Assembly: GCA_022925895.1 (NCBI GenBank)
Contig: JAKSYS010000067.1
Location: 1 to 64,000, forward strand
Length of the DNA: 64,000 nucleotides
From: Fragilaria crotonensis
Lineage: Eukaryota > Bacillariophyta > Fragilariophyceae > Fragilariales > Fragilariaceae
Direction of reading: 5' to 3'
Shown here piece by piece: positions 1-64,000 of this stretch. The notes beneath the pieces were generated by a model. The model did not search any database. It saw only the letters and a program-made list of their open reading frames with translations, and was not told the origin of the DNA. Position numbers and translations under genes: made by a program. The first letter of the stretch is position 1, and each line of letters begins with the position of its first letter.

Positions 1-229
1 AAGTCATTCAGTAAGGAGTGAGGTGGTTACTGTACATGCGAAACGCTCGAGCACGGTACGAACACGACGGTAAACCCAAACTGCGATTACTGAATTCCTT
101 CAAGAGACTATAATCGTGAACATTTTAGTAATGCGACACTGTACTAGTACAGTGACGCCACCCGGGGTACACACTTCAATCTTGACAAAGGTTGAGACGG
201 TGCTAACTCAATAATTAGTTTATATTTAT
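1..229. other. gene-free left edge
   Basis: No coding frame is supported here. The stretch has the GTAC-rich words typical of spacers in this window (for example around 140-175). It holds no reverse transcriptase and no copy of sequence near 8900-9250, so the retroelement to its right ends without a recognisable LTR. Confidence 0.5.
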
Positions 230-479
230 TTATTTATCTTGTGGAGTTGGGAATGATGTTGTTGATGGGTGACAAAGTTGATTTGATGTGGTGTGGGTGG
301 TGTTGGACCATGTGTTGAGGAGTATGTTTGATTGCAGCAAGTTTAGAAGGTGGTGGATCATCTTCATGGGCATTGTCATCAGTTTCAGGGATGGCAGGGA
401 GGGAAGAATGATGGTTGGAAGTATCAATGAAAGTTGATGGTGGGTTACCAAGGTTGGCTGCAGAGCCAGTTTGATGGTA

Positions 480-1499
480 GGTAGATGGTTCAGAGTTCTC
501 TGAGTGTCACGAAGTCCATGCGGATTGAAGTGGGAGCGGATGGGTATGGCTCCAGCAAAGGTTTGGAATCGAAACAGAGAGCGGAGTTGAAGTCTTCATC
601 GAAGTAGGCGTCGCGGGTTATGATGAGGCTTTGGGTTGGTCTAGTAGATTAACCAGCCTGCAGAGTTGTCGGGAAATCCAAGGAAAATTCCGCGGGATGC
701 ACGTTGGAGTTGTTGCTTGTAGGTTATAAGTTTGTTGCGGAAAGTTGGTTCGTAGCGCTTGAAGAATGTTGGACATCCGAAGACGGAAGTTGGCTAGGAA
801 GGCTTGCGTTGAAAGCTGTATTGATAGGGAGTTGTTGGGTTGCCATGTTGGTCAATAACATTCTTGGCTGGGCAGACATTGAGGATTTGAACAGCATAGG
901 CATGGGCATGATGGAAGAATGCACCTCCTAGTCTTGCATTGTTCAGAAGGATGTTGGCAGTGTTGTGGACTTCACGCCATTTGGCTTTGCAAATACCGTT
1001 CATTTCTTGATGTTCAGGTGCTGCAGCTTCAACTTTGATACCAGTGAAGTGCATTCAGAAATGAATTTGGTTGAGGTGAAAGCAGATCCAGCATCAGTGC
1101 GGATAAACGGACAGATTGGGTGCGGCCAAGGAGTTCTGTGTCAGTTAGCCATTGCTTTAGAGCAGTAATAATGGAAGCTGTGCTTTCAGTTGGGAGACCA
1201 ATCCAACCTGTTAGTTTGCCAGGTGTTGTGACAATGAACAAGTAGGCTGAAAAGTTGGTATTGGTTGTGAGACCATAGCGGAAAGGGTTGCGCATTAGGT
1301 CAAGATGAAGGCGGTGGAAAGGTTCAGTGCCTTGGCGTTGAGGAGTTTTGTTGCGGGCACGTTGGCTGATTGAAATGCGAGGCCAGGAGTTGTGATCAAC
1401 AGTAGGTGTCAAGACATGGTCATTCCATGTTTGGTGAAGGGATCCGACCATAAGATTGCGGAAATTTCGGAAAGCAAGTCGTCGGTAGATGAGTTCCAA
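480..1499 (-). pseudogene. copia-type integrase region (broken)
   Basis: Frames on the minus strand show a copia integrase: an FHRLHLDLM start of the rve core (1029-1499), then in another frame PEHQEMNGIC with the catalytic Glu (794-1054), then RASRGIFLGFPDNSAGWLIY (about 640-720), the conserved stretch after the core. The pre-integrase zinc-binding HHCC residues appear to be lost: the segment usually read as HRRLGH is YRRLAF, and both expected Cys positions are replaced near NSWPRISISQ. At least two frame changes separate these parts. The C-terminal Ser/Pro/Asn-rich linker continues to about 240, but no RT follows. Confidence 0.7.
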
Positions 1500-1882
1500 A
1501 GGTAGGGCGGTGACTGAACGGCGTTGATCGGTGTCAACAGGGGTGTAGTGTCATCAAAATGTTGTTCATCAGGTTCAGAGTCAGGGTCAGAAGGTAGGTT
1601 AGAGTTGGAGATGGTTGAGAAGGCTTGTTGTGATGAAGGGAGTTCTCTGGTCAGTATTGGCCAAGTGTATGTGGAACCATTTGGGAGTTGGATTGTTGTG
1701 GCTCTGTTCTTGATCAGGACACTGAAGTTTTGGGTGCATGATAGAGTAGTTAAGGAGAGGAGTCTGTGGCTGAGACCTTCAACATAGTAGACATCAGTGA
1801 GTCCTAGTATGGACTTGAGGCCATCATCAGTGGTGAAGTGGCATGCAGTTGTTCCTGTGGGTGGACATCTTGGTGCTGCCAT
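1409..1882 (-). pseudogene. copia protease/pre-integrase region (broken)
   Basis: The frame contains LTDVYYVEGLSHRLLSLTTL, the segment that in copia polyproteins lies between the aspartic protease and the integrase, followed by a short hydrophobic/acidic stretch. The protease DTGA-type active site is not clearly present. The neighbouring frame at 1886-2116 contains SGATAYFP and may carry the protease remnant after a frame change. It lies between the zinc knuckle (2344-2385) and the integrase, which is the expected position. Confidence 0.6.
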
Positions 1883-2112
1883 CAGCTAAGGAGATTGGAA
1901 CACTGCAGGGTTCGACATCGTGGAGGTCGCTGAAGAGTGGAGTGTAGTGGCTGGTAGCACCACTGTCAGGTAGCCAGTTTTCAAGATGTGGGGACCAAAT
2001 CTTTGGTATGGTGATTGGGGATCATCTGGAAAGTATGCTGTGGCTCCAGAGTTGGGAGGAGAATGATTGGCAGATGGTAGATAATCTCTGTCAAGGAGAG
2101 GTTGGTTGATGG

Positions 2113-2883
2113 TCATCTGAGGTAGGTCAGGATTGGGCCAAGGGATGTTGGATGGGTGACCATCAGTGTTGTCAAAAGATGAGGCTGAAAAGGCTTGGTG
2201 GTGGTATCTTGATTGGTCTGGTGAGTTTTGGCCAGAGTCAGTGATGAAGTAGGCGCGTTGTTGGTTGCGGGAGCAGCGTTTTCATTGTTGGATGGTCTTT
2301 GAGGGTTGGTGGAGCGATTGTTTTGGTTGGATCTGTGGTTAGTGCAGTTGCGCGCATAGTGGCCGAGGCGTCCGCAGTTATTGCAGACGATTGTAGCGGC
2401 ATTGGAAGGGTTTGCGGATGGTTGTTGATGGATCCGTTGGGAGATGGACGTTGATTGGGGCTCGATGTCGGTCGGAAAGGTGGTCGATTGTTTCGTTGAG
2501 GCTGGTTGGATGGCCGCGGGAGGGTGGTGGTGGACGACGTTGATTCGAGTTGTTGAATGGTGGTCGCGAAGGATTTGTAGGAGGTCGGAACGGGCGCGAA
2601 TGGTTTTGCGGTGGTCGCGGTGGTTGGTTGCGGTTTTGATTGTTGCTGCTGGGATTGGAATAAGGTCGAAGGATGGAACTGAAAGCTTGTTGTTGTCTTT
2701 GTGTGAAAACACGTTGGGTAGTTTGGTTGTGGCGCGGTTGAAAATGGTGGGATTGGTGACCACGGGCAGCGTTGGCGTGTTGGTTGTAGTTGCGGTGGTT
2801 TTGGGATGGAGTGTGAGGCCACGGGATTCGTCAATGTTCAGGAGATGGCTTTCGAGTTCGGCGAATGGTGGCAGAGTCGTCAT
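2113..2883 (-). pseudogene. gag-like segment with CCHC zinc knuckle
   Basis: A 256-residue frame, rich in Thr, Asn, Pro and Gln, has one retroviral-type zinc knuckle, CNNCGRLGHYARNC (C-x2-C-x4-H-x4-C, bases 2344-2385). This is the nucleocapsid signature of gag. Upstream, frames from about 3660 to 2831 (minus) read like the structural part of gag (YPPIEDLTKTL, NTFIDNLELFVTFP, TAFAFSRDC) but are broken by frame changes. The knuckle cysteines and histidine are intact even though the flanks have decayed. Confidence 0.75.
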
Positions 2884-3662
2884 TCAGTTCTGCGCGACGT
2901 ATGTCGGCGTCGAAGCGTTGGTAGGATGCGGCGTAGAAGGAGTGATTGCTTCCACCACGAACGGTGCGTTTGATAAGTTCGGCGTCAGTGTTGGGTATTC
3001 CAGCATGATAGCAGTCGCGTGAGAAGGCGAATGCGGTTGAGGTAGGAGGTTGCGACTTCATGATGTGGTTGTTTGATGGAGCAGAAAGCTTCACGAGTTC
3101 GTTCAACATGATCAGGAGTTAGCGGAGCGCAGTGGCGTCAAGAGTTAGAATTGCAGTTCGAGCATCTGGTGGGCCATCAATGATGTGTTCTGGCAAGGGT
3201 CACAAACATTTGTGAAGATCAAATTGTAGATAGCAGTGCCAACAAAAGGGTGTGAATAGGACACTTGTTTTGGCCAAAGATCAAAGACTTGGCGCGTCCA
3301 CGGGAAATGTTACAAACAATTCAAGGTTGTCAATGAAGGTGTTAAAGTGTCGGCGGCGTGCTTGAAGGTCGGTTGGGTAGGCCAATTTGCGAAGGTTAGC
3401 ATTTTTGGCGTATTTCAAAAGTGTTTTCGTGAGGTCCTCGATTGGCGGATAAGTAAAATCGGTTCGCGTTGATGATGTGAGCGCATCAGGGATGTGTTGA
3501 ATGTGCTTGGGTTCTTCTTCTGAATCATGGTCTGTGTCCTCATCAAAGAAGGTTTCAACAGTGGGAGGGTATGTGAAGGTTGCGTGGGTCGCCTGGCGTG
3601 GAGTTGGGCGTGTTGCAACGGATTTTGGTGCATTTTGGGGGTTTTGGTCGTCGTTTCCAAAA

Positions 3663-4351
3663 TTAGGTGATTTTTGCGTAGGTTTGGCAGATTTCGTGCT
3701 GGGAGGTTGAATAATTTTGTTGTGTTGATTTTGGGGTTGCGAAAGATTTTGCGACGGATTTGGTGGCTGGGGGTTCGAATTTTGGGGTGGGAACTTTTTG
3801 GTAGGTATAATTTTGGGTGTCGTCGAAAAAGTTGTCGAAATCGGAGGTTGTGGGTTCGAGTCGGTGGCGTCCGGATTGTGAGGTAATTTTACGTTTTTCG
3901 GCGTGAGAATGCCTGAAAATGCATCGGAGAAGCGTTTTAGAGGCCCAGTTGTTGATTTCGCAGTTGGAGGTGAGTTGGAGGGTGTTTCGGTGTGTGAACT
4001 GCTTGTTTCGGGCGAGTTTGGTGGTAAAATGCGAGATTTGGTTGAGTTCCGGGCAGTTGTTGAGTTTTTGTGCGTGTTCGTCGTATGTAGTTTCTGCGTC
4101 GGAAATTAGCTGTTGGGAGTGAATTTCCGGGCTGTTGGTGTCGTTTTGCGTTGGATTTTCGCTGGTAGTGTCATTTTGCGCAGGAATTTCGTCGCCGTGT
4201 TCGTCGTGTAAAAATTGCAGTTTGGGGTTCGTTTGGTGCAAAAATTTGCGTTTGCGGGTCGTTTTGTGCAGGAATTTCGTCCTGGGGTCCGGGGTTCGAG
4301 TCGGATCCGATAATAAAGATGAACGGCGAGTTGAAACGGCAAGACATGCAA
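3663..4351 (-). pseudogene. N-terminal gag-like low-complexity segment
   Basis: The minus-strand frame 4241-3663, overlapped by a second frame at 4351-4106, encodes an Asn/Thr/Gln-rich polypeptide with imperfect internal repeats near its start: KFLHKTTRK, KFLHQTNPK and LQFLHDEHG. It links the unidentified region upstream to the gag structural part. No domain is recognised. It is probably the beginning of gag, or a spacer within the polyprotein. Confidence 0.4.
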
Positions 4352-4443
4352 AATGTGGTCCAGAAAATGTACTATTATCCTGTTGAAAGGTAATTATATT
4401 GTTACTTGCAACTGATTCTATCTGATTGGGACAGCTTAGACTG

Positions 4444-6841
4444 TCACAGATAGAAAGAGGTAAGTAACCAGCATAACAACCAGGATAATGTAAACATTTG
4501 AACTAGACTCACCATAGTTTGGAACAGGTGAATCAGATCCCATGAGATCAATGAATGGGAACTCAGGGTGGCCTTTGCAGTGTGATAGTAAGAGAGGAAA
4601 TTGTTGAATAGTTGCAGTTCAGGGTCGCGGAGGGCATTGTTAAGGTGTGGAAGAGCCCATGCTTGATAAATAGTCTGTCCACTGGGGCCTGTGGTATAAA
4701 CTGGAATCAAGCGGACAGCCAAGGAAAACGGGATGCGTTTGGGGTCGCAGGCAACGTGGTACAAGTCGGCATCGGGGTGGCGACGTAAATCGGCAGTGTG
4801 GCGTGGTATCCAATCCGGGTCATTAACTTGATCAGGATGAATTGGTTTGGCAGTCTGGGTCCGAAAGAGGCGTTGAACTGTGGAACGATTGTAGGCTTCA
4901 CCAGAAATATTGTTGACAATGATGGGATCTCCAGAATGGTCAAGGTTGATGGAAAGGCACCAGTTGTTGGGGTAGGGATAGCAATTTCAGTTGGGGAGCC
5001 AAAGCAGTAGGTGGGAGCTTGGAGGAGCCCTGGAAAATAACAACATTGGTGGGTGGGTAGTTCTCTGATAATGCCAGTTGGATCTTTGGGATGAAGCAGT
5101 TGCACAACTCGGAATAGCACGTATTCAAAATGGGGCAGGAAGTCAATGGAATCGTTGACGGTGTCGGTTGCTATCGGGTGAGGCGGTTGTAAATCTCCAT
5201 GTACTTGAGAGGCTGTCAAATCGGTTCATGGAGATGAGCTCCTGAAGGATGAGGGGATTGCAAATCACATGGTTGATGGCCAAAGTATCTTCAGTAACAT
5301 TGTCAAAGGTCAGTTGGACATCAGAAGGTGTAGTGATCATTGGGTAGCAGGTAGCAAAACTGGAAAGGAACATGTCTGCAGGGGGGAGGTTGCCAATGAA
5401 AACTTGGTTGTTGTTGAGTTCAGGTTGCTTGGAACGTTTCTTTGACATACGATGGATGATAGCATGTTGAAAAAGAGCGACGTTAATCAATTCGCAGGCT
5501 CGGTCAGACGCAATCTCTTTGGCTTCGGTGGATGGCGTTGGGAAAGAATTGATGTAGTCCGTTACATAAGGTTGCACGAGTTCGAATTCCGTTTGGAGAT
5601 AGGGCAGTTTGTCGCGATAATATTGATCAGAACGGTGGCCGAGGGATGTTCCGGGGAATAGGTCGTCGACTTCGTCAAAGGCATCGTGAACAAAACGGGG
5701 CAGGAGGTTGAAGGTTGTTGTATCGGGAAGGAGACTTAGAGCGGTGGCAGTTGACTTGATTTCCTTTGCGATTGCGAATAGATGGTCCGGATAAAAGTAG
5801 TGCTCAGCTAGTCCATGGTCGCGGTTGAAATAGTTGCGGTGATGCGTGATGTATAGTAATCTGAGCGCGTAGATGATGGCGACTGCGCATCGTGTTTCCA
5901 TCGGACAGTCTGGGGGGTCGTCGTGGAACGCGTCGTCAATGTCGCTGAATGCTCGCGGAGTTCGGCGGGGCAGGAACTGGGAGCGTTGTTGGTCGTTAAG
6001 GTGCTGGACGACCATGTTGGTAGCGCGATTGAGGGTGTTTCATGCTACGGAGCAAGAGTTTATCGGGTTGTACGTTCAGAAGTGGGATGTTGGTGCCGGA
6101 GATTAGTTCGTCGATATACATGTGATCGCGTATGACGTGCGTAGGATGTGGTGGATGAAGTGCTTGTCGAGGCCACGGATGATGTTGAGTTCGGGTGGGT
6201 CGGCGAGTGTGTTGATGCAAAAGGCAGAGATAGTTGCACTTGTGCGAACGCAAAGAGGTAGGTCGCGAAGGTGAATCGTGCCGTTGATTGTGTCCATTAG
6301 CATTGCCTCGGTGAAAACAGGTTGCGTGACGGAATGTGATGGAAGTGTTGGAACATCCGAAAAGGGTGGTGATGAATGGTGGCAGGGGTTGGCGGATCGC
6401 AACGGTGGGGAGGGCGAGAGGAGGCAGTAGTCTGACAAGTTGTTGTATAGCTGCACTTGGTACCTCATTAGGTTCACCAATATCTCGGTTAGCGTCGCCA
6501 TTATTGTCAAGATCATCTTCAACAATGTCCATTGGGTCGGGATCAGGGTCGTTTGCAACTTCTGGTAGCGGATCTGGGTCGGCATCAGGATAAAAGTTAA
6601 CAGTTTCCCTAGTTGAGTCATTATTACTGCAGGAGTAACAATGATCGGCAAGGAAAACATCGGCATCATCAGCTTGGGAGCTTGGCAAATCTTCCAATTT
6701 GATTGGGACAGGGTGCTGAACATCCAAATAGGTCAAAGTCTCAGAGGAAACGGTCGGATTGTGGGCTCTGCAGGCCCATTGTTGTGGGTTGGGGGAGGAA
6801 ACCGCGGTACGAACGACAGTAGCTGCGTTTAACGGCAGCAC
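4444..6841 (-). pseudogene. unidentified retroelement-borne coding region
   Basis: Three overlapping minus-strand frames (6841-5996, 6015-5143, 5219-4707, then 4764-4444) read as one protein of roughly 750 residues broken by frame changes. The first part is acidic (many DPDP repeats near 6540-6600). The middle part (6015-5143) is well composed and globular-looking, with FVHDAFDEVDDLF and NLPPADMFLSSFATCYPM. The last part includes ACDPKRIPFSLAV and a hydrophobic C-terminus. I recognise no retroviral domain. It sits upstream of gag on the same strand, so it may be an extra ORF carried by this lineage or an unrelated gene now inside the element. Confidence 0.45.
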
Positions 6842-8881
6842 AGTACGAGAGCGATGCGTTAGAACCGTTAACGGAACGTTTCACAGAATCGGAAATCTCC
6901 AAAACGACGTCAGGAATCGGACTTGACGTGGAAAATTTTGAAACGGAATCGAGGGTTGTTGAGTTGTCGTTGCGAGTTGGTTCGGGATCGGATTCCGGAA
7001 AAGAGCAGGGGCTGTACTCGGGGTATAGTTCGTAGAACGTAGGCGAGGTAGCTGTGGGAGTTTTGGGGGAATCCGGGATTTCTGGGTCAATCGGGGAAAA
7101 ATCAGTACAAAATTGCTGGGTAGCAGAGCCGTTATCACGGTTCTCATCAGACGTCATAGTTTTGAGTCGCGAGTCTGCAGAGTTGTCGGTACCCACCAAA
7201 GTGCCGAAATGACTCTTAGAACTTTGAACAGTCGTTTCTCGAGATCTGTCGCTTCGAATTCGCTCAAATTTGGAGTGTTGCTGAGAAGGTTGTACTGTGG
7301 CGCCTGGCATCGCGTAGTGTGGCGTACCAGCGCGTGTGCGATCATGGTGAGTGTGTTTTGAACTGACATCACATGTTCCCAGTGGCTCTGATGACTCGTC
7401 AACGTCGTCTTGGATCGCCCCAGGAATATGAGGCTTTAATTGGTCCTCATCTTCGGTGAAATGTTAATTGTCAAACGTAGCGAGCCAATCGATGATGTCC
7501 CACTTCAAGTTGCTGTGAATATTGGGAAATGATGATCAGAATTTGGCGCGTGCTGAGGAGGTGCAAGCGAGCTCGGGCGCGAATCGCCTTCGTTGTCGGG
7601 ACGGAGAAAGGCGGGGGAAGAGTTGGGGAAAGCGTCATCAATTAAATCCAGGATGGTTTGGGAAAGGTATTGCAGCGACGTCGGATCGTCGTATGGATCG
7701 ATTTGGGGTCGCGACGCGAGGGCGACGACGGGGATAAAATCTGCGAGCGCGATGCCTGCGCTTCGAGGAAACCGTAGGGGGCGAAACGAGTTCCTGTGTT
7801 GGTGTTTGGATGGCGGCATCGAGCGCGATATTGGTTGTGGATTTGTGCCATGTTGTTGAAATTAGTGCATTTGCTCAAATTGGTAGTTGTAGTAACTGTA
7901 GTCCTGTTGTTGCTGTTGTTGTCCTCCTTATTATCATCTGTAGGTCCAATGTCCTGTAGTTACATTGGTAGATGCATAATGCTTTGTAGTTTGATGTTCT
8001 GGTTCAGTAGTTGTGCCCTTTTGTTGTCATCCGTAGTGGTTAAAGAAGTGGAGTAGTTGGAGAAGTGGCTTGCATCTTTGCAGCCATCTTAGTTGGAGTA
8101 GTAGCCCTGTGGCTAATGTTGGTGCCCTGAGGAGAAGGAGCTGCAATCTTGTTGTTGCGCTCATGGAAGTGGAGGTTGCGATCCTCCTGGATGATCTGGT
8201 CGAAATTGTCGTCGGAATTGTTGGCATGGTAGGCGGCTTGGGGACCTTTCTTGATGGAGGTGCGCCTCTTCTTCTTAATTGGTTGATCCTGATCGTCATC
8301 AGGGGTAGTGTTGGGAGAAGGAAAACGGTGGACACGTTGATGCTTGGATCCTCTGGGAGATCCGAAAGCTAAGGCTCCATGATAGAGGCCAGGATAGGTT
8401 GGCGTATCGGGAGGGACAGGATTCGCGCCGATGGGGGCGCGGACGTCGACGTTATCGTCGAAGGCATCGCGGTCTTCGGCCTTACGGGCGGACCTAGAGA
8501 TGCGAGGGGCAAGGTGGGCGGGATGGCGTTCTTCATGGTGGACTTGGGGAAGCTTCTGTTCTTCAATGGGGAGTTTAAATTTGCTGCTGGCGAGTCCGTG
8601 AGGAGAGGGAAATTAATAGCAGTTAAACTCAAATTGTTAACGGCCGTACGAAGGTTCGCCCAATGATCGGACGAGTAATTTCTCTCGACGGTAGAGCCTT
8701 GGACCGGTGGTTCGAGGCGAGCAACCATGACAGTGTTCGTGTGATCGGTACACGAGTACTGGCCGACGGTAGACTTAAGGTTAGTAGGACCTAGAAGTCT
8801 AACGTTGGACTTGACGGGTGAGGAAGCGAACCTGACGGATCGTCCAGCTTTGGGCGATGGTGTTTTGTAGACATACACCAT
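6741..8881 (-). pseudogene. 5' coding part of the retroelement, unidentified
   Basis: The likely first ATG is at 8881. The frame 8881-8369 (170 aa) opens with VYVYKTPSPKAGRSVRF. Later segments (8335-8027, 7819-7505, 7310-6741) are basic, then Ser/Pro-rich, then acidic. One alternative frame near 8270 reads DQPIKKKRRTSIKKG, a nuclear-localisation-like basic patch. No domain is recognised. Several stops and frame changes lie between the segments. Confidence 0.35.
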
Positions 8882-9745
8882 GGCGGTAGATTTGTTGATA
8901 CAAGGATGTAGAAATGTAGGAAACTAAGTAGTAAAGGCCTTTACTGTTTTTGGTTTGTGGAAATTATAAGATGAATTGGGATGAAAAATGAAGGTGAGAC
9001 TTGCAACATTAGTTGGAGTCTCACAAATGAAGTGTTGTCTTAGTCCCACTTCCTGAGTGGTGTTTGGGAAGTGTTGTCCATAGTAAAAAGAGTGTTGTTG
9101 AAGTTATCAACAACACTCATGATTTGAATTACATAGGGAGTAAATTCAAATAGTTTTGTGTTGCAGACCGGTAGTACCAGGTTCTGATCCGTAGAATTCT
9201 ACGGGAACGGGTCACGGACAGACTAAGAAAAATAAAGGACTGTCGACTGTATTACCGTATGGTATTTAACCTTACAGTAAGACGAGAGACAGTGTGACAG
9301 AGTGACGGTAGAATCCTAACAAGATGATATACTAGTACTGTAACTGGTACTACTACACTACTACTACCGGTAGTAGAAGACCACTACCCCCTACAGTACT
9401 ACTTGTACAAGGAAACGGGAAGGAACTCCTTCAGCGCGAAATGCTGAAAGTACTTGTACCTCGGAGTACTGAAGTAGCAGGTACTGTACAATGACGCCCA
9501 CAATGCTGATGGGGATACATGAAGGAGGGATACTGCTGGAAGCTGGAAGTTGGAACAATACATCATTTAACCAAATACTTGTTCATAATTCTGGAGTAAT
9601 TCATGTGTACTAGCTACTAGCTAGAGCGCTGTGATTGCTTCATCCACCACCTTTCATCGGTCTTGGAATACACAGCGTTTCCTCGTTAAGTTCAAGGCAT
9701 TTGTCAGCATCCGCCTCATTCAAACGACTTCCGTCACAGGAGGTT
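8882..9745. other. retroelement leader and GTAC-rich spacer
   Basis: No gene is supported. The part next to 8881 looks like the element's 5' leader and contains a perfect hairpin at 9090-9118. A 16-bp perfect palindrome lies at 9189-9204. From about 9290 to 9500 the sequence is rich in GTAC and TACTACT words. The last ~250 bases are the 3' flank of the gene ending at 9746. Confidence 0.4.
9090..9118 (-). repeat. perfect 12-bp stem hairpin in retroelement leader
   Basis: GAGTGTTGTTGA (9090-9101) and TCAACAACACTC (9107-9118) are exact reverse complements with a 5-base loop. It lies about 210 bases upstream of the first ATG at 8881 on the minus strand, so it would form in the 5' leader of the element's RNA. 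Confidence 0.7.
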
Positions 9746-10714
9746 TCACTCAGTGCTACTTTCCGATTCCGCTTGAGCTTGCAGCCGTAACCGCTTGCGC
9801 TCTTGCAATTCCTCCAATGTGTACCCAAAGAGTTCCTCGCGATAGTAGAGAAGCCAATTGCACACTGCGCCGTCGGGTCTTGCTGGGAGTGAGTTCTGAA
9901 AACTGCAGATCAAAGACGTTGGTGAGCGACATCAGACTAGAAAGTAGACCTGAACGTGCTTATTAACGTACCTGGTAACCACGGAAGCCCAGAGGTTTCA
10001 AGTGTAACTTGAGGCTTTGCTTGAATTCGACAGGGACAGACCGGACGATAGACTGATTCGCCTTCAAGCTCGGTTGGTCGATCTCTTTCGAATATATCCT
10101 TCTCATACCAATCAAGTCAGGAGGAGTGGGATACTTTTCGAGCCACTTGGGAAACACTAATTGGAACCCACTCTTTATCGGAATAAAATCTGTAACCTAG
10201 ACACTTCCACATGAGAGTATTGACCTGGGAGAAAGTAGATGAGTCAAGCTGTATTGTCGACTCCATAGTCACCACACTCCATTCCCTCAGCGCCTACCTC
10301 GAGATCCGAACATTCAATTCTGACAATCTTGATAATGTTTTCATTAGTCAGTTCTTCTTTGGTAGGTCCTCCACTTCTCTCGATCACAAAATCTCCATCA
10401 CCAACTGGACCACGAACTGAATATTGTGGATCAGCAGCAGGAAGAAATGGCAGCAGAATGTCAGGTTTGACGATCTCCCTTGGTGGTTCTTGCTGTTGTT
10501 GTTGCGGGTTGGATTCGGGCGACGAGGACATGAATAATTGCTGCGTCGTGCTCAGCCACCGAGTCTGCAGTCTCGACGGTGGAGCGACAAAGGCATTGCT
10601 CACTACCATGAGTTGGGTCACAATGATAGACACCAACACAACCATCAAGGGTGACGATTTCCTCACAAACATATTCCCCATCACAACAGAAATTCTTGTC
10701 GGAAAGAATGTCAT
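9746..10714 (-). CDS. plastid-targeted DUF1823-like protein
   Basis: Three exons: about 10714-10298, 10224-9972 and 9895-9746, joined by GTAGGC..CCCAG and GTACGT..TTCAG introns of 73 and 76 bp. The protein starts with a hydrophobic signal segment ending VSNAFVAPPS, an ASAFAP-like diatom plastid motif. After a Gln-rich stretch follows the conserved part: VNTLMWKCLGYRF, KWLEKYPTPPDLIG, HLKPLGFRGYQ and NWLLYYREELFGY. This pattern (LGYR, YPxPPD, LGFxGY, NWLL) matches my memory of DUF1823, a cyanobacterial/plastid family of unknown function. A frame break near 10153-10160 is explained by loss of one GT from a GTGT pair; otherwise the exons join in phase. Start chosen at the first ATG before the signal segment, but Met residues a few codons in are equally possible. 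Confidence 0.65.
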
Positions 10715-11161
10715 AAATCATCATCAAAGCAGAAGAATCGGATGATGTCGATTGCCCGCCCCCGTGCTACACCGTATGATACATACGTGTCGGGAGTCGG
10801 GAGGACGGGAGGTGGCGGGAGGTGGGATTTGGACAAATGGGAAGCCTGTCCACCGTCGACCGTCGACCGGCCTCCAACCGCCAACCGCCAAGCTCCAAAA
10901 GATCCAAAATGCGAAGTTTACGCATCCGCCAGCGGTTTTTGTGTTCACTTCTTACCAGTACACCAGTACTGGTGGACTACAGTACTACCGTAGTAGACGT
11001 AAGCCCATCAGGACGGCTCCGAGCAGGAAGGGAAGGGTGCAACAGTGCAGAATGGATGGCAAATTACCCTCCAAATGCCGATCACACATAACACTACACA
11101 ACCACATTCATACTTTCATGCTATTAACGACTTCCTGCTCTACTATCAGGCACTTCCTAAC
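10715..11161. promoter_or_regulatory. intergenic spacer upstream of the DUF1823-like gene
   Basis: This 447-bp gap holds the promoter of the minus-strand gene starting at 10714 and the 3' flank of the minus-strand gene ending at 11162. It contains GTCGACCGTCGACC near 10855-10870 and TACCAGTACACCAGTACTGG near 10955-10975. Overlapping plus-strand frames look fortuitous. No defined promoter element was identified. Confidence 0.35.
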
Positions 11162-12738
11162 TTAGACGTGATATTGTCCATTGATTTGTCGGGCATACCC
11201 GGTACCTGGTGTGCCAAACAGCACTCTTGAACTCATGACTTCAGGCAACATGGTGATTGCACGTTGAAGATCCCTTAGGCTGCATGTGGATCCACCGGCA
11301 ATGACTGGGTCAAAGTCCAGCACGTTATAGGCAACTTCTCCCTTCGACTGGTTGATTTGCTGGATAATGTTTAGCTTTTGAGAGGCAAAGACTTCCAAAA
11401 TCTGAGCAAGTGCACCTGGAACATTTTTGTTCACAACACTCATACGAATAGTTTTCTCAGGTGGTTGAGGCAACGTGGTCGATGGGAAGTTCACTGAGTT
11501 TCGGATATTACCAGTCTCCATGAATTCGCGAATGGTTTCGGCGGCCATTGCAGCCTGAAGACAGGAAGAGTAGGAAGACCGTTGAGATCGATCCATGAAA
11601 TGTGTCAGAACAAAGCATTTGATGATGCAAACTTACCGCAGAGTCCTCAGCCTCTTCGGTCGAAGCACCCAGATGAGGCAGAATGATAGAATTTTCGTGA
11701 TCCCAAAGTAAGTCATCTGGGAAGTCCGAAACGTACTTACCGCCAGCATCCAAATGCACCTTCAGCGCTTCTGAATTCACCAGCTCACCTCGAGCAAAGT
11801 TGAGAAGCACTGCGTCGCTTTTGAAGTGGCTAATAACATCTCCACCAATGATTCCGTGAGTCCCTCCCTCGCCCTTGATGTACGGAATATTGATTGAAAT
11901 ATAATCAGCGTCCGACACTGCCGACGCGATGGAGTCAGTAAGTTCCATAGAACGAGGAAGCTTGAGAGCGGAGGCGATGGAGAGACCAGGATCATAACCC
12001 ACAACCTTCATTCCCAAGACATCAGCGTCGCGAGCCGTAGCCGCTCCAATGTGACCCAACCCAATGACAGCAAGAGTCTTGCCTTTGATTTCGACCACCA
12101 AAACGTGCCTTGTCCTTTTCGACTCGTTCCTTCGCGAGTCCCTGAGATCCAAGTTCTTTCATATGATTGACGCCATCCAAAATCTTTCGGCTCGAGAGGA
12201 GGAGACCGCATAAAATAAGCTCCTTGACGGCATTCGCGTTGGCACCGGGAGTGTTAAAGACGGGAATGCCGAGCTCGGTCATGCGCGACACTGGGATGTT
12301 GTTGGTTCCTGCACCACAGCGAGCAATCGCACGGACTGCAATACCGACCTGATCTTCTTGTAGCTTGTGGGAGCGAATCAACAGGGCGTGGGCTGGCTTC
12401 TCAGTCGATTCGGCAGCGTCAATGTCATAGAACTCTTTGGGAAATACCTCGAGTCCCTGGTAGAGGAGGGGAGAATGACGAGGAACATCGAATCAGCGTC
12501 AATGTCGAAGCTGGCGGTAAAAACTTGACGTAAAAGGAACTCAGTTACTCACCTTTTTAGAGATCTTGTTATATGTTTGAATATGGTAGGCCCCAGGCTT
12601 AATAAAGTCAGCGATATCATCAATGTTCCAACCAGACACATAATGGTCGACATCTACGGGGATGGGTCCAGTGCTGGATACGCAACGAGTGAAAACTCTG
12701 AAAGCCGAAGCTCGTACAATTGAAGACCTTGCCAACAT
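11162..12738 (-). CDS. serA: D-3-phosphoglycerate dehydrogenase, paralogue A
   Basis: Catalyses the first step of phosphorylated serine synthesis, 3-phosphoglycerate to 3-phosphohydroxypyruvate with NAD. Exons about 12738-12553, 12456-11637 and 11554-11162. The first ~22 residues (MLARSSIVRASAFRVF) look like a mitochondrial presequence. The substrate domain carries ARCGAGTNNIP and NTPGANANAVKEL. The Rossmann motif is VIGLGHIGAATA. The active-site Arg lies in NFARGELV and the catalytic His in LPHLGAST. The C-terminus is an ACT domain (MSVVNKNVPGALAQIL, NIIQQINQS). There is one frame break at about 12090-12097 (FGG to EIKGKTL), consistent with a 2-bp loss. It lies head to head with a close paralogue at 13450. 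Confidence 0.88.
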
Positions 12739-13449
12739 GATACTGTGAGTCAGGGAAGGTCTTTAGAGTATTGTATTATCCAGAAGATGGGCGACAGAGA
12801 AGTGGGAACCGAGTGATGGGTGCTCGACAAACTGAAGTGCCGTTTATGGGCGCTTTTTTAATTTTGCATCTTCTGGTATAGCGGGAATCGTTTGCGACCA
12901 TCGAATCTTCGCCCGGGTGACGCTGCTGTTTCTTGCGATCAGACATGTTCGTCCTGGCACGTGATGTTCCTGGAAATCTCCTTCGTCGATACCGGCGCGA
13001 GAAAGTTCCGGTACGGCATCGAAAATGCAGAAGCAAATCAGGTCACGTTCAATCGATTTGGCCAATCAAATGCTTCACACCTTTCAATTGACAAAACAAT
13101 GAGGTCATCATGACGCAACATGCAACTTGTCTTCCTAAATATCTGTAAGCTCTTGGTCGGCAGTCGGCAGTCGGCAGTTCAGCGCACAACCGGCCGCAAC
13201 CGTCCACTCTCTTGGTGAAGTGGGGCCACTGATGTGGGATACGGACACGGTATGTACGAGTATTCATTTCTGTTGGATACGTACCAGATGCTAGATGCTA
13301 CTAGATTACCGGTATGTTCGTGCAAAGAGTTGGACCTTGAAACACATCGCACCACGAATGACGGACTGGCGGACATCACGCTGCATGCAAACTCCAAACC
13401 ATCAAAATCACTTTCTTCGCCTTGCTAAACATAAGCGTGACCTTGCATC
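12739..13449. promoter_or_regulatory. bidirectional promoter between PGDH paralogues
   Basis: The 711-bp gap separates the two divergently transcribed PGDH genes, so it must hold both promoters. It contains three tandem copies of the heptamer GTCGGCA at 13156-13176. Frames inside it on both strands overlap each other and have no recognisable protein features. Whether expression of the paralogues is coupled cannot be seen from sequence. Confidence 0.5.
13156..13176. repeat. heptamer tandem repeat (GTCGGCA x3)
   Basis: Three perfect consecutive copies lie in the shared promoter region, about 275 bases upstream of the plus-strand PGDH start. Confidence 0.8.
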
Positions 13450-15065
13450 ATGATGTTGGCCAGAACCGTCGCACCGCAATTAAATCGCACATCGCGTTCG
13501 ATTACAGTCCGAAACTTCGCCGCCGTGCAAGTCGAGCATGGGCGTGGTGAATGGAATACGTACGGCGATCTTTCCAAATACAAGCCGGGCAAATTTCAAA
13601 TCAAAACGTTGAACAAGATTTCGCCCATTGGTTTGCGACAGTTCCCGGCCGACAAGTACGATGTGCGAGGAGAAGATGCGGCCAACGCCCATGCCATCTT
13701 GCTGCGTTCGTACAAGTTGACGGAGGAAGATATTCCCCACACCTGCAGGGCCATTGCAAGGTATGTCTAGACATGCTTGTGTGAGAGCCATCGAGAATGC
13801 CAGCCTGGACTGTTCACTCATCATGCTGCTTCCTTACCCCCTCAGATGTGGAGCCGGAACCAACAATATCCCTGTCGCACGAATGACCGAATTGGGTATC
13901 CCTGTCTTCAATACTCCAGGAGCCAACGCCAATGCCGTCAAGGAGTTGGTCATTTGTGGAATGTTGCTTGGATCCAGACGTATCATTGACGGCATTAACC
14001 ACATGACCGAGCTTGGTAAGCAAGGATTGGCAAAGGAGCGTGGAAAAGGACAAGGCTCTCTTTGGGGGACAGGAAATCGCTGGCAAGACTCTCGCTGTCA
14101 TTGGACTTGGTAAGTTGACACATTGACCGGTGATGCTACCTTGGATTCGACATACTCATCCTAGCCAACGCAACGCGCAGGCCACATTGGCTCCTTGACT
14201 GCCCGCGACGCCAGGGGACTTGGCATGAATCTCAAGGGATATGACCCAGGTCTTTCCGTTCAGTCAGCCTTGAAGTTACCACGCTCCCTAACTCTCATGG
14301 ACTCGATTGCCGCCGCTGTCGCCGACGCGGACTACGTCTCACTCAACATCCCGTACATCAAGGGCGAAGGAGGTACACATGGAATCATTGGAAAGGACGT
14401 TCTGAGTCACTGCAAACCAACTGCTGTTGTGCTCAATTTTGCTCGCGGGGAACTGGTGGACTCGGAGGCCATGAAGGAGTTTCTGGACCATAATGATGCT
14501 CGTTATGTGACAGATTTCCCTGACGACCTTCTCTGGGACCACAAGAACGCAATCGTCGTTCCACATTTGGGAGCATCTACTGAGGAAGCAGAAGACTCTG
14601 CGGTACGTTGCGTTAACAAGGTTGAAAGTCTGACTCGTTTTTCTTTTCATTCCTCTCATTTGTACCTTGAGTTAGGCCTCTATGGCAGCTGATACTATTC
14701 GTGACTTTTTGGAGACCGGAACCATTGTTAACTCAGTGAACTTCCCCAACACTTCCTTGCCAGACCCACCCGAAAATTCCGTTCGCTTCTCTGTGGTCAA
14801 CAAGAATATTGCCGGTATGCTCGCCCACATCACGGAAGCATTCGCCGAGGCCAACTTGAACATTCTTCAACAGATCAATCAATCGAGAGGTGATATTGCC
14901 TACAACGTGATGGACGTTGATACATCTGGAAAGGAGGATGTTCTATCGTTCAAGCAAGTTCAAGAAAAGATCACCATGTTGGACGGAGTTCTGAGCAGTA
15001 GAGTCATCTACGGAACTCCAGGAACTGGCTTTGCTCGCAATCTTAATGGACAATACTTTGTGTAG
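13450..15065 (+). CDS. serA: D-3-phosphoglycerate dehydrogenase, paralogue B
   Basis: Same enzyme family and domain order as its divergent neighbour. Exons about 13450-13760, 13846-14109, 14181-14602 and 14676-15065, with introns 71-85 bp. The N-terminus MMLARTVAPQLNRTSRS is presequence-like. Motifs: CGAGTNNIPVARM, NTPGANANAVKEL, Rossmann GLGHIGSLTARD (split by an intron), NFARGELV, VPHLGASTEEAEDSA and the ACT-domain segment VVNKNIAGMLAHI. A frame break at about 14038-14043 fits loss of one GT from CGTGTGG. The last intron (after EDSA, phase 0) is shared with paralogue A, but the other introns differ. The coding sequence clearly diverges from A, so this is not a recent duplication. Confidence 0.88.
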
Positions 15066-15249
15066 ACTACTCTGGACGTATCAGGACTTCACTATTTCGT
15101 AACTAGTCAACTTTCTACATTAGTCTTAAGTGCTTGCAAGTGCTATATGATTTCTACTGCAGATTCCGGTAGTTATAATGGTTGGCAGCACCAGTTCCCA
15201 GTAACTACATATCAAAACCATTGCACTCGCAACATCCGAGATAAGGAGT

Positions 15250-15876
15250 TTATTTCTTGATGAAGGCCTCGAACTTCTTGTTTTCATCCTTAGCACCAGA
15301 GAAGTCGTACTTGGTCTTAGCCATGGTGTGTCCGCGAGTGACTGACTTGACCCACTTGTCGTCAGTGTCGGTACCACGCTGAATGTAGAACTTGGTGAAG
15401 TCCTGGAACTTGCCAGCTTTGGCAACATTCTTTGGTAGATGCTATCCTTCTTCTTCTTCCTCGGCTTCGCGGATCTTTTGGTACTCCGCGGCACCTCGCC
15501 GGCAGGGATATAAGACTTCAGTGATCTTACCAATTTGGACCTATAACATGAAATGAAAGGAACGCAGTCAGATAATAGTTTCCAAGGTCGTCATCACAAA
15601 ATACAAACCAAGAGATCTAAGTCGGAAGCAGAGCAAATCCTGTCAATCCTATCACATGCGATCCATGGCAAGGCCTAGCGAAGTACTCACGTTCTTCTTA
15701 GTGCGGGCGCCATAGTCGTTTTGCGTGGCCACAGGAGCAAAAAGGTCCAGGTCGAAGATTTGCGAGAAGAATGGCTTCTTCTCAGCAGAGAGGACAGACT
15801 GAACACGTCCATTCTGGGCTGGAGCGAACGCAGCAGCAGTGGCCAACGAGGCAACGAACAGAGTAATAACTTTCAT
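15250..15876 (-). CDS. small plastid-targeted protein of unknown function
   Basis: Exon 1 (15876-15691) encodes a signal peptide followed by ATAAAFAPAQ, a textbook diatom plastid motif. Exon 2 (about 15540-15250) follows a ~150-bp intron and encodes a basic, Lys/Asp-rich C-terminus (KFQDFTKFYIQRGTD, TRGHTMAKTKYDFSGAKDE). The mature protein would be about 140 residues with no clear membrane helix. Exon 2 is broken by four frame changes, each explained by loss of 1-2 bases in an A, G or GAA run. The missing bases add up to six, so the true frame is likely open and the gene functional. I do not recognise the family. A plastid structural or photosystem-associated subunit is possible but unproven. 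Confidence 0.65.
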
Positions 15877-16824
15877 CTTGTCTTAGATTAAATACTTGAT
15901 TCCTAAATCTGAATTCGTAGTGAAATCAGATATGTTGGTGACAAAGTATCATGTGATGCATCCAGAGCGTAGTCGAATTCGATGACATGTACCAAGAAGC
16001 CGTGAAAAGCTACATACTGGATTTTTATAATGAATCGTGTATTGGGATCTCTAGTGGAATCTCGGAACAAATCGCGTTCGACTGTTTCACGTTTTCCATT
16101 AGTATATTTCTACACCTTCGGCATCCGAATATTTCATTTGAGAAATTCCGCTTCAACGATTCTGCAACTTGAGCAAATCTTTTCCGGGTTTTTTATGTAG
16201 AGGTTCTAGAGAGTACGAATACTGGTACAGTACCATTCACCATACACCGTTGGCAGTGGAATTTCTGATCTCGGCGTCAGCACCAAAAAGGTGACATCAT
16301 CCGAAATCCGAACAGACGTCTAACTTGGTGCTAGTACAATACTACGGTACTACAGTACCCTAAGACATGGCAGTTGGCGAACTCTGACGTTCCGATCAAG
16401 AAACGAACGTGAAGGAAATTGTAAAAAAGAAATACAGCACTTTCGCTCCCATTCGTATGCAGTCATTTGCGAGAGCTATTGTACCGGTAGTAGCATCTAT
16501 CTTACTTGTTCGTCGAAACATCCGCAATCCACGCTAAGAATCCATCACCATAGTTTACTCCTTCTCATACGATTAATGCTAACTCTAATCTCCTTGGCAT
16601 TTGTACAACGAATCGAAGATTGACCAGAGGACTGCAGCATTTCTAAGTTCTGAACAAGCATTTTCACTTCAAATTAATCGCCGCCGACAGAACAGAGGAT
16701 ACCTTGGATTAACGAAATTCTAGAAGGTGGTGGGGCAAGTGGATGAGTCTGTAGACTGATATTCAACAAACACACCAGGCAGGACTTCAGGGTTTCCCAT
16801 ATGATGCATACGAGGCCGCAGATT
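15877..16824. other. intergenic region, nothing identified
   Basis: About 950 bases lie between the start of the plastid protein gene and the end of the next minus-strand gene. Short frames lack coding character. TACGGTACTACAGTACC-type words occur near 16345. Confidence 0.5.
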
Positions 16825-17500
16825 CTAGTGTCGGAAATCCGGGAGAGACAAATCCATGAGTTGGTTTTCTCGCTTCGTCCTGCTACAGGTGAGAGCGAGA
16901 AGCCGCCACACGGCAATCTCTTCGCTTTTAGCTACTCCTGTAGTCCATCGGTAACTTTCTTCGGGTTTCGCCATCATGTCCCTTCGCTCTCGTATGCTGG
17001 TAAGAAATTTGGGTTCCTGTCGATCTGCAGATCCCAACATGAAATGTTCTTGCGCTTCGAATGCATTATCTAAGTTCTCTCTCCAGCTAGAGTTTTTGGC
17101 GTTTTCTACCATGGCAACTACCATCGACTCATTCGTAGACATGCTTTTTATCCGCTGGTGTTCTTCCCAAACTCGATCATGTAAAGCCTCCCGCGCCTAG
17201 AAACGGCAGATGTAGATACAGGCGACAGATTAGTAAGAGACATTCATGTCAGAAACACGATAAATATGACTCCGAAGTACTCACCTCCCACTTGGTGCGT
17301 TGTATATAGTCCATCGTGAAGTACCCAGTCAATCCAGAAAGCGCCATTGTGGCGGTCAAGAATTTGGGGAAATGTTCTCGCGAAAAAAGCACCTCTCCAA
17401 CTGCTTGGGCAGTTGTCGTTTTCCCAGCTCGAACCGACATTCTCATGGAGTGAATGGAGCTCACGGTTTGCAAAAAGCGTGTAAGAGGCGACGATGGCAT
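16825..17500 (-). CDS. hypothetical protein, two exons
   Basis: Exon 1 (about 17500-17285) and exon 2 (about 17196-16825) are joined by a GTGAGT..TCTAG intron of 88 bp and give 195 residues in phase. The N-terminus (MPSSPLTRFLQTVSS) is basic and hydroxylated, perhaps a mitochondrial presequence. A moderately hydrophobic stretch (FLTATMALSGLTGYF) follows, and the second exon is helical and charged (EALHDRVWEEHQRI). The family is not recognised. The C-terminal part after KPEESYRW is less convincing and may contain an unrecognised intron. Confidence 0.45.
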
Positions 17501-18325
17501 GATTTGGCCAAATGAACGCGGACGTCGCTTCCAAGAGTTGTGGCGATGCCGAGAACGTTAAATGCCGATGAATAAAATGATGCCTTTCCACGATCATGAA
17601 ATTCTTCACTCAACCACGTCACGCAGTGCGTCACAGAATGTGAGGACACCGAATGCTTGGCCATGTGGCTCTTGCTGCAATCGGCCGAACAAGAGAAATA
17701 TAGCTCTCTTCGCTCAGTGTTGAAACCGTGATATGGCATGTCGGGCTTCAAACCCAACTTCCATGCTCCAGTCCTCCAGTGCTCCAGCACAAGTAGGCCG
17801 GTACTCGATCAATGGAAGTGCGTATCACAGAATCACAGTCGTACTCGGAGTACCAGGTACCTCTAGTGCGCTGTACTTGTAGCACGGTGCAGGATTCCGG
17901 TGTACCGGAGTACTGTACACTGTACGTGCGATATCATAAATGCTACCGGTACTCTACCGGGTAGTATCATACTATGTACCATGAACTGTAATTTGCACTA
18001 CATCTGTACATGTACCAGGTACCAGGCGTAGGAGTACAAGTATGCTACAATTGAATTTGTTGCGCCTGTCTGTCATCGGATCAAACGACCCTTGGATGTG
18101 TCTCCCTTGCTCTCTTGGCGTTGTGTCAACCCAGGATTGTACTGCCGTGCGCGGTCTACCAGTAGTCTATTCACCTATCACAATCCGGCAGCAATACTAT
18201 AGAGTGGATGGCTTGATGGAACCCTTGACATCGCGAACAACTCCTTCGCAACAAGCCCTCACACCAGTAGCACTGTGTCTTAGTCAAGGGTGAGAACACT
18301 CTCTGCCTATCTGCGCATCGACATC
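17501..18325. other. divergent intergenic region with GTAC-rich cluster
   Basis: This holds the promoters of the minus-strand gene starting at 17500 and the plus-strand gene starting at 18326. From 17840 to 18020 it is dense in GTAC words and contains the palindrome TACTCGGAGTA at 17842-17852. Frames at 17461-17790 and 18042-18293 show no protein features. Confidence 0.5.
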
Positions 18326-20393
18326 ATGCTGAGAATCCAATCATGCCGCAGAATTCAGGCCAAGATATCAAAACGATGTATCGTCCGACACTTTTCTCCA
18401 ACAGTTGTGAAACTGGAAGAAAATGCATTGTCGAAAGAAGCCGCTGCTGAAATCAACAATCGTCGGGTGGCCTACAAGAAAGAGGTGTCTATTCTTCGAA
18501 AATCATACGCATCTGAAGTAGCATTGCAACGAGCAACGGATCAAGCCGAACTGGCCGCCAGACAGAGGGAAGAAACCCGCCGTACCTTGGAACGAAAACG
18601 TCTGAAGAATATCAAGGCAGCGCAGTCGTCCATTCGAGAATTGGAACGCCGACGACGACGTGAGCTTGAATTTCAAGAGGAACTGCGTGTTGCGCAAGAG
18701 AATCGCGATGCTCGCAATGAACGCTTTCGCAAGGCTCGTCAGCTTTTGGTGGATGAATTGGAGGCCGAGGCCCCACTCTGGCTTACAACCGCAGAAGAAG
18801 TAGATGCTGCTTTCACCAAGGCTGCCGAGCAAGAGTTGTGGGCATTTCCAAATTCCGTTCTTGAGCACCGCTGCCTACGGACGATGCCGTATTGGAACTT
18901 CGAATCGCACACGTATCACATGGACAGGAGTTATCAAACTGGGCAGGAGGCACTCACAGAGGAAATGTTTGAGCGTGCCTACGATGACGCAAATATTGAT
19001 AAGAGTTACTGGACCCCTGAGCGTCTACAAGCGCGGGCGGCGATCGAGGAGAAAGCGAAGCTTCGTGCGATGGTCCGGCTAGAGGGTCGAAGGTCGCTCC
19101 TTTTGAAACAAAAGGAGTTGATTCAAGACTTGTATCCGAAAGGAATGGGTGCTGAAAACACGGTTCCACGCCGTGTGCCTGTTCCCAATGTCAAACTTTT
19201 GGCCGATGATAAGGCGATGGAAAAAGAGGGAATGGAAGTTCTGCTCAAGGATCCAACAAAGTTTTTTGTATTCGATACCCCCAAGGGGACTTCGGCTGAA
19301 CGTAAGGATGTGCAGTCTAACAGCAGTGAATATGATGGACCAGTTCTTGGAGTTCCTCGAGGCCTCAAGGACGTTATCAGGGTTGAAAAGACGCTGAACA
19401 GGGCGTACCCTAAGGTTGTGGGTAAACTGCCTAAGCCTGACACCCGTACTGCTAGGGAAAAGAAGAGAGAAGAAAAGGAACGAGCAATGATGTCAGCTGC
19501 GAAGAAAGATGACACCATCGATTTCGATACTGAGGACATCGATGATCTCGACATGGAAGAGATCGATCTTGGTGGCCTTGACCACGAGGATGAGGACGGA
19601 TGGGAGGCTGACCTGGATCCAGAAAGGACAAGAAGCTCTCTCGCTTCCACTGAGTGAGCGATACACTGAAGACGAAGTCGACGTCGTGGTTGAACGACTA
19701 GAGAAGAAACTACGCTTTTTGGAAGAAGAGCTTGATTATGAACTCAACACTACTCAGCAGCAGTTGCAAGCTCGCGCTGAGATGGGACAGGTGCCTGAAC
19801 CTGGTGCTTTTGTGGACGAAGAAGGCGAATCTAAGTACTCGTTGGAAGTCGGCGAGAAGGTCTACGACATGGAATCACTTGGTGTGGATTCTCAAGAAGT
19901 CGACAAGATTTTGTCGTCACTCACGGAGCAGCAAATTGTGGCGCTCCATGTTATTGATCGCGAGTCAGGTGGATCGCTCAGCATGGACGACCTTCGACTC
20001 AAGCTTGCCGATGTTCCCGGTTTGACTGCCGATCAGATCGATGCTATCGTCAAGATTGAGGAGACAATTTCTTCCAATGAAATCGTCAGGAACGCTGAGG
20101 AAGCCATGGGGCTTTTCGTCGATTCCGAACCGTCGGAAAGTAATATCTCCCCAACCCTAGAAGCGTTTGCCGGACTTCAGGCGGAGTTTGACGCTCTTGA
20201 CGACGACGTTAGTGACGAAGAGATTGCACAACTCGAGGCTGAATTCGGAGTGTCCGTAGAAGCTAAGGATGATGCACCAGATGAAAGTGTCGGCGCTGAT
20301 GGACATGACGAGACAGTGCGAGACCCAGCAGCAGTTCCAACTGATGATGCAAGGAAAGTCGTAACGGAGGATGACGAAACGACGAAGAAGTAG
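18326..20393 (+). CDS. long coiled-coil protein, probably mitochondrial
   Basis: The preferred start at 18326 (MLRIQSCRRIQAKISKR) gives a basic, Ser/Arg presequence-like N-terminus; an upstream ATG at 18290 is in frame. Residues ~30-160 are a strongly charged coiled coil rich in Arg/Glu (RRRRRELEFQEEL). A folded-looking part follows (AFPNSVLEHRCLRTMPYWNF), then a basic and acidic linker with a DxDxEDIDDLDMEEIDL stretch. A frame break at about 19621-19627 is explained by loss of two A residues. After it the frame continues to 20393 with another coiled coil and an acidic tail (DDDVSDEEIAQLEAEFGV). No family is recognised. A mitochondrial ribosomal or RNA-associated role is only a guess. Confidence 0.65.
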
Positions 20394-21574
20394 CAATATT
20401 GAAATTGCCGCATCTTAACAGAATTTCCCCTATCATTAAACGCAGCCGCTTGATCTATGACGTAGAGTGGCAGTAGAGCTAACAACCGCAAATGCCTGGA
20501 GATTGGAGATTCTTGTACGCGTGGTCGCGCTACTCCGTTGTAGCAGTGTGGTCGTTCGGTGGAGAAGGTAGACCAGGTAACTACCAAACAATGTCGGACA
20601 AAGGAAAGAGTGCGCTAGGGGGGAAACATCGTTCGCATCATCGACAGACAGACACAGTCGCAGTGAAATTTACTTGTGGACTGTCACCCATCATTAAATT
20701 GAGTTATGCTGTCATGTTCACACCGCCTTCACAAGGGTACACAGAAGTTCACACCGATTGCGAATTTCACTAGTGCATCAAGTGTAATTTTATCGTGCAC
20801 TGTGCTCGTCGCTATAGCACAATCGACGAATATTAATCGCACGTAAACAACCGAGATTGATCTTGATGTCAATGGCCTTGCCGTCGGCATTCTTCTCGTC
20901 GCGTTCGCAGCTGATTTTCTGATTCCTGGCAATAGATGCGAACGAAACAAAGTAAGGAATGGACGCACCACAGCCGCCATCCACTGTTCAGCGAACAAGA
21001 TAGACTCATTCGACAGCGTTATTTTTCGGGGGCCGTCGATGATGATCATGTCATGAACTTTGTTGAGTGAACGTTCGTATTCTTCACCATTGGTTGCGCG
21101 CTAGAAAAATAATTGCTACGGAGTACGCCTTTCTTTGATTGACAGGCACATCATCAACACTTCCATGCGGTGTTATTGAAAAGTGCTGAGAGACAACAGC
21201 TTGTCTATGGGGTGTGGCTCGGCAGACTGCGGCAATATCCATTCATGATCGAATTGACTTTCAATTTTTGGATTGCATTTCAATTTTCAATACTGAGTTC
21301 GGGCGCGACCGCGCAACACAACGAAACCAGAAAATCCAACAAGATATTGTCCGTACGGAGTACATACGTGGCATAGCTGTCATACTTGGCGCTCGGAGTG
21401 CTCAATTCAATCGTGATTTATAACGGTTTGGTTACCGCTTCTATCTTTGTTTACGTAAGAGACCACTAAACCCTACACCACATAGACCCTGGTAGACATC
21501 AATTCAAACTCGGCACATCTTTTGTTTGGCATTCTCACACACACTCTCATTATTCGTTGGTTGGAAACAAAACC
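20394..21574. other. intergenic region with an orphan coding fragment
   Basis: About 1.2 kb lies between two plus-strand genes. It contains a minus-strand coding-like fragment (separate entry, 20790-21107). The last ~100 bases are the presumed promoter and 5' UTR of the cyclophilin gene, CT-rich with ACACACACTCTC near 21535-21550. Nothing else was identified. Confidence 0.45.
20790..21107 (-). pseudogene. orphan coding fragment
   Basis: Minus-strand frames read EEYERSLNKVHDMIIIDGPR then, after one frame change near 20978, DGGCGASIPYFVSF and KAIDIKINLGCLRAINIRR to a stop at 20790. Composition and codon pattern look coding, and the frame change fits loss of one G. No start codon or upstream exon was found: a TCTAG acceptor-like site lies just before the fragment, but only stops precede it. 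It is either the 3' exons of an unrecognised gene or a relic. Confidence 0.35.
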
Positions 21575-22477
21575 ATGACCATGAGATCATTCTTCGCATC
21601 TCTTTGTTGCAACGTGCTCGTCCTGCTCCTCGTGGGCTCTGCATCTGCTGCAGATGGTGACGATCCGTCGTCGATCACGAGCAACTCAGGTATCACTGGC
21701 TATCTGCAATCGTGGGTATCGTGGTACATGTCATTGCCGTTTTATCTCCAAGCCATGTTCGGTTTCATGTTCTTTCTCATGTTTGCTGGATTCACTGGCT
21801 TGGATGGTGGCAAGTCTGTACTTGTTCCAGAAATTCCCATTCAGGACGTTACGCATCCGGATAATCCTCGTGTCTTTTTTGATATTGAGGTGGGAGGCCA
21901 AAAGGTTGGTCGTATCGTCATGGAGCTCTTTGCCAACAAGGTTCCAATCACGGCTGAGAACTTTCGTGCGCTCTGCACTGGTGAGAAGGGAAAAGGAAAG
22001 TCTGGAAAGCCGTTGCATTACAAGGGCTGCACCTTTCATCGAGTCAGTAAGTTTGCAATTTGTATATGAAATCAACAAAGTGTCTCATTATCTCTCTCAC
22101 CTGGTCGTTTGTGATGACGAAAACAAGTCCCTGGCTTCATGCTACAAGGAGGTGATTTTACGAGTGGAAATGGAACCGGAGGCGAATCCATTTATGGTCC
22201 CTATTTTGATGACGAATGGACTAACGGGTTTATTGCACACTCGACTCCATTCTTGCTGAGTAGCGCCAATGCAGGCCCACACACGAACGGCTCACAATTC
22301 TTCATCACAGTAGGCAGCTCCACATGGCTTGACCGCAAACACGTTGTCTTCGGTGCCATTGAAGATGGCTTTTCTGTGGTGAAGGAGATTGAAAATGTTG
22401 GTTCGGGGATGGGACAACCTTCGCAAAAAGTTGTCATTGTCGATTGTGGTGAAGTTAAGAAAGAGAAGACCAATTAG
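21575..22477 (+). CDS. ER-type cyclophilin (peptidyl-prolyl cis-trans isomerase)
   Basis: Exons about 21575-22046 and 22128-22477 give 273 residues. A signal peptide ([20 protein letters not shown]) and a second hydrophobic segment ([17 protein letters not shown]) precede the catalytic domain, suggesting a membrane-anchored secretory-pathway enzyme. Cyclophilin signatures: [55 protein letters not shown] (joined across the intron), the active-site Arg in [20 protein letters not shown] and [11 protein letters not shown]. The start ATG at 21575 was chosen because the upstream in-frame codons are non-ATG. The frame is intact. Confidence 0.92.
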
Positions 22478-22637
22478 TTCCTAGATGAATACTTAAAAGA
22501 CGAGAAAGAGCAGGTCCAAAGTGGTCTATTATAGTAACAAGATTATATTGAGTGATGCAACATGGAGAGTATGCTTTGGCATACATAGGTAACACGAAAC
22601 AAGCATTGGCGAATTCATCTCATAAAAGCCACCAATG

Positions 22638-24778
22638 TTATGCCTTAGCCAATTTGCAGAGGCCTTCAATGCAGTTGCTCGTTACTTTGTATTTGGCATT
22701 TGCCATTTTGCGAAGCACCTTCTCGAAATCAGTTATCCACAGTCCGTTGTTATTTTTGTATTTTGCAGCTTGATTAATGGCACCGCTAACACCAGGACAG
22801 ACTGGGTCGTTCCCTGATCTTTCCACAAATTGACACTTGACTTTCCCAGTTTCTGAGTTCATGTTGTCTGAGTCCAAGTCGCGAACAAGCGCCATGTCTG
22901 CGTTGAGCATGACGATTACTCGTCCATTTTCCCCCTCGGGAAGGCCATGCCAAATGCCGACGTCGTCAAACTGGGAACCAGAGTCTTGGCGTTCAAAGAA
23001 TCTCTTCCAGTTAGGAGCGTTGTTGATTTTGCTATTCATGCTGCTTTGCGGACCTCCTCCGATCAATTCCGCGTAGTACCCATTGTTCATAATGCGGTTG
23101 TCCAGAACCCATCCATCTTTGCCCTGGATCCCTGAGTTTTCAGGAGCCAACACCCGATTGTATGTGCTCCCATGAGGGCAACAACTTCAGCTTGGTTGAA
23201 GTTGTAATTTTACTGAAAAGGAGAAGAGTTCATGCGTATTGGTATTCGCACCTGGAATTTCACGATGAGGGCCGCGTGTGGAGATGCAGGGATGGACGGT
23301 GCCGTGTTCGTTGCGGCAGATTGTTTGCTGCTTCTCACAGTTGATGCGACCGAACTCAGTGAGCTCAAAGTCACCATGGAAACTTTCGTCTGGGTCTTGA
23401 GAAACTCGTGAGCCCTCCAAAGCTGCCAAGAACCAAATATCACCTCTAGTGAGGTTGCCTTCGTGGGCACTCACTATGGGCGCAAGTGCCCTTATGGGTT
23501 CCAAGAGACCCTTGTTATGTATATTGGACAAGTCCACCTGTTCAGATAATGAATACGTTAGAAACTTCCTGGTAGAAGTCAACATAGCAATTGAAAACGG
23601 AAAAGTGAACTTACACAACCGTCTACACCACCAACACTGTCATGGAATGCCAATCTCAAGAACTTTGATGCCAGCTTAATGTCTTTCTTAACGATCGCTT
23701 TGATATCACGCCGAGCTAATTCGACTGCTGCTGGGCCGAAGGGAGGCTTTCGTACGGTAAATGACGCCGACGTGACAATAACCGACCAGGGACTGTTGTC
23801 GTCGTCTCGAAGTAAGGCAGCCACGTACTTTCCAGGTGGCAGTGGCCATTTTGTTCTCCACGAGATATCCTTGTTGTCAGAGAAGACAACGGTACCCGCC
23901 GCCTTTAGTTTAAACACGAAGAACATGTGAGCAAACAGAAACCTCATCAACAAACAAGTTGGTTCAATGACTTGACCGCTGGCACTCACCGTCTTGGAAC
24001 ATCCACTAGAGGAACCCTGTCGGTTGCATCCGGCCCAGAGCCAAAAATGAGGCTCATCCTGTGAGTTGAGAGTCGAGCCAGCGTCGAAAATGGCCACCCA
24101 ATCGCCTGTCGCAGGACTAGCGGCAGTGAACTTCACTGTGATTGTGTCACCAGAGCTGTACGACGACTTAGTCGTTGCAACTGTATTCGAGACACTAATT
24201 GCTGATGACACCGTTGGGGCGATCGGAGATGGTGCCTAAAAAGCAATGTGGAGAGGTTACATAGACACTTCTGTGAGTGCCCAGAAGCATGGCAGGGGAT
24301 GTGGAAGCATCAAAATCTCTTGGTGAATGAATGACCGAATCAAACGAAGCACTTACTGGTTGTGCCTGAGATATATCTGTCGGTGCCGAGCAGCTTGACT
24401 TGACGAGAATGACGCTACTGACAGACTTCACTCCATAGGGCGCTGAATCACCATTTCTAACCAGAACGGCAAGCCATTTGTCGTCGGCGGTGACAGTTGG
24501 AGCAGACAATTTGACTGTTCCCGTCGACGGCGATCCATCACAGGTTTGAGTTCCACAAGTCCACACCCAGTTACGGCTCAGCGGCTCTCCGACCACGCCA
24601 CTTGTCAATTGGTTGCCAGCTACCGGAAAATACCAATCCAGTCACCAGCCTTGGGTTTGGTGTTGATGAAACTGACCTCAAGGTCAGATCCGCTCTCTAT
24701 ACAAGAACTCGACGTGACTTCAAATGCACGCGTAGTTGCGGCAAATAAGGCAACGACAATGGAAGCTTTCATCATCAT
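22638..24778 (-). CDS. secreted heme peroxidase with two N-terminal beta-sandwich domains
   Basis: Oxidises substrates with H2O2. Start at 24778 (three Met codons) with a signal peptide ALFAATTRA. Two similar domains follow in exons 1-3 (GDWIGIF ... WTCGTQTC, and GDWVAIFDAG ... WPLPPGKYVAALLRD), resembling SKICH-like beta domains. The peroxidase domain starts near LASKFLRLAFHDSVGG (distal His) and VDGCVDLSN; the proximal His is in VVALMGAHTIG. Exons are roughly 24778-24357, 24235-23990, 23902-23614, 23537 to about 23250, and to 22638. Frame breaks occur near 24625 (one G lost), in exon 4 near 23300, and near 23145. The boundary at 23210-23270 is unclear because the apparent intron is only ~42 bp. 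Class is ascorbate-peroxidase-like, not assigned further. Confidence 0.75.
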
Positions 24779-25335
24779 GGTAGAAAATGATGACTCTCGA
24801 AACCGTACACAGTATTGGTGTGAAGTGAGAAACAAAACGAAATCACGGATGTTTAGCACTGCACAAAATGAGAACAGTTATGTGTTCACGTCTATTTACG
24901 GGACTCTGAAACTCAAACCAGGAACGGTAAAAATATGTGACGGCGGATACATTTTGTCGACCGTTAAGTGGCTAGAAATTTCAAACCAATTGATACTTGC
25001 TATCACCCGTATTCACATGGATCCATCATAATGCGCACTTTACAATGTGCCAATTTACCACCAACAAGCTTTTCATACGACTTACTCTCCGTAAACTGAG
25101 TCACTTTAGTGACTTAGGCACGTGCACTGTGTACCAGTGGCTGTGGCAGCAGATTTCCACGGTTTGCCACAAAGGAGAAAGTGATTCCGGCTCCGAGATT
25201 CTCTATGTCAGAGGGTCCTAAACATCCGCTGTAGATAACAGTCCAATTACAACACGATCCTCGCCAAACCTTCCCATGACTTAAATCCTTGCGCGCAACT
25301 CCCTCCACCACGATCGCTAGTTCGCATTCTGGCTC
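24779..25335. promoter_or_regulatory. divergent promoter region
   Basis: 557 bases lie between the peroxidase (minus) and the hypothetical gene at 25336 (plus). Overlapping frames are not convincing. No specific site was identified. Confidence 0.4.
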
Positions 25336-26212
25336 ATGAATGCTACCACGATACGGCTATTAGATCGTCGACAAGCAGCACAGCGTAAACGTTGTCACCT
25401 TTCCAACGCACAATCCGGTGAGGAGGAGGAGCACCTCTGTGATAGTCGGAATACAAGGCGTCGTCTGTGTCCGTCCGTTGTGTGGATACAAGCCACTCGT
25501 GATGGTGTCCTTTGGCGCGGATTGCATCCGCTTCTATTCGATGCTCCGATACCAGTAACACGACGAGCCGTCCAGATCCTTGTGCGACAGTTTCGACCGT
25601 TCATCCGGTCAGGAACGTTACTCGTCAAGGGTGATGATGACAACAACGACGACGACGATGCCGCGGCGATCGTGACGACATACCGACAAGTACCAATGCC
25701 GACCAACAACGAATCGATTGACATTTGGATCACACCGCCACAATTAACACGAATACAGTATACATTTTCGGGACTTTTGATTCACTATGAACATTTGTGG
25801 TTAACCCTTCAATCCCTATCGGCTTGGATCGCCACATTGGGTGGCGGTTACTTTCTATGTCGACACTTGGCAACGGCAGTTCGAATGGCCCGACAACAAC
25901 GAGCTCTGGCGCTATGCATGTGCGATTACGACACGGCCGACCGGTGCTCTCAACGAAGCCTTCAATTACATTCACGCGGGACAATTCCGCGTGGCACGAC
26001 GATTGATTCGTGCCGTGCAGGAATCGTCGACGCAGCGAAAGGACAAATTGACCCTTCGGATGGTGCACTCGGCCAAGTTATTCCTCTTCCGAGTCAAGCA
26101 AGCCGCCAAGTTTGCGAGAGAGAAGGATGACACGGTTGATGATTATCAGCGGATACGAATTGTCGGTGATCGATCTCAGCTTGTGCTGGCGAGTCGTGTG
26201 CCTGTCAGGTGA
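25336..26212 (+). CDS. conserved-looking hypothetical protein
   Basis: The frame from 25336 runs through an Arg-rich N-terminus, an Asp run (DDDNNDDDD) and a hydrophobic central part (YTFSGLLIHYEHLWLTLQSL), then changes frame at about 25835-25848 and continues to 26212 with ALNEAFNYIHAGQFRVARRL, LRMVHSAKLFLFRVKQAAKF and DDYQRIRIVGDRS. The C-terminal helical repeats look like a TPR/Sel1-type arrangement but do not give a family call. The frame break fits a 2-bp loss. About 290 residues in total. Confidence 0.5.
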
Positions 26213-26352
26213 TATTATCACTTGCTAGATAAGGCATATACAAGATCAAAGCAGCTAGTTTTGATCCAATCCGACGGAACTCTTTTGCACACCCGACGGA
26301 ACTGAACACAACGGAACATAATTGTACTTTAATCTCTAGCGTAGGTTGAAAG

Positions 26353-28743
26353 CTATTTTTTACTTTGCGATGGCGATGTTGGTGTCGTGCTTTCAATGAT
26401 GGGAACACTTCCTGAAGTAAACGCCAGTGGTACCTTGCTAGGCGTTGCCTTCTCGGGAGTCGCTCCTTGCGACTTTGACGCAAAGGCGATTTCTGTTTTT
26501 ACCGAATTTCTCGTTTCGTTTGCTTCTTTCGCCTCCTTTGATTCTGTCGCAGCTTGCGCTTCCTTTGCTTCAGTCGCTGCTACATTTGCGCCCTTCTGTT
26601 CTGCCCAAGCCTTGGCTTCAACACCACTATTATGGAGTATCTCTTGCAACAACGACTTCGTTTCCGCAAGGAGACGCTGACGATCCGTATTCTTCATCTC
26701 TGCACTAGCAGCCAGGTAGGCTTCCTTGGACGCCAATTGCCGCTCCACCATGGCCAAATTCTCCCGCATCTTGTTCAAATGCTCCTTGGCTCGGGTGTTG
26801 AATTTGAACATTCCAAAGAATAGGTCAAACGAATCGCCGGATGCCATGTCGGCCACATCGCACAATGCGGCATACTCCCTGCTGGTGACGGGGGTGGCAG
26901 GCAGGAGATCGCGATCCAAGAGCCTGCCGGTCAGGTGCGTGACGAATTCTGCGTCGGCCGTCGAAGCATCGTGCTGTTCGGCCGTCATTTCCACCATTTG
27001 ACACCGAGCCTCTCCGAAAATGTTGAGGAAGGTCTCGCAACGGATAGCGTCCGAGATGCGAACTTTTTCATAAACCATGGGACGACCATCCCAGGTAGCA
27101 CCCGAGTACGGATCATCGTGAGCTGTCGAGCCAAACATGGGATGCGACGATATAATGTCAACGTCTGAGCCTAGGTGCTTCAGTAGGATGGATTTGGGGT
27201 AAGCACTGAGAGGACAGACTTCCACTACCAACTTGCCGCGAAGGCGGTCTGCAGGAAGAGAAAGCACGACATCTTCAAAGTCGACCAATGGAACTGCCAG
27301 GACGACAACGTCGAGATTTTCGAGGAAGTGGGCCGTATCAAAGCTTTGATAATACTCCACACCAAGTTTTTTAGCCTCTTCTGACCGGTCGACACGGTCG
27401 ATACACGAGACGTGATGACTGGCAGCGAAACGTTGCGCCAAGAACTGGCCGAACGTGCCGAAGCCCACGAAGCCAATCTTGAGTGGGTTTTCTTTCTCCA
27501 GGTCACTGGGTAGAGTATCCAGAGAAACTGGGTCGACCACCATGTTTTTGAGTTCTTCGACTTCGGCAGCAACGGGACCCACGAGTCGTGATTTTTGGGG
27601 ATACGATCCCAAGATACGAACGAAGTCAGCTTGCTCTCTCAAGTGTGCCAACTTGAATAAGTTGTGAGTTGGTTATTGTTTGGCGTCCGTATGTTATCAT
27701 GCGAATGAGACATGGCAATCACTACTTACTGCATTTTCAGCATTCTCATCCAGCCCCCCTGCCAAAAAGTCCAAATAGAAACAATATCGGAAGCGAGGCG
27801 TGTCTGCCTTGTTCCTTGACTTGCGACCCTTTTGCTCGCTTCGGAATTTGAGAAAGTTGAGCAAGGATGCTGATGTGGGTCTACTTTCGATTTTGGAAAA
27901 GTCAATCTCGCGCAACGAGAAGCACGCTAATGCTTTGTAAAGGGCACCGGCGGTGTTGGGTAGAGTGAAGACAACACTGGTTTTGGAGGGAATATCGTTT
28001 TTTAAAAAGCTGGCAACCCCCTTGCGAGCCAGAAGGAGGAAACGTGTGAAGTTGGTGTCGTCGTCCTCGACTCCTTTTTCCAGACAGTTGAGGCCATAGG
28101 TGCGACCAGCCAAATCAGAGGCAATGGCGCAGGTATTTTCCGGATTACAGTTTTCGGGAGGGATCCTTCCTTAATCATTTTGGCACTCCTGCTGTGTCGT
28201 ACGTTGGAATAGGCTTAATACCTAATCCCTAAGGAAGTTATCACACTGTGCGAGAGCCTGTGGGTGTGAAATCGCATACTTGATATCTTCACGTTTAACA
28301 CCTTTCTTGGCCAACATGCAGTGTTTGACACGAAATTCGTGTTCAGCAACGATTGTCAAATCGTATCGCAACATCAGATCATAATTCTCATGAATGGATC
28401 CTCCCAAAGAGTTTTCGATTGGCAAACAAGCGTAGTCACATTCTCGGTTGGCAACTGCACGGAAACAGGATTCAAAGTCGGGACGCCCGATGGCAACCAC
28501 CTTGTCTCCCAGCAATTCGCGAGTTGCCTTCTCCGAATAGGCGCCGGGCTCTCCTTGGTAGGCGATCCTTAAAGTCCCTGCCATGGAACCACGTGATTCG
28601 GAGAACGTTGATGCTCCGCCTGACACGCCACAAGATTCCATCAAATGCTTGAGGGAGCTTGGCGAGGCTGCATGACATTTGGTGGCCATGACTGCCACGA
28701 AAAGCCAAACCAAGGAGTGGAGATGCCATGTAAGAGAATTCAT
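26353..28743 (-). CDS. fused prephenate dehydratase-ACT-prephenate/arogenate dehydrogenase
   Basis: One minus-strand gene with all domains for both Phe and Tyr branches. Start 28743: hydrophobic N-terminus (SLVWLFVAVMATKCHAAS), probably organelle-targeting. Dehydratase domain: RIAYQGEPGAYSEKA, CLPIENSLGGSIHENYDL and ISHPQALAQCDNFLRD, then the conserved NTCAIASDLAGRTYGL and DDTNFTRFLLLAR with the catalytic Thr-containing TNFTRF. ACT domain: KTSVVFTLPNTAGALYKAL and FSKIESRP. After an intron (about 27730-27651) follows TyrA: IGFVGFGTFGQFLAQRF (NAD site), SSHPMFGS (active-site His) and SREYAALCDV. The tail after ~28 kDa of TyrA is Ala/Glu/Lys-rich. Three single-base losses in homopolymers at about 28225, 28187 and 28155 break the dehydratase; otherwise the gene is continuous. 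Confidence 0.85.
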
Positions 28744-29846
28744 CGTTGACCAGGGAACTGTTCAACAGTTTAACTGTTCAACTTGGGATGCCCGGAAATG
28801 AGCTATGAGGTCCTTGAGCAACAATAAATGAAGTTGTCAATAGATTCAGACGACAGAGTTGTTCAATATGACTACCGTACATTAACACGGTATAAGTAGC
28901 GGTTGTAGGGACTATCCTCTAAGAGTGTAGTACTCCGAGTACCTACTAGTACTGTACCAAAGAGTTTTACTGTCCAGTCCGTGGCCCGTTGTCGCATCAG
29001 AGGACGAGCAACAGCACACCAGTGCCGGTACTTGTACGGTAGATATCTGTCAGACGGACGTGTTTATGATATTTGTTTTTAGGATTTGTGGCTGTGGATC
29101 GTATGCATATGCGCATGCTATGCACGCATGACATATGTGTGGATGATCGAATTTTCAAAAACTTCGAGGTCGGAACCGCACGATTACAGCACTCGTCTGT
29201 AATGCGACCGTGAGATAGGGAGTGTTTGTAACGTCAACGCTACAAGCGACGACAGTACATCATACTCCAGTACGAGACGTTCCGGTGGTTCACAACTGTC
29301 AAAGCCGCCTGGTTGTGGTATTGTACGAGGTAAAATGATGAATGGGAAGAAGCCTCTACTCTCTACTCTCGTAGTAGGGTCTACTCCAGCTCTAGCTGTT
29401 ATGAGAAATAAAATGTCGAGCAACTGTGCCGCGATAAAGGTTTACTGTTAGATCCTACAAGGATTGGTGATTGTCCACATGATCCCGTGTGGGTTGTCCG
29501 GCTTCAGTCATGGTAGTATGATGCATCGCTCTAAATAACCAGCTGTGAGGACTTGCGTACGGACTTAGGAGGTTGACCCTGGACTGACTTTCATTCTTGC
29601 CAAGAATTGAATGACCGCCCTCCCGAACCTACAGTGTCGACAAGATTGGAAGGACGTGCACGTTACTACGAATAAATTGCAAAGGAACGAATGGCACGAT
29701 TACGGAGCTCCCAGGACATCCGCCAAGGTGGCTCGATCCAGCAGATTGGAGAAACAGCTTTGAGCGGTTCAGTTGGACATGCACGTCTTCGACTCTCAGC
29801 CATAAAAAAGCATGAAACGACACAAGCTTTTTATTTCCACAGGGGC
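28744..29846. other. intergenic region, GTAC-rich
   Basis: About 1.1 kb lies between two minus-strand genes. It includes TACTCCGAGTA at 28930-28940, GTAC-rich words at 28920-29060, and a TATGCATATGCGCATGC-type alternating stretch near 29101-29125. No gene is supported. Confidence 0.5.
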
Positions 29847-30671
29847 CTATACGGGCCATTTCGACAAGAAGACACAATCTTGTCCGAGGGGTAGGAAGCT
29901 GCTGGCGCTGTTCACAAAGTCGATTGGAATAATACGCATGGACATTGCTTGGATGCCTCGGCCAATGAGTTTCGGGGCAATCGTTACACATAAACAATCC
30001 ACTAGGCCTTTGGATGCAAAGGATGAGAGAACGCTAGATCCTCCTTCGACCATGATCGATTGAATTCCAAACAATAAACTGAGCTGAAGTAGGACGTCGT
30101 CCAAGTCCATGCGACCACTCTCGTCAATTTTGCAGGGACAAAGCGTCAAGTTCGCATCGAAATTATCAAGCTTGGAGATTGCTTCTTGGGCGCAGCAAAC
30201 AATGGCATTCTGAACTTTCCTCTTGACGCCAAGCCTCTGAATGTTCTTCAAATCTGTATCCAAAATGATCGGCCGAGGTTGCTTGTTGCCAAAGAGGCGG
30301 TTGGTGAGCCTCGGATTGTCGATAACCAGGGTTTTCCCTCCCACCAAGATTGCGTCGTGAATAGATCTCAGAGCGTGGGTCATGTAAAGTGACTCCTCTC
30401 CGCTAATCGGCAGGTTTTGTGAGAGCGACGAGTCATCGCCTTGGGCAGCAATCTTGCCATCCAGTGATTGTGCAAATGAGAGTGTTATGAATGGCCGTCG
30501 ACGAATGGAAAGCCTTTCGCTGTTCCAGGTCTGAATCGTGTCTACTATTGAATGTATTTGCTCAAGGTGTGATTGACCGATCTCAGCTATAGCAGATTGG
30601 CATAGGAAGCACAGTACCAGCCATGTCAATGTCGATGTTGACACCCTGATGACTCCTCCTGCCAGGATCAT
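29847..30671 (-). CDS. riboflavin-pathway pyrimidine reductase (RibD C-terminal/RIB7 type)
   Basis: Reduces the ribosylamino-pyrimidine intermediate with NADPH in riboflavin synthesis. 274 residues. Start at 30671 chosen so that the protein begins with a hydrophobic segment (TLTWLVLCFLCQSAIAEI), likely a targeting signal; in-frame sequence upstream to 30833 lacks such character. Family motifs: RPFITLSFAQSLDGKIA, MTHALRSIHDAILVGGKTL, NPRLTNRLF, PRPIILDTDL, IMVEGGSSVLSSF and VTIAPKLIG. The deaminase domain of bifunctional RibD is absent, as in fungal RIB7. The frame is intact. Confidence 0.87.
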   Translation of the reverse strand: MILAGGVIRVSTSTLTWLVLCFLCQSAIAEIGQSHLEQIHSIVDTIQTWNSERLSIRRRPFITLSFAQSLDGKIAAQGDDSSLSQNLPISGEESLYMTHALRSIHDAILVGGKTLVIDNPRLTNRLFGNKQPRPIILDTDLKNIQRLGVKRKVQNAIVCCAQEAISKLDNFDANLTLCPCKIDESGRMDLDDVLLQLSLLFGIQSIMVEGGSSVLSSFASKGLVDCLCVTIAPKLIGRGIQAMSMRIIPIDFVNSASSFLPLGQDCVFLSKWPV

Positions 30672-31151
30672 GTAGACCGTTGGCGAAATTTCATTATGTG
30701 AGAATCTTACCGGGCTCGGATTTCCGATTTTTTGAAATCCGCAAATCTTGTTCAAATCCAATCGATTCATAATTCTGTTATATATGTGAGTGACAACTGT
30801 ATATGCCATATGTTGGATGCCCCATTTCGTCAAGACTTATATTTCAACTTGAAAGTCCCGGGTCACGTGCTCATATACAGAGCCGAGGATGTATTCAAGT
30901 TTACCCTCCGATAAGAAAAATATTACTTAGAGAATACGCCAGGCATACTTGGATTTCAGGCCTGAACGTCTTGACTCAAATTCGCAAAATTGAATTGCAC
31001 TACGACTTCCCTCCATTATTTCAATCTCTACGCAGTAAACACCTCTTTAATAACATCCGCACTGCAAGCTATCCACTTCAACACATTTTGAAGTTTATCA
31101 CAGCACTTCCAAAAATTTTCATTTCAAGGGACCCCTTCTTTCATATTAACC
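30672..31151. promoter_or_regulatory. divergent promoter region
   Basis: 480 bases separate the riboflavin gene (minus) from a small plus-strand gene at 31152. AT-rich, with no specific site identified. Confidence 0.4.
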
Positions 31152-31529
31152 ATGAAGCTTAAAATGACATCTCGATCAAGGGCAATACCTGACGATGAAG
31201 CGATGAGTAGCCCGATGAAGAAGCAACGAACCTGTGGAACACCATTGGCATCACCACCACTAATGTCGGATGGCATCTTCCGACCGCGGAGGTCCAAGGT
31301 TTTCGATGACGAAACGGAGGACCTACTAAAGATAAGGCGAGGCGTCGTGCTGCAACCGATTCTGACAGACTTGGAGGACTCACTGCTGGAACGAGACAAA
31401 GAGAACTATCCACTCCTTCCCAAAGTGCTCCACGACGACCAATATATTTCCATGTTTCCATCTGTTGTCGTCGATTCGACAGCAGGAACTAATGGTGTTA
31501 ATGTTTCGAAGAGAGATCAATCCGCATAA
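31152..31529 (+). CDS. small hypothetical protein with KEN motif
   Basis: 125 residues, ATG at 31152 inside CCATGAAG. Basic, Ser/Pro-rich N-terminus (SRSRAIPDDEAMSSPMKKQR), then FRPRRSKVFDDETEDLL and LLERDKENYPLLPKV. The KEN followed by Tyr-Pro resembles an APC/C destruction box, and the overall disordered composition would suit a cell-cycle regulated protein, but short motifs occur by chance. Family not recognised; coding status rests on length and composition. Confidence 0.45.
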   Translation: MKLKMTSRSRAIPDDEAMSSPMKKQRTCGTPLASPPLMSDGIFRPRRSKVFDDETEDLLKIRRGVVLQPILTDLEDSLLERDKENYPLLPKVLHDDQYISMFPSVVVDSTAGTNGVNVSKRDQSA

Positions 31530-31904
31530 TTGAAGCTCAGCGTTCAGTTTGTTTATATTCATTGAGGATCTTGCTTGTCCACGGCTGTGGGATAATGGTA
31601 TCTTACTTTTTCTTCGTGAACTTGCTCCGGTGACGGATTATGATGATACGAGTGGATATTTCTTGGGGAGTTATCTACATCTAGTGCAATATCAAAGTAA
31701 TTACGAGTTGTTTGGCTTGGACGAAGTAGTACTTTTGCTTACATCAAACATCGTCTGAGTTCGATAGATGTGTACGAACAAGGCAAAACACCCGCCGATT
31801 AAGATTTGGCTTAAACTAAAGTAAAAATTGGAGGGTAACAGCATCACATCGCGCTCCAATTTGAGACACCCCCATCATGGTTAACTCTTTCTACCCCATC
31901 TTCG
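31530..31904. other. convergent 3' intergenic region
   Basis: 375 bases lie between the small plus-strand gene and the minus-strand gene ending at 31905. No feature was identified. Confidence 0.5.
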
Positions 31905-33708
31905 TTATTCGTTTTGCGAAGAAAATCCCTTCTTGGGCAAACTCTTGTGCTTCTTGCGGTCCTTCCATTCTGCAAAACTTCCCACACCCTTCTTTGGTGG
32001 GCCACCCTCCTCCTTGGCCGGTGGGTCATCAGAACCTTCATATTCTTCCTCGCTGTCCTCCTTCTTAAGCACCGCCAGAGGACGCTTCTTTTTGGCCGCA
32101 ACCACGCCGGGTTGAGTTGTGTCGGCTTCCTTGCTTGTGTTGTACGTTTTGCTCCAATTCTTGGAAGCGGCAGCCACCTGCGCGGCGACTCCGGGAGCGC
32201 CAGCACCCGTTTTGAAAGGTAAGGATGAGACAGCATTGGGTGATACCTGACCATTCTCCTTGAGAGGCGTGTCCAAATCACTGACGGAAAGGACTTCCAT
32301 TAACCATGCGGAGACAGCCTCTCCATCCTTGGTGGGAGGGCGCTTTGCGAGCAACTGAGCCCAGAGACCTTCGCGCTCGGCGCAAATCTTTGGCCGAGAT
32401 TGGTTCGAAACGGGAGGAGGGATCACTTCAGGTTTCTCGTTGCTGACGGGTGCAGAGCGGGGTTCCTTTGGGGGCTTGATTTTCTTGGCACTGGGAACGG
32501 GAGGTGGGACATCGGCCTTCTTCTGAATGACCTGGCAAAAAGGGGCAGAAACCTCCTTCCTTGGTTCCGGTTCCACAATCTTCTTGGTTGGCTTTGGAAC
32601 TTCTTCTTCATCCTCGACATCTTCATCGTCGTCGCCATCATTTCCAGTGGAGGACTTGCCATGCTTGTGGCGTTTGCGGAAGTTGCGCTTGGCAACAGGA
32701 ACCTATCATGATGCGTGTCACAACAGCAAAAGGGTGGTGTAAGCAACGATGAGAGCCAAGACAACAAATGCCCGCTATTGAGAAGCTTACCTTGCAGTGA
32801 GTACAGTAGCGAAACTTGATACCGGCATTGCGGCAGGCAAAGTACGAACAGATCAACTCTTCTCCATGCTCCACGTTTTCAGGGATAACAAAGTAGGCTG
32901 TCTTGAAGTTGTGGTCCATTGGCATTCCACGAGCACGGCATGGAACGACGACAGAGCCCGGTGTTTTTTGGAATGAATCCTTGACGCCACCGTCGCCAGA
33001 CGATGCACGGTTTCCACCCTCGTTCTGAGCTCGAACCCGCTCCATGATCGCCTCAGCCCCTCCAACTCCCAACTGACGATCAAGCTGCTCTTGGCGCATG
33101 TGAGCCTCCTGGAGTTCGTGCTGGCGTGCAGCAAGGGCTGCCATTGGCGCTCCGCCAGCAGCCGCAGCCAAGAGCTGGCGACGTTCCATCTCCTCTAGCT
33201 TGTGAAGCTCGAGCTCCTGCTGGAGCTGTTCAAAACCGCCTCCTCCAAGAGCTCCGAGCTGCTGTAGAGCTGCAGTGCGAGCAAGGAGAAAGTCATGGTT
33301 CTGAAACTGCGCAGCCTGGCGAAGCTGAGCGGCGGCCACGGCAGTGCGAATGTCGCTTGCGAGGGCAAGTGCAGCTGCCTGCTGTTGCTGCTGCTGCGCA
33401 GCAACAAGCCCAGCGTTGTGTTGAAAGAAGTCACCGGCATCGCCTCCGAGGGCTCCCCCACGAAGCTGAGAGAGGAGACCTTGGTGATGAAGGGCTTCGG
33501 CACGAAAGGCAGCCTGGCGTTGAGCCATCTGCTCTTCGAGAGCAGCGACGTGGCCTCTCGCCCCTAGGTCATCCCGACCGCTAAGGTCGCCTTGCTTACC
33601 GTGAGAACCTCCTTTGGTTGAAGACCGCTGGGAGTCAGCAGCGTGAACGAGAAGGGACAGAGGGTCGCTTGCCTCACCCGACTGCTTTCCTCCTAATTGA
33701 CGGTTCAT
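31905..33708 (-). CDS. Gln/Ala-rich coiled-coil protein with a conserved Cys-rich motif
   Basis: Two exons (about 33708-32791 and 32702-31905; intron 88 bp, GTAAGC..GATAG) give ~571 residues. Residues 50-240 are coiled coil with Gln and Ala runs (AAQQQQQQAAALALA). Residues ~255-325 form a conserved block: CRARGMPMDHNFKTAYFVIP, GEELICSYFACRNAGIKFRY and CTHCK, with NFRKRHKHG encoded after the intron. The spacing C-x4-C-x9-C-x2-C suggests a zinc-binding site. The C-terminus is acidic then Pro/Lys-rich and ends with FAEWKDRKKHKSLPKKG. I have an impression that this block recurs in several diatom proteins, but its function is unknown to me. Nuclear localisation is plausible from the basic clusters. 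Confidence 0.75.
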
Positions 33709-36504
33709 GGTGACCGCTGCTGAACCAGGTATGAAAGTTAAAGTACTCTGGAGGAGTGCTTTTCACGTGTGTTTTGCGAGAAACGTAAACTGGCACAACT
33801 GAATGTGAAGGATCGGTCGGGTTTCGTTCTGTAGGCGTCCCGTATGTTTGTACAGGACATCCGATGACGGATTCGAAGGCAATCACAGGGAAGGATGTAT
33901 ACCAGAACCTACAGCACAACGCTCACAGTTGGGTTTTTTGGGAGCTCTTTTTCAGCACAAGGACATACCTGGTGAAGGTTGTTCTCCACAGACAACACTT
34001 GGCGAGTGCTTTCAGACTCCTTGTGCAGTCACTCAAATGTCTCAAACATACTTCTGATTGAGTACCGTTTCAGTGCATAAATTGAGATACATATTATTGA
34101 GCATCTGTTGCATTGACGTATGAAATCCATTCAAATCTTTATAGTCACCAGTTACAACCTAGAACGAAGGGGTATGAAGTGTCCTACAAGAGCTATTCAC
34201 ATATATACTTTGTACGTCACAAGTAGTATATTGTGCTTTTCTTGCATCCAATGAATACGAACAAAAGAACATGAGGGGGACTAATGAATGCAGTATTCCA
34301 GTACCGGCAAACCAAGTCGATCACAATTGCAATATCCGACCGTTGTCGCAGCCAGCACGCAATGGAATACGTTCATATGTTTGCACGTGTTTCGATTCTG
34401 CGTGAACGTTGGATCTCGTAAACATTCTGAAACGCACTTCTACGCTCGTAACATTTGACACGTCGAGGCAACGGAGAACGCTCCGGGTTTCCCTGATGTC
34501 CCCTGAGAACTAACACACCTAATCGGATCCGCTATCTGAAAAAGTGAAACATACACATGGAGGAACAGAAGGTAAGAAAACTCAAGTTCTTAATTGAAGG
34601 GGCAGATGACAATGTTCTGTGCGATTTATTTGGATGCCGATGTTGGTCGTGTGCATAAACAGTTGCAGGACTCCATACATATCGCTCATGTGACGTGTCA
34701 TCGAGAAGCGGGGCATCGGTTTTGACCTTCCTATGTCGAACGACGTGAGACATCATCCGGAATGAATAAGTCCTTGGTACCTACGTTGTACTTACCACAA
34801 TAAGCTCGTTCTAGAGTTAAATGTGTAGTGCAAGTACTAGTACTCCATATACACTCCCACTTTCAACGACTTTTGTTCATACTAAAATGGGAGTACTATT
34901 CATCCTCTAATTGTTGCAATACCGGCGCTCTGTTGTCTTCTCCTTCAACACTCTAAAAATTTCGTGCGTCATGCGAATGCAATTGTTGCTAAACTCATTC
35001 CACCGAATCAAGGTACCGTAGTCCCAGTATCAAGTTCTACGTAAATTTGTACTAATCTAAAGCTCGAGGGTGCAGATGAGAGTTACTCCGTCCGAATATA
35101 GTAGTCCCACTTAAACTTTCAGTCGAGAAAATTCTGGCATTTCACCGAAACGTCATGTCATTTGCATTGCTCTAAATGAACACTATCGATCTATGTATAA
35201 CATCAAATGCATGCATTTCGATCTGAATGTTCAAAATTGAGTTTTCAGGTCGCAATTTTCCAAATAAATTTTTCTTAAGGCTTTAACTCGTGCAGATGAC
35301 CTCCCCGGTCCCAAAGCTTCCGTTACGACTTTTTCAACTATACATGACGAACACAAAACGTAATGGGGGCTAAACAAAAAAAATCGTTTACAGAATGCTG
35401 TGATACCAGAAAGGTCGCAGTCCTGACGGTAGTTTTGCATGAAGTCATTAACGGTCATTGTTCACCCCTTTATGTGCTTACTAAATCAATATTGCACCAT
35501 ATAGTAAAATCTAACGGATTTGGTTAATTAAAAATCGTGTCTCGAATTGCAAGGACACTTTTCCTCATACAAGGCTCATTCAAAACTTTATGTAACTATT
35601 AGTGGCTTTTACTTTGAATACTGTTCCGTTTCTATGTGTTTCATTCAACATGACATATGGAATGCCAATTATGCGGAATTTTTGTCACAATGCGGAAATT
35701 TCTCTAAGTAGCGTCGGTTGAGAGAGCGCATGCCTCGCCAACGTGTAGAAAGATGCCAACACCCTACGTCCAAATGACTGAAAGACACCGGATGGGAACC
35801 CCTTTAAAATATTAGTTGGGACTGCTATATCCGGACGGAGTACAGTACATTCGGTGTAAAGGAATAATACGTATGCAACGATTCAGACATAACGGCACAC
35901 GTCCTCATGTGCTATACCAATTCTACACTAATCATTATTAAGTGCAGTCCCGCTCCCATGTTTCACATTGTGACAGACGAAATTTGAAAATTGCACCCCT
36001 TGTGACGTGGGATCAGATCATTTATACTCCTACGCGGATGACCTTCGACCATGGTCGGAGTAATCCTACAAGGTACAAATATATAAATGAACACATAGAG
36101 AGATGTAAAGCATGCCAAAACGTTTGTATGACAGGTCGACGAACTCGGTACTCCTGTTCCTTGAGAGCGGGCATAACTTCGATGAACATCTCAATATTGG
36201 CTTACCCCGGTAACATAAATCGATAAAATCATGGCACCTTGTTCACGGTTCACGAGCCAAGGCAATTTCTGCTGTAGTACTCCGAGTACTAATACCACGT
36301 ATCCAACCGAGATAAAAGTGCCGATCAATTCTATTGAAGTAATAATTATGACCCCACGACCAGTCATTCTCTACATCAACGGTTCGAAGTTCGAACTCGT
36401 ATGTATCCATATGTACCAATCCCATCGTACTGAAACGGTACAAGTACGTGTGCGAAACGTAACAGCAAATCATGGAGTGATCTTATACAACTTACAACAC
36501 AGAA
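33709..36504. other. gene-poor region
   Basis: About 2.8 kb with no supported gene. Short frames on both strands lack recognisable motifs. TACTCCGAGTA occurs at 36278-36288. The first ~350 bases presumably contain the promoter of the gene starting at 33708. Confidence 0.5.
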
Positions 36505-36548
36505 AAAAAGTTTCAACGTTTCTCAACTGAGAAACCTTGAAACTTTTT
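36505..36548. repeat. 21-bp stem hairpin, one mismatch
   Basis: Left arm 36505-36525 (AAAAAGTTTCAACGTTTCTCA, 21 positions) and right arm 36528-36548 are reverse complements except at one base, with a 2-base loop. It could be a foldback element, a terminator-like hairpin, or the end of a mobile element. Confidence 0.75.
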
Positions 36549-38424
36549 AGTAGGTAACGGCAGAATGCCAAAACAAGTAAGCCAGCATATTGCTTCCAAT
36601 CACCAATCACGTTGTCAATTTAGTCACCTGCATTTTGTGTTCTAGTGCTTGCACCGTATGCAGCTTCATCATATCATTGATTGTGCACCATACTTAGTGT
36701 GTCATTTCTTTTATCATGGGAGGACAGAAGTTTACAAACAAAAAGCAGTGATTTTGAAAAATATCTTAGGACGCTTGAAGTAGGAAGGAGAAGCATAAGA
36801 ATGATGCAGCAAATGATGGAAGGAATGGAGCTTCAACATTTGCAAAGAGTTTCCTCAGGAGAACACAATTGAGGTATTAGGAAGCTTGGAATGTATCAAC
36901 TTTCAGTTCACAAGGTTGAAAGAATTCTTGATGACAAAAACAAAATTTTATCACATCCAAGTGCACTTCACTCAACTTTGGGAATGCATTGAAACGACAT
37001 GGTTTGAGCTGCAAAAATTTCTAGGATACAGCAATGCAACATATCAGATAGTGCCAGGAAGGAAGTATTCATCCTTTTGAATCAGTTTGGGGTTCTGTTG
37101 CATCCAATATACATTTCCCCTATCTTTCACTCACCACCAATCTACTACTTTATAGCTAGTGTCATATCTATGTTTTGCTCACTCTAGTTAGCTTGTAACC
37201 TACAGAGAACATCACTCCAATTACTATTATTCTTTCTTTACTATCAACAAGAACCCAATAAATGCTTTGAAAGCAATTTGCAACATAGTAATCCATTCAA
37301 TTCACCACTCCTCGCATACAGTACCTTTTCTGACCTGGTCTGATCTCTTCCGCCAACTCTTAAAGCCTTGGTGACTCTAATATCAGGTCCTCATCACCAT
37401 CCCCGGAGGATGGAAGCATGCCACCAGTGGCTGCAGCATGCTAATGAAAGTCACTCCTCTGGATGGCAGGTTGACTTTCAAATCACATCGGCAAGTGGTC
37501 ACCAGGCATTGGCTGCTGTTATCCTCATGGCTGCCCTGTGTTGTGCTGCATTGTTTTTTTCTGGATGGTGGCCTGCTGGCGACTTATGCCAGTGACTGGT
37601 ATGGCAGGTTCACTTTGATGTCATCATGAATTGATTCAGAACAAACATCAATGAAGTCCACACTGTTGTTGTAAGAATATGATTGATGGTCTTGGTGAAA
37701 GATCGAGGTCGGCGATTAACCCAATAGTTAGGTTCTATCTTTAATCTATGATACTACTACCTAGTACTTGTTGATTCCTGCAGCTACAAATCATCCGATT
37801 TTGTTTACCTTCATCCGGGGGTATACATTTGGGCCCTGGCGGTCTGAAAACGGTGACAACCCAATAATTATGTTTGTTTCGTTTACCTTGATCCCCAATT
37901 GCACAGGTGTAATTTGATTTCTTTTTTTGCGCCTAATATTTGTCCAAAATTGGAAGTATCTTTCCCGCCTGCGCCATTCATGTTCAGTTCTTGTAGCATT
38001 TTGTTAACAGGCAGCAGCACTGCAACATGTCACAGCCAACAATCATGGTACACCAAGAATACGGTATGATTTGTCACATTTTTCTATAAAACCTTGGTCA
38101 TATTGCACTATCAAGGCACACTTTCCCCAAGGATGTCAAGATCATCAACATGCCAATCTAAGAAAACACCAAAAAGACTAAAAACACCAGAACGCCTCAA
38201 TGATGCTTTTGCTCTGGTTGTGGCAAAGGCGCAAGTCAAGTGGCATGTCCCGTCACCATCTTCCCAGCTCTCCATCAACAGCTCATAGCATCAAAATTCC
38301 TCATTGCCAGCATCTCACAAACTATCCAAGTGCATCATCAGAAATGTCAAAGCTGTTGCTGTAAACCCCTGCATTGACAGTGGTTTTCCCAATGCTGACT
38401 TTGCTTGATAATGACAATCTGCAT
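36549..38424. other. left flank of the large transposon, probable transposon debris
   Basis: No intact gene. Plus-strand frames such as 36681-36872 (LRTLEVGRRSIRMMQQMMEG), 36886-37080 and 38094-38288 look like pieces of broken coding sequence. By position this may be the other half of the decayed element seen at 50370-52700, split by the insertion at 38425, but I could not match the two halves. Confidence 0.35.
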
Positions 38425-38440
38425 CTAAGGGTGCCAAAAC
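38425..38440 (+). repeat. left terminal inverted repeat of the 11.9-kb element
   Basis: Sixteen bases exactly complementary to 50278-50293; the next bases (TAAGT versus CAAGT on the other arm) extend the match with mismatches. Preceded by AT at 38423-38424. Confidence 0.8.
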
Positions 38441-38490
38441 TAAGTACCATAGTTGATACAAGAATTTTTTATCATATTTATTGGAAAAAT

Positions 38491-38635
38491 TTCAGGATTC
38501 CCATATTTAGTTCAGGATTCCTGAAGTTTTTTTCTGGTTTATTTATTTAGTTCAGGATTCCGACATTTGCTGTTTCCTCATTTTTATGAAGAATTTTTTT
38601 TGCTCCTGAACTACTGCAGTATTATTCCTGAGCTT
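38491..38635 (+). repeat. left subterminal repeat cluster
   Basis: TTCAGGATTC occurs at 38491, 38511 and 38551, with inverse copies TTCCTGAA (38518) and CTCCTGAAC (38603). The same TTCAGGA core is repeated near the right end. Such clusters bind transposase or accessory proteins in EnSpm elements; binding here is inference. Confidence 0.7.
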
Positions 38636-38639
38636 TTTT

Positions 38640-39545
38640 CTTCATTATTTCGATGCACATAAAACACCGAGTACTGTACGTGTTTTGTACGAAATACTGG
38701 AGTAGCATGGTGTATCGTGGGTGGACTATTGGTTGTGCCGTACAGTGTACAGTATACAGCGGTTTTTACAGTGCTGTCAGCTGGGATACTACCGTCGTAC
38801 TAGCGCAATGGTTCGTTGTTGGTTATACGCTGTACATTGTACGTTGTACAAGTAGCTATGGGCGTGTCTGGTGCATGGTGCATGGTGTTCGGTGCCTGCT
38901 ACAGTACGTTTAGTATGGTGCGGTGGTGTACAGTATGGTAGCTACGGCGTGGTCTGTGTGTATGGTAGTGTGGTACTGTGTACGGTACTTTCATTACTAT
39001 AGCGCTGTGTTTTGTGTACTACGGTATGGTGGTAGCGTATAATTTTTAGTACAGTATTGTATCATGCGAGTACTCCTATGACACTATGCTACGTACTACG
39101 TGATCTTGTGTTTTCAACAACAAACCGTAGAATTGTAGGCGATAGTATGTACTGATTAATTCTTTGGCACCAATACCAGTGCATGCTGTATATTTCTACA
39201 AGGAATTAATTCTTTTTCAGCCACAGTATTGTCTTTAGTAGAATCGTACGTGATTTTTTTTGCGGGAAGTGTCACATCTCACACTTCGTTCGTTGAGCAC
39301 TCCACCACTTGGTGTCATGCCCGACACCACATTGATGCTCCATTATTTGGCATCTTCGCTCCTTCTTCGTCCTTTCCCACCCACAAGACATTGCAGTCTT
39401 AAGTGGTAAGACTGCAAATGTGCTTTTTTTTCGTGTTGATTGTTGTGTTGATTGAATGTTTCCATCATGGTGATGGTCGAATGAGTTTTGAGGTACTCCC
39501 GTTGTGCCAGTACCGTTGTCTACGTACGGTGCTCAGGGTGCAGTC
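38640..39545. other. left arm of the transposon, non-coding
   Basis: Between the subterminal cluster and the tandem repeats, the sequence is GTAC-rich (38650-39080) and then contains the unit ACTTGGTGTCATGCCC (near 39307), which is repeated at about 39919. No gene is supported. Confidence 0.5.
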
Positions 39546-39917
39546 AAGTACTGGGACGAGTTCGCACGACAGTACCTTGGAGGTTACGGTGATACACTAC
39601 GTCGCGCCTGTACAGTCGTCTACCTACCGTACTTAGGGTGCTGCCAAGTACTGGGAGTACGACAGTACCTTGGAGGCTACGGTAATACACTACGTCGCGC
39701 CTGTACCGTGGTCTACGTACCGTACTTATGGTACTGCCAAGTACTGGGAATACGACAGTACCTTGGAGGCTACGGTACAACACTACCTTGTGCATGTACT
39801 GTTGTCTACGTACTGTACTCATGTTGCTATCAAGTACTGGGAGTATGACAGTACCTTGGTGGACGCTACGGTTTATTACAATACTACCTTGTGCCTGCTG
39901 TACGGTTGTCGATGTCA
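39546..39917 (+). repeat. tandem repeat, ~93-100 bp units, four copies
   Basis: Units start at 39546, 39646, 39739 and 39832 with AAGTACTGGG, followed by GACAGTACCTTGGAGG and GTCTACGTACCGTACT-like blocks. A fifth, isolated copy starts at 40177. The surrounding ~250 bp (about 39300-39545) is also repeated, more divergently, at about 39913-40176, so the arm has a higher-order duplication. Open frames through the repeats (for example 39504-39848) are consequences of the repeat. Confidence 0.8.
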
Positions 39918-40177
39918 CAACTTGGTGTCATGCCCAACACCGCATTGAATGTTTCATTCTGTGCTTGTCCCCTTTGCCCTTTGCTTCTTCTTCCTTTCCA
40001 CTAACAAGGGCACTTAACTGTCGTTCTTGTTCGTGAGTTTTTGATTGTTTTGTCCTATCAACACAAGAATGTTGTGTTGAATCGTCGTTTCCATCATTGT
40101 GAGCAACTGATTGATTTGTTGAGGTACTCCTGTTGTGCCTGTACCATTGTCTACGTACTGTACTCATGGTACTGTCA

Positions 40178-40613
40178 AGTACTGGGACGAGTTCGCACCA
40201 CGACAGTACCTTGGAGGCTTCCGTACAACATTGTGCTGGTACTGTACTCCAGTCTTTCTTGTTGACGTTGTGTCATTGCACATGATTGTATTTTCCAGCT
40301 TTCAATCTCACATCCTCCTCTTCTTCTCCTTTCATAATTAGGATCCTTGTCGACAAGTGTTGTGCTTCTCATTTTGTTGTTAATTGAGGGAATAAGTACT
40401 TCGTCTTGTGTGCGTGCTTCGATTGAGTTTGTAAGGCAATCTGTCATCTAGAATCCAATATTCGGTCATCTGCGAGAGATTCTCATTGATTTGAGTGAAT
40501 CAAACCAGATTGATCTACCGGTATTGGTTCTTTTTGTCAGTTGTCTGTTCGCATGCTCAAGAGTTGTATACACGCACACCAGTTGGAGGATTATTCATAT
40601 TTCAACCAACAAA
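40178..40613. other. spacer with isolated repeat copy, upstream of GNAT-ULP1 gene
   Basis: It holds the fifth copy of the tandem unit (to about 40260) and the presumed promoter of the gene starting near 40614. No coding sequence was recognised. Confidence 0.4.
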
Positions 40614-43600
40614 ATGGCAGAGGTTCCATCACTGTCCCCTGTCTCGTCAGCAAGGAGGAGTCCCTATGGATAAGGCGTACCTGTTCCGTGATGGTATGGA
40701 TGAATTCACACCACCTCCAGGAACAAAGGTCAATAAACAATTCAGATCGCAAGTTCGAGTCTTTTATCATCACCCGCTCGTGCTGTTTCAGAGTTTCCAC
40801 TACACATGTTCAGCTCTTGGTTTCAAGACCTCCCGTTGTCCAAGATTATGACTCAGAACGAAAGAGAGGACTCCAATGAAATTTGGCAATTCAAGGTAGT
40901 TACGTTGTACCCCACACGTGTCCAAACAAACAAAGCTGAGGCGACAAGGTTTAAGTGGGCGACAGAAGCTGCAAGGCAATTCTACAGCACATCATTCAAT
41001 TCTACAGAAGCTGATTTGAGCTCTATCGATCGTGCTGTGAATTCTGATCCATCAATAATGATTGTGGGGCGTCCTCTTGGAAAAGAAGATGACCCCTTCA
41101 AGAAATCTGTCATAGGGTGCCAAGACTCTGTTGTTATTGCATGCATTACATTTCGAAGTGGAATTGGAGATGAAGTTGGTGCGTCGTTGGTGCTTTGGCT
41201 GTTGATTGCAGAATCTGAATCACGGAAGCCATCCGGTCTTACATCCTGGAGACGGCAAGGGTTTGGACGTCTGATGTTAGTAATGCTCATCAAGCATTCA
41301 ACTTTTTTATTATTGTCTCACCGTGAGCTGTCACAATGTCAGGAGAGCCTACATGGTGTGGACATCTACTTGCAGTGTCCCCATGACGAGCCAAAGGAAT
41401 TCTACCAAGCCTGTGGGTTCCGTCAAATCAATCTCCAAGACACAACTGGCATTGAGTTTCTTCCCAAGACAATTGCCGACACCTTAATGGACGAGACCAC
41501 AGGTGGATTTGCATGGATTGTACCAGAGTCTGAGGAGCACTGCATTATCCCTCTGATGAAACTTTCTTCCGGTTCCCTTTTGAACAGTGCTGCTAACAGT
41601 GCTGCTGTCGAGGTTGTTGAAAGCAACAGTGATGTGATCAGTGCAACAAGAAATGATGGTTCCCCGCGTGCTGTTGTTGAGTCAGAGGAAGAAAGCAAGA
41701 TCAATATAGTCGCAAAATCGAGTGGTGGTTCCCCTTCCCTCGTGAGCAGTGATGTTTTGGAGATTGTGCAGAGCAACAATGAGACAGTCAGTGCACGGAA
41801 TGATGGTAGCAACACCAGAAAAACATTTGTATGGTGCCAATACCCTTCATCAACAATCGATCTCCAAGATGATGTTGCAAGTGGAGCATTGCTGACAAAT
41901 GCAGATCTGGAAGAGGCATTTACCGGTCTGGACTATTTGAACAACCTTCTTCCACCACCATTTGGTGACCTGGTTCTGCCTGACCAGTTGCGTGGTTTTG
42001 GAGAAATGGGATCACAGGAAAGGCTTGATCATAGCAAAAGTGGTGGGAAAACTTGGATGGCCACCCGTGAGCTGCAAATGATGACTTCACTCCTCATGAG
42101 GGATGGCAGGTATCACACATCAGTTGCAATCCTGTCTTTTGACGACATGCAGGTAATTCAAGGTTGCTTTGCACGTCTTCAACGTCATCTATCTGCAAAG
42201 AAGTACGAAAAACGACTTGATGGTAGCCAATGGAGCCGATCATGCAGAATGTCTTGCCCTTGTGAAAAAAAGGTATGGAAGTTCTAAGGAAGAACTTTAC
42301 CAGAAGTATGATGACCAAATGAATCGTGTTGTGAAGGAAGTCCTGTTGTTCTATCCAGGGCTTCTGCAGAAAAGGTTGATTGTGTTTCCTACGAATCTCA
42401 GCAACGATCATTGGGGGGCAACATTTGTTTTCAATGCTGGAGACGTTGTGGCTGCCACGGATGATGTATCATGCCTCCGGACATGTTTTTTTTCGCTATT
42501 GCAGTCTTCATCCCTCCGGCACGAGAAAAATTCCAAACAATGTCGGTGTTGTCTGGTTCCTGAACCTTGCCTTCAGTTACCAGGAGCAAAGGAAAAACAG
42601 TGCAAATGATAGCAGCACTCCAAACAAGATGAAGTGGCTCAGTCCGTTCGGACGAACCTTTTTTGGGCAAATGAAGGGCACCAATACATTCCCTGCATTG
42701 AGGGTGTTGGATAATGATGTTCTTCCCTGCAAGAAGATGGCCATAGCTGTGGGATTGGGATTATAGCTGCAATTGCAATAATTCTCCGAGATATCATTGG
42801 GACTCAAGATGGAGTTGCAGCGTACAACGAAATGTTTAGACGCGATCGCATGGAAATCCAGATGTCAACTGATGTGAAATCGAAGGAGCACATTTGCTGT
42901 TTTCCACAGGAATATTCACAAAACTGTTTAAAAGGGATGATTCGGCTTCCATTTCCTACTTGCATGCGATGAAAGCACAGTGGTTTTTGCTGTTTGATCG
43001 CATTGCAGAATTTCAACACGTCACAGTCCCAAAACGTCAGAATTCAAATCATTTGATGGATCCCTGTTACGGAAGTCTGAAGTTGGAACTTCAGACTTTC
43101 ACGTGGCCCTGGGTGCCAGTACCATCCAATGCCACAGAGGACGACAGTGTTACGTTGGAGGATGTTTCTTCCAGGGAGGATGTTTTGCCAAATGCCAATG
43201 AACGGAGTTTGCCATCAGAGGAGGATGTTGCCGATTTCAAACCATCTGGATCTGCTGATGGACCTGAACAACAGGAAGAAGATATTGATCTCAACGAAGC
43301 CTGGTGGAATGATCCTGCTAAGCTTCCCCGAGCAAGCAGGGTATGGAAAGGTGGGCCTCCTCGTACGTATGGTTATGGAGACATTCATGTACCTGATGAA
43401 TGCCCGAAATTACCTTTCGGAGAAAGTAGGTACAAAACATTGGTATCAGACAATGAAGTTGAGAAATTTAGAAAAAAGTGGCGAAAGAAAGGAGATGACG
43501 GTGAAGATCGACCAGTGCTTCTTAGGGATGAAGCAGCAATGAACAAATTCGTGGAGGACAGATTTTTGTACTGGGGTTGGAGCTCTACCAAAGATCACAT

Positions 43601-44005
43601 GAAGAATGTGGAAAGAAGCGGGCCGAGATGCAAAGAAAAATTGATGGATGTAAGAAGAAAAAGACAAAGGATGATTACAGAGAGCAGTACACGAAAGAAA
43701 TAAAGTTTATGAAGAAGGAAAGGAAGAAATTCAAAGGGCATTTGAATTGGAATGGACATTTGGCACTGAGGCCATGGTGCATGGCCTCAAGTACAACCCA
43801 CGTGAAGATACCTTTGTTGCACTTTTGGTTTACAATGTTAAGACAAAAGAAGGAAAGTTGGAAAGAAGGAAGAAAAAATTGCTGTTTCCAAAGACTGGAT
43901 CAAGGATGCCGATTATGCAAAAGGGTAATCCAACATGTCATTAACGTTGGAAACACGGATGGATTTGTACCTGTTCCTGAAGGAAACCATCCTCATTCAT
44001 ACTAA
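40614..44005 (+). CDS. transposon-borne GNAT acetyltransferase-ULP1 (C48) protease fusion
   Basis: The main frame 40806-42287 (493 aa) is joined by homology-free reading across several frame changes to frames ending at 44005. The start may be ATG 40614 or 40848. Residues ~20-240: GNAT-like fold with SWRRQGFGRLMLVML (acetyl-CoA loop R/Q-x-x-G-x-G) and EFYQACGFRQIN (the typical end of GNAT domains). After a Ser/Val-rich linker comes the protease: DLVLPDQLRGFGEM, the catalytic His in NLSNDHWGATFVFN (about 42398-42437), and QEDGHSCGIGI with oxyanion Gln and nucleophile Cys (about 42733-42765). A charged C-terminal part follows (EAWWNDPAKLPRASRVWKGG; ending NTDGFVPVPEGNHPHSY). Frame changes or short introns occur near 42170, 42470, 42735, 43600, 43750 and 43900. 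ULP1 genes riding on transposons are known from plants; the GNAT fusion is the unusual part. Confidence 0.65.
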
Positions 44006-44107
44006 AAGGTACATAAGCTGCGATACGTTCCCCACAGACACAATGGGTGTTTGATCCTCAGTCGAAAAGGTCCTTAAGAGCAACAGTGACTCACCAGGGG
44101 TAAACAT

Positions 44108-44932
44108 ATGAAGCAGATACAGGCCCCTGGTTACTGGGAGGTCATCTTTCATGGAGAAACACAGCCCATTCGAACTGATGAAGACTTTGTGAAACAATTT
44201 AAGACAGGATTCTTGGAGGAGGTCAAGCGTATGAGGTGTGGATTTGTTGACATACCAGTGGGCGATTTCAAAGAATCACATTTGCATGAATATCCCAAGC
44301 TGCAGGTTCCTGAAGCACCCCAGGTCCACTTTGTACAATCCGAAGGTGAAGATCTTTGTGTTTCAAAGTCATTGGCCAGTGCTTTATATGCAATTGGATT
44401 TGATAATGCTGCCAAATCCATTAACCATTTTGGTGAAAGTCACCTAAGAGGAGGTACTGTTGATGCCATTCGAAAGGTGGGACAGTTTGCTGAAACTCAG
44501 CTGCCTACATGGATCACCCGACAAGTTCTGAAGAGACCACACATGTTTGATTGGCAACTCCTTCAAGAACAAATGAAGGACACAATGGTATTGGCTGTGC
44601 TCAATGAATCCGATGGAAATGGTTCACATGCAGTTACCATTCACAGTGGGTATGTGTATGATGCAAATGAAGTGGTTGCAATTCCTCTCTGCAAGGAGGC
44701 CTTGGATTATTGCTGCTCAACCTCAACTGTGAAGAATGAGTTTGTGAGCTTTCGGAAGGCAACTCTCTTTTTTTATGATGGCCCAGACATCAACAGGAAG
44801 GCAAGTTTTACTCTTTGGGTAGATTCAAACAAGCGAAAGCGAGCCGATGGTGATGGTCCAAAGATTGTGAGGGCTCGGACAGACGATGGCAACATGTTTC
44901 CTTTAGGTACTTTGATGCAACAAGCTAGCTAA
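44108..44932 (+). CDS. transposon-borne possible papain-fold cysteine peptidase
   Basis: 274 residues, frame intact. ATG at 44108, though coding-like sequence just upstream (43990-44100) hints at an earlier exon. A candidate nucleophile lies in GEDLCVSKSLASALYAIGF, and a candidate His plus Asp/Asn in GSHAVTIHSGYVYDANEVV, the order and spacing seen in papain-fold enzymes. C-terminal Lys/Arg cluster SNKRKRADGDGPK looks like a nuclear localisation signal. I cannot name the family; OTU-like or C39-like folds are alternatives. It follows the GNAT-ULP1 gene by about 100 bases on the same strand and faces the transposase. Confidence 0.55.
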   Translation: MKQIQAPGYWEVIFHGETQPIRTDEDFVKQFKTGFLEEVKRMRCGFVDIPVGDFKESHLHEYPKLQVPEAPQVHFVQSEGEDLCVSKSLASALYAIGFDNAAKSINHFGESHLRGGTVDAIRKVGQFAETQLPTWITRQVLKRPHMFDWQLLQEQMKDTMVLAVLNESDGNGSHAVTIHSGYVYDANEVVAIPLCKEALDYCCSTSTVKNEFVSFRKATLFFYDGPDINRKASFTLWVDSNKRKRADGDGPKIVRARTDDGNMFPLGTLMQQAS

Positions 44933-45342
44933 GCGAATTTGGATGCCCACTCTGTATATGGTTTTGTCTCAAGAACTGTGGAACTGTTGTGTGAGATGGA
45001 TATAACAAAACAAGGGGCCACGACAGTGTTTCCAGAGACAAGGTGGTATGTTGGAGACCACTTCCACCCTCAACAGTGTTGACTCGTGTTCTTTAATTTC
45101 TTCTGTTGTTGATTGAACAACCAGTTGGTATCTCTCGTCCGGATCCTGGGTGAGTCAACAACAACTACAAGAGCCAAACGACAGGAAACTTCCCATGTTC
45201 CCCAAAGTCAATTATCATCCAGTCATGTATGGGACCATCGGACTGATAGCAGGGATGACATCGAAAGGTGTGGACATCTCGTTTGTATTCAGTACAAAAT
45301 GTTATTGAGTCGGATTCCTTAAAGGAATCAAAAGAAACTCAA
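44933..45342. other. convergent spacer inside the transposon
   Basis: 410 bases lie between the 3' ends of the peptidase-like gene (plus) and the transposase (minus). No supported coding sequence. Confidence 0.5.
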
Positions 45343-47877
45343 TCAACTCCAGGGAAGAGCAAGTAAATCACGGTGAGTTCTGGTGTCCCATTCAATTTTG
45401 TACTGAATTTGTTTACTCGATTTGAATCGATAAACACAGCCAAATGTTGCTTGTCCGGTGCTCTGAAAGATTCCATTCCTTGTTGTTTCATCATCATGGT
45501 GGCTGTCGGGTACATCAGCATCACCATCTGGTTGCTCCCATATGCGCGTGTGTATGGTGTCGATCATGAAGGAGTACATTAAACGTTGGGCTGCCTGAAG
45601 TTCATATGCAGAACCCTCAATTCGCTTCTGTGCCCGTCTCCCAGGGTGCTTTGCAGCAGGAATTAGAAGTGATTCTGGACGCTGTGCACAAAAGTTCACT
45701 GGAGAGCCAAACCGAGACATATCATCCACAATGTGTAACAACTCATGGAATTTCGGAAACTTCCATGCATCCTCGGCATTGCTTTTCTGTCCTTCCTTCC
45801 TTATGATGGTTCCCTTTTTCTTACCCTTTTTCTTGTCATCCTCCTTTCCCTCAACTTTCAAGGGAATGGACTGTTTGCACATATCCATGAAATTGCGAAT
45901 GGAATCCTGATGTTTCTTCATTTCATTTGCAACATGTGCTGGATTTGTAGTCTCCCAGTAATGACTCTGGTTTAGCCAAGCATCGAAACAAAGGAGAGAT
46001 TCAAGTACTTCAAGGACCTCAGGAACCTTCTTAGTTGTTCTTTTCTCAAGACATGTTTGGATCATTTGCCATCCTGCTTCATATTGGAAGAGGATGACAA
46101 ACAAAAAAACGAGGCCAACGCGTTCTGATGCAGTTATCTTTGTCAAATTTGTTACCCCATTGCTGAAATCTGTTGATGGATACTCCTTTCGGTAGGTTTG
46201 GCGATGAGACTTGTGAAATGCTATTGCAAGGTCATCAAAGGCAGCCTTCTTGGATGCTGGAAGACTGTCCAATATAAGTTTTGTTACTTTCTCGATGACA
46301 CCTTTCCGAAATGCATGCATTGTCTCCACAGGAGTGGCCCCAAAGATTCCACGCTCAGGGTCAGCAAAGGCAATGTGTTCAAATGCATTTTCAAGTTTAT
46401 GTTGAGACCATCGTTTCCTGAGATCATCATCATTACTCCTGGCAATGAAACCCATATCCGAGGCTACCAGGTATTTGCAATGGACATCACAGTTCTTCAG
46501 ATCATCATAATTGACATCACAGCACCGATGAGGGCGTTGGATTCCACTGGTGTGAACACCATACCGACCACACAGCATATCTCCTTCTTGCATATCTTGA
46601 ATGATGAACAACACACATGTGACAATGTCGACACAGATTCTACCCTTTGGACCAATTGGCAAATGAACACCACACAGTTGTGGTGAACATTTCCGAAAGG
46701 TCTCCAATACAGCATCCAGCTCCTTATGATAGATACGAATGGCATCGCCCATACGAAGTGTCTGCTTCTGAGCTGATGAGGACTTCCTCTTTGGGAGAAA
46801 GCCATGATAGCCCCATGCCTTGATACTCCTTCTGAATTTTTCTGTAAAAATGGCTGGAGTGAACATGTAGGGTTTAAGTGAAAAGCGATCATTCCCTGTT
46901 ACAGAGGTACGATCAATCCATTGGATGATTGGAACAAACAATTGCTTCTGAGGATCTGTGATTAATCGATCATACGCCTTGCGATAGACACTCCCGGACA
47001 GTGCCTCACCCAAAACATTGCTGCCTTTCAATTTGTGGTAGGGCTTCAGGGGATCATTGATATCGATGGCAAGGTTTTCTGCAGTCATAATGCTTGGATT
47101 TTGCAGCAAACTTAGCAACTGTGAAGCGAAGTCAAAACAAATCACATCTGATGGAGAGCCATGATGTACATCCACTCTTCGTACAAAGGGAAGCAGTCTT
47201 TTCCCATTACGAACTGAGTTGATCAGGGCATCAACATTTTGGCACGCGAGAGTCCACCCACTGGGTTGTAAGAATAATTATCAGCAGATGCAGAGCGTGC
47301 CCACTCAGGACTTGACCAAAAGTGTAGTCGGGTGCATTGGCATGGTCCAGGATTTTGAGGAGAGAAACAGTCCACTTCTGATCGGTAGTATACATGAAGT
47401 TTGAACGAAATGATGGGGCTTCCACATCTTCATCAAGTGCAGAATTCGTACAGGTAAGAATGTTTGGGTCATCACTTAACATGGACAAATCATCACTTTT
47501 GTTGCAGTCCTCGATGTCCTCACAAGAAGTGCTTTCAACTTCCACACCATTGCCAGCCGGAAACTGCAGAAGGTTGTCTGTGCCATCAAAATCCATGTGG
47601 GGATCATTCACCATATGTCGCCTTAAAGGGCAGGCCTCTTGTTACTTGTGCATGTGATATTCCCATCCTCATGAAGACGGCGACGGTGTGAAGCAGAAGC
47701 CCCATGTGTTGCTGCATGGTGTGATTTCTTCACAATGAAATTATAACACCCGATGTTTCTATCAATATGCTGTGTATATGCTGCTTGATTGGAAAAGGGT
47801 TTCTTGTTGAAATTCAGGCAGAAGGGGTTTTGACAGAAGAGCAGGGGTGCCTTTGAGGAAGCAGACGAGGACAACAT
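45343..47877 (-). CDS. Plavaka/EnSpm-like transposase
   Basis: The main frame is 47175-45343 (610 aa), with N-terminal parts in frames 47614-47231 and 47877-47623. The N-terminus has a Cys/His finger-like segment (CQNPFCLN, AYTQHIDRNIGC). The core reads VPIIQWIDRTSVTGNDRFSL (the IDxT block), MFTPAIF, AWGYHGFLPK, GRICVDIVTCVLFIIQDMQE, HRCCDVNYDDL, and GIFGATPVETMHAFRKGVIE, all typical to my memory of Plavaka-type transposases related to CACTA/EnSpm. The C-terminus has AQRPESLLIPAAKHPGRRAQ. Frame changes near 47625, 47325 and 47245 are each explained by loss of 1-2 bases, two of them in A runs; the catalytic core is uninterrupted. Divergent from the accessory gene starting at 48233. Confidence 0.75.
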
Positions 47878-48232
47878 TTTGAAGAGAAGGTTTTGAAGAA
47901 AGGGTTTTGAAGAGGACGAGTGAAGTGAAAATGAGGTGTTGAAATTGACAGGACACAGATTCACTAAACAGAAGTTCGGAAAGCGTGCATTCAAATTGTA
48001 CATTTACTTTCGGTACATTTTTGGTGTATGTAAAGAATGAAGGGGTGTGGTATGAATTCAAAATTTGAAAACCCTGCATGAATGTGTAGAACCTACATAC
48101 CAACTCGGTACTTGGTATGAAATTCAAATGGTGGCAAAAAAGACTATCCCACAAACAGGATTTTCAGTGTTCAAAATTTGGCGCACAATCGGAAAGTTTT
48201 TCACACAACAAGGAAGCACCACAAATACAACC
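47878..48232. promoter_or_regulatory. divergent promoter of transposase and accessory gene
   Basis: 355 bases lie between the two divergent transposon genes. AT-rich; no defined site seen. Minus-strand frames continue upstream of 47877, so a longer transposase N-terminus cannot be excluded. Confidence 0.4.
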
Positions 48233-49735
48233 ATGGCATCAATGGCACACCAAACAGCAGCAGGCATGACTGCCTTAAAGCCCAGCTCTAGGAAACAAAG
48301 GAGAGACTTCATAAGAGGCGTGAACGAGTGACCACAGATCCCAATGATCTGATTCAAAGTGACAACGAGGAGGAGGAGGAGGAAGAAGTGCCACGGAAAA
48401 TGGATGCAAAACTAGGACAGAAGCATGCATACGAAATCCACCATCCCTACCTTCAACTATTAAAGTCGGGAAATCAAGTGACAGCCAACTAACATCATCG
48501 GTTCCAGGGCTAAGCAGCATAGTGGACATGAGCATGACGGAAAATACAGAAGAGAATCAAATCAGTGTGATCAAGACTTGCATCAAAAACACGTGTTCTC
48601 TATTTGGAAGTTCTATCAAAAGACTATCATTCTCATTTCAGTGAAGATGAGAAAACACTTTGTGGCTTTATCATGAAGCACACAAACATTCGAGGAACCG
48701 AAAACTGGTGGCTTGGGATGCGGAGAATAGTTGTAAAACACACACTGATCTTCGAACAATGCAATAAAAACATGCAAACGAAATTCAAAGGTGAGGAATT
48801 GAAGTGAGTGTACTTTGCCAAAGCCCGAGCATACTCACACTCACTTGCATTCAACATCAAACACCTTGCATCCAGAGGATTCACTTCCAATTTAGGAACG
48901 TATGAACACAGCCTATACAGTGGAAGCGAGGAAGAAACCAGTTACCTCCTCAAGATGAGGGATAATATCTGCTACTATGCCCAAATCATAGACACCTATG
49001 CCCCATGCATTGTCGGCAGCAGCAAGTGGAATAACACTATCAACATGGAGAACCACTGTGCAACAACTGACAGAAAAGTATGGAGCAAGAAAATCCTGTC
49101 CATAAGTGATGAAGCATTCATTTTGCTGTGCCTGATCAACTATGGGAAGAGGTGGTTCGCGGAATTAGTTAAGACAGAGAAAATGGTAAGTTTATCCGAA
49201 TGGTTTGTCACAGAACAAACAACAAGAAACTGACTTGTTTTGTTATCACTTGTTGGAAACAGCGAATTGGTACATGGACTGATGAGGACAACAACAACCT
49301 ACCCGTAAGTTACACTATGATACTAAATGAAATGAAAAAACCACATCCTAACTTCTGACCAATCTTTGCAATACCATGTTCGGCAGCCACCACTTTACAC
49401 ATTCTCCAGGAACAAGGGTGCTCATGATAATGGGGGAGGCTGTGGTTGGTCACAGGTGGGAATGAGGAAATACGATGAATTATACATGGCCATCAAGAAT
49501 GATAGAAAGAAATCAACCACCCCAACATTCAACCAGGAACTACTTAAAATGTTTCTGTCCAGAAGGAAAAAGGAGTCTGGCCGGGGTCAGGAAACAATTT
49601 GATGACAAGGGTAAGAAACGCCCACACAAGTGCATTGATGTATTTGACGAGGACTCTGATGAGGAGGATGATAACTACTCCAGTCATCTTGCTCCTGAAC
49701 TTGTCTACAGTGAATTGAAAGTGGAGGCAGTTTAG
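48233..49735 (+). pseudogene. transposon accessory gene, broken; possibly DNA-binding
   Basis: ATG at 48233 (CCATGGCATC). The first exon-like frame ends at 48331, but an overlapping frame continues: KRRERVTTDPNDLIQSD then a run of seven Glu. Later parts: SEDEKTLCGFIMKHTNIRG and NWWLGMRRIVVKH (48604-48807), an in-frame TGA at 48805, then ARAYSHSLAFNIKHLASRGF (48808-49190). Probable introns begin at GTAAGTTTAT (after 49190) and GTAAGTTACA (after 49303). The 3' part has CGWSQVGMRKYDELYMAIKN and an acidic tail (DVFDEDSDEEDDN). No family call; the W/K-rich segment with an acidic tail would suit a TnpA-like protein that binds the subterminal repeats, which is speculation. Confidence 0.4.
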
Positions 49736-49932
49736 AATAGATCAGACACTTAGTAATGAATAGTAGAATGGTTCATCAAAGCCACACGAATAGGCACAAT
49801 TAAAACTAATCTCCAACAAAAGTTAAAATGAGCGACAATAACATCTATTATATGAACAATGTCAGCTCAGAACTACTGAGGTGATTACTTCATACACACT
49901 ACACAGCAAACTTCTTCTTTTCGAATATCTAA

Positions 49933-50140
49933 TTCAGGAATTGAAATTCATGATCACAAATGAAGAAGTGGTATAGTTCATATATTTAGAGTCCAAGAGT
50001 TCAGGAATCCCACCCGAGTGTTAGTAAAAATGAGTCAGTGAAATTCAGGAATTGAAATTTTGGAGCTCAGGAATGCAAAGTATGAGCTCCTATGCAAGAG
50101 ATGAAAAAGTTCAGGAAACATAAATTTCAGAGTTCAGGAA
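49933..50140 (+). repeat. right subterminal repeat cluster
   Basis: TTCAGGA(A) occurs at 49933, 50000, 50044, 50110 and 50133, with a GCTCAGGAAT variant at 50065. It mirrors the left cluster at 38491-38635. Confidence 0.7.
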
Positions 50141-50277
50141 TACGAGGAAACCCGCTTCATACACATGATGTACAAGCTCTTTAGTCCTAAGTTTTTACCT
50201 ATATTTTAGGTAAAAATTATGAACAAAAAATTCTCATATCAAAGATAATTGGTTTTTCATATCCAAGAGCCGACTTG

Positions 50278-50293
50278 GTTTTGGCACCCTTAG
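50278..50293 (-). repeat. right terminal inverted repeat of the 11.9-kb element
   Basis: Exact reverse complement of 38425-38440, followed by AT at 50294-50295. Further inward, GAATTTTTT-like and CATATC-type sequence also matches the left arm. Confidence 0.8.
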
Positions 50294-50369
50294 ATGTGGT
50301 TAGTTGTTCAGTCATGCTCCTCATATACATCACGAACAATTTGGTTTAGTACTAGTAATTCCTAATGGT

Positions 50370-52260
50370 ACAAATGCCGAACATGGTGCTGAGAGCAATG
50401 TTGACTTGGACCTGCCTCAAACTGCCTTTCCGGGAGGAGTCTTGTCCTGGTTGATCTTCTAAAAAGCTGCAAGCACCTATGAAAACTCATATTCAGAGGT
50501 ATTGAAATGTGCCGTCCGTTCTCAACTATCAGGTTATGATTGCAGTCCCTGATTCCCATCCAGAAAGATTATTATCTCCCGTTTTCTAAAACAACAATCA
50601 AGGTTATCTATTTTGATGCAGAAGCTGTCTTTCTATCTCTTTTGACATGCCCCAAGTTGAATGTTGATGATCATTAAATCTTCCATGACGCCAACAATCC
50701 TCAATGCTATCCCGTTGCAAGCCTCTTGGCGACATGGTTGGGGACATAAACACCGGATGATTGCATCTGAAAACATATGACAAGTTGGTGAAGAATGCCA
50801 AGAACATGTGTCTTGCATGCATACTTGCCATTGATAAGACAACAGCATGTGACACAGGTGGTTCTGGTGGTTGTCTGCTTACAGTTGAACCTATCATGAT
50901 TTCATATGGCCTCAGCCATGAACCACCCCATCAGAAAGCTACCTAATGCCAAGTGTGGTGTCCTTGGGTTTGGTTTATCTGCACAGAGATCAATTCCCAC
51001 CACAAACCAGGGCCTCCCTCTGCCAAAACACCACTTTCAGGTGCTAACTACAACTCCCCCCCCCTCGCTCTGCCCCACCATTCTGGAGGCAGTAATGATG
51101 ACGTGTGAGTGAGTGGTACCATCTATAGATTGAATTAATTCTTCAAGAGTCAGGATTTTCTTGAACTTCAGGAAGAGGGTCTCCCGTGGCAACTCCAATA
51201 TCAAGGTCAGCCTGCCTCTCAATATTGTATTCTGTTTATGCATTCCTTTTATTGTTAATCAGCTTAACAAGTCTTGGACTGCAGGTGTCAAGCAACTTTG
51301 TTGTTATTAGTGGATGCCCTGCCATGATGCCAAGCTACTCAAAGTCCCAAGACTACTGTCGTAAGCTATCCCCTGCCATCATAAACAGAATCCGGAAAGG
51401 AACTGATCAATGTTTGGACAATCTTAAAGAGTGTCTACTAAGCAGTTCTTAAAAAAACTGCTTTAAACAACGCCTTATACTAAGTAGGTTTTTCACAACA
51501 CCGAGGTATATTTGGTGCCTGTCCAGGTGAGATGCTTCACCTTCTTGTGCTAGTACTTGGATTGTTCAAAATAATTTCAAGTCTTTCTTCAAAAATGCTG
51601 GTAAAGGCAGGATTGCTGTCAACGATGACAATGCCCCTTGTGTTAACATCAGCTTGCGACTGAAATGTCACAGTGACCGTGACCTTCCCCAGATGTTATT
51701 CTGCAAAGGTTTCTCCACTGTTGCTGACCTTCCTGGCCACGAGCATGCTTGCTTGTTGTTTAATTGTTATGCTCATTCTTTCCTTCCATACCAACCATTT
51801 TTCAGAAATCTTTGGAAGTCATTGTCTCAGTCTTACAAAGTAAAGAACAACTTTGGCAACAACAATTTTAGCCTAGACTGGAAGCGTCTAGTCAAGTGCT
51901 GGCTGAAGAAGACCAAGATTTGGCGGTCATCAGTAAAGAATTCAGTCATGGCCGTTTCTTGGTGGATGAGGCATGTTCAGTTTGTTGCACCTTGTCTCTC
52001 CGGTGGGATGCTGAACAACACAATCAAGATGCAAATGGTGTTGCGCATCGCAGAAGCAAGAAGGTGCTGAACTCAATTTTGGTGTTCCCGAGAATGTCAA
52101 TACTGCATGCAAAGAATCATCACACATTCTCATATCAGCAAAAAAGACAGTTAACGCAAAAGCGCCCAAACCAAAGACCTTCACACTTCAAATGGCTTGT
52201 CGGTACGTCAAAATCTTGCAATTCGCTGGGGACATGGAATGATTGATACCAAGCAAATGT
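50370..52260 (+). pseudogene. decayed transposase related to the Plavaka-like family
   Basis: Plus-strand frames read, in order, NVDLDLPQTAFPGGVLSWL, ENSYSEVLKCAV, then CLACILAIDKTTACDTGGSG followed by LTVEPIMISYGL (50776-50946) and KCGVLGFGLSAQR (50906-51112). The order LxxxIDKT, LEP-like, then LGF matches IIQWIDRT ... LKPYMFTP ... HGFLP of the intact transposase at 45343-47877. Stops and frame changes are numerous. Downstream frames (51186-51452, 51654-52070, 51896-52246) look coding but are unidentified. This appears to be an older, related transposon copy next to, and possibly hosting, the 11.9-kb insertion. Confidence 0.4.
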
Positions 52261-53309
52261 ATGCAAATGATGCACAGTGACCTCAACAATTCCGCCGGCA
52301 ATCGTGGCAAAGGGCATTTCTATTGAATCTGGACCGACAGCAATTGCATGACACAATGCCGCTGGAAGTGTTGATGTCATGGGAAGACAAAGACTTCTTA
52401 ATCTTCTGTCAACATTGACTATCAGGTTATCACTGCTTGTGTGACATCCTGTTTACTGCACCTTCCAACAGGCGTTGATCCTTGCCAAACTGAGTACACT
52501 GACACCAAAGGCCAATAGTACCATGCCCACCCAAAGTATCAAGATTATCCATGATTTGATCATGCATGGATCAAGTGGCCAAAATACACTGTGCATTTCC
52601 CTGCTGCTAGGATAAGAGCATTCGCACATCCAAAATCCTACCACAGTGTCGTTTCCTGAATCACAACAAGAACTCATAATCAATCATGGCTTGCGTGCCG
52701 TCATCCAGTCTTATGTGATGCTCAAACCCACAAACACAACGGTCAGCTGTTGCATCATCAAGCAAGCACTATCAACTTTCAAGACTTTCACATAGCTGGA
52801 AACTAATCCTCTTCCTCATACATGTGAAGTTCATTGTGGCGCCAACTGTTTCTGTCTCTGACATCAAGTCCGATTGCAAATCGACACAGGATTTCGACAC
52901 CTCACATTCCCACTGTTGTGCTGAAAGATGTGGTCATTGTTCTATTTGATGCAATTGTGTAATTTCAATCTTCCGTATATCACAAGTATATATGTGGTCT
53001 AGTTCTTAACGAAGGTTTTGGTGCACACTGAACACTTTTCACATCGGACTATCATAGGTGCGAATAGAATGTGAAGCATACAACTCAGAACTCCCGTTAG
53101 GCATAGTACTGACAGTATCAGATGTACTTAGAAGATCGTACAAGGCAGTGTACTTTATATCACAATTCACAATAACGATGTTGTTTGAGAGATCATCGCC
53201 TCTTATACGATATGATAGCACATAGGTACATGTGCTAAATAGTAAGATGTATGCAAAAGCCACCAAGCCAGATAATGTACCAATTGTTTACTTGACCAAG
53301 TACCGTCGT
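52261..53309. other. intergenic / transposon debris
   Basis: No supported gene. Short frames on both strands lack motifs. The right part is the 3' flank of the MFS gene ending at 53310. Confidence 0.45.
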
Positions 53310-54891
53310 TCAGATCATTTCCACATATTCAGCTCCAGAAGGCGTCCTCTTGGTATCCCCGTCATTCTCTTCCTGGATACTCGTCATCGCCGTCGCCCCC
53401 TCTGCCTTCCTGACCAAAAGAGCCAAGGTCTCAGGCATGCAGAAGAAGTAGAGCAAAGCTGGAACAAGCGACATGAACATTAGTATAAAAAAAGCCTTTT
53501 GATATCCAAGATCTTCAGCAAGAGCTTCGCCAAGATATCCAGAAATGGTGCCTCCAATTGACATAGCAGCACTAGTCAATCCGAGTGTAAGACTGAAACG
53601 CCCAGTTCCTCCACTGATATCGCTCGTTACCAAGATATACATTGTCCCGAAAACCCCGGCTCCAACACCATCCAAAATCTGTGTGGAAAGGATCAATACC
53701 TGCAGAAAAGGTGACGCTTCGCCGTTGCCTCTCATTTGAAGAAGGAGGTAGAGAATAAAGCATCTTACAGGGACTGAGAAAAGACCGACCAAGAAGATAG
53801 TCTTTCTTCCATACTTTCCAGAGTACGTTCCGCAAATCTTTGCGCTCATTACCATAAAGATTTGGGCAACAATGATGCAGAGTCCGCTTAAAAGAATGCC
53901 ACTTCGTCCGTTTCCAATTGCAAGGCTTTGCATAACCAGGGGAAGCACAGTACCATTGGAGGTGTGGAAAAGAAACACAATCAACACAAAAGTCAGCAAT
54001 GTTGGATCACGCAAAACTCGAAGTGGGGTGTCTGCTTTCAGACCATCGGTGCTACTGGCGTCGCCGCCAAAACCCAGAATAAAACTTGGATTTGTCTGGA
54101 TGTCTGCCTTTGTGATTTTCCCGGGAGTTGCGTAAGCAGGTGAATCACTGGATTTGTCTGTGGAAGTTTCCAGCGTGAGACCACGAGCAGCTGCGTGGTC
54201 AATGTCTTCAGGTCGGATCTTCTGCAGAAACCACAGGACTCCAATACACGCTAGGGGGCTGACAATAAAGAGGATCCCGATCGAGGGATACATCGCATAG
54301 GCAATCAAGGATCCACTCAGGACCATAATGGCAGTTCCGAGATGATTCATCATTTCATTGGAGCTGACCTGCTCCGTCATGCCAACAGCTCCGACAATAC
54401 CCTGGGAGATGCTATTCAAGCCAGGAGGAATAAGGGCTGTGACGGCGCCCTGCAGGAACTTCACAAAAATCATCAAACCAAGATTACCTCCCTCGTCTTG
54501 CGCAAAAAGTGCGGTGAAGACGGTGAGCGAGGTGGTAGCCAAAGCAGCCAGTGACAGCCAAAGGATCTTGCGGTCGCTATAATCCATCAAATAGCCGCTG
54601 GGAGTCTGGAAGAGGAACTGGGAAAGGCCAAAAACAAAGAACAACATACCAACTTGCTTTTCAGAGTAGTTCTTGGATACCATCAAGAATGCGCTTTGCA
54701 TGTTGATCTAGACAATGAATTGCGCATTAGAGAATGCAATCGCAATTACAAGTATGCGGACGAAAGCGGATGTGACATACCATAGTCAATCCATCTCTTA
54801 GTTCTCCGAGAAACAAAGCAGCCCATCTCAAGGATCCAGTTGCTCTTCCCTTCTTCCCATCACTGGTTTCGGCAAACGCGTCGTTGAGCAT
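53310..54891 (-). CDS. major facilitator superfamily transporter
   Basis: Exon 1 about 54891-54781 and exon 2 about 54707-53310; the 73-bp GTATGT..TCTAG intron joins in phase and yields 502 residues. About 12 hydrophobic segments in two blocks with a soluble central loop (residues ~230-290). Motifs include PSGYLMDYSDRK after the second segment (the MFS motif A position, G-x-L/M-x-D-x-x-x-R/K) and GTYSGKYGRKTIFLVG at the matching place in the second half. Substrate cannot be inferred; drug-type or organic-anion exporters are possible. The frame is intact. Confidence 0.85.
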
Positions 54892-55420
54892 GATCTCCCT
54901 TTACAGCTCTTTGTTATTATTAACAACCTGCGCGTTTGAGACTCGGTGACGAGATGATCTGTTCTACTAGCACTTCAGCTTTCGCATTTTTCCATATCAT
55001 CCTGGAAGAAGACGCTGTATTCAACATGTGCATACTCCTCATTCAACAACGTTTTACATCAGCTTGGTTATCTTCCGTACAACATCACGATGAGGGGTAG
55101 AAATATCCATGGGCTTCCGTTAGATCGATCCGTTGGATTGATTCTTCGACATACATATCATAAGAATAAAAATCATTGTTTTCCTTCTCATCCACAGCAT
55201 AGCTTTAGAAACTATAAAGTAGTAGAGTACAATACTAATACTATATATTTAGATTCCATACTGAAAAGGCGATGGGCGGGACCAGGGAGCGACGACAAAT
55301 ATTTTTTTGACATACTTTAGCACGGAATCCACGGCCTACGAACTAGCAGCGCATGCGCATGGACTTCATTTCATGTTGAAACTCAATTTGGGCGCGTGAG
55401 CCATCGGAGTATACATAGTA
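54892..55420. other. intergenic region upstream of the MFS gene
   Basis: 529 bases with no supported gene. Contains the presumed MFS promoter; no defined site. Confidence 0.4.
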
Positions 55421-56102
55421 CCACATAAAAATGGCTTTGGCCCAATAAAATGGCTTTCAACCAATCTCTTGTGAAATTCAATGACCTCTACACAAAAACA
55501 CTCAAATTTTCATTATTTCACACCGTGAGCTATTGTAAAGCTCTCCTTTATGAACAAATAGAGGTATGTTCTGCAGATAGAAAAGCAATATAATTGCTCA
55601 GTTCTCTCAAATACGCATACTGCAGATGAGACGTCAAAACATTGTTGCACGACCATTTTTCACATGTCGAGGATGCCCTCCCAATTTATACAAGCTACAG
55701 TTCTGACTATTTTCATACGTTGGACAGAATTCCACTTGGCGTTTGTTCCACACTGTGTGGTACAAAAAGCTCGTACAAAACCCTGTACCAATACGAATTT
55801 CGATTGACGATTTACTCATCAAACTCTTGTGAAAAATATCAAGAACGGAATATAAAATATTATTTATATATGTATACAAATTTATACACGACTTTGAACC
55901 AGTAAATGAAAAACGAAGACTTGTATATCATCGATAGGCAATTCGGATCTTGCTCCAGTACTTTGATCATTCTTCATTGCTGTTGACAAGCAGATGAAGG
56001 ATCAATGATACAAGAACTGCTTGTTAAACATTTATGTTTCTACGGAGATAAAGTAATTTGAAACTCTTGTGAAACTATTGGTTCCAAGCCATTTTTATGT
56101 GG
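55421..56102. mobile_element. 682-bp TA-flanked inverted-repeat element (MITE-like)
   Basis: CCACATAAAAATGGCTT at 55421-55437 has its exact reverse complement at 56086-56102. TA lies immediately outside both ends, the target duplication of Tc1/mariner-type elements. Inward similarity continues with CCAAT and CTTGTGAAA words on both arms, and CTCTTGTGAAA occurs again at about 55821. Interior frames (55634-55879 minus, 55642-55905 plus) show no recognisable transposase, so it is probably non-autonomous. Confidence 0.7.
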
Positions 56103-56472
56103 TATGTAGGCTGTAGGCTCATAGATATGCATACTGTAGTGTCATAGGTCATAGTGTCATAGACGATAGGACTCTCATTGTAAAGCGAACTCCGAGTACG
56201 CGGCATACCAGTATTGCAGCATGCTACTGGTACTAGCTAGTGGTATGTTCATACGAGTACTACCGTATTGTCCGGAAAATACCACCCAGTACTTCATACG
56301 GAGGACGAGGAGGACATTTCGAATTCTACTTTCTCTATGGTGCGGAGTATGCATACGTACAGTACGGAGTACGGAGTAAACATACCCCAGTATGGAAAGG
56401 CTGGTGCTGGATTTCAGCAACACGCGCTATGCAAAACCGACGAAGGGTAACTTGCGGGTTGCGGGTGCGACT
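56103..56472. other. GTAC-rich spacer
   Basis: 370 bases with repeated TAGTGTCATAG-type words (56136-56165) and CGGAGTA words near 56340-56380. No gene; it is the 3' flank of the gene ending at 56473. Confidence 0.5.
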
Positions 56473-58099
56473 TCAAACAGGGATAGCCGCTGTCGCTTTA
56501 GCAAAGTTTGCCAGTGCCGGAATGATATAGACACAAACAAGCCAACTGTATGGGGCAGTCCAAATGAAACTGTCCACTCGGTCCATGATCCCACCATGCT
56601 CGGGAATAAAATCACCAAAATCCTTCAAGCCTGCATCCCGTTTGAGCATAGACGCCGTCAAGTCACCAATCAATCCCAGTAAGGCCAGCATACATCCATG
56701 TATTGTGCCAGTGACTATCCAGTAAGGCCACTTCTGGACCCAGGCACCAGCAATCGCCAACAACGTGCTCGCGACGCAGCCTCCTAGGAACCCCTCGACA
56801 CTCTTATTCGGACTCGTTGCACCTGCAGCCGGAAAGATTACACCAAGCTTTGTCTTTCCATATGCTCTCCCGACAAAGTAGGCACCAACATCAGCAAATG
56901 CTAAACACAACCAAGTCCAGAAGATGAAGATGGCTCCCTGTGTGATTGGAAGGTGCACTGCGTTTGGAATGAAACCCGGCAAATTCTCGGCTCTCCTTCC
57001 CAAGAATCTAAGCATCGGTCCAGTGACAGGAGCCAAACGAGTGGGTTCTTTCATTATACCGAAGAGTCGCGTTCTGACCCAAAAGGATGGAACATATCCA
57101 AGATAAAACATGCCTGTGAATGTTGCTGCGATCTCGGGAATAGAAGTGACCTTCCTTCGCATTGTTAGAAACCAAATCATGGCCCATAAACCAAACATTG
57201 GAAGGCATATTTGATGCAGCTGAGGTGCAAAAAGAGCCTGGAATGAGTTCAAAGGAAGTGAGTCGACAGTTAGGACTGGCCGGAGGCAATGTGGGCCAAA
57301 ACGACCTTCAACGACTTACGGTCAGGAACATGGAACTTGCTCCAACCACCGAGATTTTCCTTGCAGGGTATACACCAGTATTGATAATCATTCTATAGTA
57401 CTCGAGCTGACCAAGGATAGTCATAAGCGTGAAGATGCCCGTGAAAATCCAGTTTCCAGAGAAAACCCAACATGCAACGCAGAAACCCATCGTGGCTCCA
57501 AAGAGAATCGACCTTCTCTTGCGTTCTGGTTTTACGACTTCATTCGATGTAATAATGGCAACATCATTTGTGGAGGCAACTTCATCGTTGGCAGCTTCTT
57601 GAGCCTTTTTCATTTCTGTCAACATCGCCTTGCATGCGTCCAGCAGCCGTTCACGCGCAACACTCGTCTCGTAAGAGAACTCCACGTATTCATCATCTTT
57701 TACTAGTTTCTCGACAGCCCGGATCGCTTCCGCAGCCTTATCTTGGGCGATGCGTTTCCTTGCATCAGTGCTTGTCTCGTACCACAGCTGCCTTACGTAG
57801 TTGTAGTACAACTTAATGGGCTTCCGTGGGAGCGATGAGTAGCGCCAGAGGAGGTTTCTAAGGCGGCTCCTTCGAGACACCTGTTTTGTCGGTGTAGTAT
57901 CCCCATTGAGCAGCTCTTCTTTTGATGCCGGCTCCTCAGTTGTCGGGGACAAAGCTGCCCGACGAAGGTATCCATTGTCAGCGCAGGCGTACTTTCTTGG
58001 GACGGATGTTCTTGGGATTGAGAAAGACCTCGCTTTCGAAAGGGATGAGATCGTGGCAATCAGTCTCAAGAGATCTATGAGGCGATTTATTCTTCGCAT
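56473..58099 (-). CDS. CDP-diacylglycerol synthase (phosphatidate cytidylyltransferase)
   Basis: Makes CDP-diacylglycerol from phosphatidic acid and CTP for phosphatidylglycerol and inositol lipid synthesis. Exons about 58099-57320 and 57237-56473 (intron GTAAGT..TCCAG, 82 bp) give 514 residues. Start at 58099 chosen because it opens a hydrophobic, basic leader (RLIDLLRLIATISSLSKAR); in-frame Met at 58249 is possible. The N-terminal ~200 residues are a charged extension not typical of bacterial CdsA. The core has several membrane spans (ATMGFCVACWVFSGNWIFTG) and the family signature MLKRDAGLKDFGDFIPEHGG followed by IMDRVDS. Plastid or mitochondrial location is likely but not decided. Confidence 0.88.
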
Positions 58100-58757
58100 G
58101 ATAAGCTCTGCCGAGATTGAAATTTTTGCAATGGCCAAGAAAATGTCGCAAAGATAAGAGATGAGAGTTGAGTGAAGTGTCAACGCTGAGACGTGCACCG
58201 GGAGAGACGTAAGTTGCAAGGTTTGTGATTGGACATCGGACTCGAGCACTCATCATGAGATGGCCCAAATGTGCTTGAAGCTCCCACAGTTCGCATTTCT
58301 CTATACAGTACTGTAATACTAGAATGCAACAGAAACGGTATCCACCTCACTGACCACAGCGACACGTGTCTCCAGAAACCTGGCCTGAATTACTCGGAGT
58401 AAAAGTACTCGAGTAGACCTACTATAGTACGTAGATCAAACTCTAGCACATTAAGTTAGATGTCTTGGTTGGCAGACCATCACTGGTGCGTTCGGCCTCG
58501 CAAACGCATTATCCAATTGAGTCCGACCATCTGCCAGGTTTACAGGAAGACAACGTAATTACCGTAGATACCAAAAGTGCTGCTGAAGATCAACTTCTTG
58601 TCCCATACCATTGGAAATGTCTATGGTCGCCATCTGGAATTCTGAGGGAGGTCGACAAATAAACAATAAACAGTCCTTTGGTTCGATACACAGGAAATTG
58701 ATTAATCATGTTTCGACATAAAGAAGTATGCGAATAAGTTCGCAACAGTAGCAGTCT
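58100..58757. other. intergenic region
   Basis: 658 bases between two minus-strand genes. GTAC-rich words near 58395-58430; no supported gene. The first part is presumed promoter of the CDP-diacylglycerol synthase. Confidence 0.45.
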
Positions 58758-59324
58758 CTATTTTAAGAGCAATTTCGGAAGGTTCAGAAGGAACTTTGGT
58801 ATGCGATAAAACAAAGTGATGATTGTAAGTCGAATAGTCATTCCCAAGTGAAAGACCAAACTCCCTTGTACATCCTGCAGAGGGTCAACCCAGTCGTCCT
58901 CGTCGCCTACGACCTTTCGTCCTTTCATTGGTGGTCCCTTCTCCTTGAACTTTCCGATACTCTTCAATTGATTTTCAAGCTCCACAATTTCCTCCTCCAG
59001 GTTCTCAATCAATTGATCTCGTTTGGACAACATATTGGCTTTCTCCTCAACTTCGCTTTCCAATTCTTCGACTTGTTTCTCTATTTTTGCGAGCGCTCCA
59101 GTCTTTTGCCTCAGCTCACTTTCGAAGTTATCCAACTGCTTTTCTAGACCTTGAATGACAAGATCTCTTTTCTCGACCATCGACATCAACGCTGTCGTCT
59201 CATCGCCATCTTGGCCATTGGAACTGCGAAGTACTCTAAGATTATCTGTACTTCTGCTAGGCACAACAAACCCTTCAATTCCAAGCAGTAGAACAACGAG
59301 AATGGTGTTCTGCAATAGTCGCAT
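58758..59324 (-). CDS. plastid-targeted coiled-coil protein with C-terminal hydrophobic helix
   Basis: 188 residues, single exon. Start 59324 (MRLLQNTILVVLLL) gives a signal peptide ending GIEGFVVPSRS, an ASAFAP-like site with Phe at +1. Residues ~45-125 form a heptad-rich coiled coil (RDLVIQGLEKQLDNFESELR; EEKANMLSKRDQLIENLEEE). The C-terminus has DDWVDPLQDVQGSLVFHLG and a hydrophobic segment (MTIRLTIITLFYRIPKFLL) that could attach to a membrane. Family not recognised. Upstream in-frame Met at 59516 is less likely because it would bury the signal peptide. Confidence 0.65.
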   Translation of the reverse strand: MRLLQNTILVVLLLGIEGFVVPSRSTDNLRVLRSSNGQDGDETTALMSMVEKRDLVIQGLEKQLDNFESELRQKTGALAKIEKQVEELESEVEEKANMLSKRDQLIENLEEEIVELENQLKSIGKFKEKGPPMKGRKVVGDEDDWVDPLQDVQGSLVFHLGMTIRLTIITLFYRIPKFLLNLPKLLLK

Positions 59325-60308
59325 GTCGCTCGATTGGTTGTCCTGTTTGCGTTCCAACCTATCTGTGCAAAGTTTATCTGAGTAGCTGACGAACACAAAA
59401 ATTGTTCGACAAAGTTCATGTGCAGTACGATTTCGTGATTGAAGTGATTCATGATGATGCACTTCCGAAAAAGAAGATATATGTACGGTAGACCTATAGG
59501 TAGTAGCTGTATGCATAGTAGTAGTATGTACTATGTACTATGTAGTATGTAGACTATAGACTGTCTGTTTACTGAAGGTGTGCATGCATGGTGCATACTG
59601 CATTACTGCATTACTGATTACTGCATACTGCGCTGCCGCCTAGCACACCATTCGCCAGCATTCCGATTCCCACGGTGCACGGGGTACGACTACTGTGGTA
59701 CATGTATTTCCTACTCCAGTCTCCAGTACTCAACGCTCCTTAGACTACTGAGTACAGTACTAGACTACTACCGGTAGTACCCCTCGGTTGCAGGAGTAGT
59801 ATACATATATATACACGTGAATATTGTATGTATAGGTATGTGTGAGAAGCGAGAAGTACAGTAGCATATGTACTCTCGTAGTAGCCATGATAATAATTGT
59901 ATTGTGCACAGTGCACTTCAAGGTTTTTGGATTCGTTGTCGTTGAACAAACAAACACTTCAGTTTCAAGTCATGCCAGAGTACAAGTACTATATTACTCA
60001 CTCTACTCCACCGTGTTTCATTGCAACAGGTGTAGGCATGGTCTCAATTCGTTGACATTGCTCTACATTCTACCGAAGTAGGTAATCGAATATGAGTATT
60101 GGTGCGAGAGAAGAAGAGGCGTTCATTCTTGCACTACGGATTGTCAATTCTCTTTACACCCTCTCTAGTACAATACTCCGTATTAACTATGTGAGTACTG
60201 GAGAGTAGACCTTCAGCACTTGTGCAATGGAAAAGGGTTCTATGGCTCGTCCCACACCAAGCAAAAAGTGTGCAGCCAAGCCTCACAAAATTAACGTGAG
60301 TGGCAGTT
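59325..60308. other. GTAC-rich intergenic region
   Basis: 984 bases. From 59490 to 59790 very rich in GTA/TAC words with runs such as TAGTAGTAGTATGTACTATG. Presumed promoter of the coiled-coil gene lies at its left end. No gene supported. Confidence 0.5.
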
Positions 60309-62410
60309 TTAGCCTTCAGCGTTCAATCCTTCATAGATCTGAGTGTTCTTAAATCCACCCACACCTTCCAATCCATACTTACGGCACTTATACGCCACAG
60401 CCTTCAAGCTCTTGACAAGTTCAATGTTACTGTCGATGAATGATTTCTCGTGATACCTAACCTTCCACTTCTCACAAAAAGGTTTAACCAACGATCTCGC
60501 TTCCCTGAGATTATGCCTCGGCAAACGCGGGAACAAATGGTGCTCAATTTGAAACTGCAACCCCCCGTGGACAAAGTCCAGCGAGCGAGGGCAATCCACA
60601 TTCATAGTGGTGTTGCATTGCATCTTGAACCACTCGTCCGACGTGTCGTTGTAAGCATGTCCGTGGTAGACATCCATGGTGAAGTGACTGATGCAAATCT
60701 GAACGTGCAGGAATCCAGCAAGGCCGTGCGAGAGTAACAACCAAATAGCCTTCTCGTACAGCGGGAGCGATGCCAGCAAGGCACCGACCCAAAGCAGAAA
60801 TGTAGAGAGGGTCACCAGTTCCAAGGCCTGGTAGCGCTTCGCGAACCAAGCATCGTGATGCTTCGCGGTAACAGCAAAAATCCAACCTTGAATGTAAAGG
60901 TTGAATCGGGCTACCGCCATGATTGGGTAGAAGAGGTAGTGCTGATTGCTCACTAGGAAACGAGAGAACATGTCAGGCGAAATGAATTTTCGGTGAAAGC
61001 TTGACCAGAAACCATTGTTTTCTTCATTAAAGCACCCGCCGTCCTTAAGCTTTCGTGCGTCAAAGATGTCATCTGCGATGGCAAAGAGTGGCATGTGTTG
61101 GATATCAGGATCGTGCTGAACACTATTGCACACCACGTGGTGCACGTTGTGGGAGTGTTTCCACCAACCAAGCCCGATACCCCCCAATGTGTTACCAAAC
61201 AGGATCCCAAAGAAGGTGTCGTAACCCTGAGTGTGTGAGATAGAGTTGTGACCAATGTCATGCCCAAGAAAAGCCAACTGATGCCAGAAAACAGCCTATA
61301 CCATGGAGCAAGAATGGTAAGGTATACATGTACATAGCAAGTGGGTCGCGTGATGACGAAGTTGGCACTTACCATAACAACGGCTCCTGACATTCGTCTG
61401 ACAGATGTGGTTCCGAACAGCGTCAACGAAACCGCGGAGAAAAGCAATGCTGACAACCAGAGCACCTTGATGTAGTAAAAGTAAAGATTGGTCTCGAAGA
61501 GTCCTCTTCGCAGTAAGTCTTGACGAATACGTCTGTGCTCGATGGTGAATTCATCGTCGTCCAAAGAATCAATGACATCCCCAATGTAAAAGGCAGGGAG
61601 GAGAGTGCGGTAGACAGATGCTTGATGGTAGTTGGCAAATGCATCCGTGGAATCTTTGCCGGCCATGTTCTCAAGGTTCAGCCATCCACCTGGGTGGTTA
61701 GGTACAAATTTGGTTATGTCGTAGACGTGGGATTCAATAACAACCCAGCAATCTTCCAACGTGTTGTGCTTTGCCACTTCGGCCATGGTGAAATCCTTTC
61801 GAAACGTCTTGTTAATTGACCTCGGATGATAGAACTTTGGCACGTAGACTGATTTCCCCTTTTCCTCACGCCAGATCATTGCTTGCTCTCCAACGGACGA
61901 TTTCGGATTCGATGCTTCGGATTCCGACTCTTCGCCACTGTCTTCATCGCTTGTCTCAGTAACATACGATTGCAAATGGTTAAGCTCCCTTGCAATGTCT
62001 TCAATAGTTGGAGGCGACCTTCAGTTGGGTATGGAGGGGAAGGGGTTACAGTAATGAGTATAGTGGGCACGACGGTTTCGTAACACAAGACCGACGCAAA
62101 CTCACATGAACTCTGGGGTATCCGGACCTTCATGAGCCTCGGCCCTCTCAACCCATATCATCGAGAGAAAAGCCAATACGGCGACGGGGACGTAAACAAA
62201 AGGCGAGTAAGTCCCATCAACAAAAAGGAATGATAATGCAACAACAATAATTGCAGGGTACCCAATGCGAAGCTTGGAATACGAATCCCTTGAGAGTGGA
62301 GTGTTGGATCCTTTACGAAGACGTTTGAAAGGCGAGTCCATATGCGTCGGTGGGTCCTTCACAGCAGCCCCCATTGACGAAAGTCGCTCTGGCAAAGAGC
62401 CAGATTTCAT
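60309..62410 (-). CDS. cytochrome b5-fused front-end desaturase
   Basis: Introduces a double bond near the carboxyl end of an acyl chain (delta-6 fatty acid or delta-8 sphingolipid type). Exons about 62410-62106, 62018-61373 and 61295-60309 (introns 87 and 77 bp) join in phase to 645 residues. The N-terminus is extended by ~160 residues with one or two hydrophobic segments (GYPAIIVVALSFLFVDG) and an acidic linker. The cytochrome b5 domain carries HPGGW and a second heme ligand in FANYHQA. Three histidine boxes: GHDIGH, HSHNVHH and QIEHH, the Gln-for-His in box 3 being diagnostic of front-end desaturases. HPDIQ-like and NSISHTQGYD context resembles sphingolipid delta-8 enzymes, but substrate is not proven. 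The frame is intact. Confidence 0.88.
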
Positions 62411-63677
62411 TTTAAATTTCCGATGGTCGTCTGGTGAGAACGATTTGTTGTGCCGTTTGCTGTCGTTGTATTCAATCAGAAGAGATATTGCGTCTGGACA
62501 ACCTGACCTGAGAACTGACTAATACAGAGCGAACGAATGAAATGAGTGACAGGGAATCTTCACATACATTTCTCACGACATCCCTGACTGGCCGACTTCC
62601 ACGTGACTGAATAGTACTCCGGATACCCGACAGTACAATGTCACAAATTTGACCGATTGTGTGTTGTGTGGCCAGTGGCCATACGTGTGTGGCCGTGTGA
62701 TACAGTAGAAGGTGTTCAGAGGTTTTAAATGTTCGCATTCCGTGCTCGGAGTATACTCCGAGCGTAAACACAAGCAAGCAGACGTCATTCTATATTCTAC
62801 ACCTCCTCCAAGTACCTTGTACAGTAATGTAGTACATTCCATAAATACGCAGACTTGGAGTACCAGACACCACATGTTTCTGCCAGCATTTGTCAGCTGG
62901 TTTCTGATTGGCCGCACATAACCATCTGTCATTTGTCGAAGTGCCGAAGGAAATTTGAACCTATTCACAGGCGAGGACGCCGATTCGTGGGACAATCGCT
63001 GACGGTAATTCAGCTTCTAAACAATGTATACCGTATTGTTCTCAAAAGGGTATCCATACAGGTAACTTCTTCACACTATCTACATTGCCGGCGTTCGGCC
63101 GTTCTTTTCGACAATCAAAATCAAAACTCGTGTCGTCGACGACGCTTGTACCTTGTACTAGCTACTGTAGTACTCGGAGTACCTTATTAACACACGAGCT
63201 GATAGGCTACGATTATGGTAGTATGGTCCTACGATAATATGCATAGACCTCCGACCTCCGACCTCCGACACCAACAGCACACGACAGTATGCACCAAATG
63301 CACACGTATGCATAGGAGGAGATAAGTACTGTGTACTGTGTACTGACTACTGGAGTGTAGTATTAGAAACTTTGTTACGGTAGTGCCCTCCTCATTTTAC
63401 CGTTTGCTACCACAGGGGTACTAGTACTGGGTACTGGTAGCGTACAAACGTACCATCAAGCTAAAAGCTACAAGGCGACATGTACCAGTACTGGATCCAC
63501 CGGCCTACGTAATACAGTACTACAGAGTACTGGAGTACCATGTACCAAGTACCAAGTATTGTACCCCCCAGTCGAAGTACACAGCGTGATCAAGGCTGCG
63601 TACTAGTTCGTAGAAATCCGGGGTTCGGTCAAACGTAGAGTTTTAATTCTAGAGTTGTTTAACTTATAAGCTTATTT
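62411..63677. other. intergenic region with CGGAGTA palindromes
   Basis: About 1.27 kb upstream of the desaturase. Contains a 20-bp perfect palindrome at 62744-62763, TACTCGGAGTA at 63171-63181, (ACCTCCG)3-like sequence near 63247-63268, and GTAC-dense sequence at 63310-63560. Overlapping frames lack protein features. Confidence 0.5.
62744..62763. promoter_or_regulatory. 20-bp perfect palindrome upstream of the desaturase
   Basis: GCTCGGAGTATACTCCGAGC is its own reverse complement and lies ~335 bases before the desaturase start. Its half-site CGGAGTA also occurs in palindromes at 17842, 28930, 36278 and 63171. A dimeric transcription-factor site is possible; this is inference. Confidence 0.45.
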
Positions 63678-64000
63678 CTAGGTTTCACTTTGAAGGAACC
63701 AATTCAATCCAGGACCGATTGAATCTTGCCGATCTACTTTCGCGAAGTTAGAGGGTTGTGGGAGTGAGCATTCAAAGCCTTCATCCCACTGATAAAGGCA
63801 TTGACATGTCAGCACCAACTCCGCCTTCACGAGCGAATTGACGAAAGTGACGATCGCAACAACTGTTGCAACATGGCCAGACTTAGCCAACATCATGAAG
63901 GACACATGTTGGAAATTAGATAGCACATGGAGTGAATTTGCAGTTGAATTGCCCAGGGTAAAGATGGACAAATTGTTGTTGTAGGAAAGGAGGTTATGAG
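63678..64000 (-). CDS. partial hypothetical protein, open at right edge
   Basis: The minus-strand frame is open from the window edge to a stop at 63678: NSLHVLSNFQHVSFMMLAKS, VATVVAIVTFVNSLVKAELV and a Cys-containing tail (LVLTCQCLYQWDEGFECSL). Hydrophobic middle part. If real, it is the 3' end of a longer gene beginning outside the window. No family recognised. Confidence 0.3.
   Translation of the reverse strand, partial: HNLLSYNNNLSIFTLGNSTANSLHVLSNFQHVSFMMLAKSGHVATVVAIVTFVNSLVKAELVLTCQCLYQWDEGFECSLPQPSNFAKVDRQDSIGPGLNWFLQSET

Follow-up and report, generated by a model that had tools for sequence, protein, structure and literature searches.

Results

Positions 38422-50296 of the 64,000-nucleotide stretch of the Fragilaria crotonensis genome analyzed here (the window) hold an 11,875-bp DNA transposon, one of many copies with the same ends in the genome of this freshwater diatom. 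It is a real and recently mobile element with three genes: a multi-domain gene (40666-44932, plus strand), a convergent Plavaka transposase gene (44929-47879, minus strand) and, divergent from the transposase, an accessory gene of no known family (48128-49735, plus strand, start approximate).

The boundaries were fixed from 27 copies and from empty sites of seven other insertions; the 27 were chosen as paired ends, and truncated copies fall outside this count. Comparison of the copies gave terminal inverted repeats of 19 bp (CATCTAAGGGTGCCAAAAC on the left, 38422-38440, plus strand; 50278-50296 on the right, minus strand). The initial annotation had proposed a bounded Plavaka/EnSpm-like element with exact 16-bp terminal repeats and an AT on both flanks. 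The bounded element stood, its ends being common to the copies, as did the exactness of the repeats at 38425-38440 and 50278-50293, but the true ends lie 3 bp farther out on each side. A scan for the repeat returned three matches with at most three mismatches (as many in 0 of 100 shuffles), and the terminal 16-mer, at up to one mismatch, occurs 55 + 65 times in the genome versus 0 for its reversed control. The AT is present in every copy, but it belongs to the inverted repeat rather than to a duplication, since CAT/ATG is constant at both element edges in 27/27 copies. The two bases outside CAT/ATG differ among copies and are the same on both flanks of 23 of 26 copies (P = 4e-25), and the uninterrupted sites found for the seven insertions show joined flanks with a single 2-bp copy and without CAT/ATG. 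The true target-site duplication is a variable 2 bp, which at this copy is TG (38420-38421 and 50297-50298, plus strand).

Subterminal TTCAGGA clusters, also noted in the initial annotation, were borne out. Five motifs lie on the left (38491-38610, both strands) and five on the right (49933-50139, plus strand); the 10 in the two terminal 400-bp ends compare with a mean of 0.09 and a maximum of 2 in 2,000 mononucleotide shuffles, and all 27 elements keep such clusters, with 4-5 motifs per left end and 3-5 per right end. Between the left cluster and the first gene, a non-coding stretch delimited by copy comparison (approximately 38850-40347) occurs in two very different versions among copies that are otherwise about 98% identical, and it contains 93-bp tandem repeats at 39566-39862.

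The transposase (about 985 aa, from a profile match and codon-majority map) matches the Plavaka domain PF18759 at 46291-47052 with 40.7 bits against a curated cut-off of 26.3, and its dN/dS is 0.20. Plavaka transposases have a DDE triad with C(2)C and H(3-4)H between the second D and the last E; cysteines and histidines are present in this region of the translation, though by eye the exact spacing was not clearly recognizable. By eye, in the reading of copy C548, the transposase stop codon overlaps the stop of the multi-domain gene.

Where the initial annotation counted three further genes beside the transposase, there are two: on sequence grounds, its GNAT-ULP1 and papain reading frames are one single-exon gene. 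The proteins P0001 and P0002 each contain the GNAT, ULP1-like and papain parts as one protein, the codon-majority map of the gene is free of stops, and 40666-44932 leaves no space for introns. The product of about 1,430 aa is ordered as a GNAT domain (approximately 40890-41564, plus strand), a ULP1-like (C48) domain (approximately 41826-42948, plus strand), a conserved middle region of no assigned family, made of helices followed by three strands and a helix (approximately 43607-44040, plus strand) and a papain-fold domain (44141-44783, plus strand), with an acidic, variable linker between the two peptidase-like domains.

Two of the three domain identities first proposed, GNAT and papain, are upheld by their folds, while the ULP1 assignment is weak. 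GNAT proteins carry the acetyl-CoA motif R/Q-x-x-G-x-G/A, which appears here as RRQGFG in a fold nearest to GCN5/PCAF. The papain-fold domain has both the fold and the Q, C, H and D/N residues of clan CA cysteine peptidases. The ULP1-like domain rests on a sub-threshold match and on motif order: only one of nine relatives matched Peptidase_C48 (E 0.0084, 16.4 bits, below the 20.7 cut-off), a profile of the region found no match in the PDB, and the region was poorly modeled in both structure models. Ulp1/C48 peptidases have the catalytic order H-D/N-Q-C, and in the ULP1-like domain H-W, N, Q and C-G were invariant in 5/5 sequences. Among 15 genome copies the H was readable and conserved in six and the N, Q and C in 11, the rest being unreadable. 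The gene as a whole has a dN/dS of 0.39; values for the GNAT (0.54) and ULP1-like (0.62) parts derive from few changes, so recent constraint on these parts is not firm.

The initial annotation had called the element structurally complete, which is true of its ends but not of its reading frames, broken in this copy as assembled. None of 15 large copies has an unbroken multi-domain frame, and a column majority of 13 copies still splits both this gene and the transposase into several open reading frames. Together with the excess of shared over private indel cells among 12 copies (549 in shared columns, 172 private), these breaks could mean that the family is dead or dying in the sequenced strain, which we consider improbable. 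Nanopore indels are the more likely cause. Cells with indels are about five times as numerous as those with substitutions (721 versus 131), and two shared breaks, identified by eye, fall at homopolymers (seven A at 42265-42271, eight T at 42486-42493) that copy C69 reads through. Such breaks would be expected from systematic errors in a MinION R9.4.1 assembly, the type given for F. crotonensis in the available part of its description (PMC9476933). A host desaturase in the window also appears frame-split, metagenomic relatives with intact frames exist, and copies so similar require a recent transposase source, with the caveat that near identity may be inflated by short-read polishing.

Across the genome, the papain domain lies mostly beside a transposase: a Plavaka-type match was found within 6 kb at 49 of 67 papain-domain loci, in convergent orientation at 48 of the 49. 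A relative of the accessory gene lies within 9 kb at 48 of the 67, in two layouts only, and nine loci have neither partner. At one papain locus (C253) the Plavaka match is on the same strand and belongs to a different Plavaka group. Conversely, no papain neighbor is present at 6 of 48 transposase loci, three of which are known deletion copies. The multi-domain gene adjoins the transposase in the same orientation in families only about 50% identical in protein, and the terminal nine bases are common to two strongly diverged families. The kit of transposase, convergent multi-domain protein and accessory gene recurs in strongly diverged families. Because of this pairing, the multi-domain protein is not casual cargo, as it had first been labeled, but a component common to diverged families.

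Discussion

The element belongs to the Plavaka lineage of cut-and-paste transposons, within the CMCT group of DDE transposons, and carries an ancestral three-gene kit. EnSpm/CACTA elements end in CACTA..TAGTG and make a 3-bp duplication, neither of which fits the CATCTA termini and 2-bp duplication found here; the latter falls within the 2-3 bp of Plavaka elements. Published Plavaka descriptions give TGT..ACA for PlavakaA, whereas fungal PlavakaB, of the CMCT clade, ends in CATCA..TGATG, and the same source gives EnSpm/CACTA ends as CAC..GTG (PMC12730594). CATCT..AGATG agrees with PlavakaB at four of five bases, the fifth being T rather than A. The diatom element also shares with PlavakaB the transposase profile and the 2-bp duplication and, with those fungal elements that carry a chromatin/DNA-modifying TET/JBP enzyme, an additional enzyme, but it differs in its host and in encoding a GNAT/ULP1-like/papain protein and an accessory gene (PMC12730594).

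Peptidases of this kind occur on other transposons. Some plant EnSpm/CACTA families, whose transposase group is related, carry a ULP-type peptidase, but the diatom element lacks CACTA ends and a 3-bp duplication, and the available portion of the plant description mentions neither a GNAT nor a papain domain (PMC2528002). Ginger1, Mutator-like and Crypton elements, the latter including those of oomycetes, bear Ulp1/OTU/C48 cysteine deconjugase-type domains, but their transposases are unrelated and the accessible parts of their descriptions mention no GNAT fusion (PMC2836005, PMC3212892).

Retention of the multi-domain protein beside the transposase in distantly related families suggests that it probably helps the transposon cope with its host. 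As proposed in part in the initial annotation, the element may modify host SUMO/ubiquitin-like or chromatin proteins. Binding to the inverted repeats and TTCAGGA motifs, and movement of the element, would fall to the transposase, possibly aided by the accessory protein, while the multi-domain protein would act in trans: its GCN5-like GNAT domain could acetylate chromatin or nuclear proteins, and its two peptidase-like domains could remove SUMO/ubiquitin-like modifiers, allowing the element to escape silencing or survive post-excision repair. These acetyltransferase and peptidase roles are suggested by the domains. We consider a Plavaka-lineage element with a three-gene kit and a trans-acting acetylating and deconjugating protein the probable overall explanation.

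Anti-silencing through chromatin or SUMO/ubiquitin-like marks may be the likeliest role of this protein. More tentatively, and at somewhat less than even probability, it could be a one-polypeptide anti-silencing machine, passed down together with the transposase in many diverged families, in which the acetyltransferase opens chromatin and the two peptidases strip SUMO-/ubiquitin-like marks; if so, it would parallel, at the level of protein modification, the TET/JBP enzymes found in fungal Plavaka elements. By functional analogy only, VANDAL elements with VANC also combine element-encoded anti-silencing with a fast-diverging non-coding repeat region, but VANC, in the part of its description available, is a sequence-specific binder (PMC10398659).

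Alternatively, the protein could act directly in transposition, for instance in handling target sites or repair factors, a possibility to which we give perhaps one chance in four. Its convergence with the transposase in nearly all neighboring pairs is consistent with this, as is the suggestion, in the accessible text of the Ginger paper, that repair factors may be targets of Ulp1 and OTU domains in transposition (PMC2836005). However, in 12 of the 27 elements the multi-domain gene is missing or incomplete, and the shorter copies also lack part or most of the transposase, yet the same ends and TTCAGGA clusters are retained; the gene is therefore dispensable in cis, which remains compatible with action in trans. 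Rather unlikely is processing of the kind found in viruses and self-synthesizing elements, in which the product would be a polyprotein whose peptidases release its own functional parts or those of the transposase. This would suit a single long protein in which a variable acidic linker separates two domains that resemble cysteine peptidases and keep their catalytic residues, but self-cleavage leaves the conserved GNAT domain unexplained. Routine capture of host gene fragments without a life-cycle role, although known for CACTA elements (ULP fragments included, in the portion of PMC2528002 available), is very improbable given the constant orientation beside the transposase in such diverged families and the dN/dS of the gene.

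Deconjugating peptidases recur in unrelated eukaryotic DNA transposons, and this defined three-gene system makes the reason testable, because its fused domains keep their place and orientation by the transposase and it offers near-identical copies and clear empty sites. It also provides a diatom example of a Plavaka-type lineage with well-defined boundaries, and the annotated "hypothetical proteins" P0003, P0010, P0068, P0074 and P0082 are explained as transposon genes.

Ends, target duplication and extent of the element

The exact 16-bp terminal inverted repeats described in the initial annotation are real, and comparison among copies extends them outward. In a genome of 62.1 Mb (881 contigs), the terminal 16-mer occurs at 120 places (55 forward, 65 reverse; at most one mismatch) and its control at none; among the places listed, most paired ends are separated by either about 11.8 kb or roughly 6.7-8 kb. 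We read 27 copies: the window element, 14 other large copies (each as two overlapping stretches) and 12 smaller ones, leaving aside some listed end pairs (e.g. on contigs C347, C511, C569, C599 and C658). Because all 27 bear CAT before and ATG after the 16-mer, the terminal repeat is CATCTAAGGGTGCCAAAAC. The AT previously noted on both flanks agrees in 27/27 copies because it is invariant: it is part of the repeat, not a target duplication.

The two bases outside CAT/ATG are the same on the left and right flanks in 23 of 26 readable copies (P = 4e-25; the mismatches are copies C55, C69 and L045), and at other offsets tested only 0-4 of 26-27 copies agree. A single query of 26 joined flanks, with one copy of the two bases and CAT/ATG removed, yielded uninterrupted sites for seven insertions among the best 40 of 369 candidates: those for C427, C34, C108, C186, C390 and C482 are 100% identical over the junction, and that for C95b is 98% identical. 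The window's own insertion gave none. Flank agreement and uninterrupted sites therefore place the element at 38422-50296, between TG target duplications at 38420-38421 and 50297-50298. Ends, target duplications and empty sites show that the family is mobile. Two non-autonomous copies, L045 (on C402) and L046 (on C482), occupy nearly the same place in repeated sequence, with flanks about 95% identical; L046 has a GA duplication and L045 no matching one.

The TTCAGGA clusters reported at both ends are kept in 27/27 elements, shorter ones included; the right ends of two diverged families lack them. By its distribution, TTCAGGA is likely a family-specific binding site.

A single multi-domain gene

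GNAT-ULP1 and papain-fold parts had been annotated as separate + strand genes, but they are one gene (40666..44932): three database proteins carry these parts on a single polypeptide. The metagenomic protein P0001 (1,428 aa, from a contig of 12,015 bp) matches the 832-aa GNAT-ULP1 ORF of C69 at 95% identity along that ORF's whole length, and its C-terminal end is the papain part (273/277 residues identical to window 44090-44929). Domain order is the same in P0002 (59% identity, 99% of the query covered) and P0009 (33% identity, 54% covered). By eye, this gene and the transposase converge so closely that their stop codons overlap at 44929-44932.

The multi-domain frame is not wholly open in any of the 15 large copies. 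A column majority of 13 copies leaves both genes split, the multi-domain gene into ORFs of 408, 187, 404 and 243 aa and the transposase into ORFs of 502, 219 and 295 aa. By eye, homopolymers (seven A and eight T) coincide with two of the shared breaks, both of which the C69 ORF reads through. The genome report describes a draft of 61.85 Mb in 879 nuclear contigs, from Illumina-polished MinION R9.4.1 reads (PMC9476933). The breaks are probably mainly systematic basecalling errors, though some may be real. A host fatty-acid desaturase (60309-62020, - strand) likewise seems divided between two overlapping frames, probably by an indel in the assembly.

When codons of 12 common-type copies were mapped to P0001, stepping over frame breaks, the majority gave 1,428 codons for the multi-domain gene with no stop; an equivalent majority of 985 transposase codons is likewise free of stops. 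Relative to the diverged copy C548, dN/dS was 0.20 for the transposase and 0.39 for the multi-domain gene (GNAT 0.54, ULP1-like 0.62, middle 0.27, papain 0.20), although dN may be lowered because codons that match poorly are left out of the mapping (some 1,340 of 1,428 were compared). Parts of the accessory gene (48128..49735) gave 0.17-0.68 between common copies and C548, and 0.26-1.6 between the common type and a small subfamily, which fits decay in non-autonomous copies.

Relationships among copies

Twelve large copies differ from the column majority of 13 by 2-34 substitutions each over 11.9 kb, with 16-74 deletions and 6-38 insertions; together they hold 721 indel cells (172 private, 549 in columns common to at least two copies) and 131 substitution cells (58 private, 73 shared). 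Short-read polishing may have inflated the likeness between repeats. C69 carries 505 substitutions against the same majority, and C548 is further diverged (about 90-93% identical along long pieces). Among the 12 smaller copies, L039, L042, L043 and L044 are common-type elements that have internal deletions and keep part of the genes. The other eight form a separate 6.7-6.9 kb subfamily, 86-92% identical in shared parts, that lacks the multi-domain gene and retains only a transposase remnant; L040 matches five of the eight at 98.6-99.3% over full length, and L037 and L047 are more distant.

Non-coding sequence between the left end and the multi-domain gene (38850-40347) comes in two versions among copies that are otherwise ~98% identical; where the versions can be aligned they are about 70% alike, while the adjoining gene sequence is 98-99% identical between copies. 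Its borders are sharp (copies C69, C703 and C327) and one version contains 93-bp tandem repeats, a pattern that looks like module exchange.

An ancestral gene kit

A genome search that took a diverged papain relative as query gave 113 matches in at least 67 loci, which were compared with 80 Plavaka-profile hits, 89 transposase matches and 144 accessory matches; all counts here are lower bounds because the search scores only the best candidates. A transposase hit lies within 6 kb of at least 49 of the 67 loci and is convergent in at least 48, so that "cargo", the initial annotation's word, does not suit genes mostly found beside a convergent transposase. The sole same-strand case, C253, involves a second Plavaka-profile group (e.g. 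C456, C797 and C8) that matches profile positions ~39-170 only, occurs within 6 kb of a papain locus nowhere else among the 67, and is perhaps another transposase group. Accessory relatives lie within 9 kb of at least 48/67 loci: downstream on the same strand in 23, as in the window element's family, and upstream on the opposite strand in 25, as in other families. The two layouts suggest that the accessory gene relocated once within the kit. Both partners accompany at least 39/67 loci, and neither accompanies 9/67. The transposase of the window element's family was found at 48 or more loci, at least 42 with a papain hit within 6 kb; the six without are C108, C327 and C390 (deletion copies L039, L042 and L044), C286, C304 and C591.

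In a second family, which starts with CATCTAAGGGGGCA, all five pairs of 11.6-12.4 kb enclose a papain hit (C214, C282, C449, C686 and C728); three ends are unpaired. A sixth pair, of 7.27 kb (C869:278508-285778), has Plavaka and accessory hits and no papain hit, and is likely a deletion derivative. A third family (C259), represented by its right end only, terminates in ...CCTTAGATG. The C728 and C259 transposases are 53% and 63% identical, respectively, to that of the window element. From the neighbour counts and the diverged families, transposase, multi-domain protein and accessory protein therefore constitute an ancestral kit.

Possible functions and precedents

The element represents a genuine, well-bounded Plavaka-type transposon family with a fusion protein. 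Its genes recur as a kit, and dN/dS shows selection on the transposase and the multi-domain gene, less firmly for the GNAT and ULP1-like parts. The transposase, perhaps with the accessory protein, would bind the element ends, and the multi-domain protein may act on chromatin or modifiers. The literature searched, which lay outside most subscription journals, yielded no earlier description of the fusion protein. Published precedents are the TET/JBP enzymes that Plavaka elements of fungi carry (PMC12730594), Ulp1/OTU in Ginger1 (PMC2836005), C48 peptidases in oomycete Cryptons (PMC3212892), ULP domains in CACTA elements (PMC2528002) and the VANC anti-silencing proteins (PMC10398659).

Elsewhere in the window, ORFs at 1029-2883 (- strand) resemble, by eye, the gag and pre-integrase region of a Copia-type retroelement.
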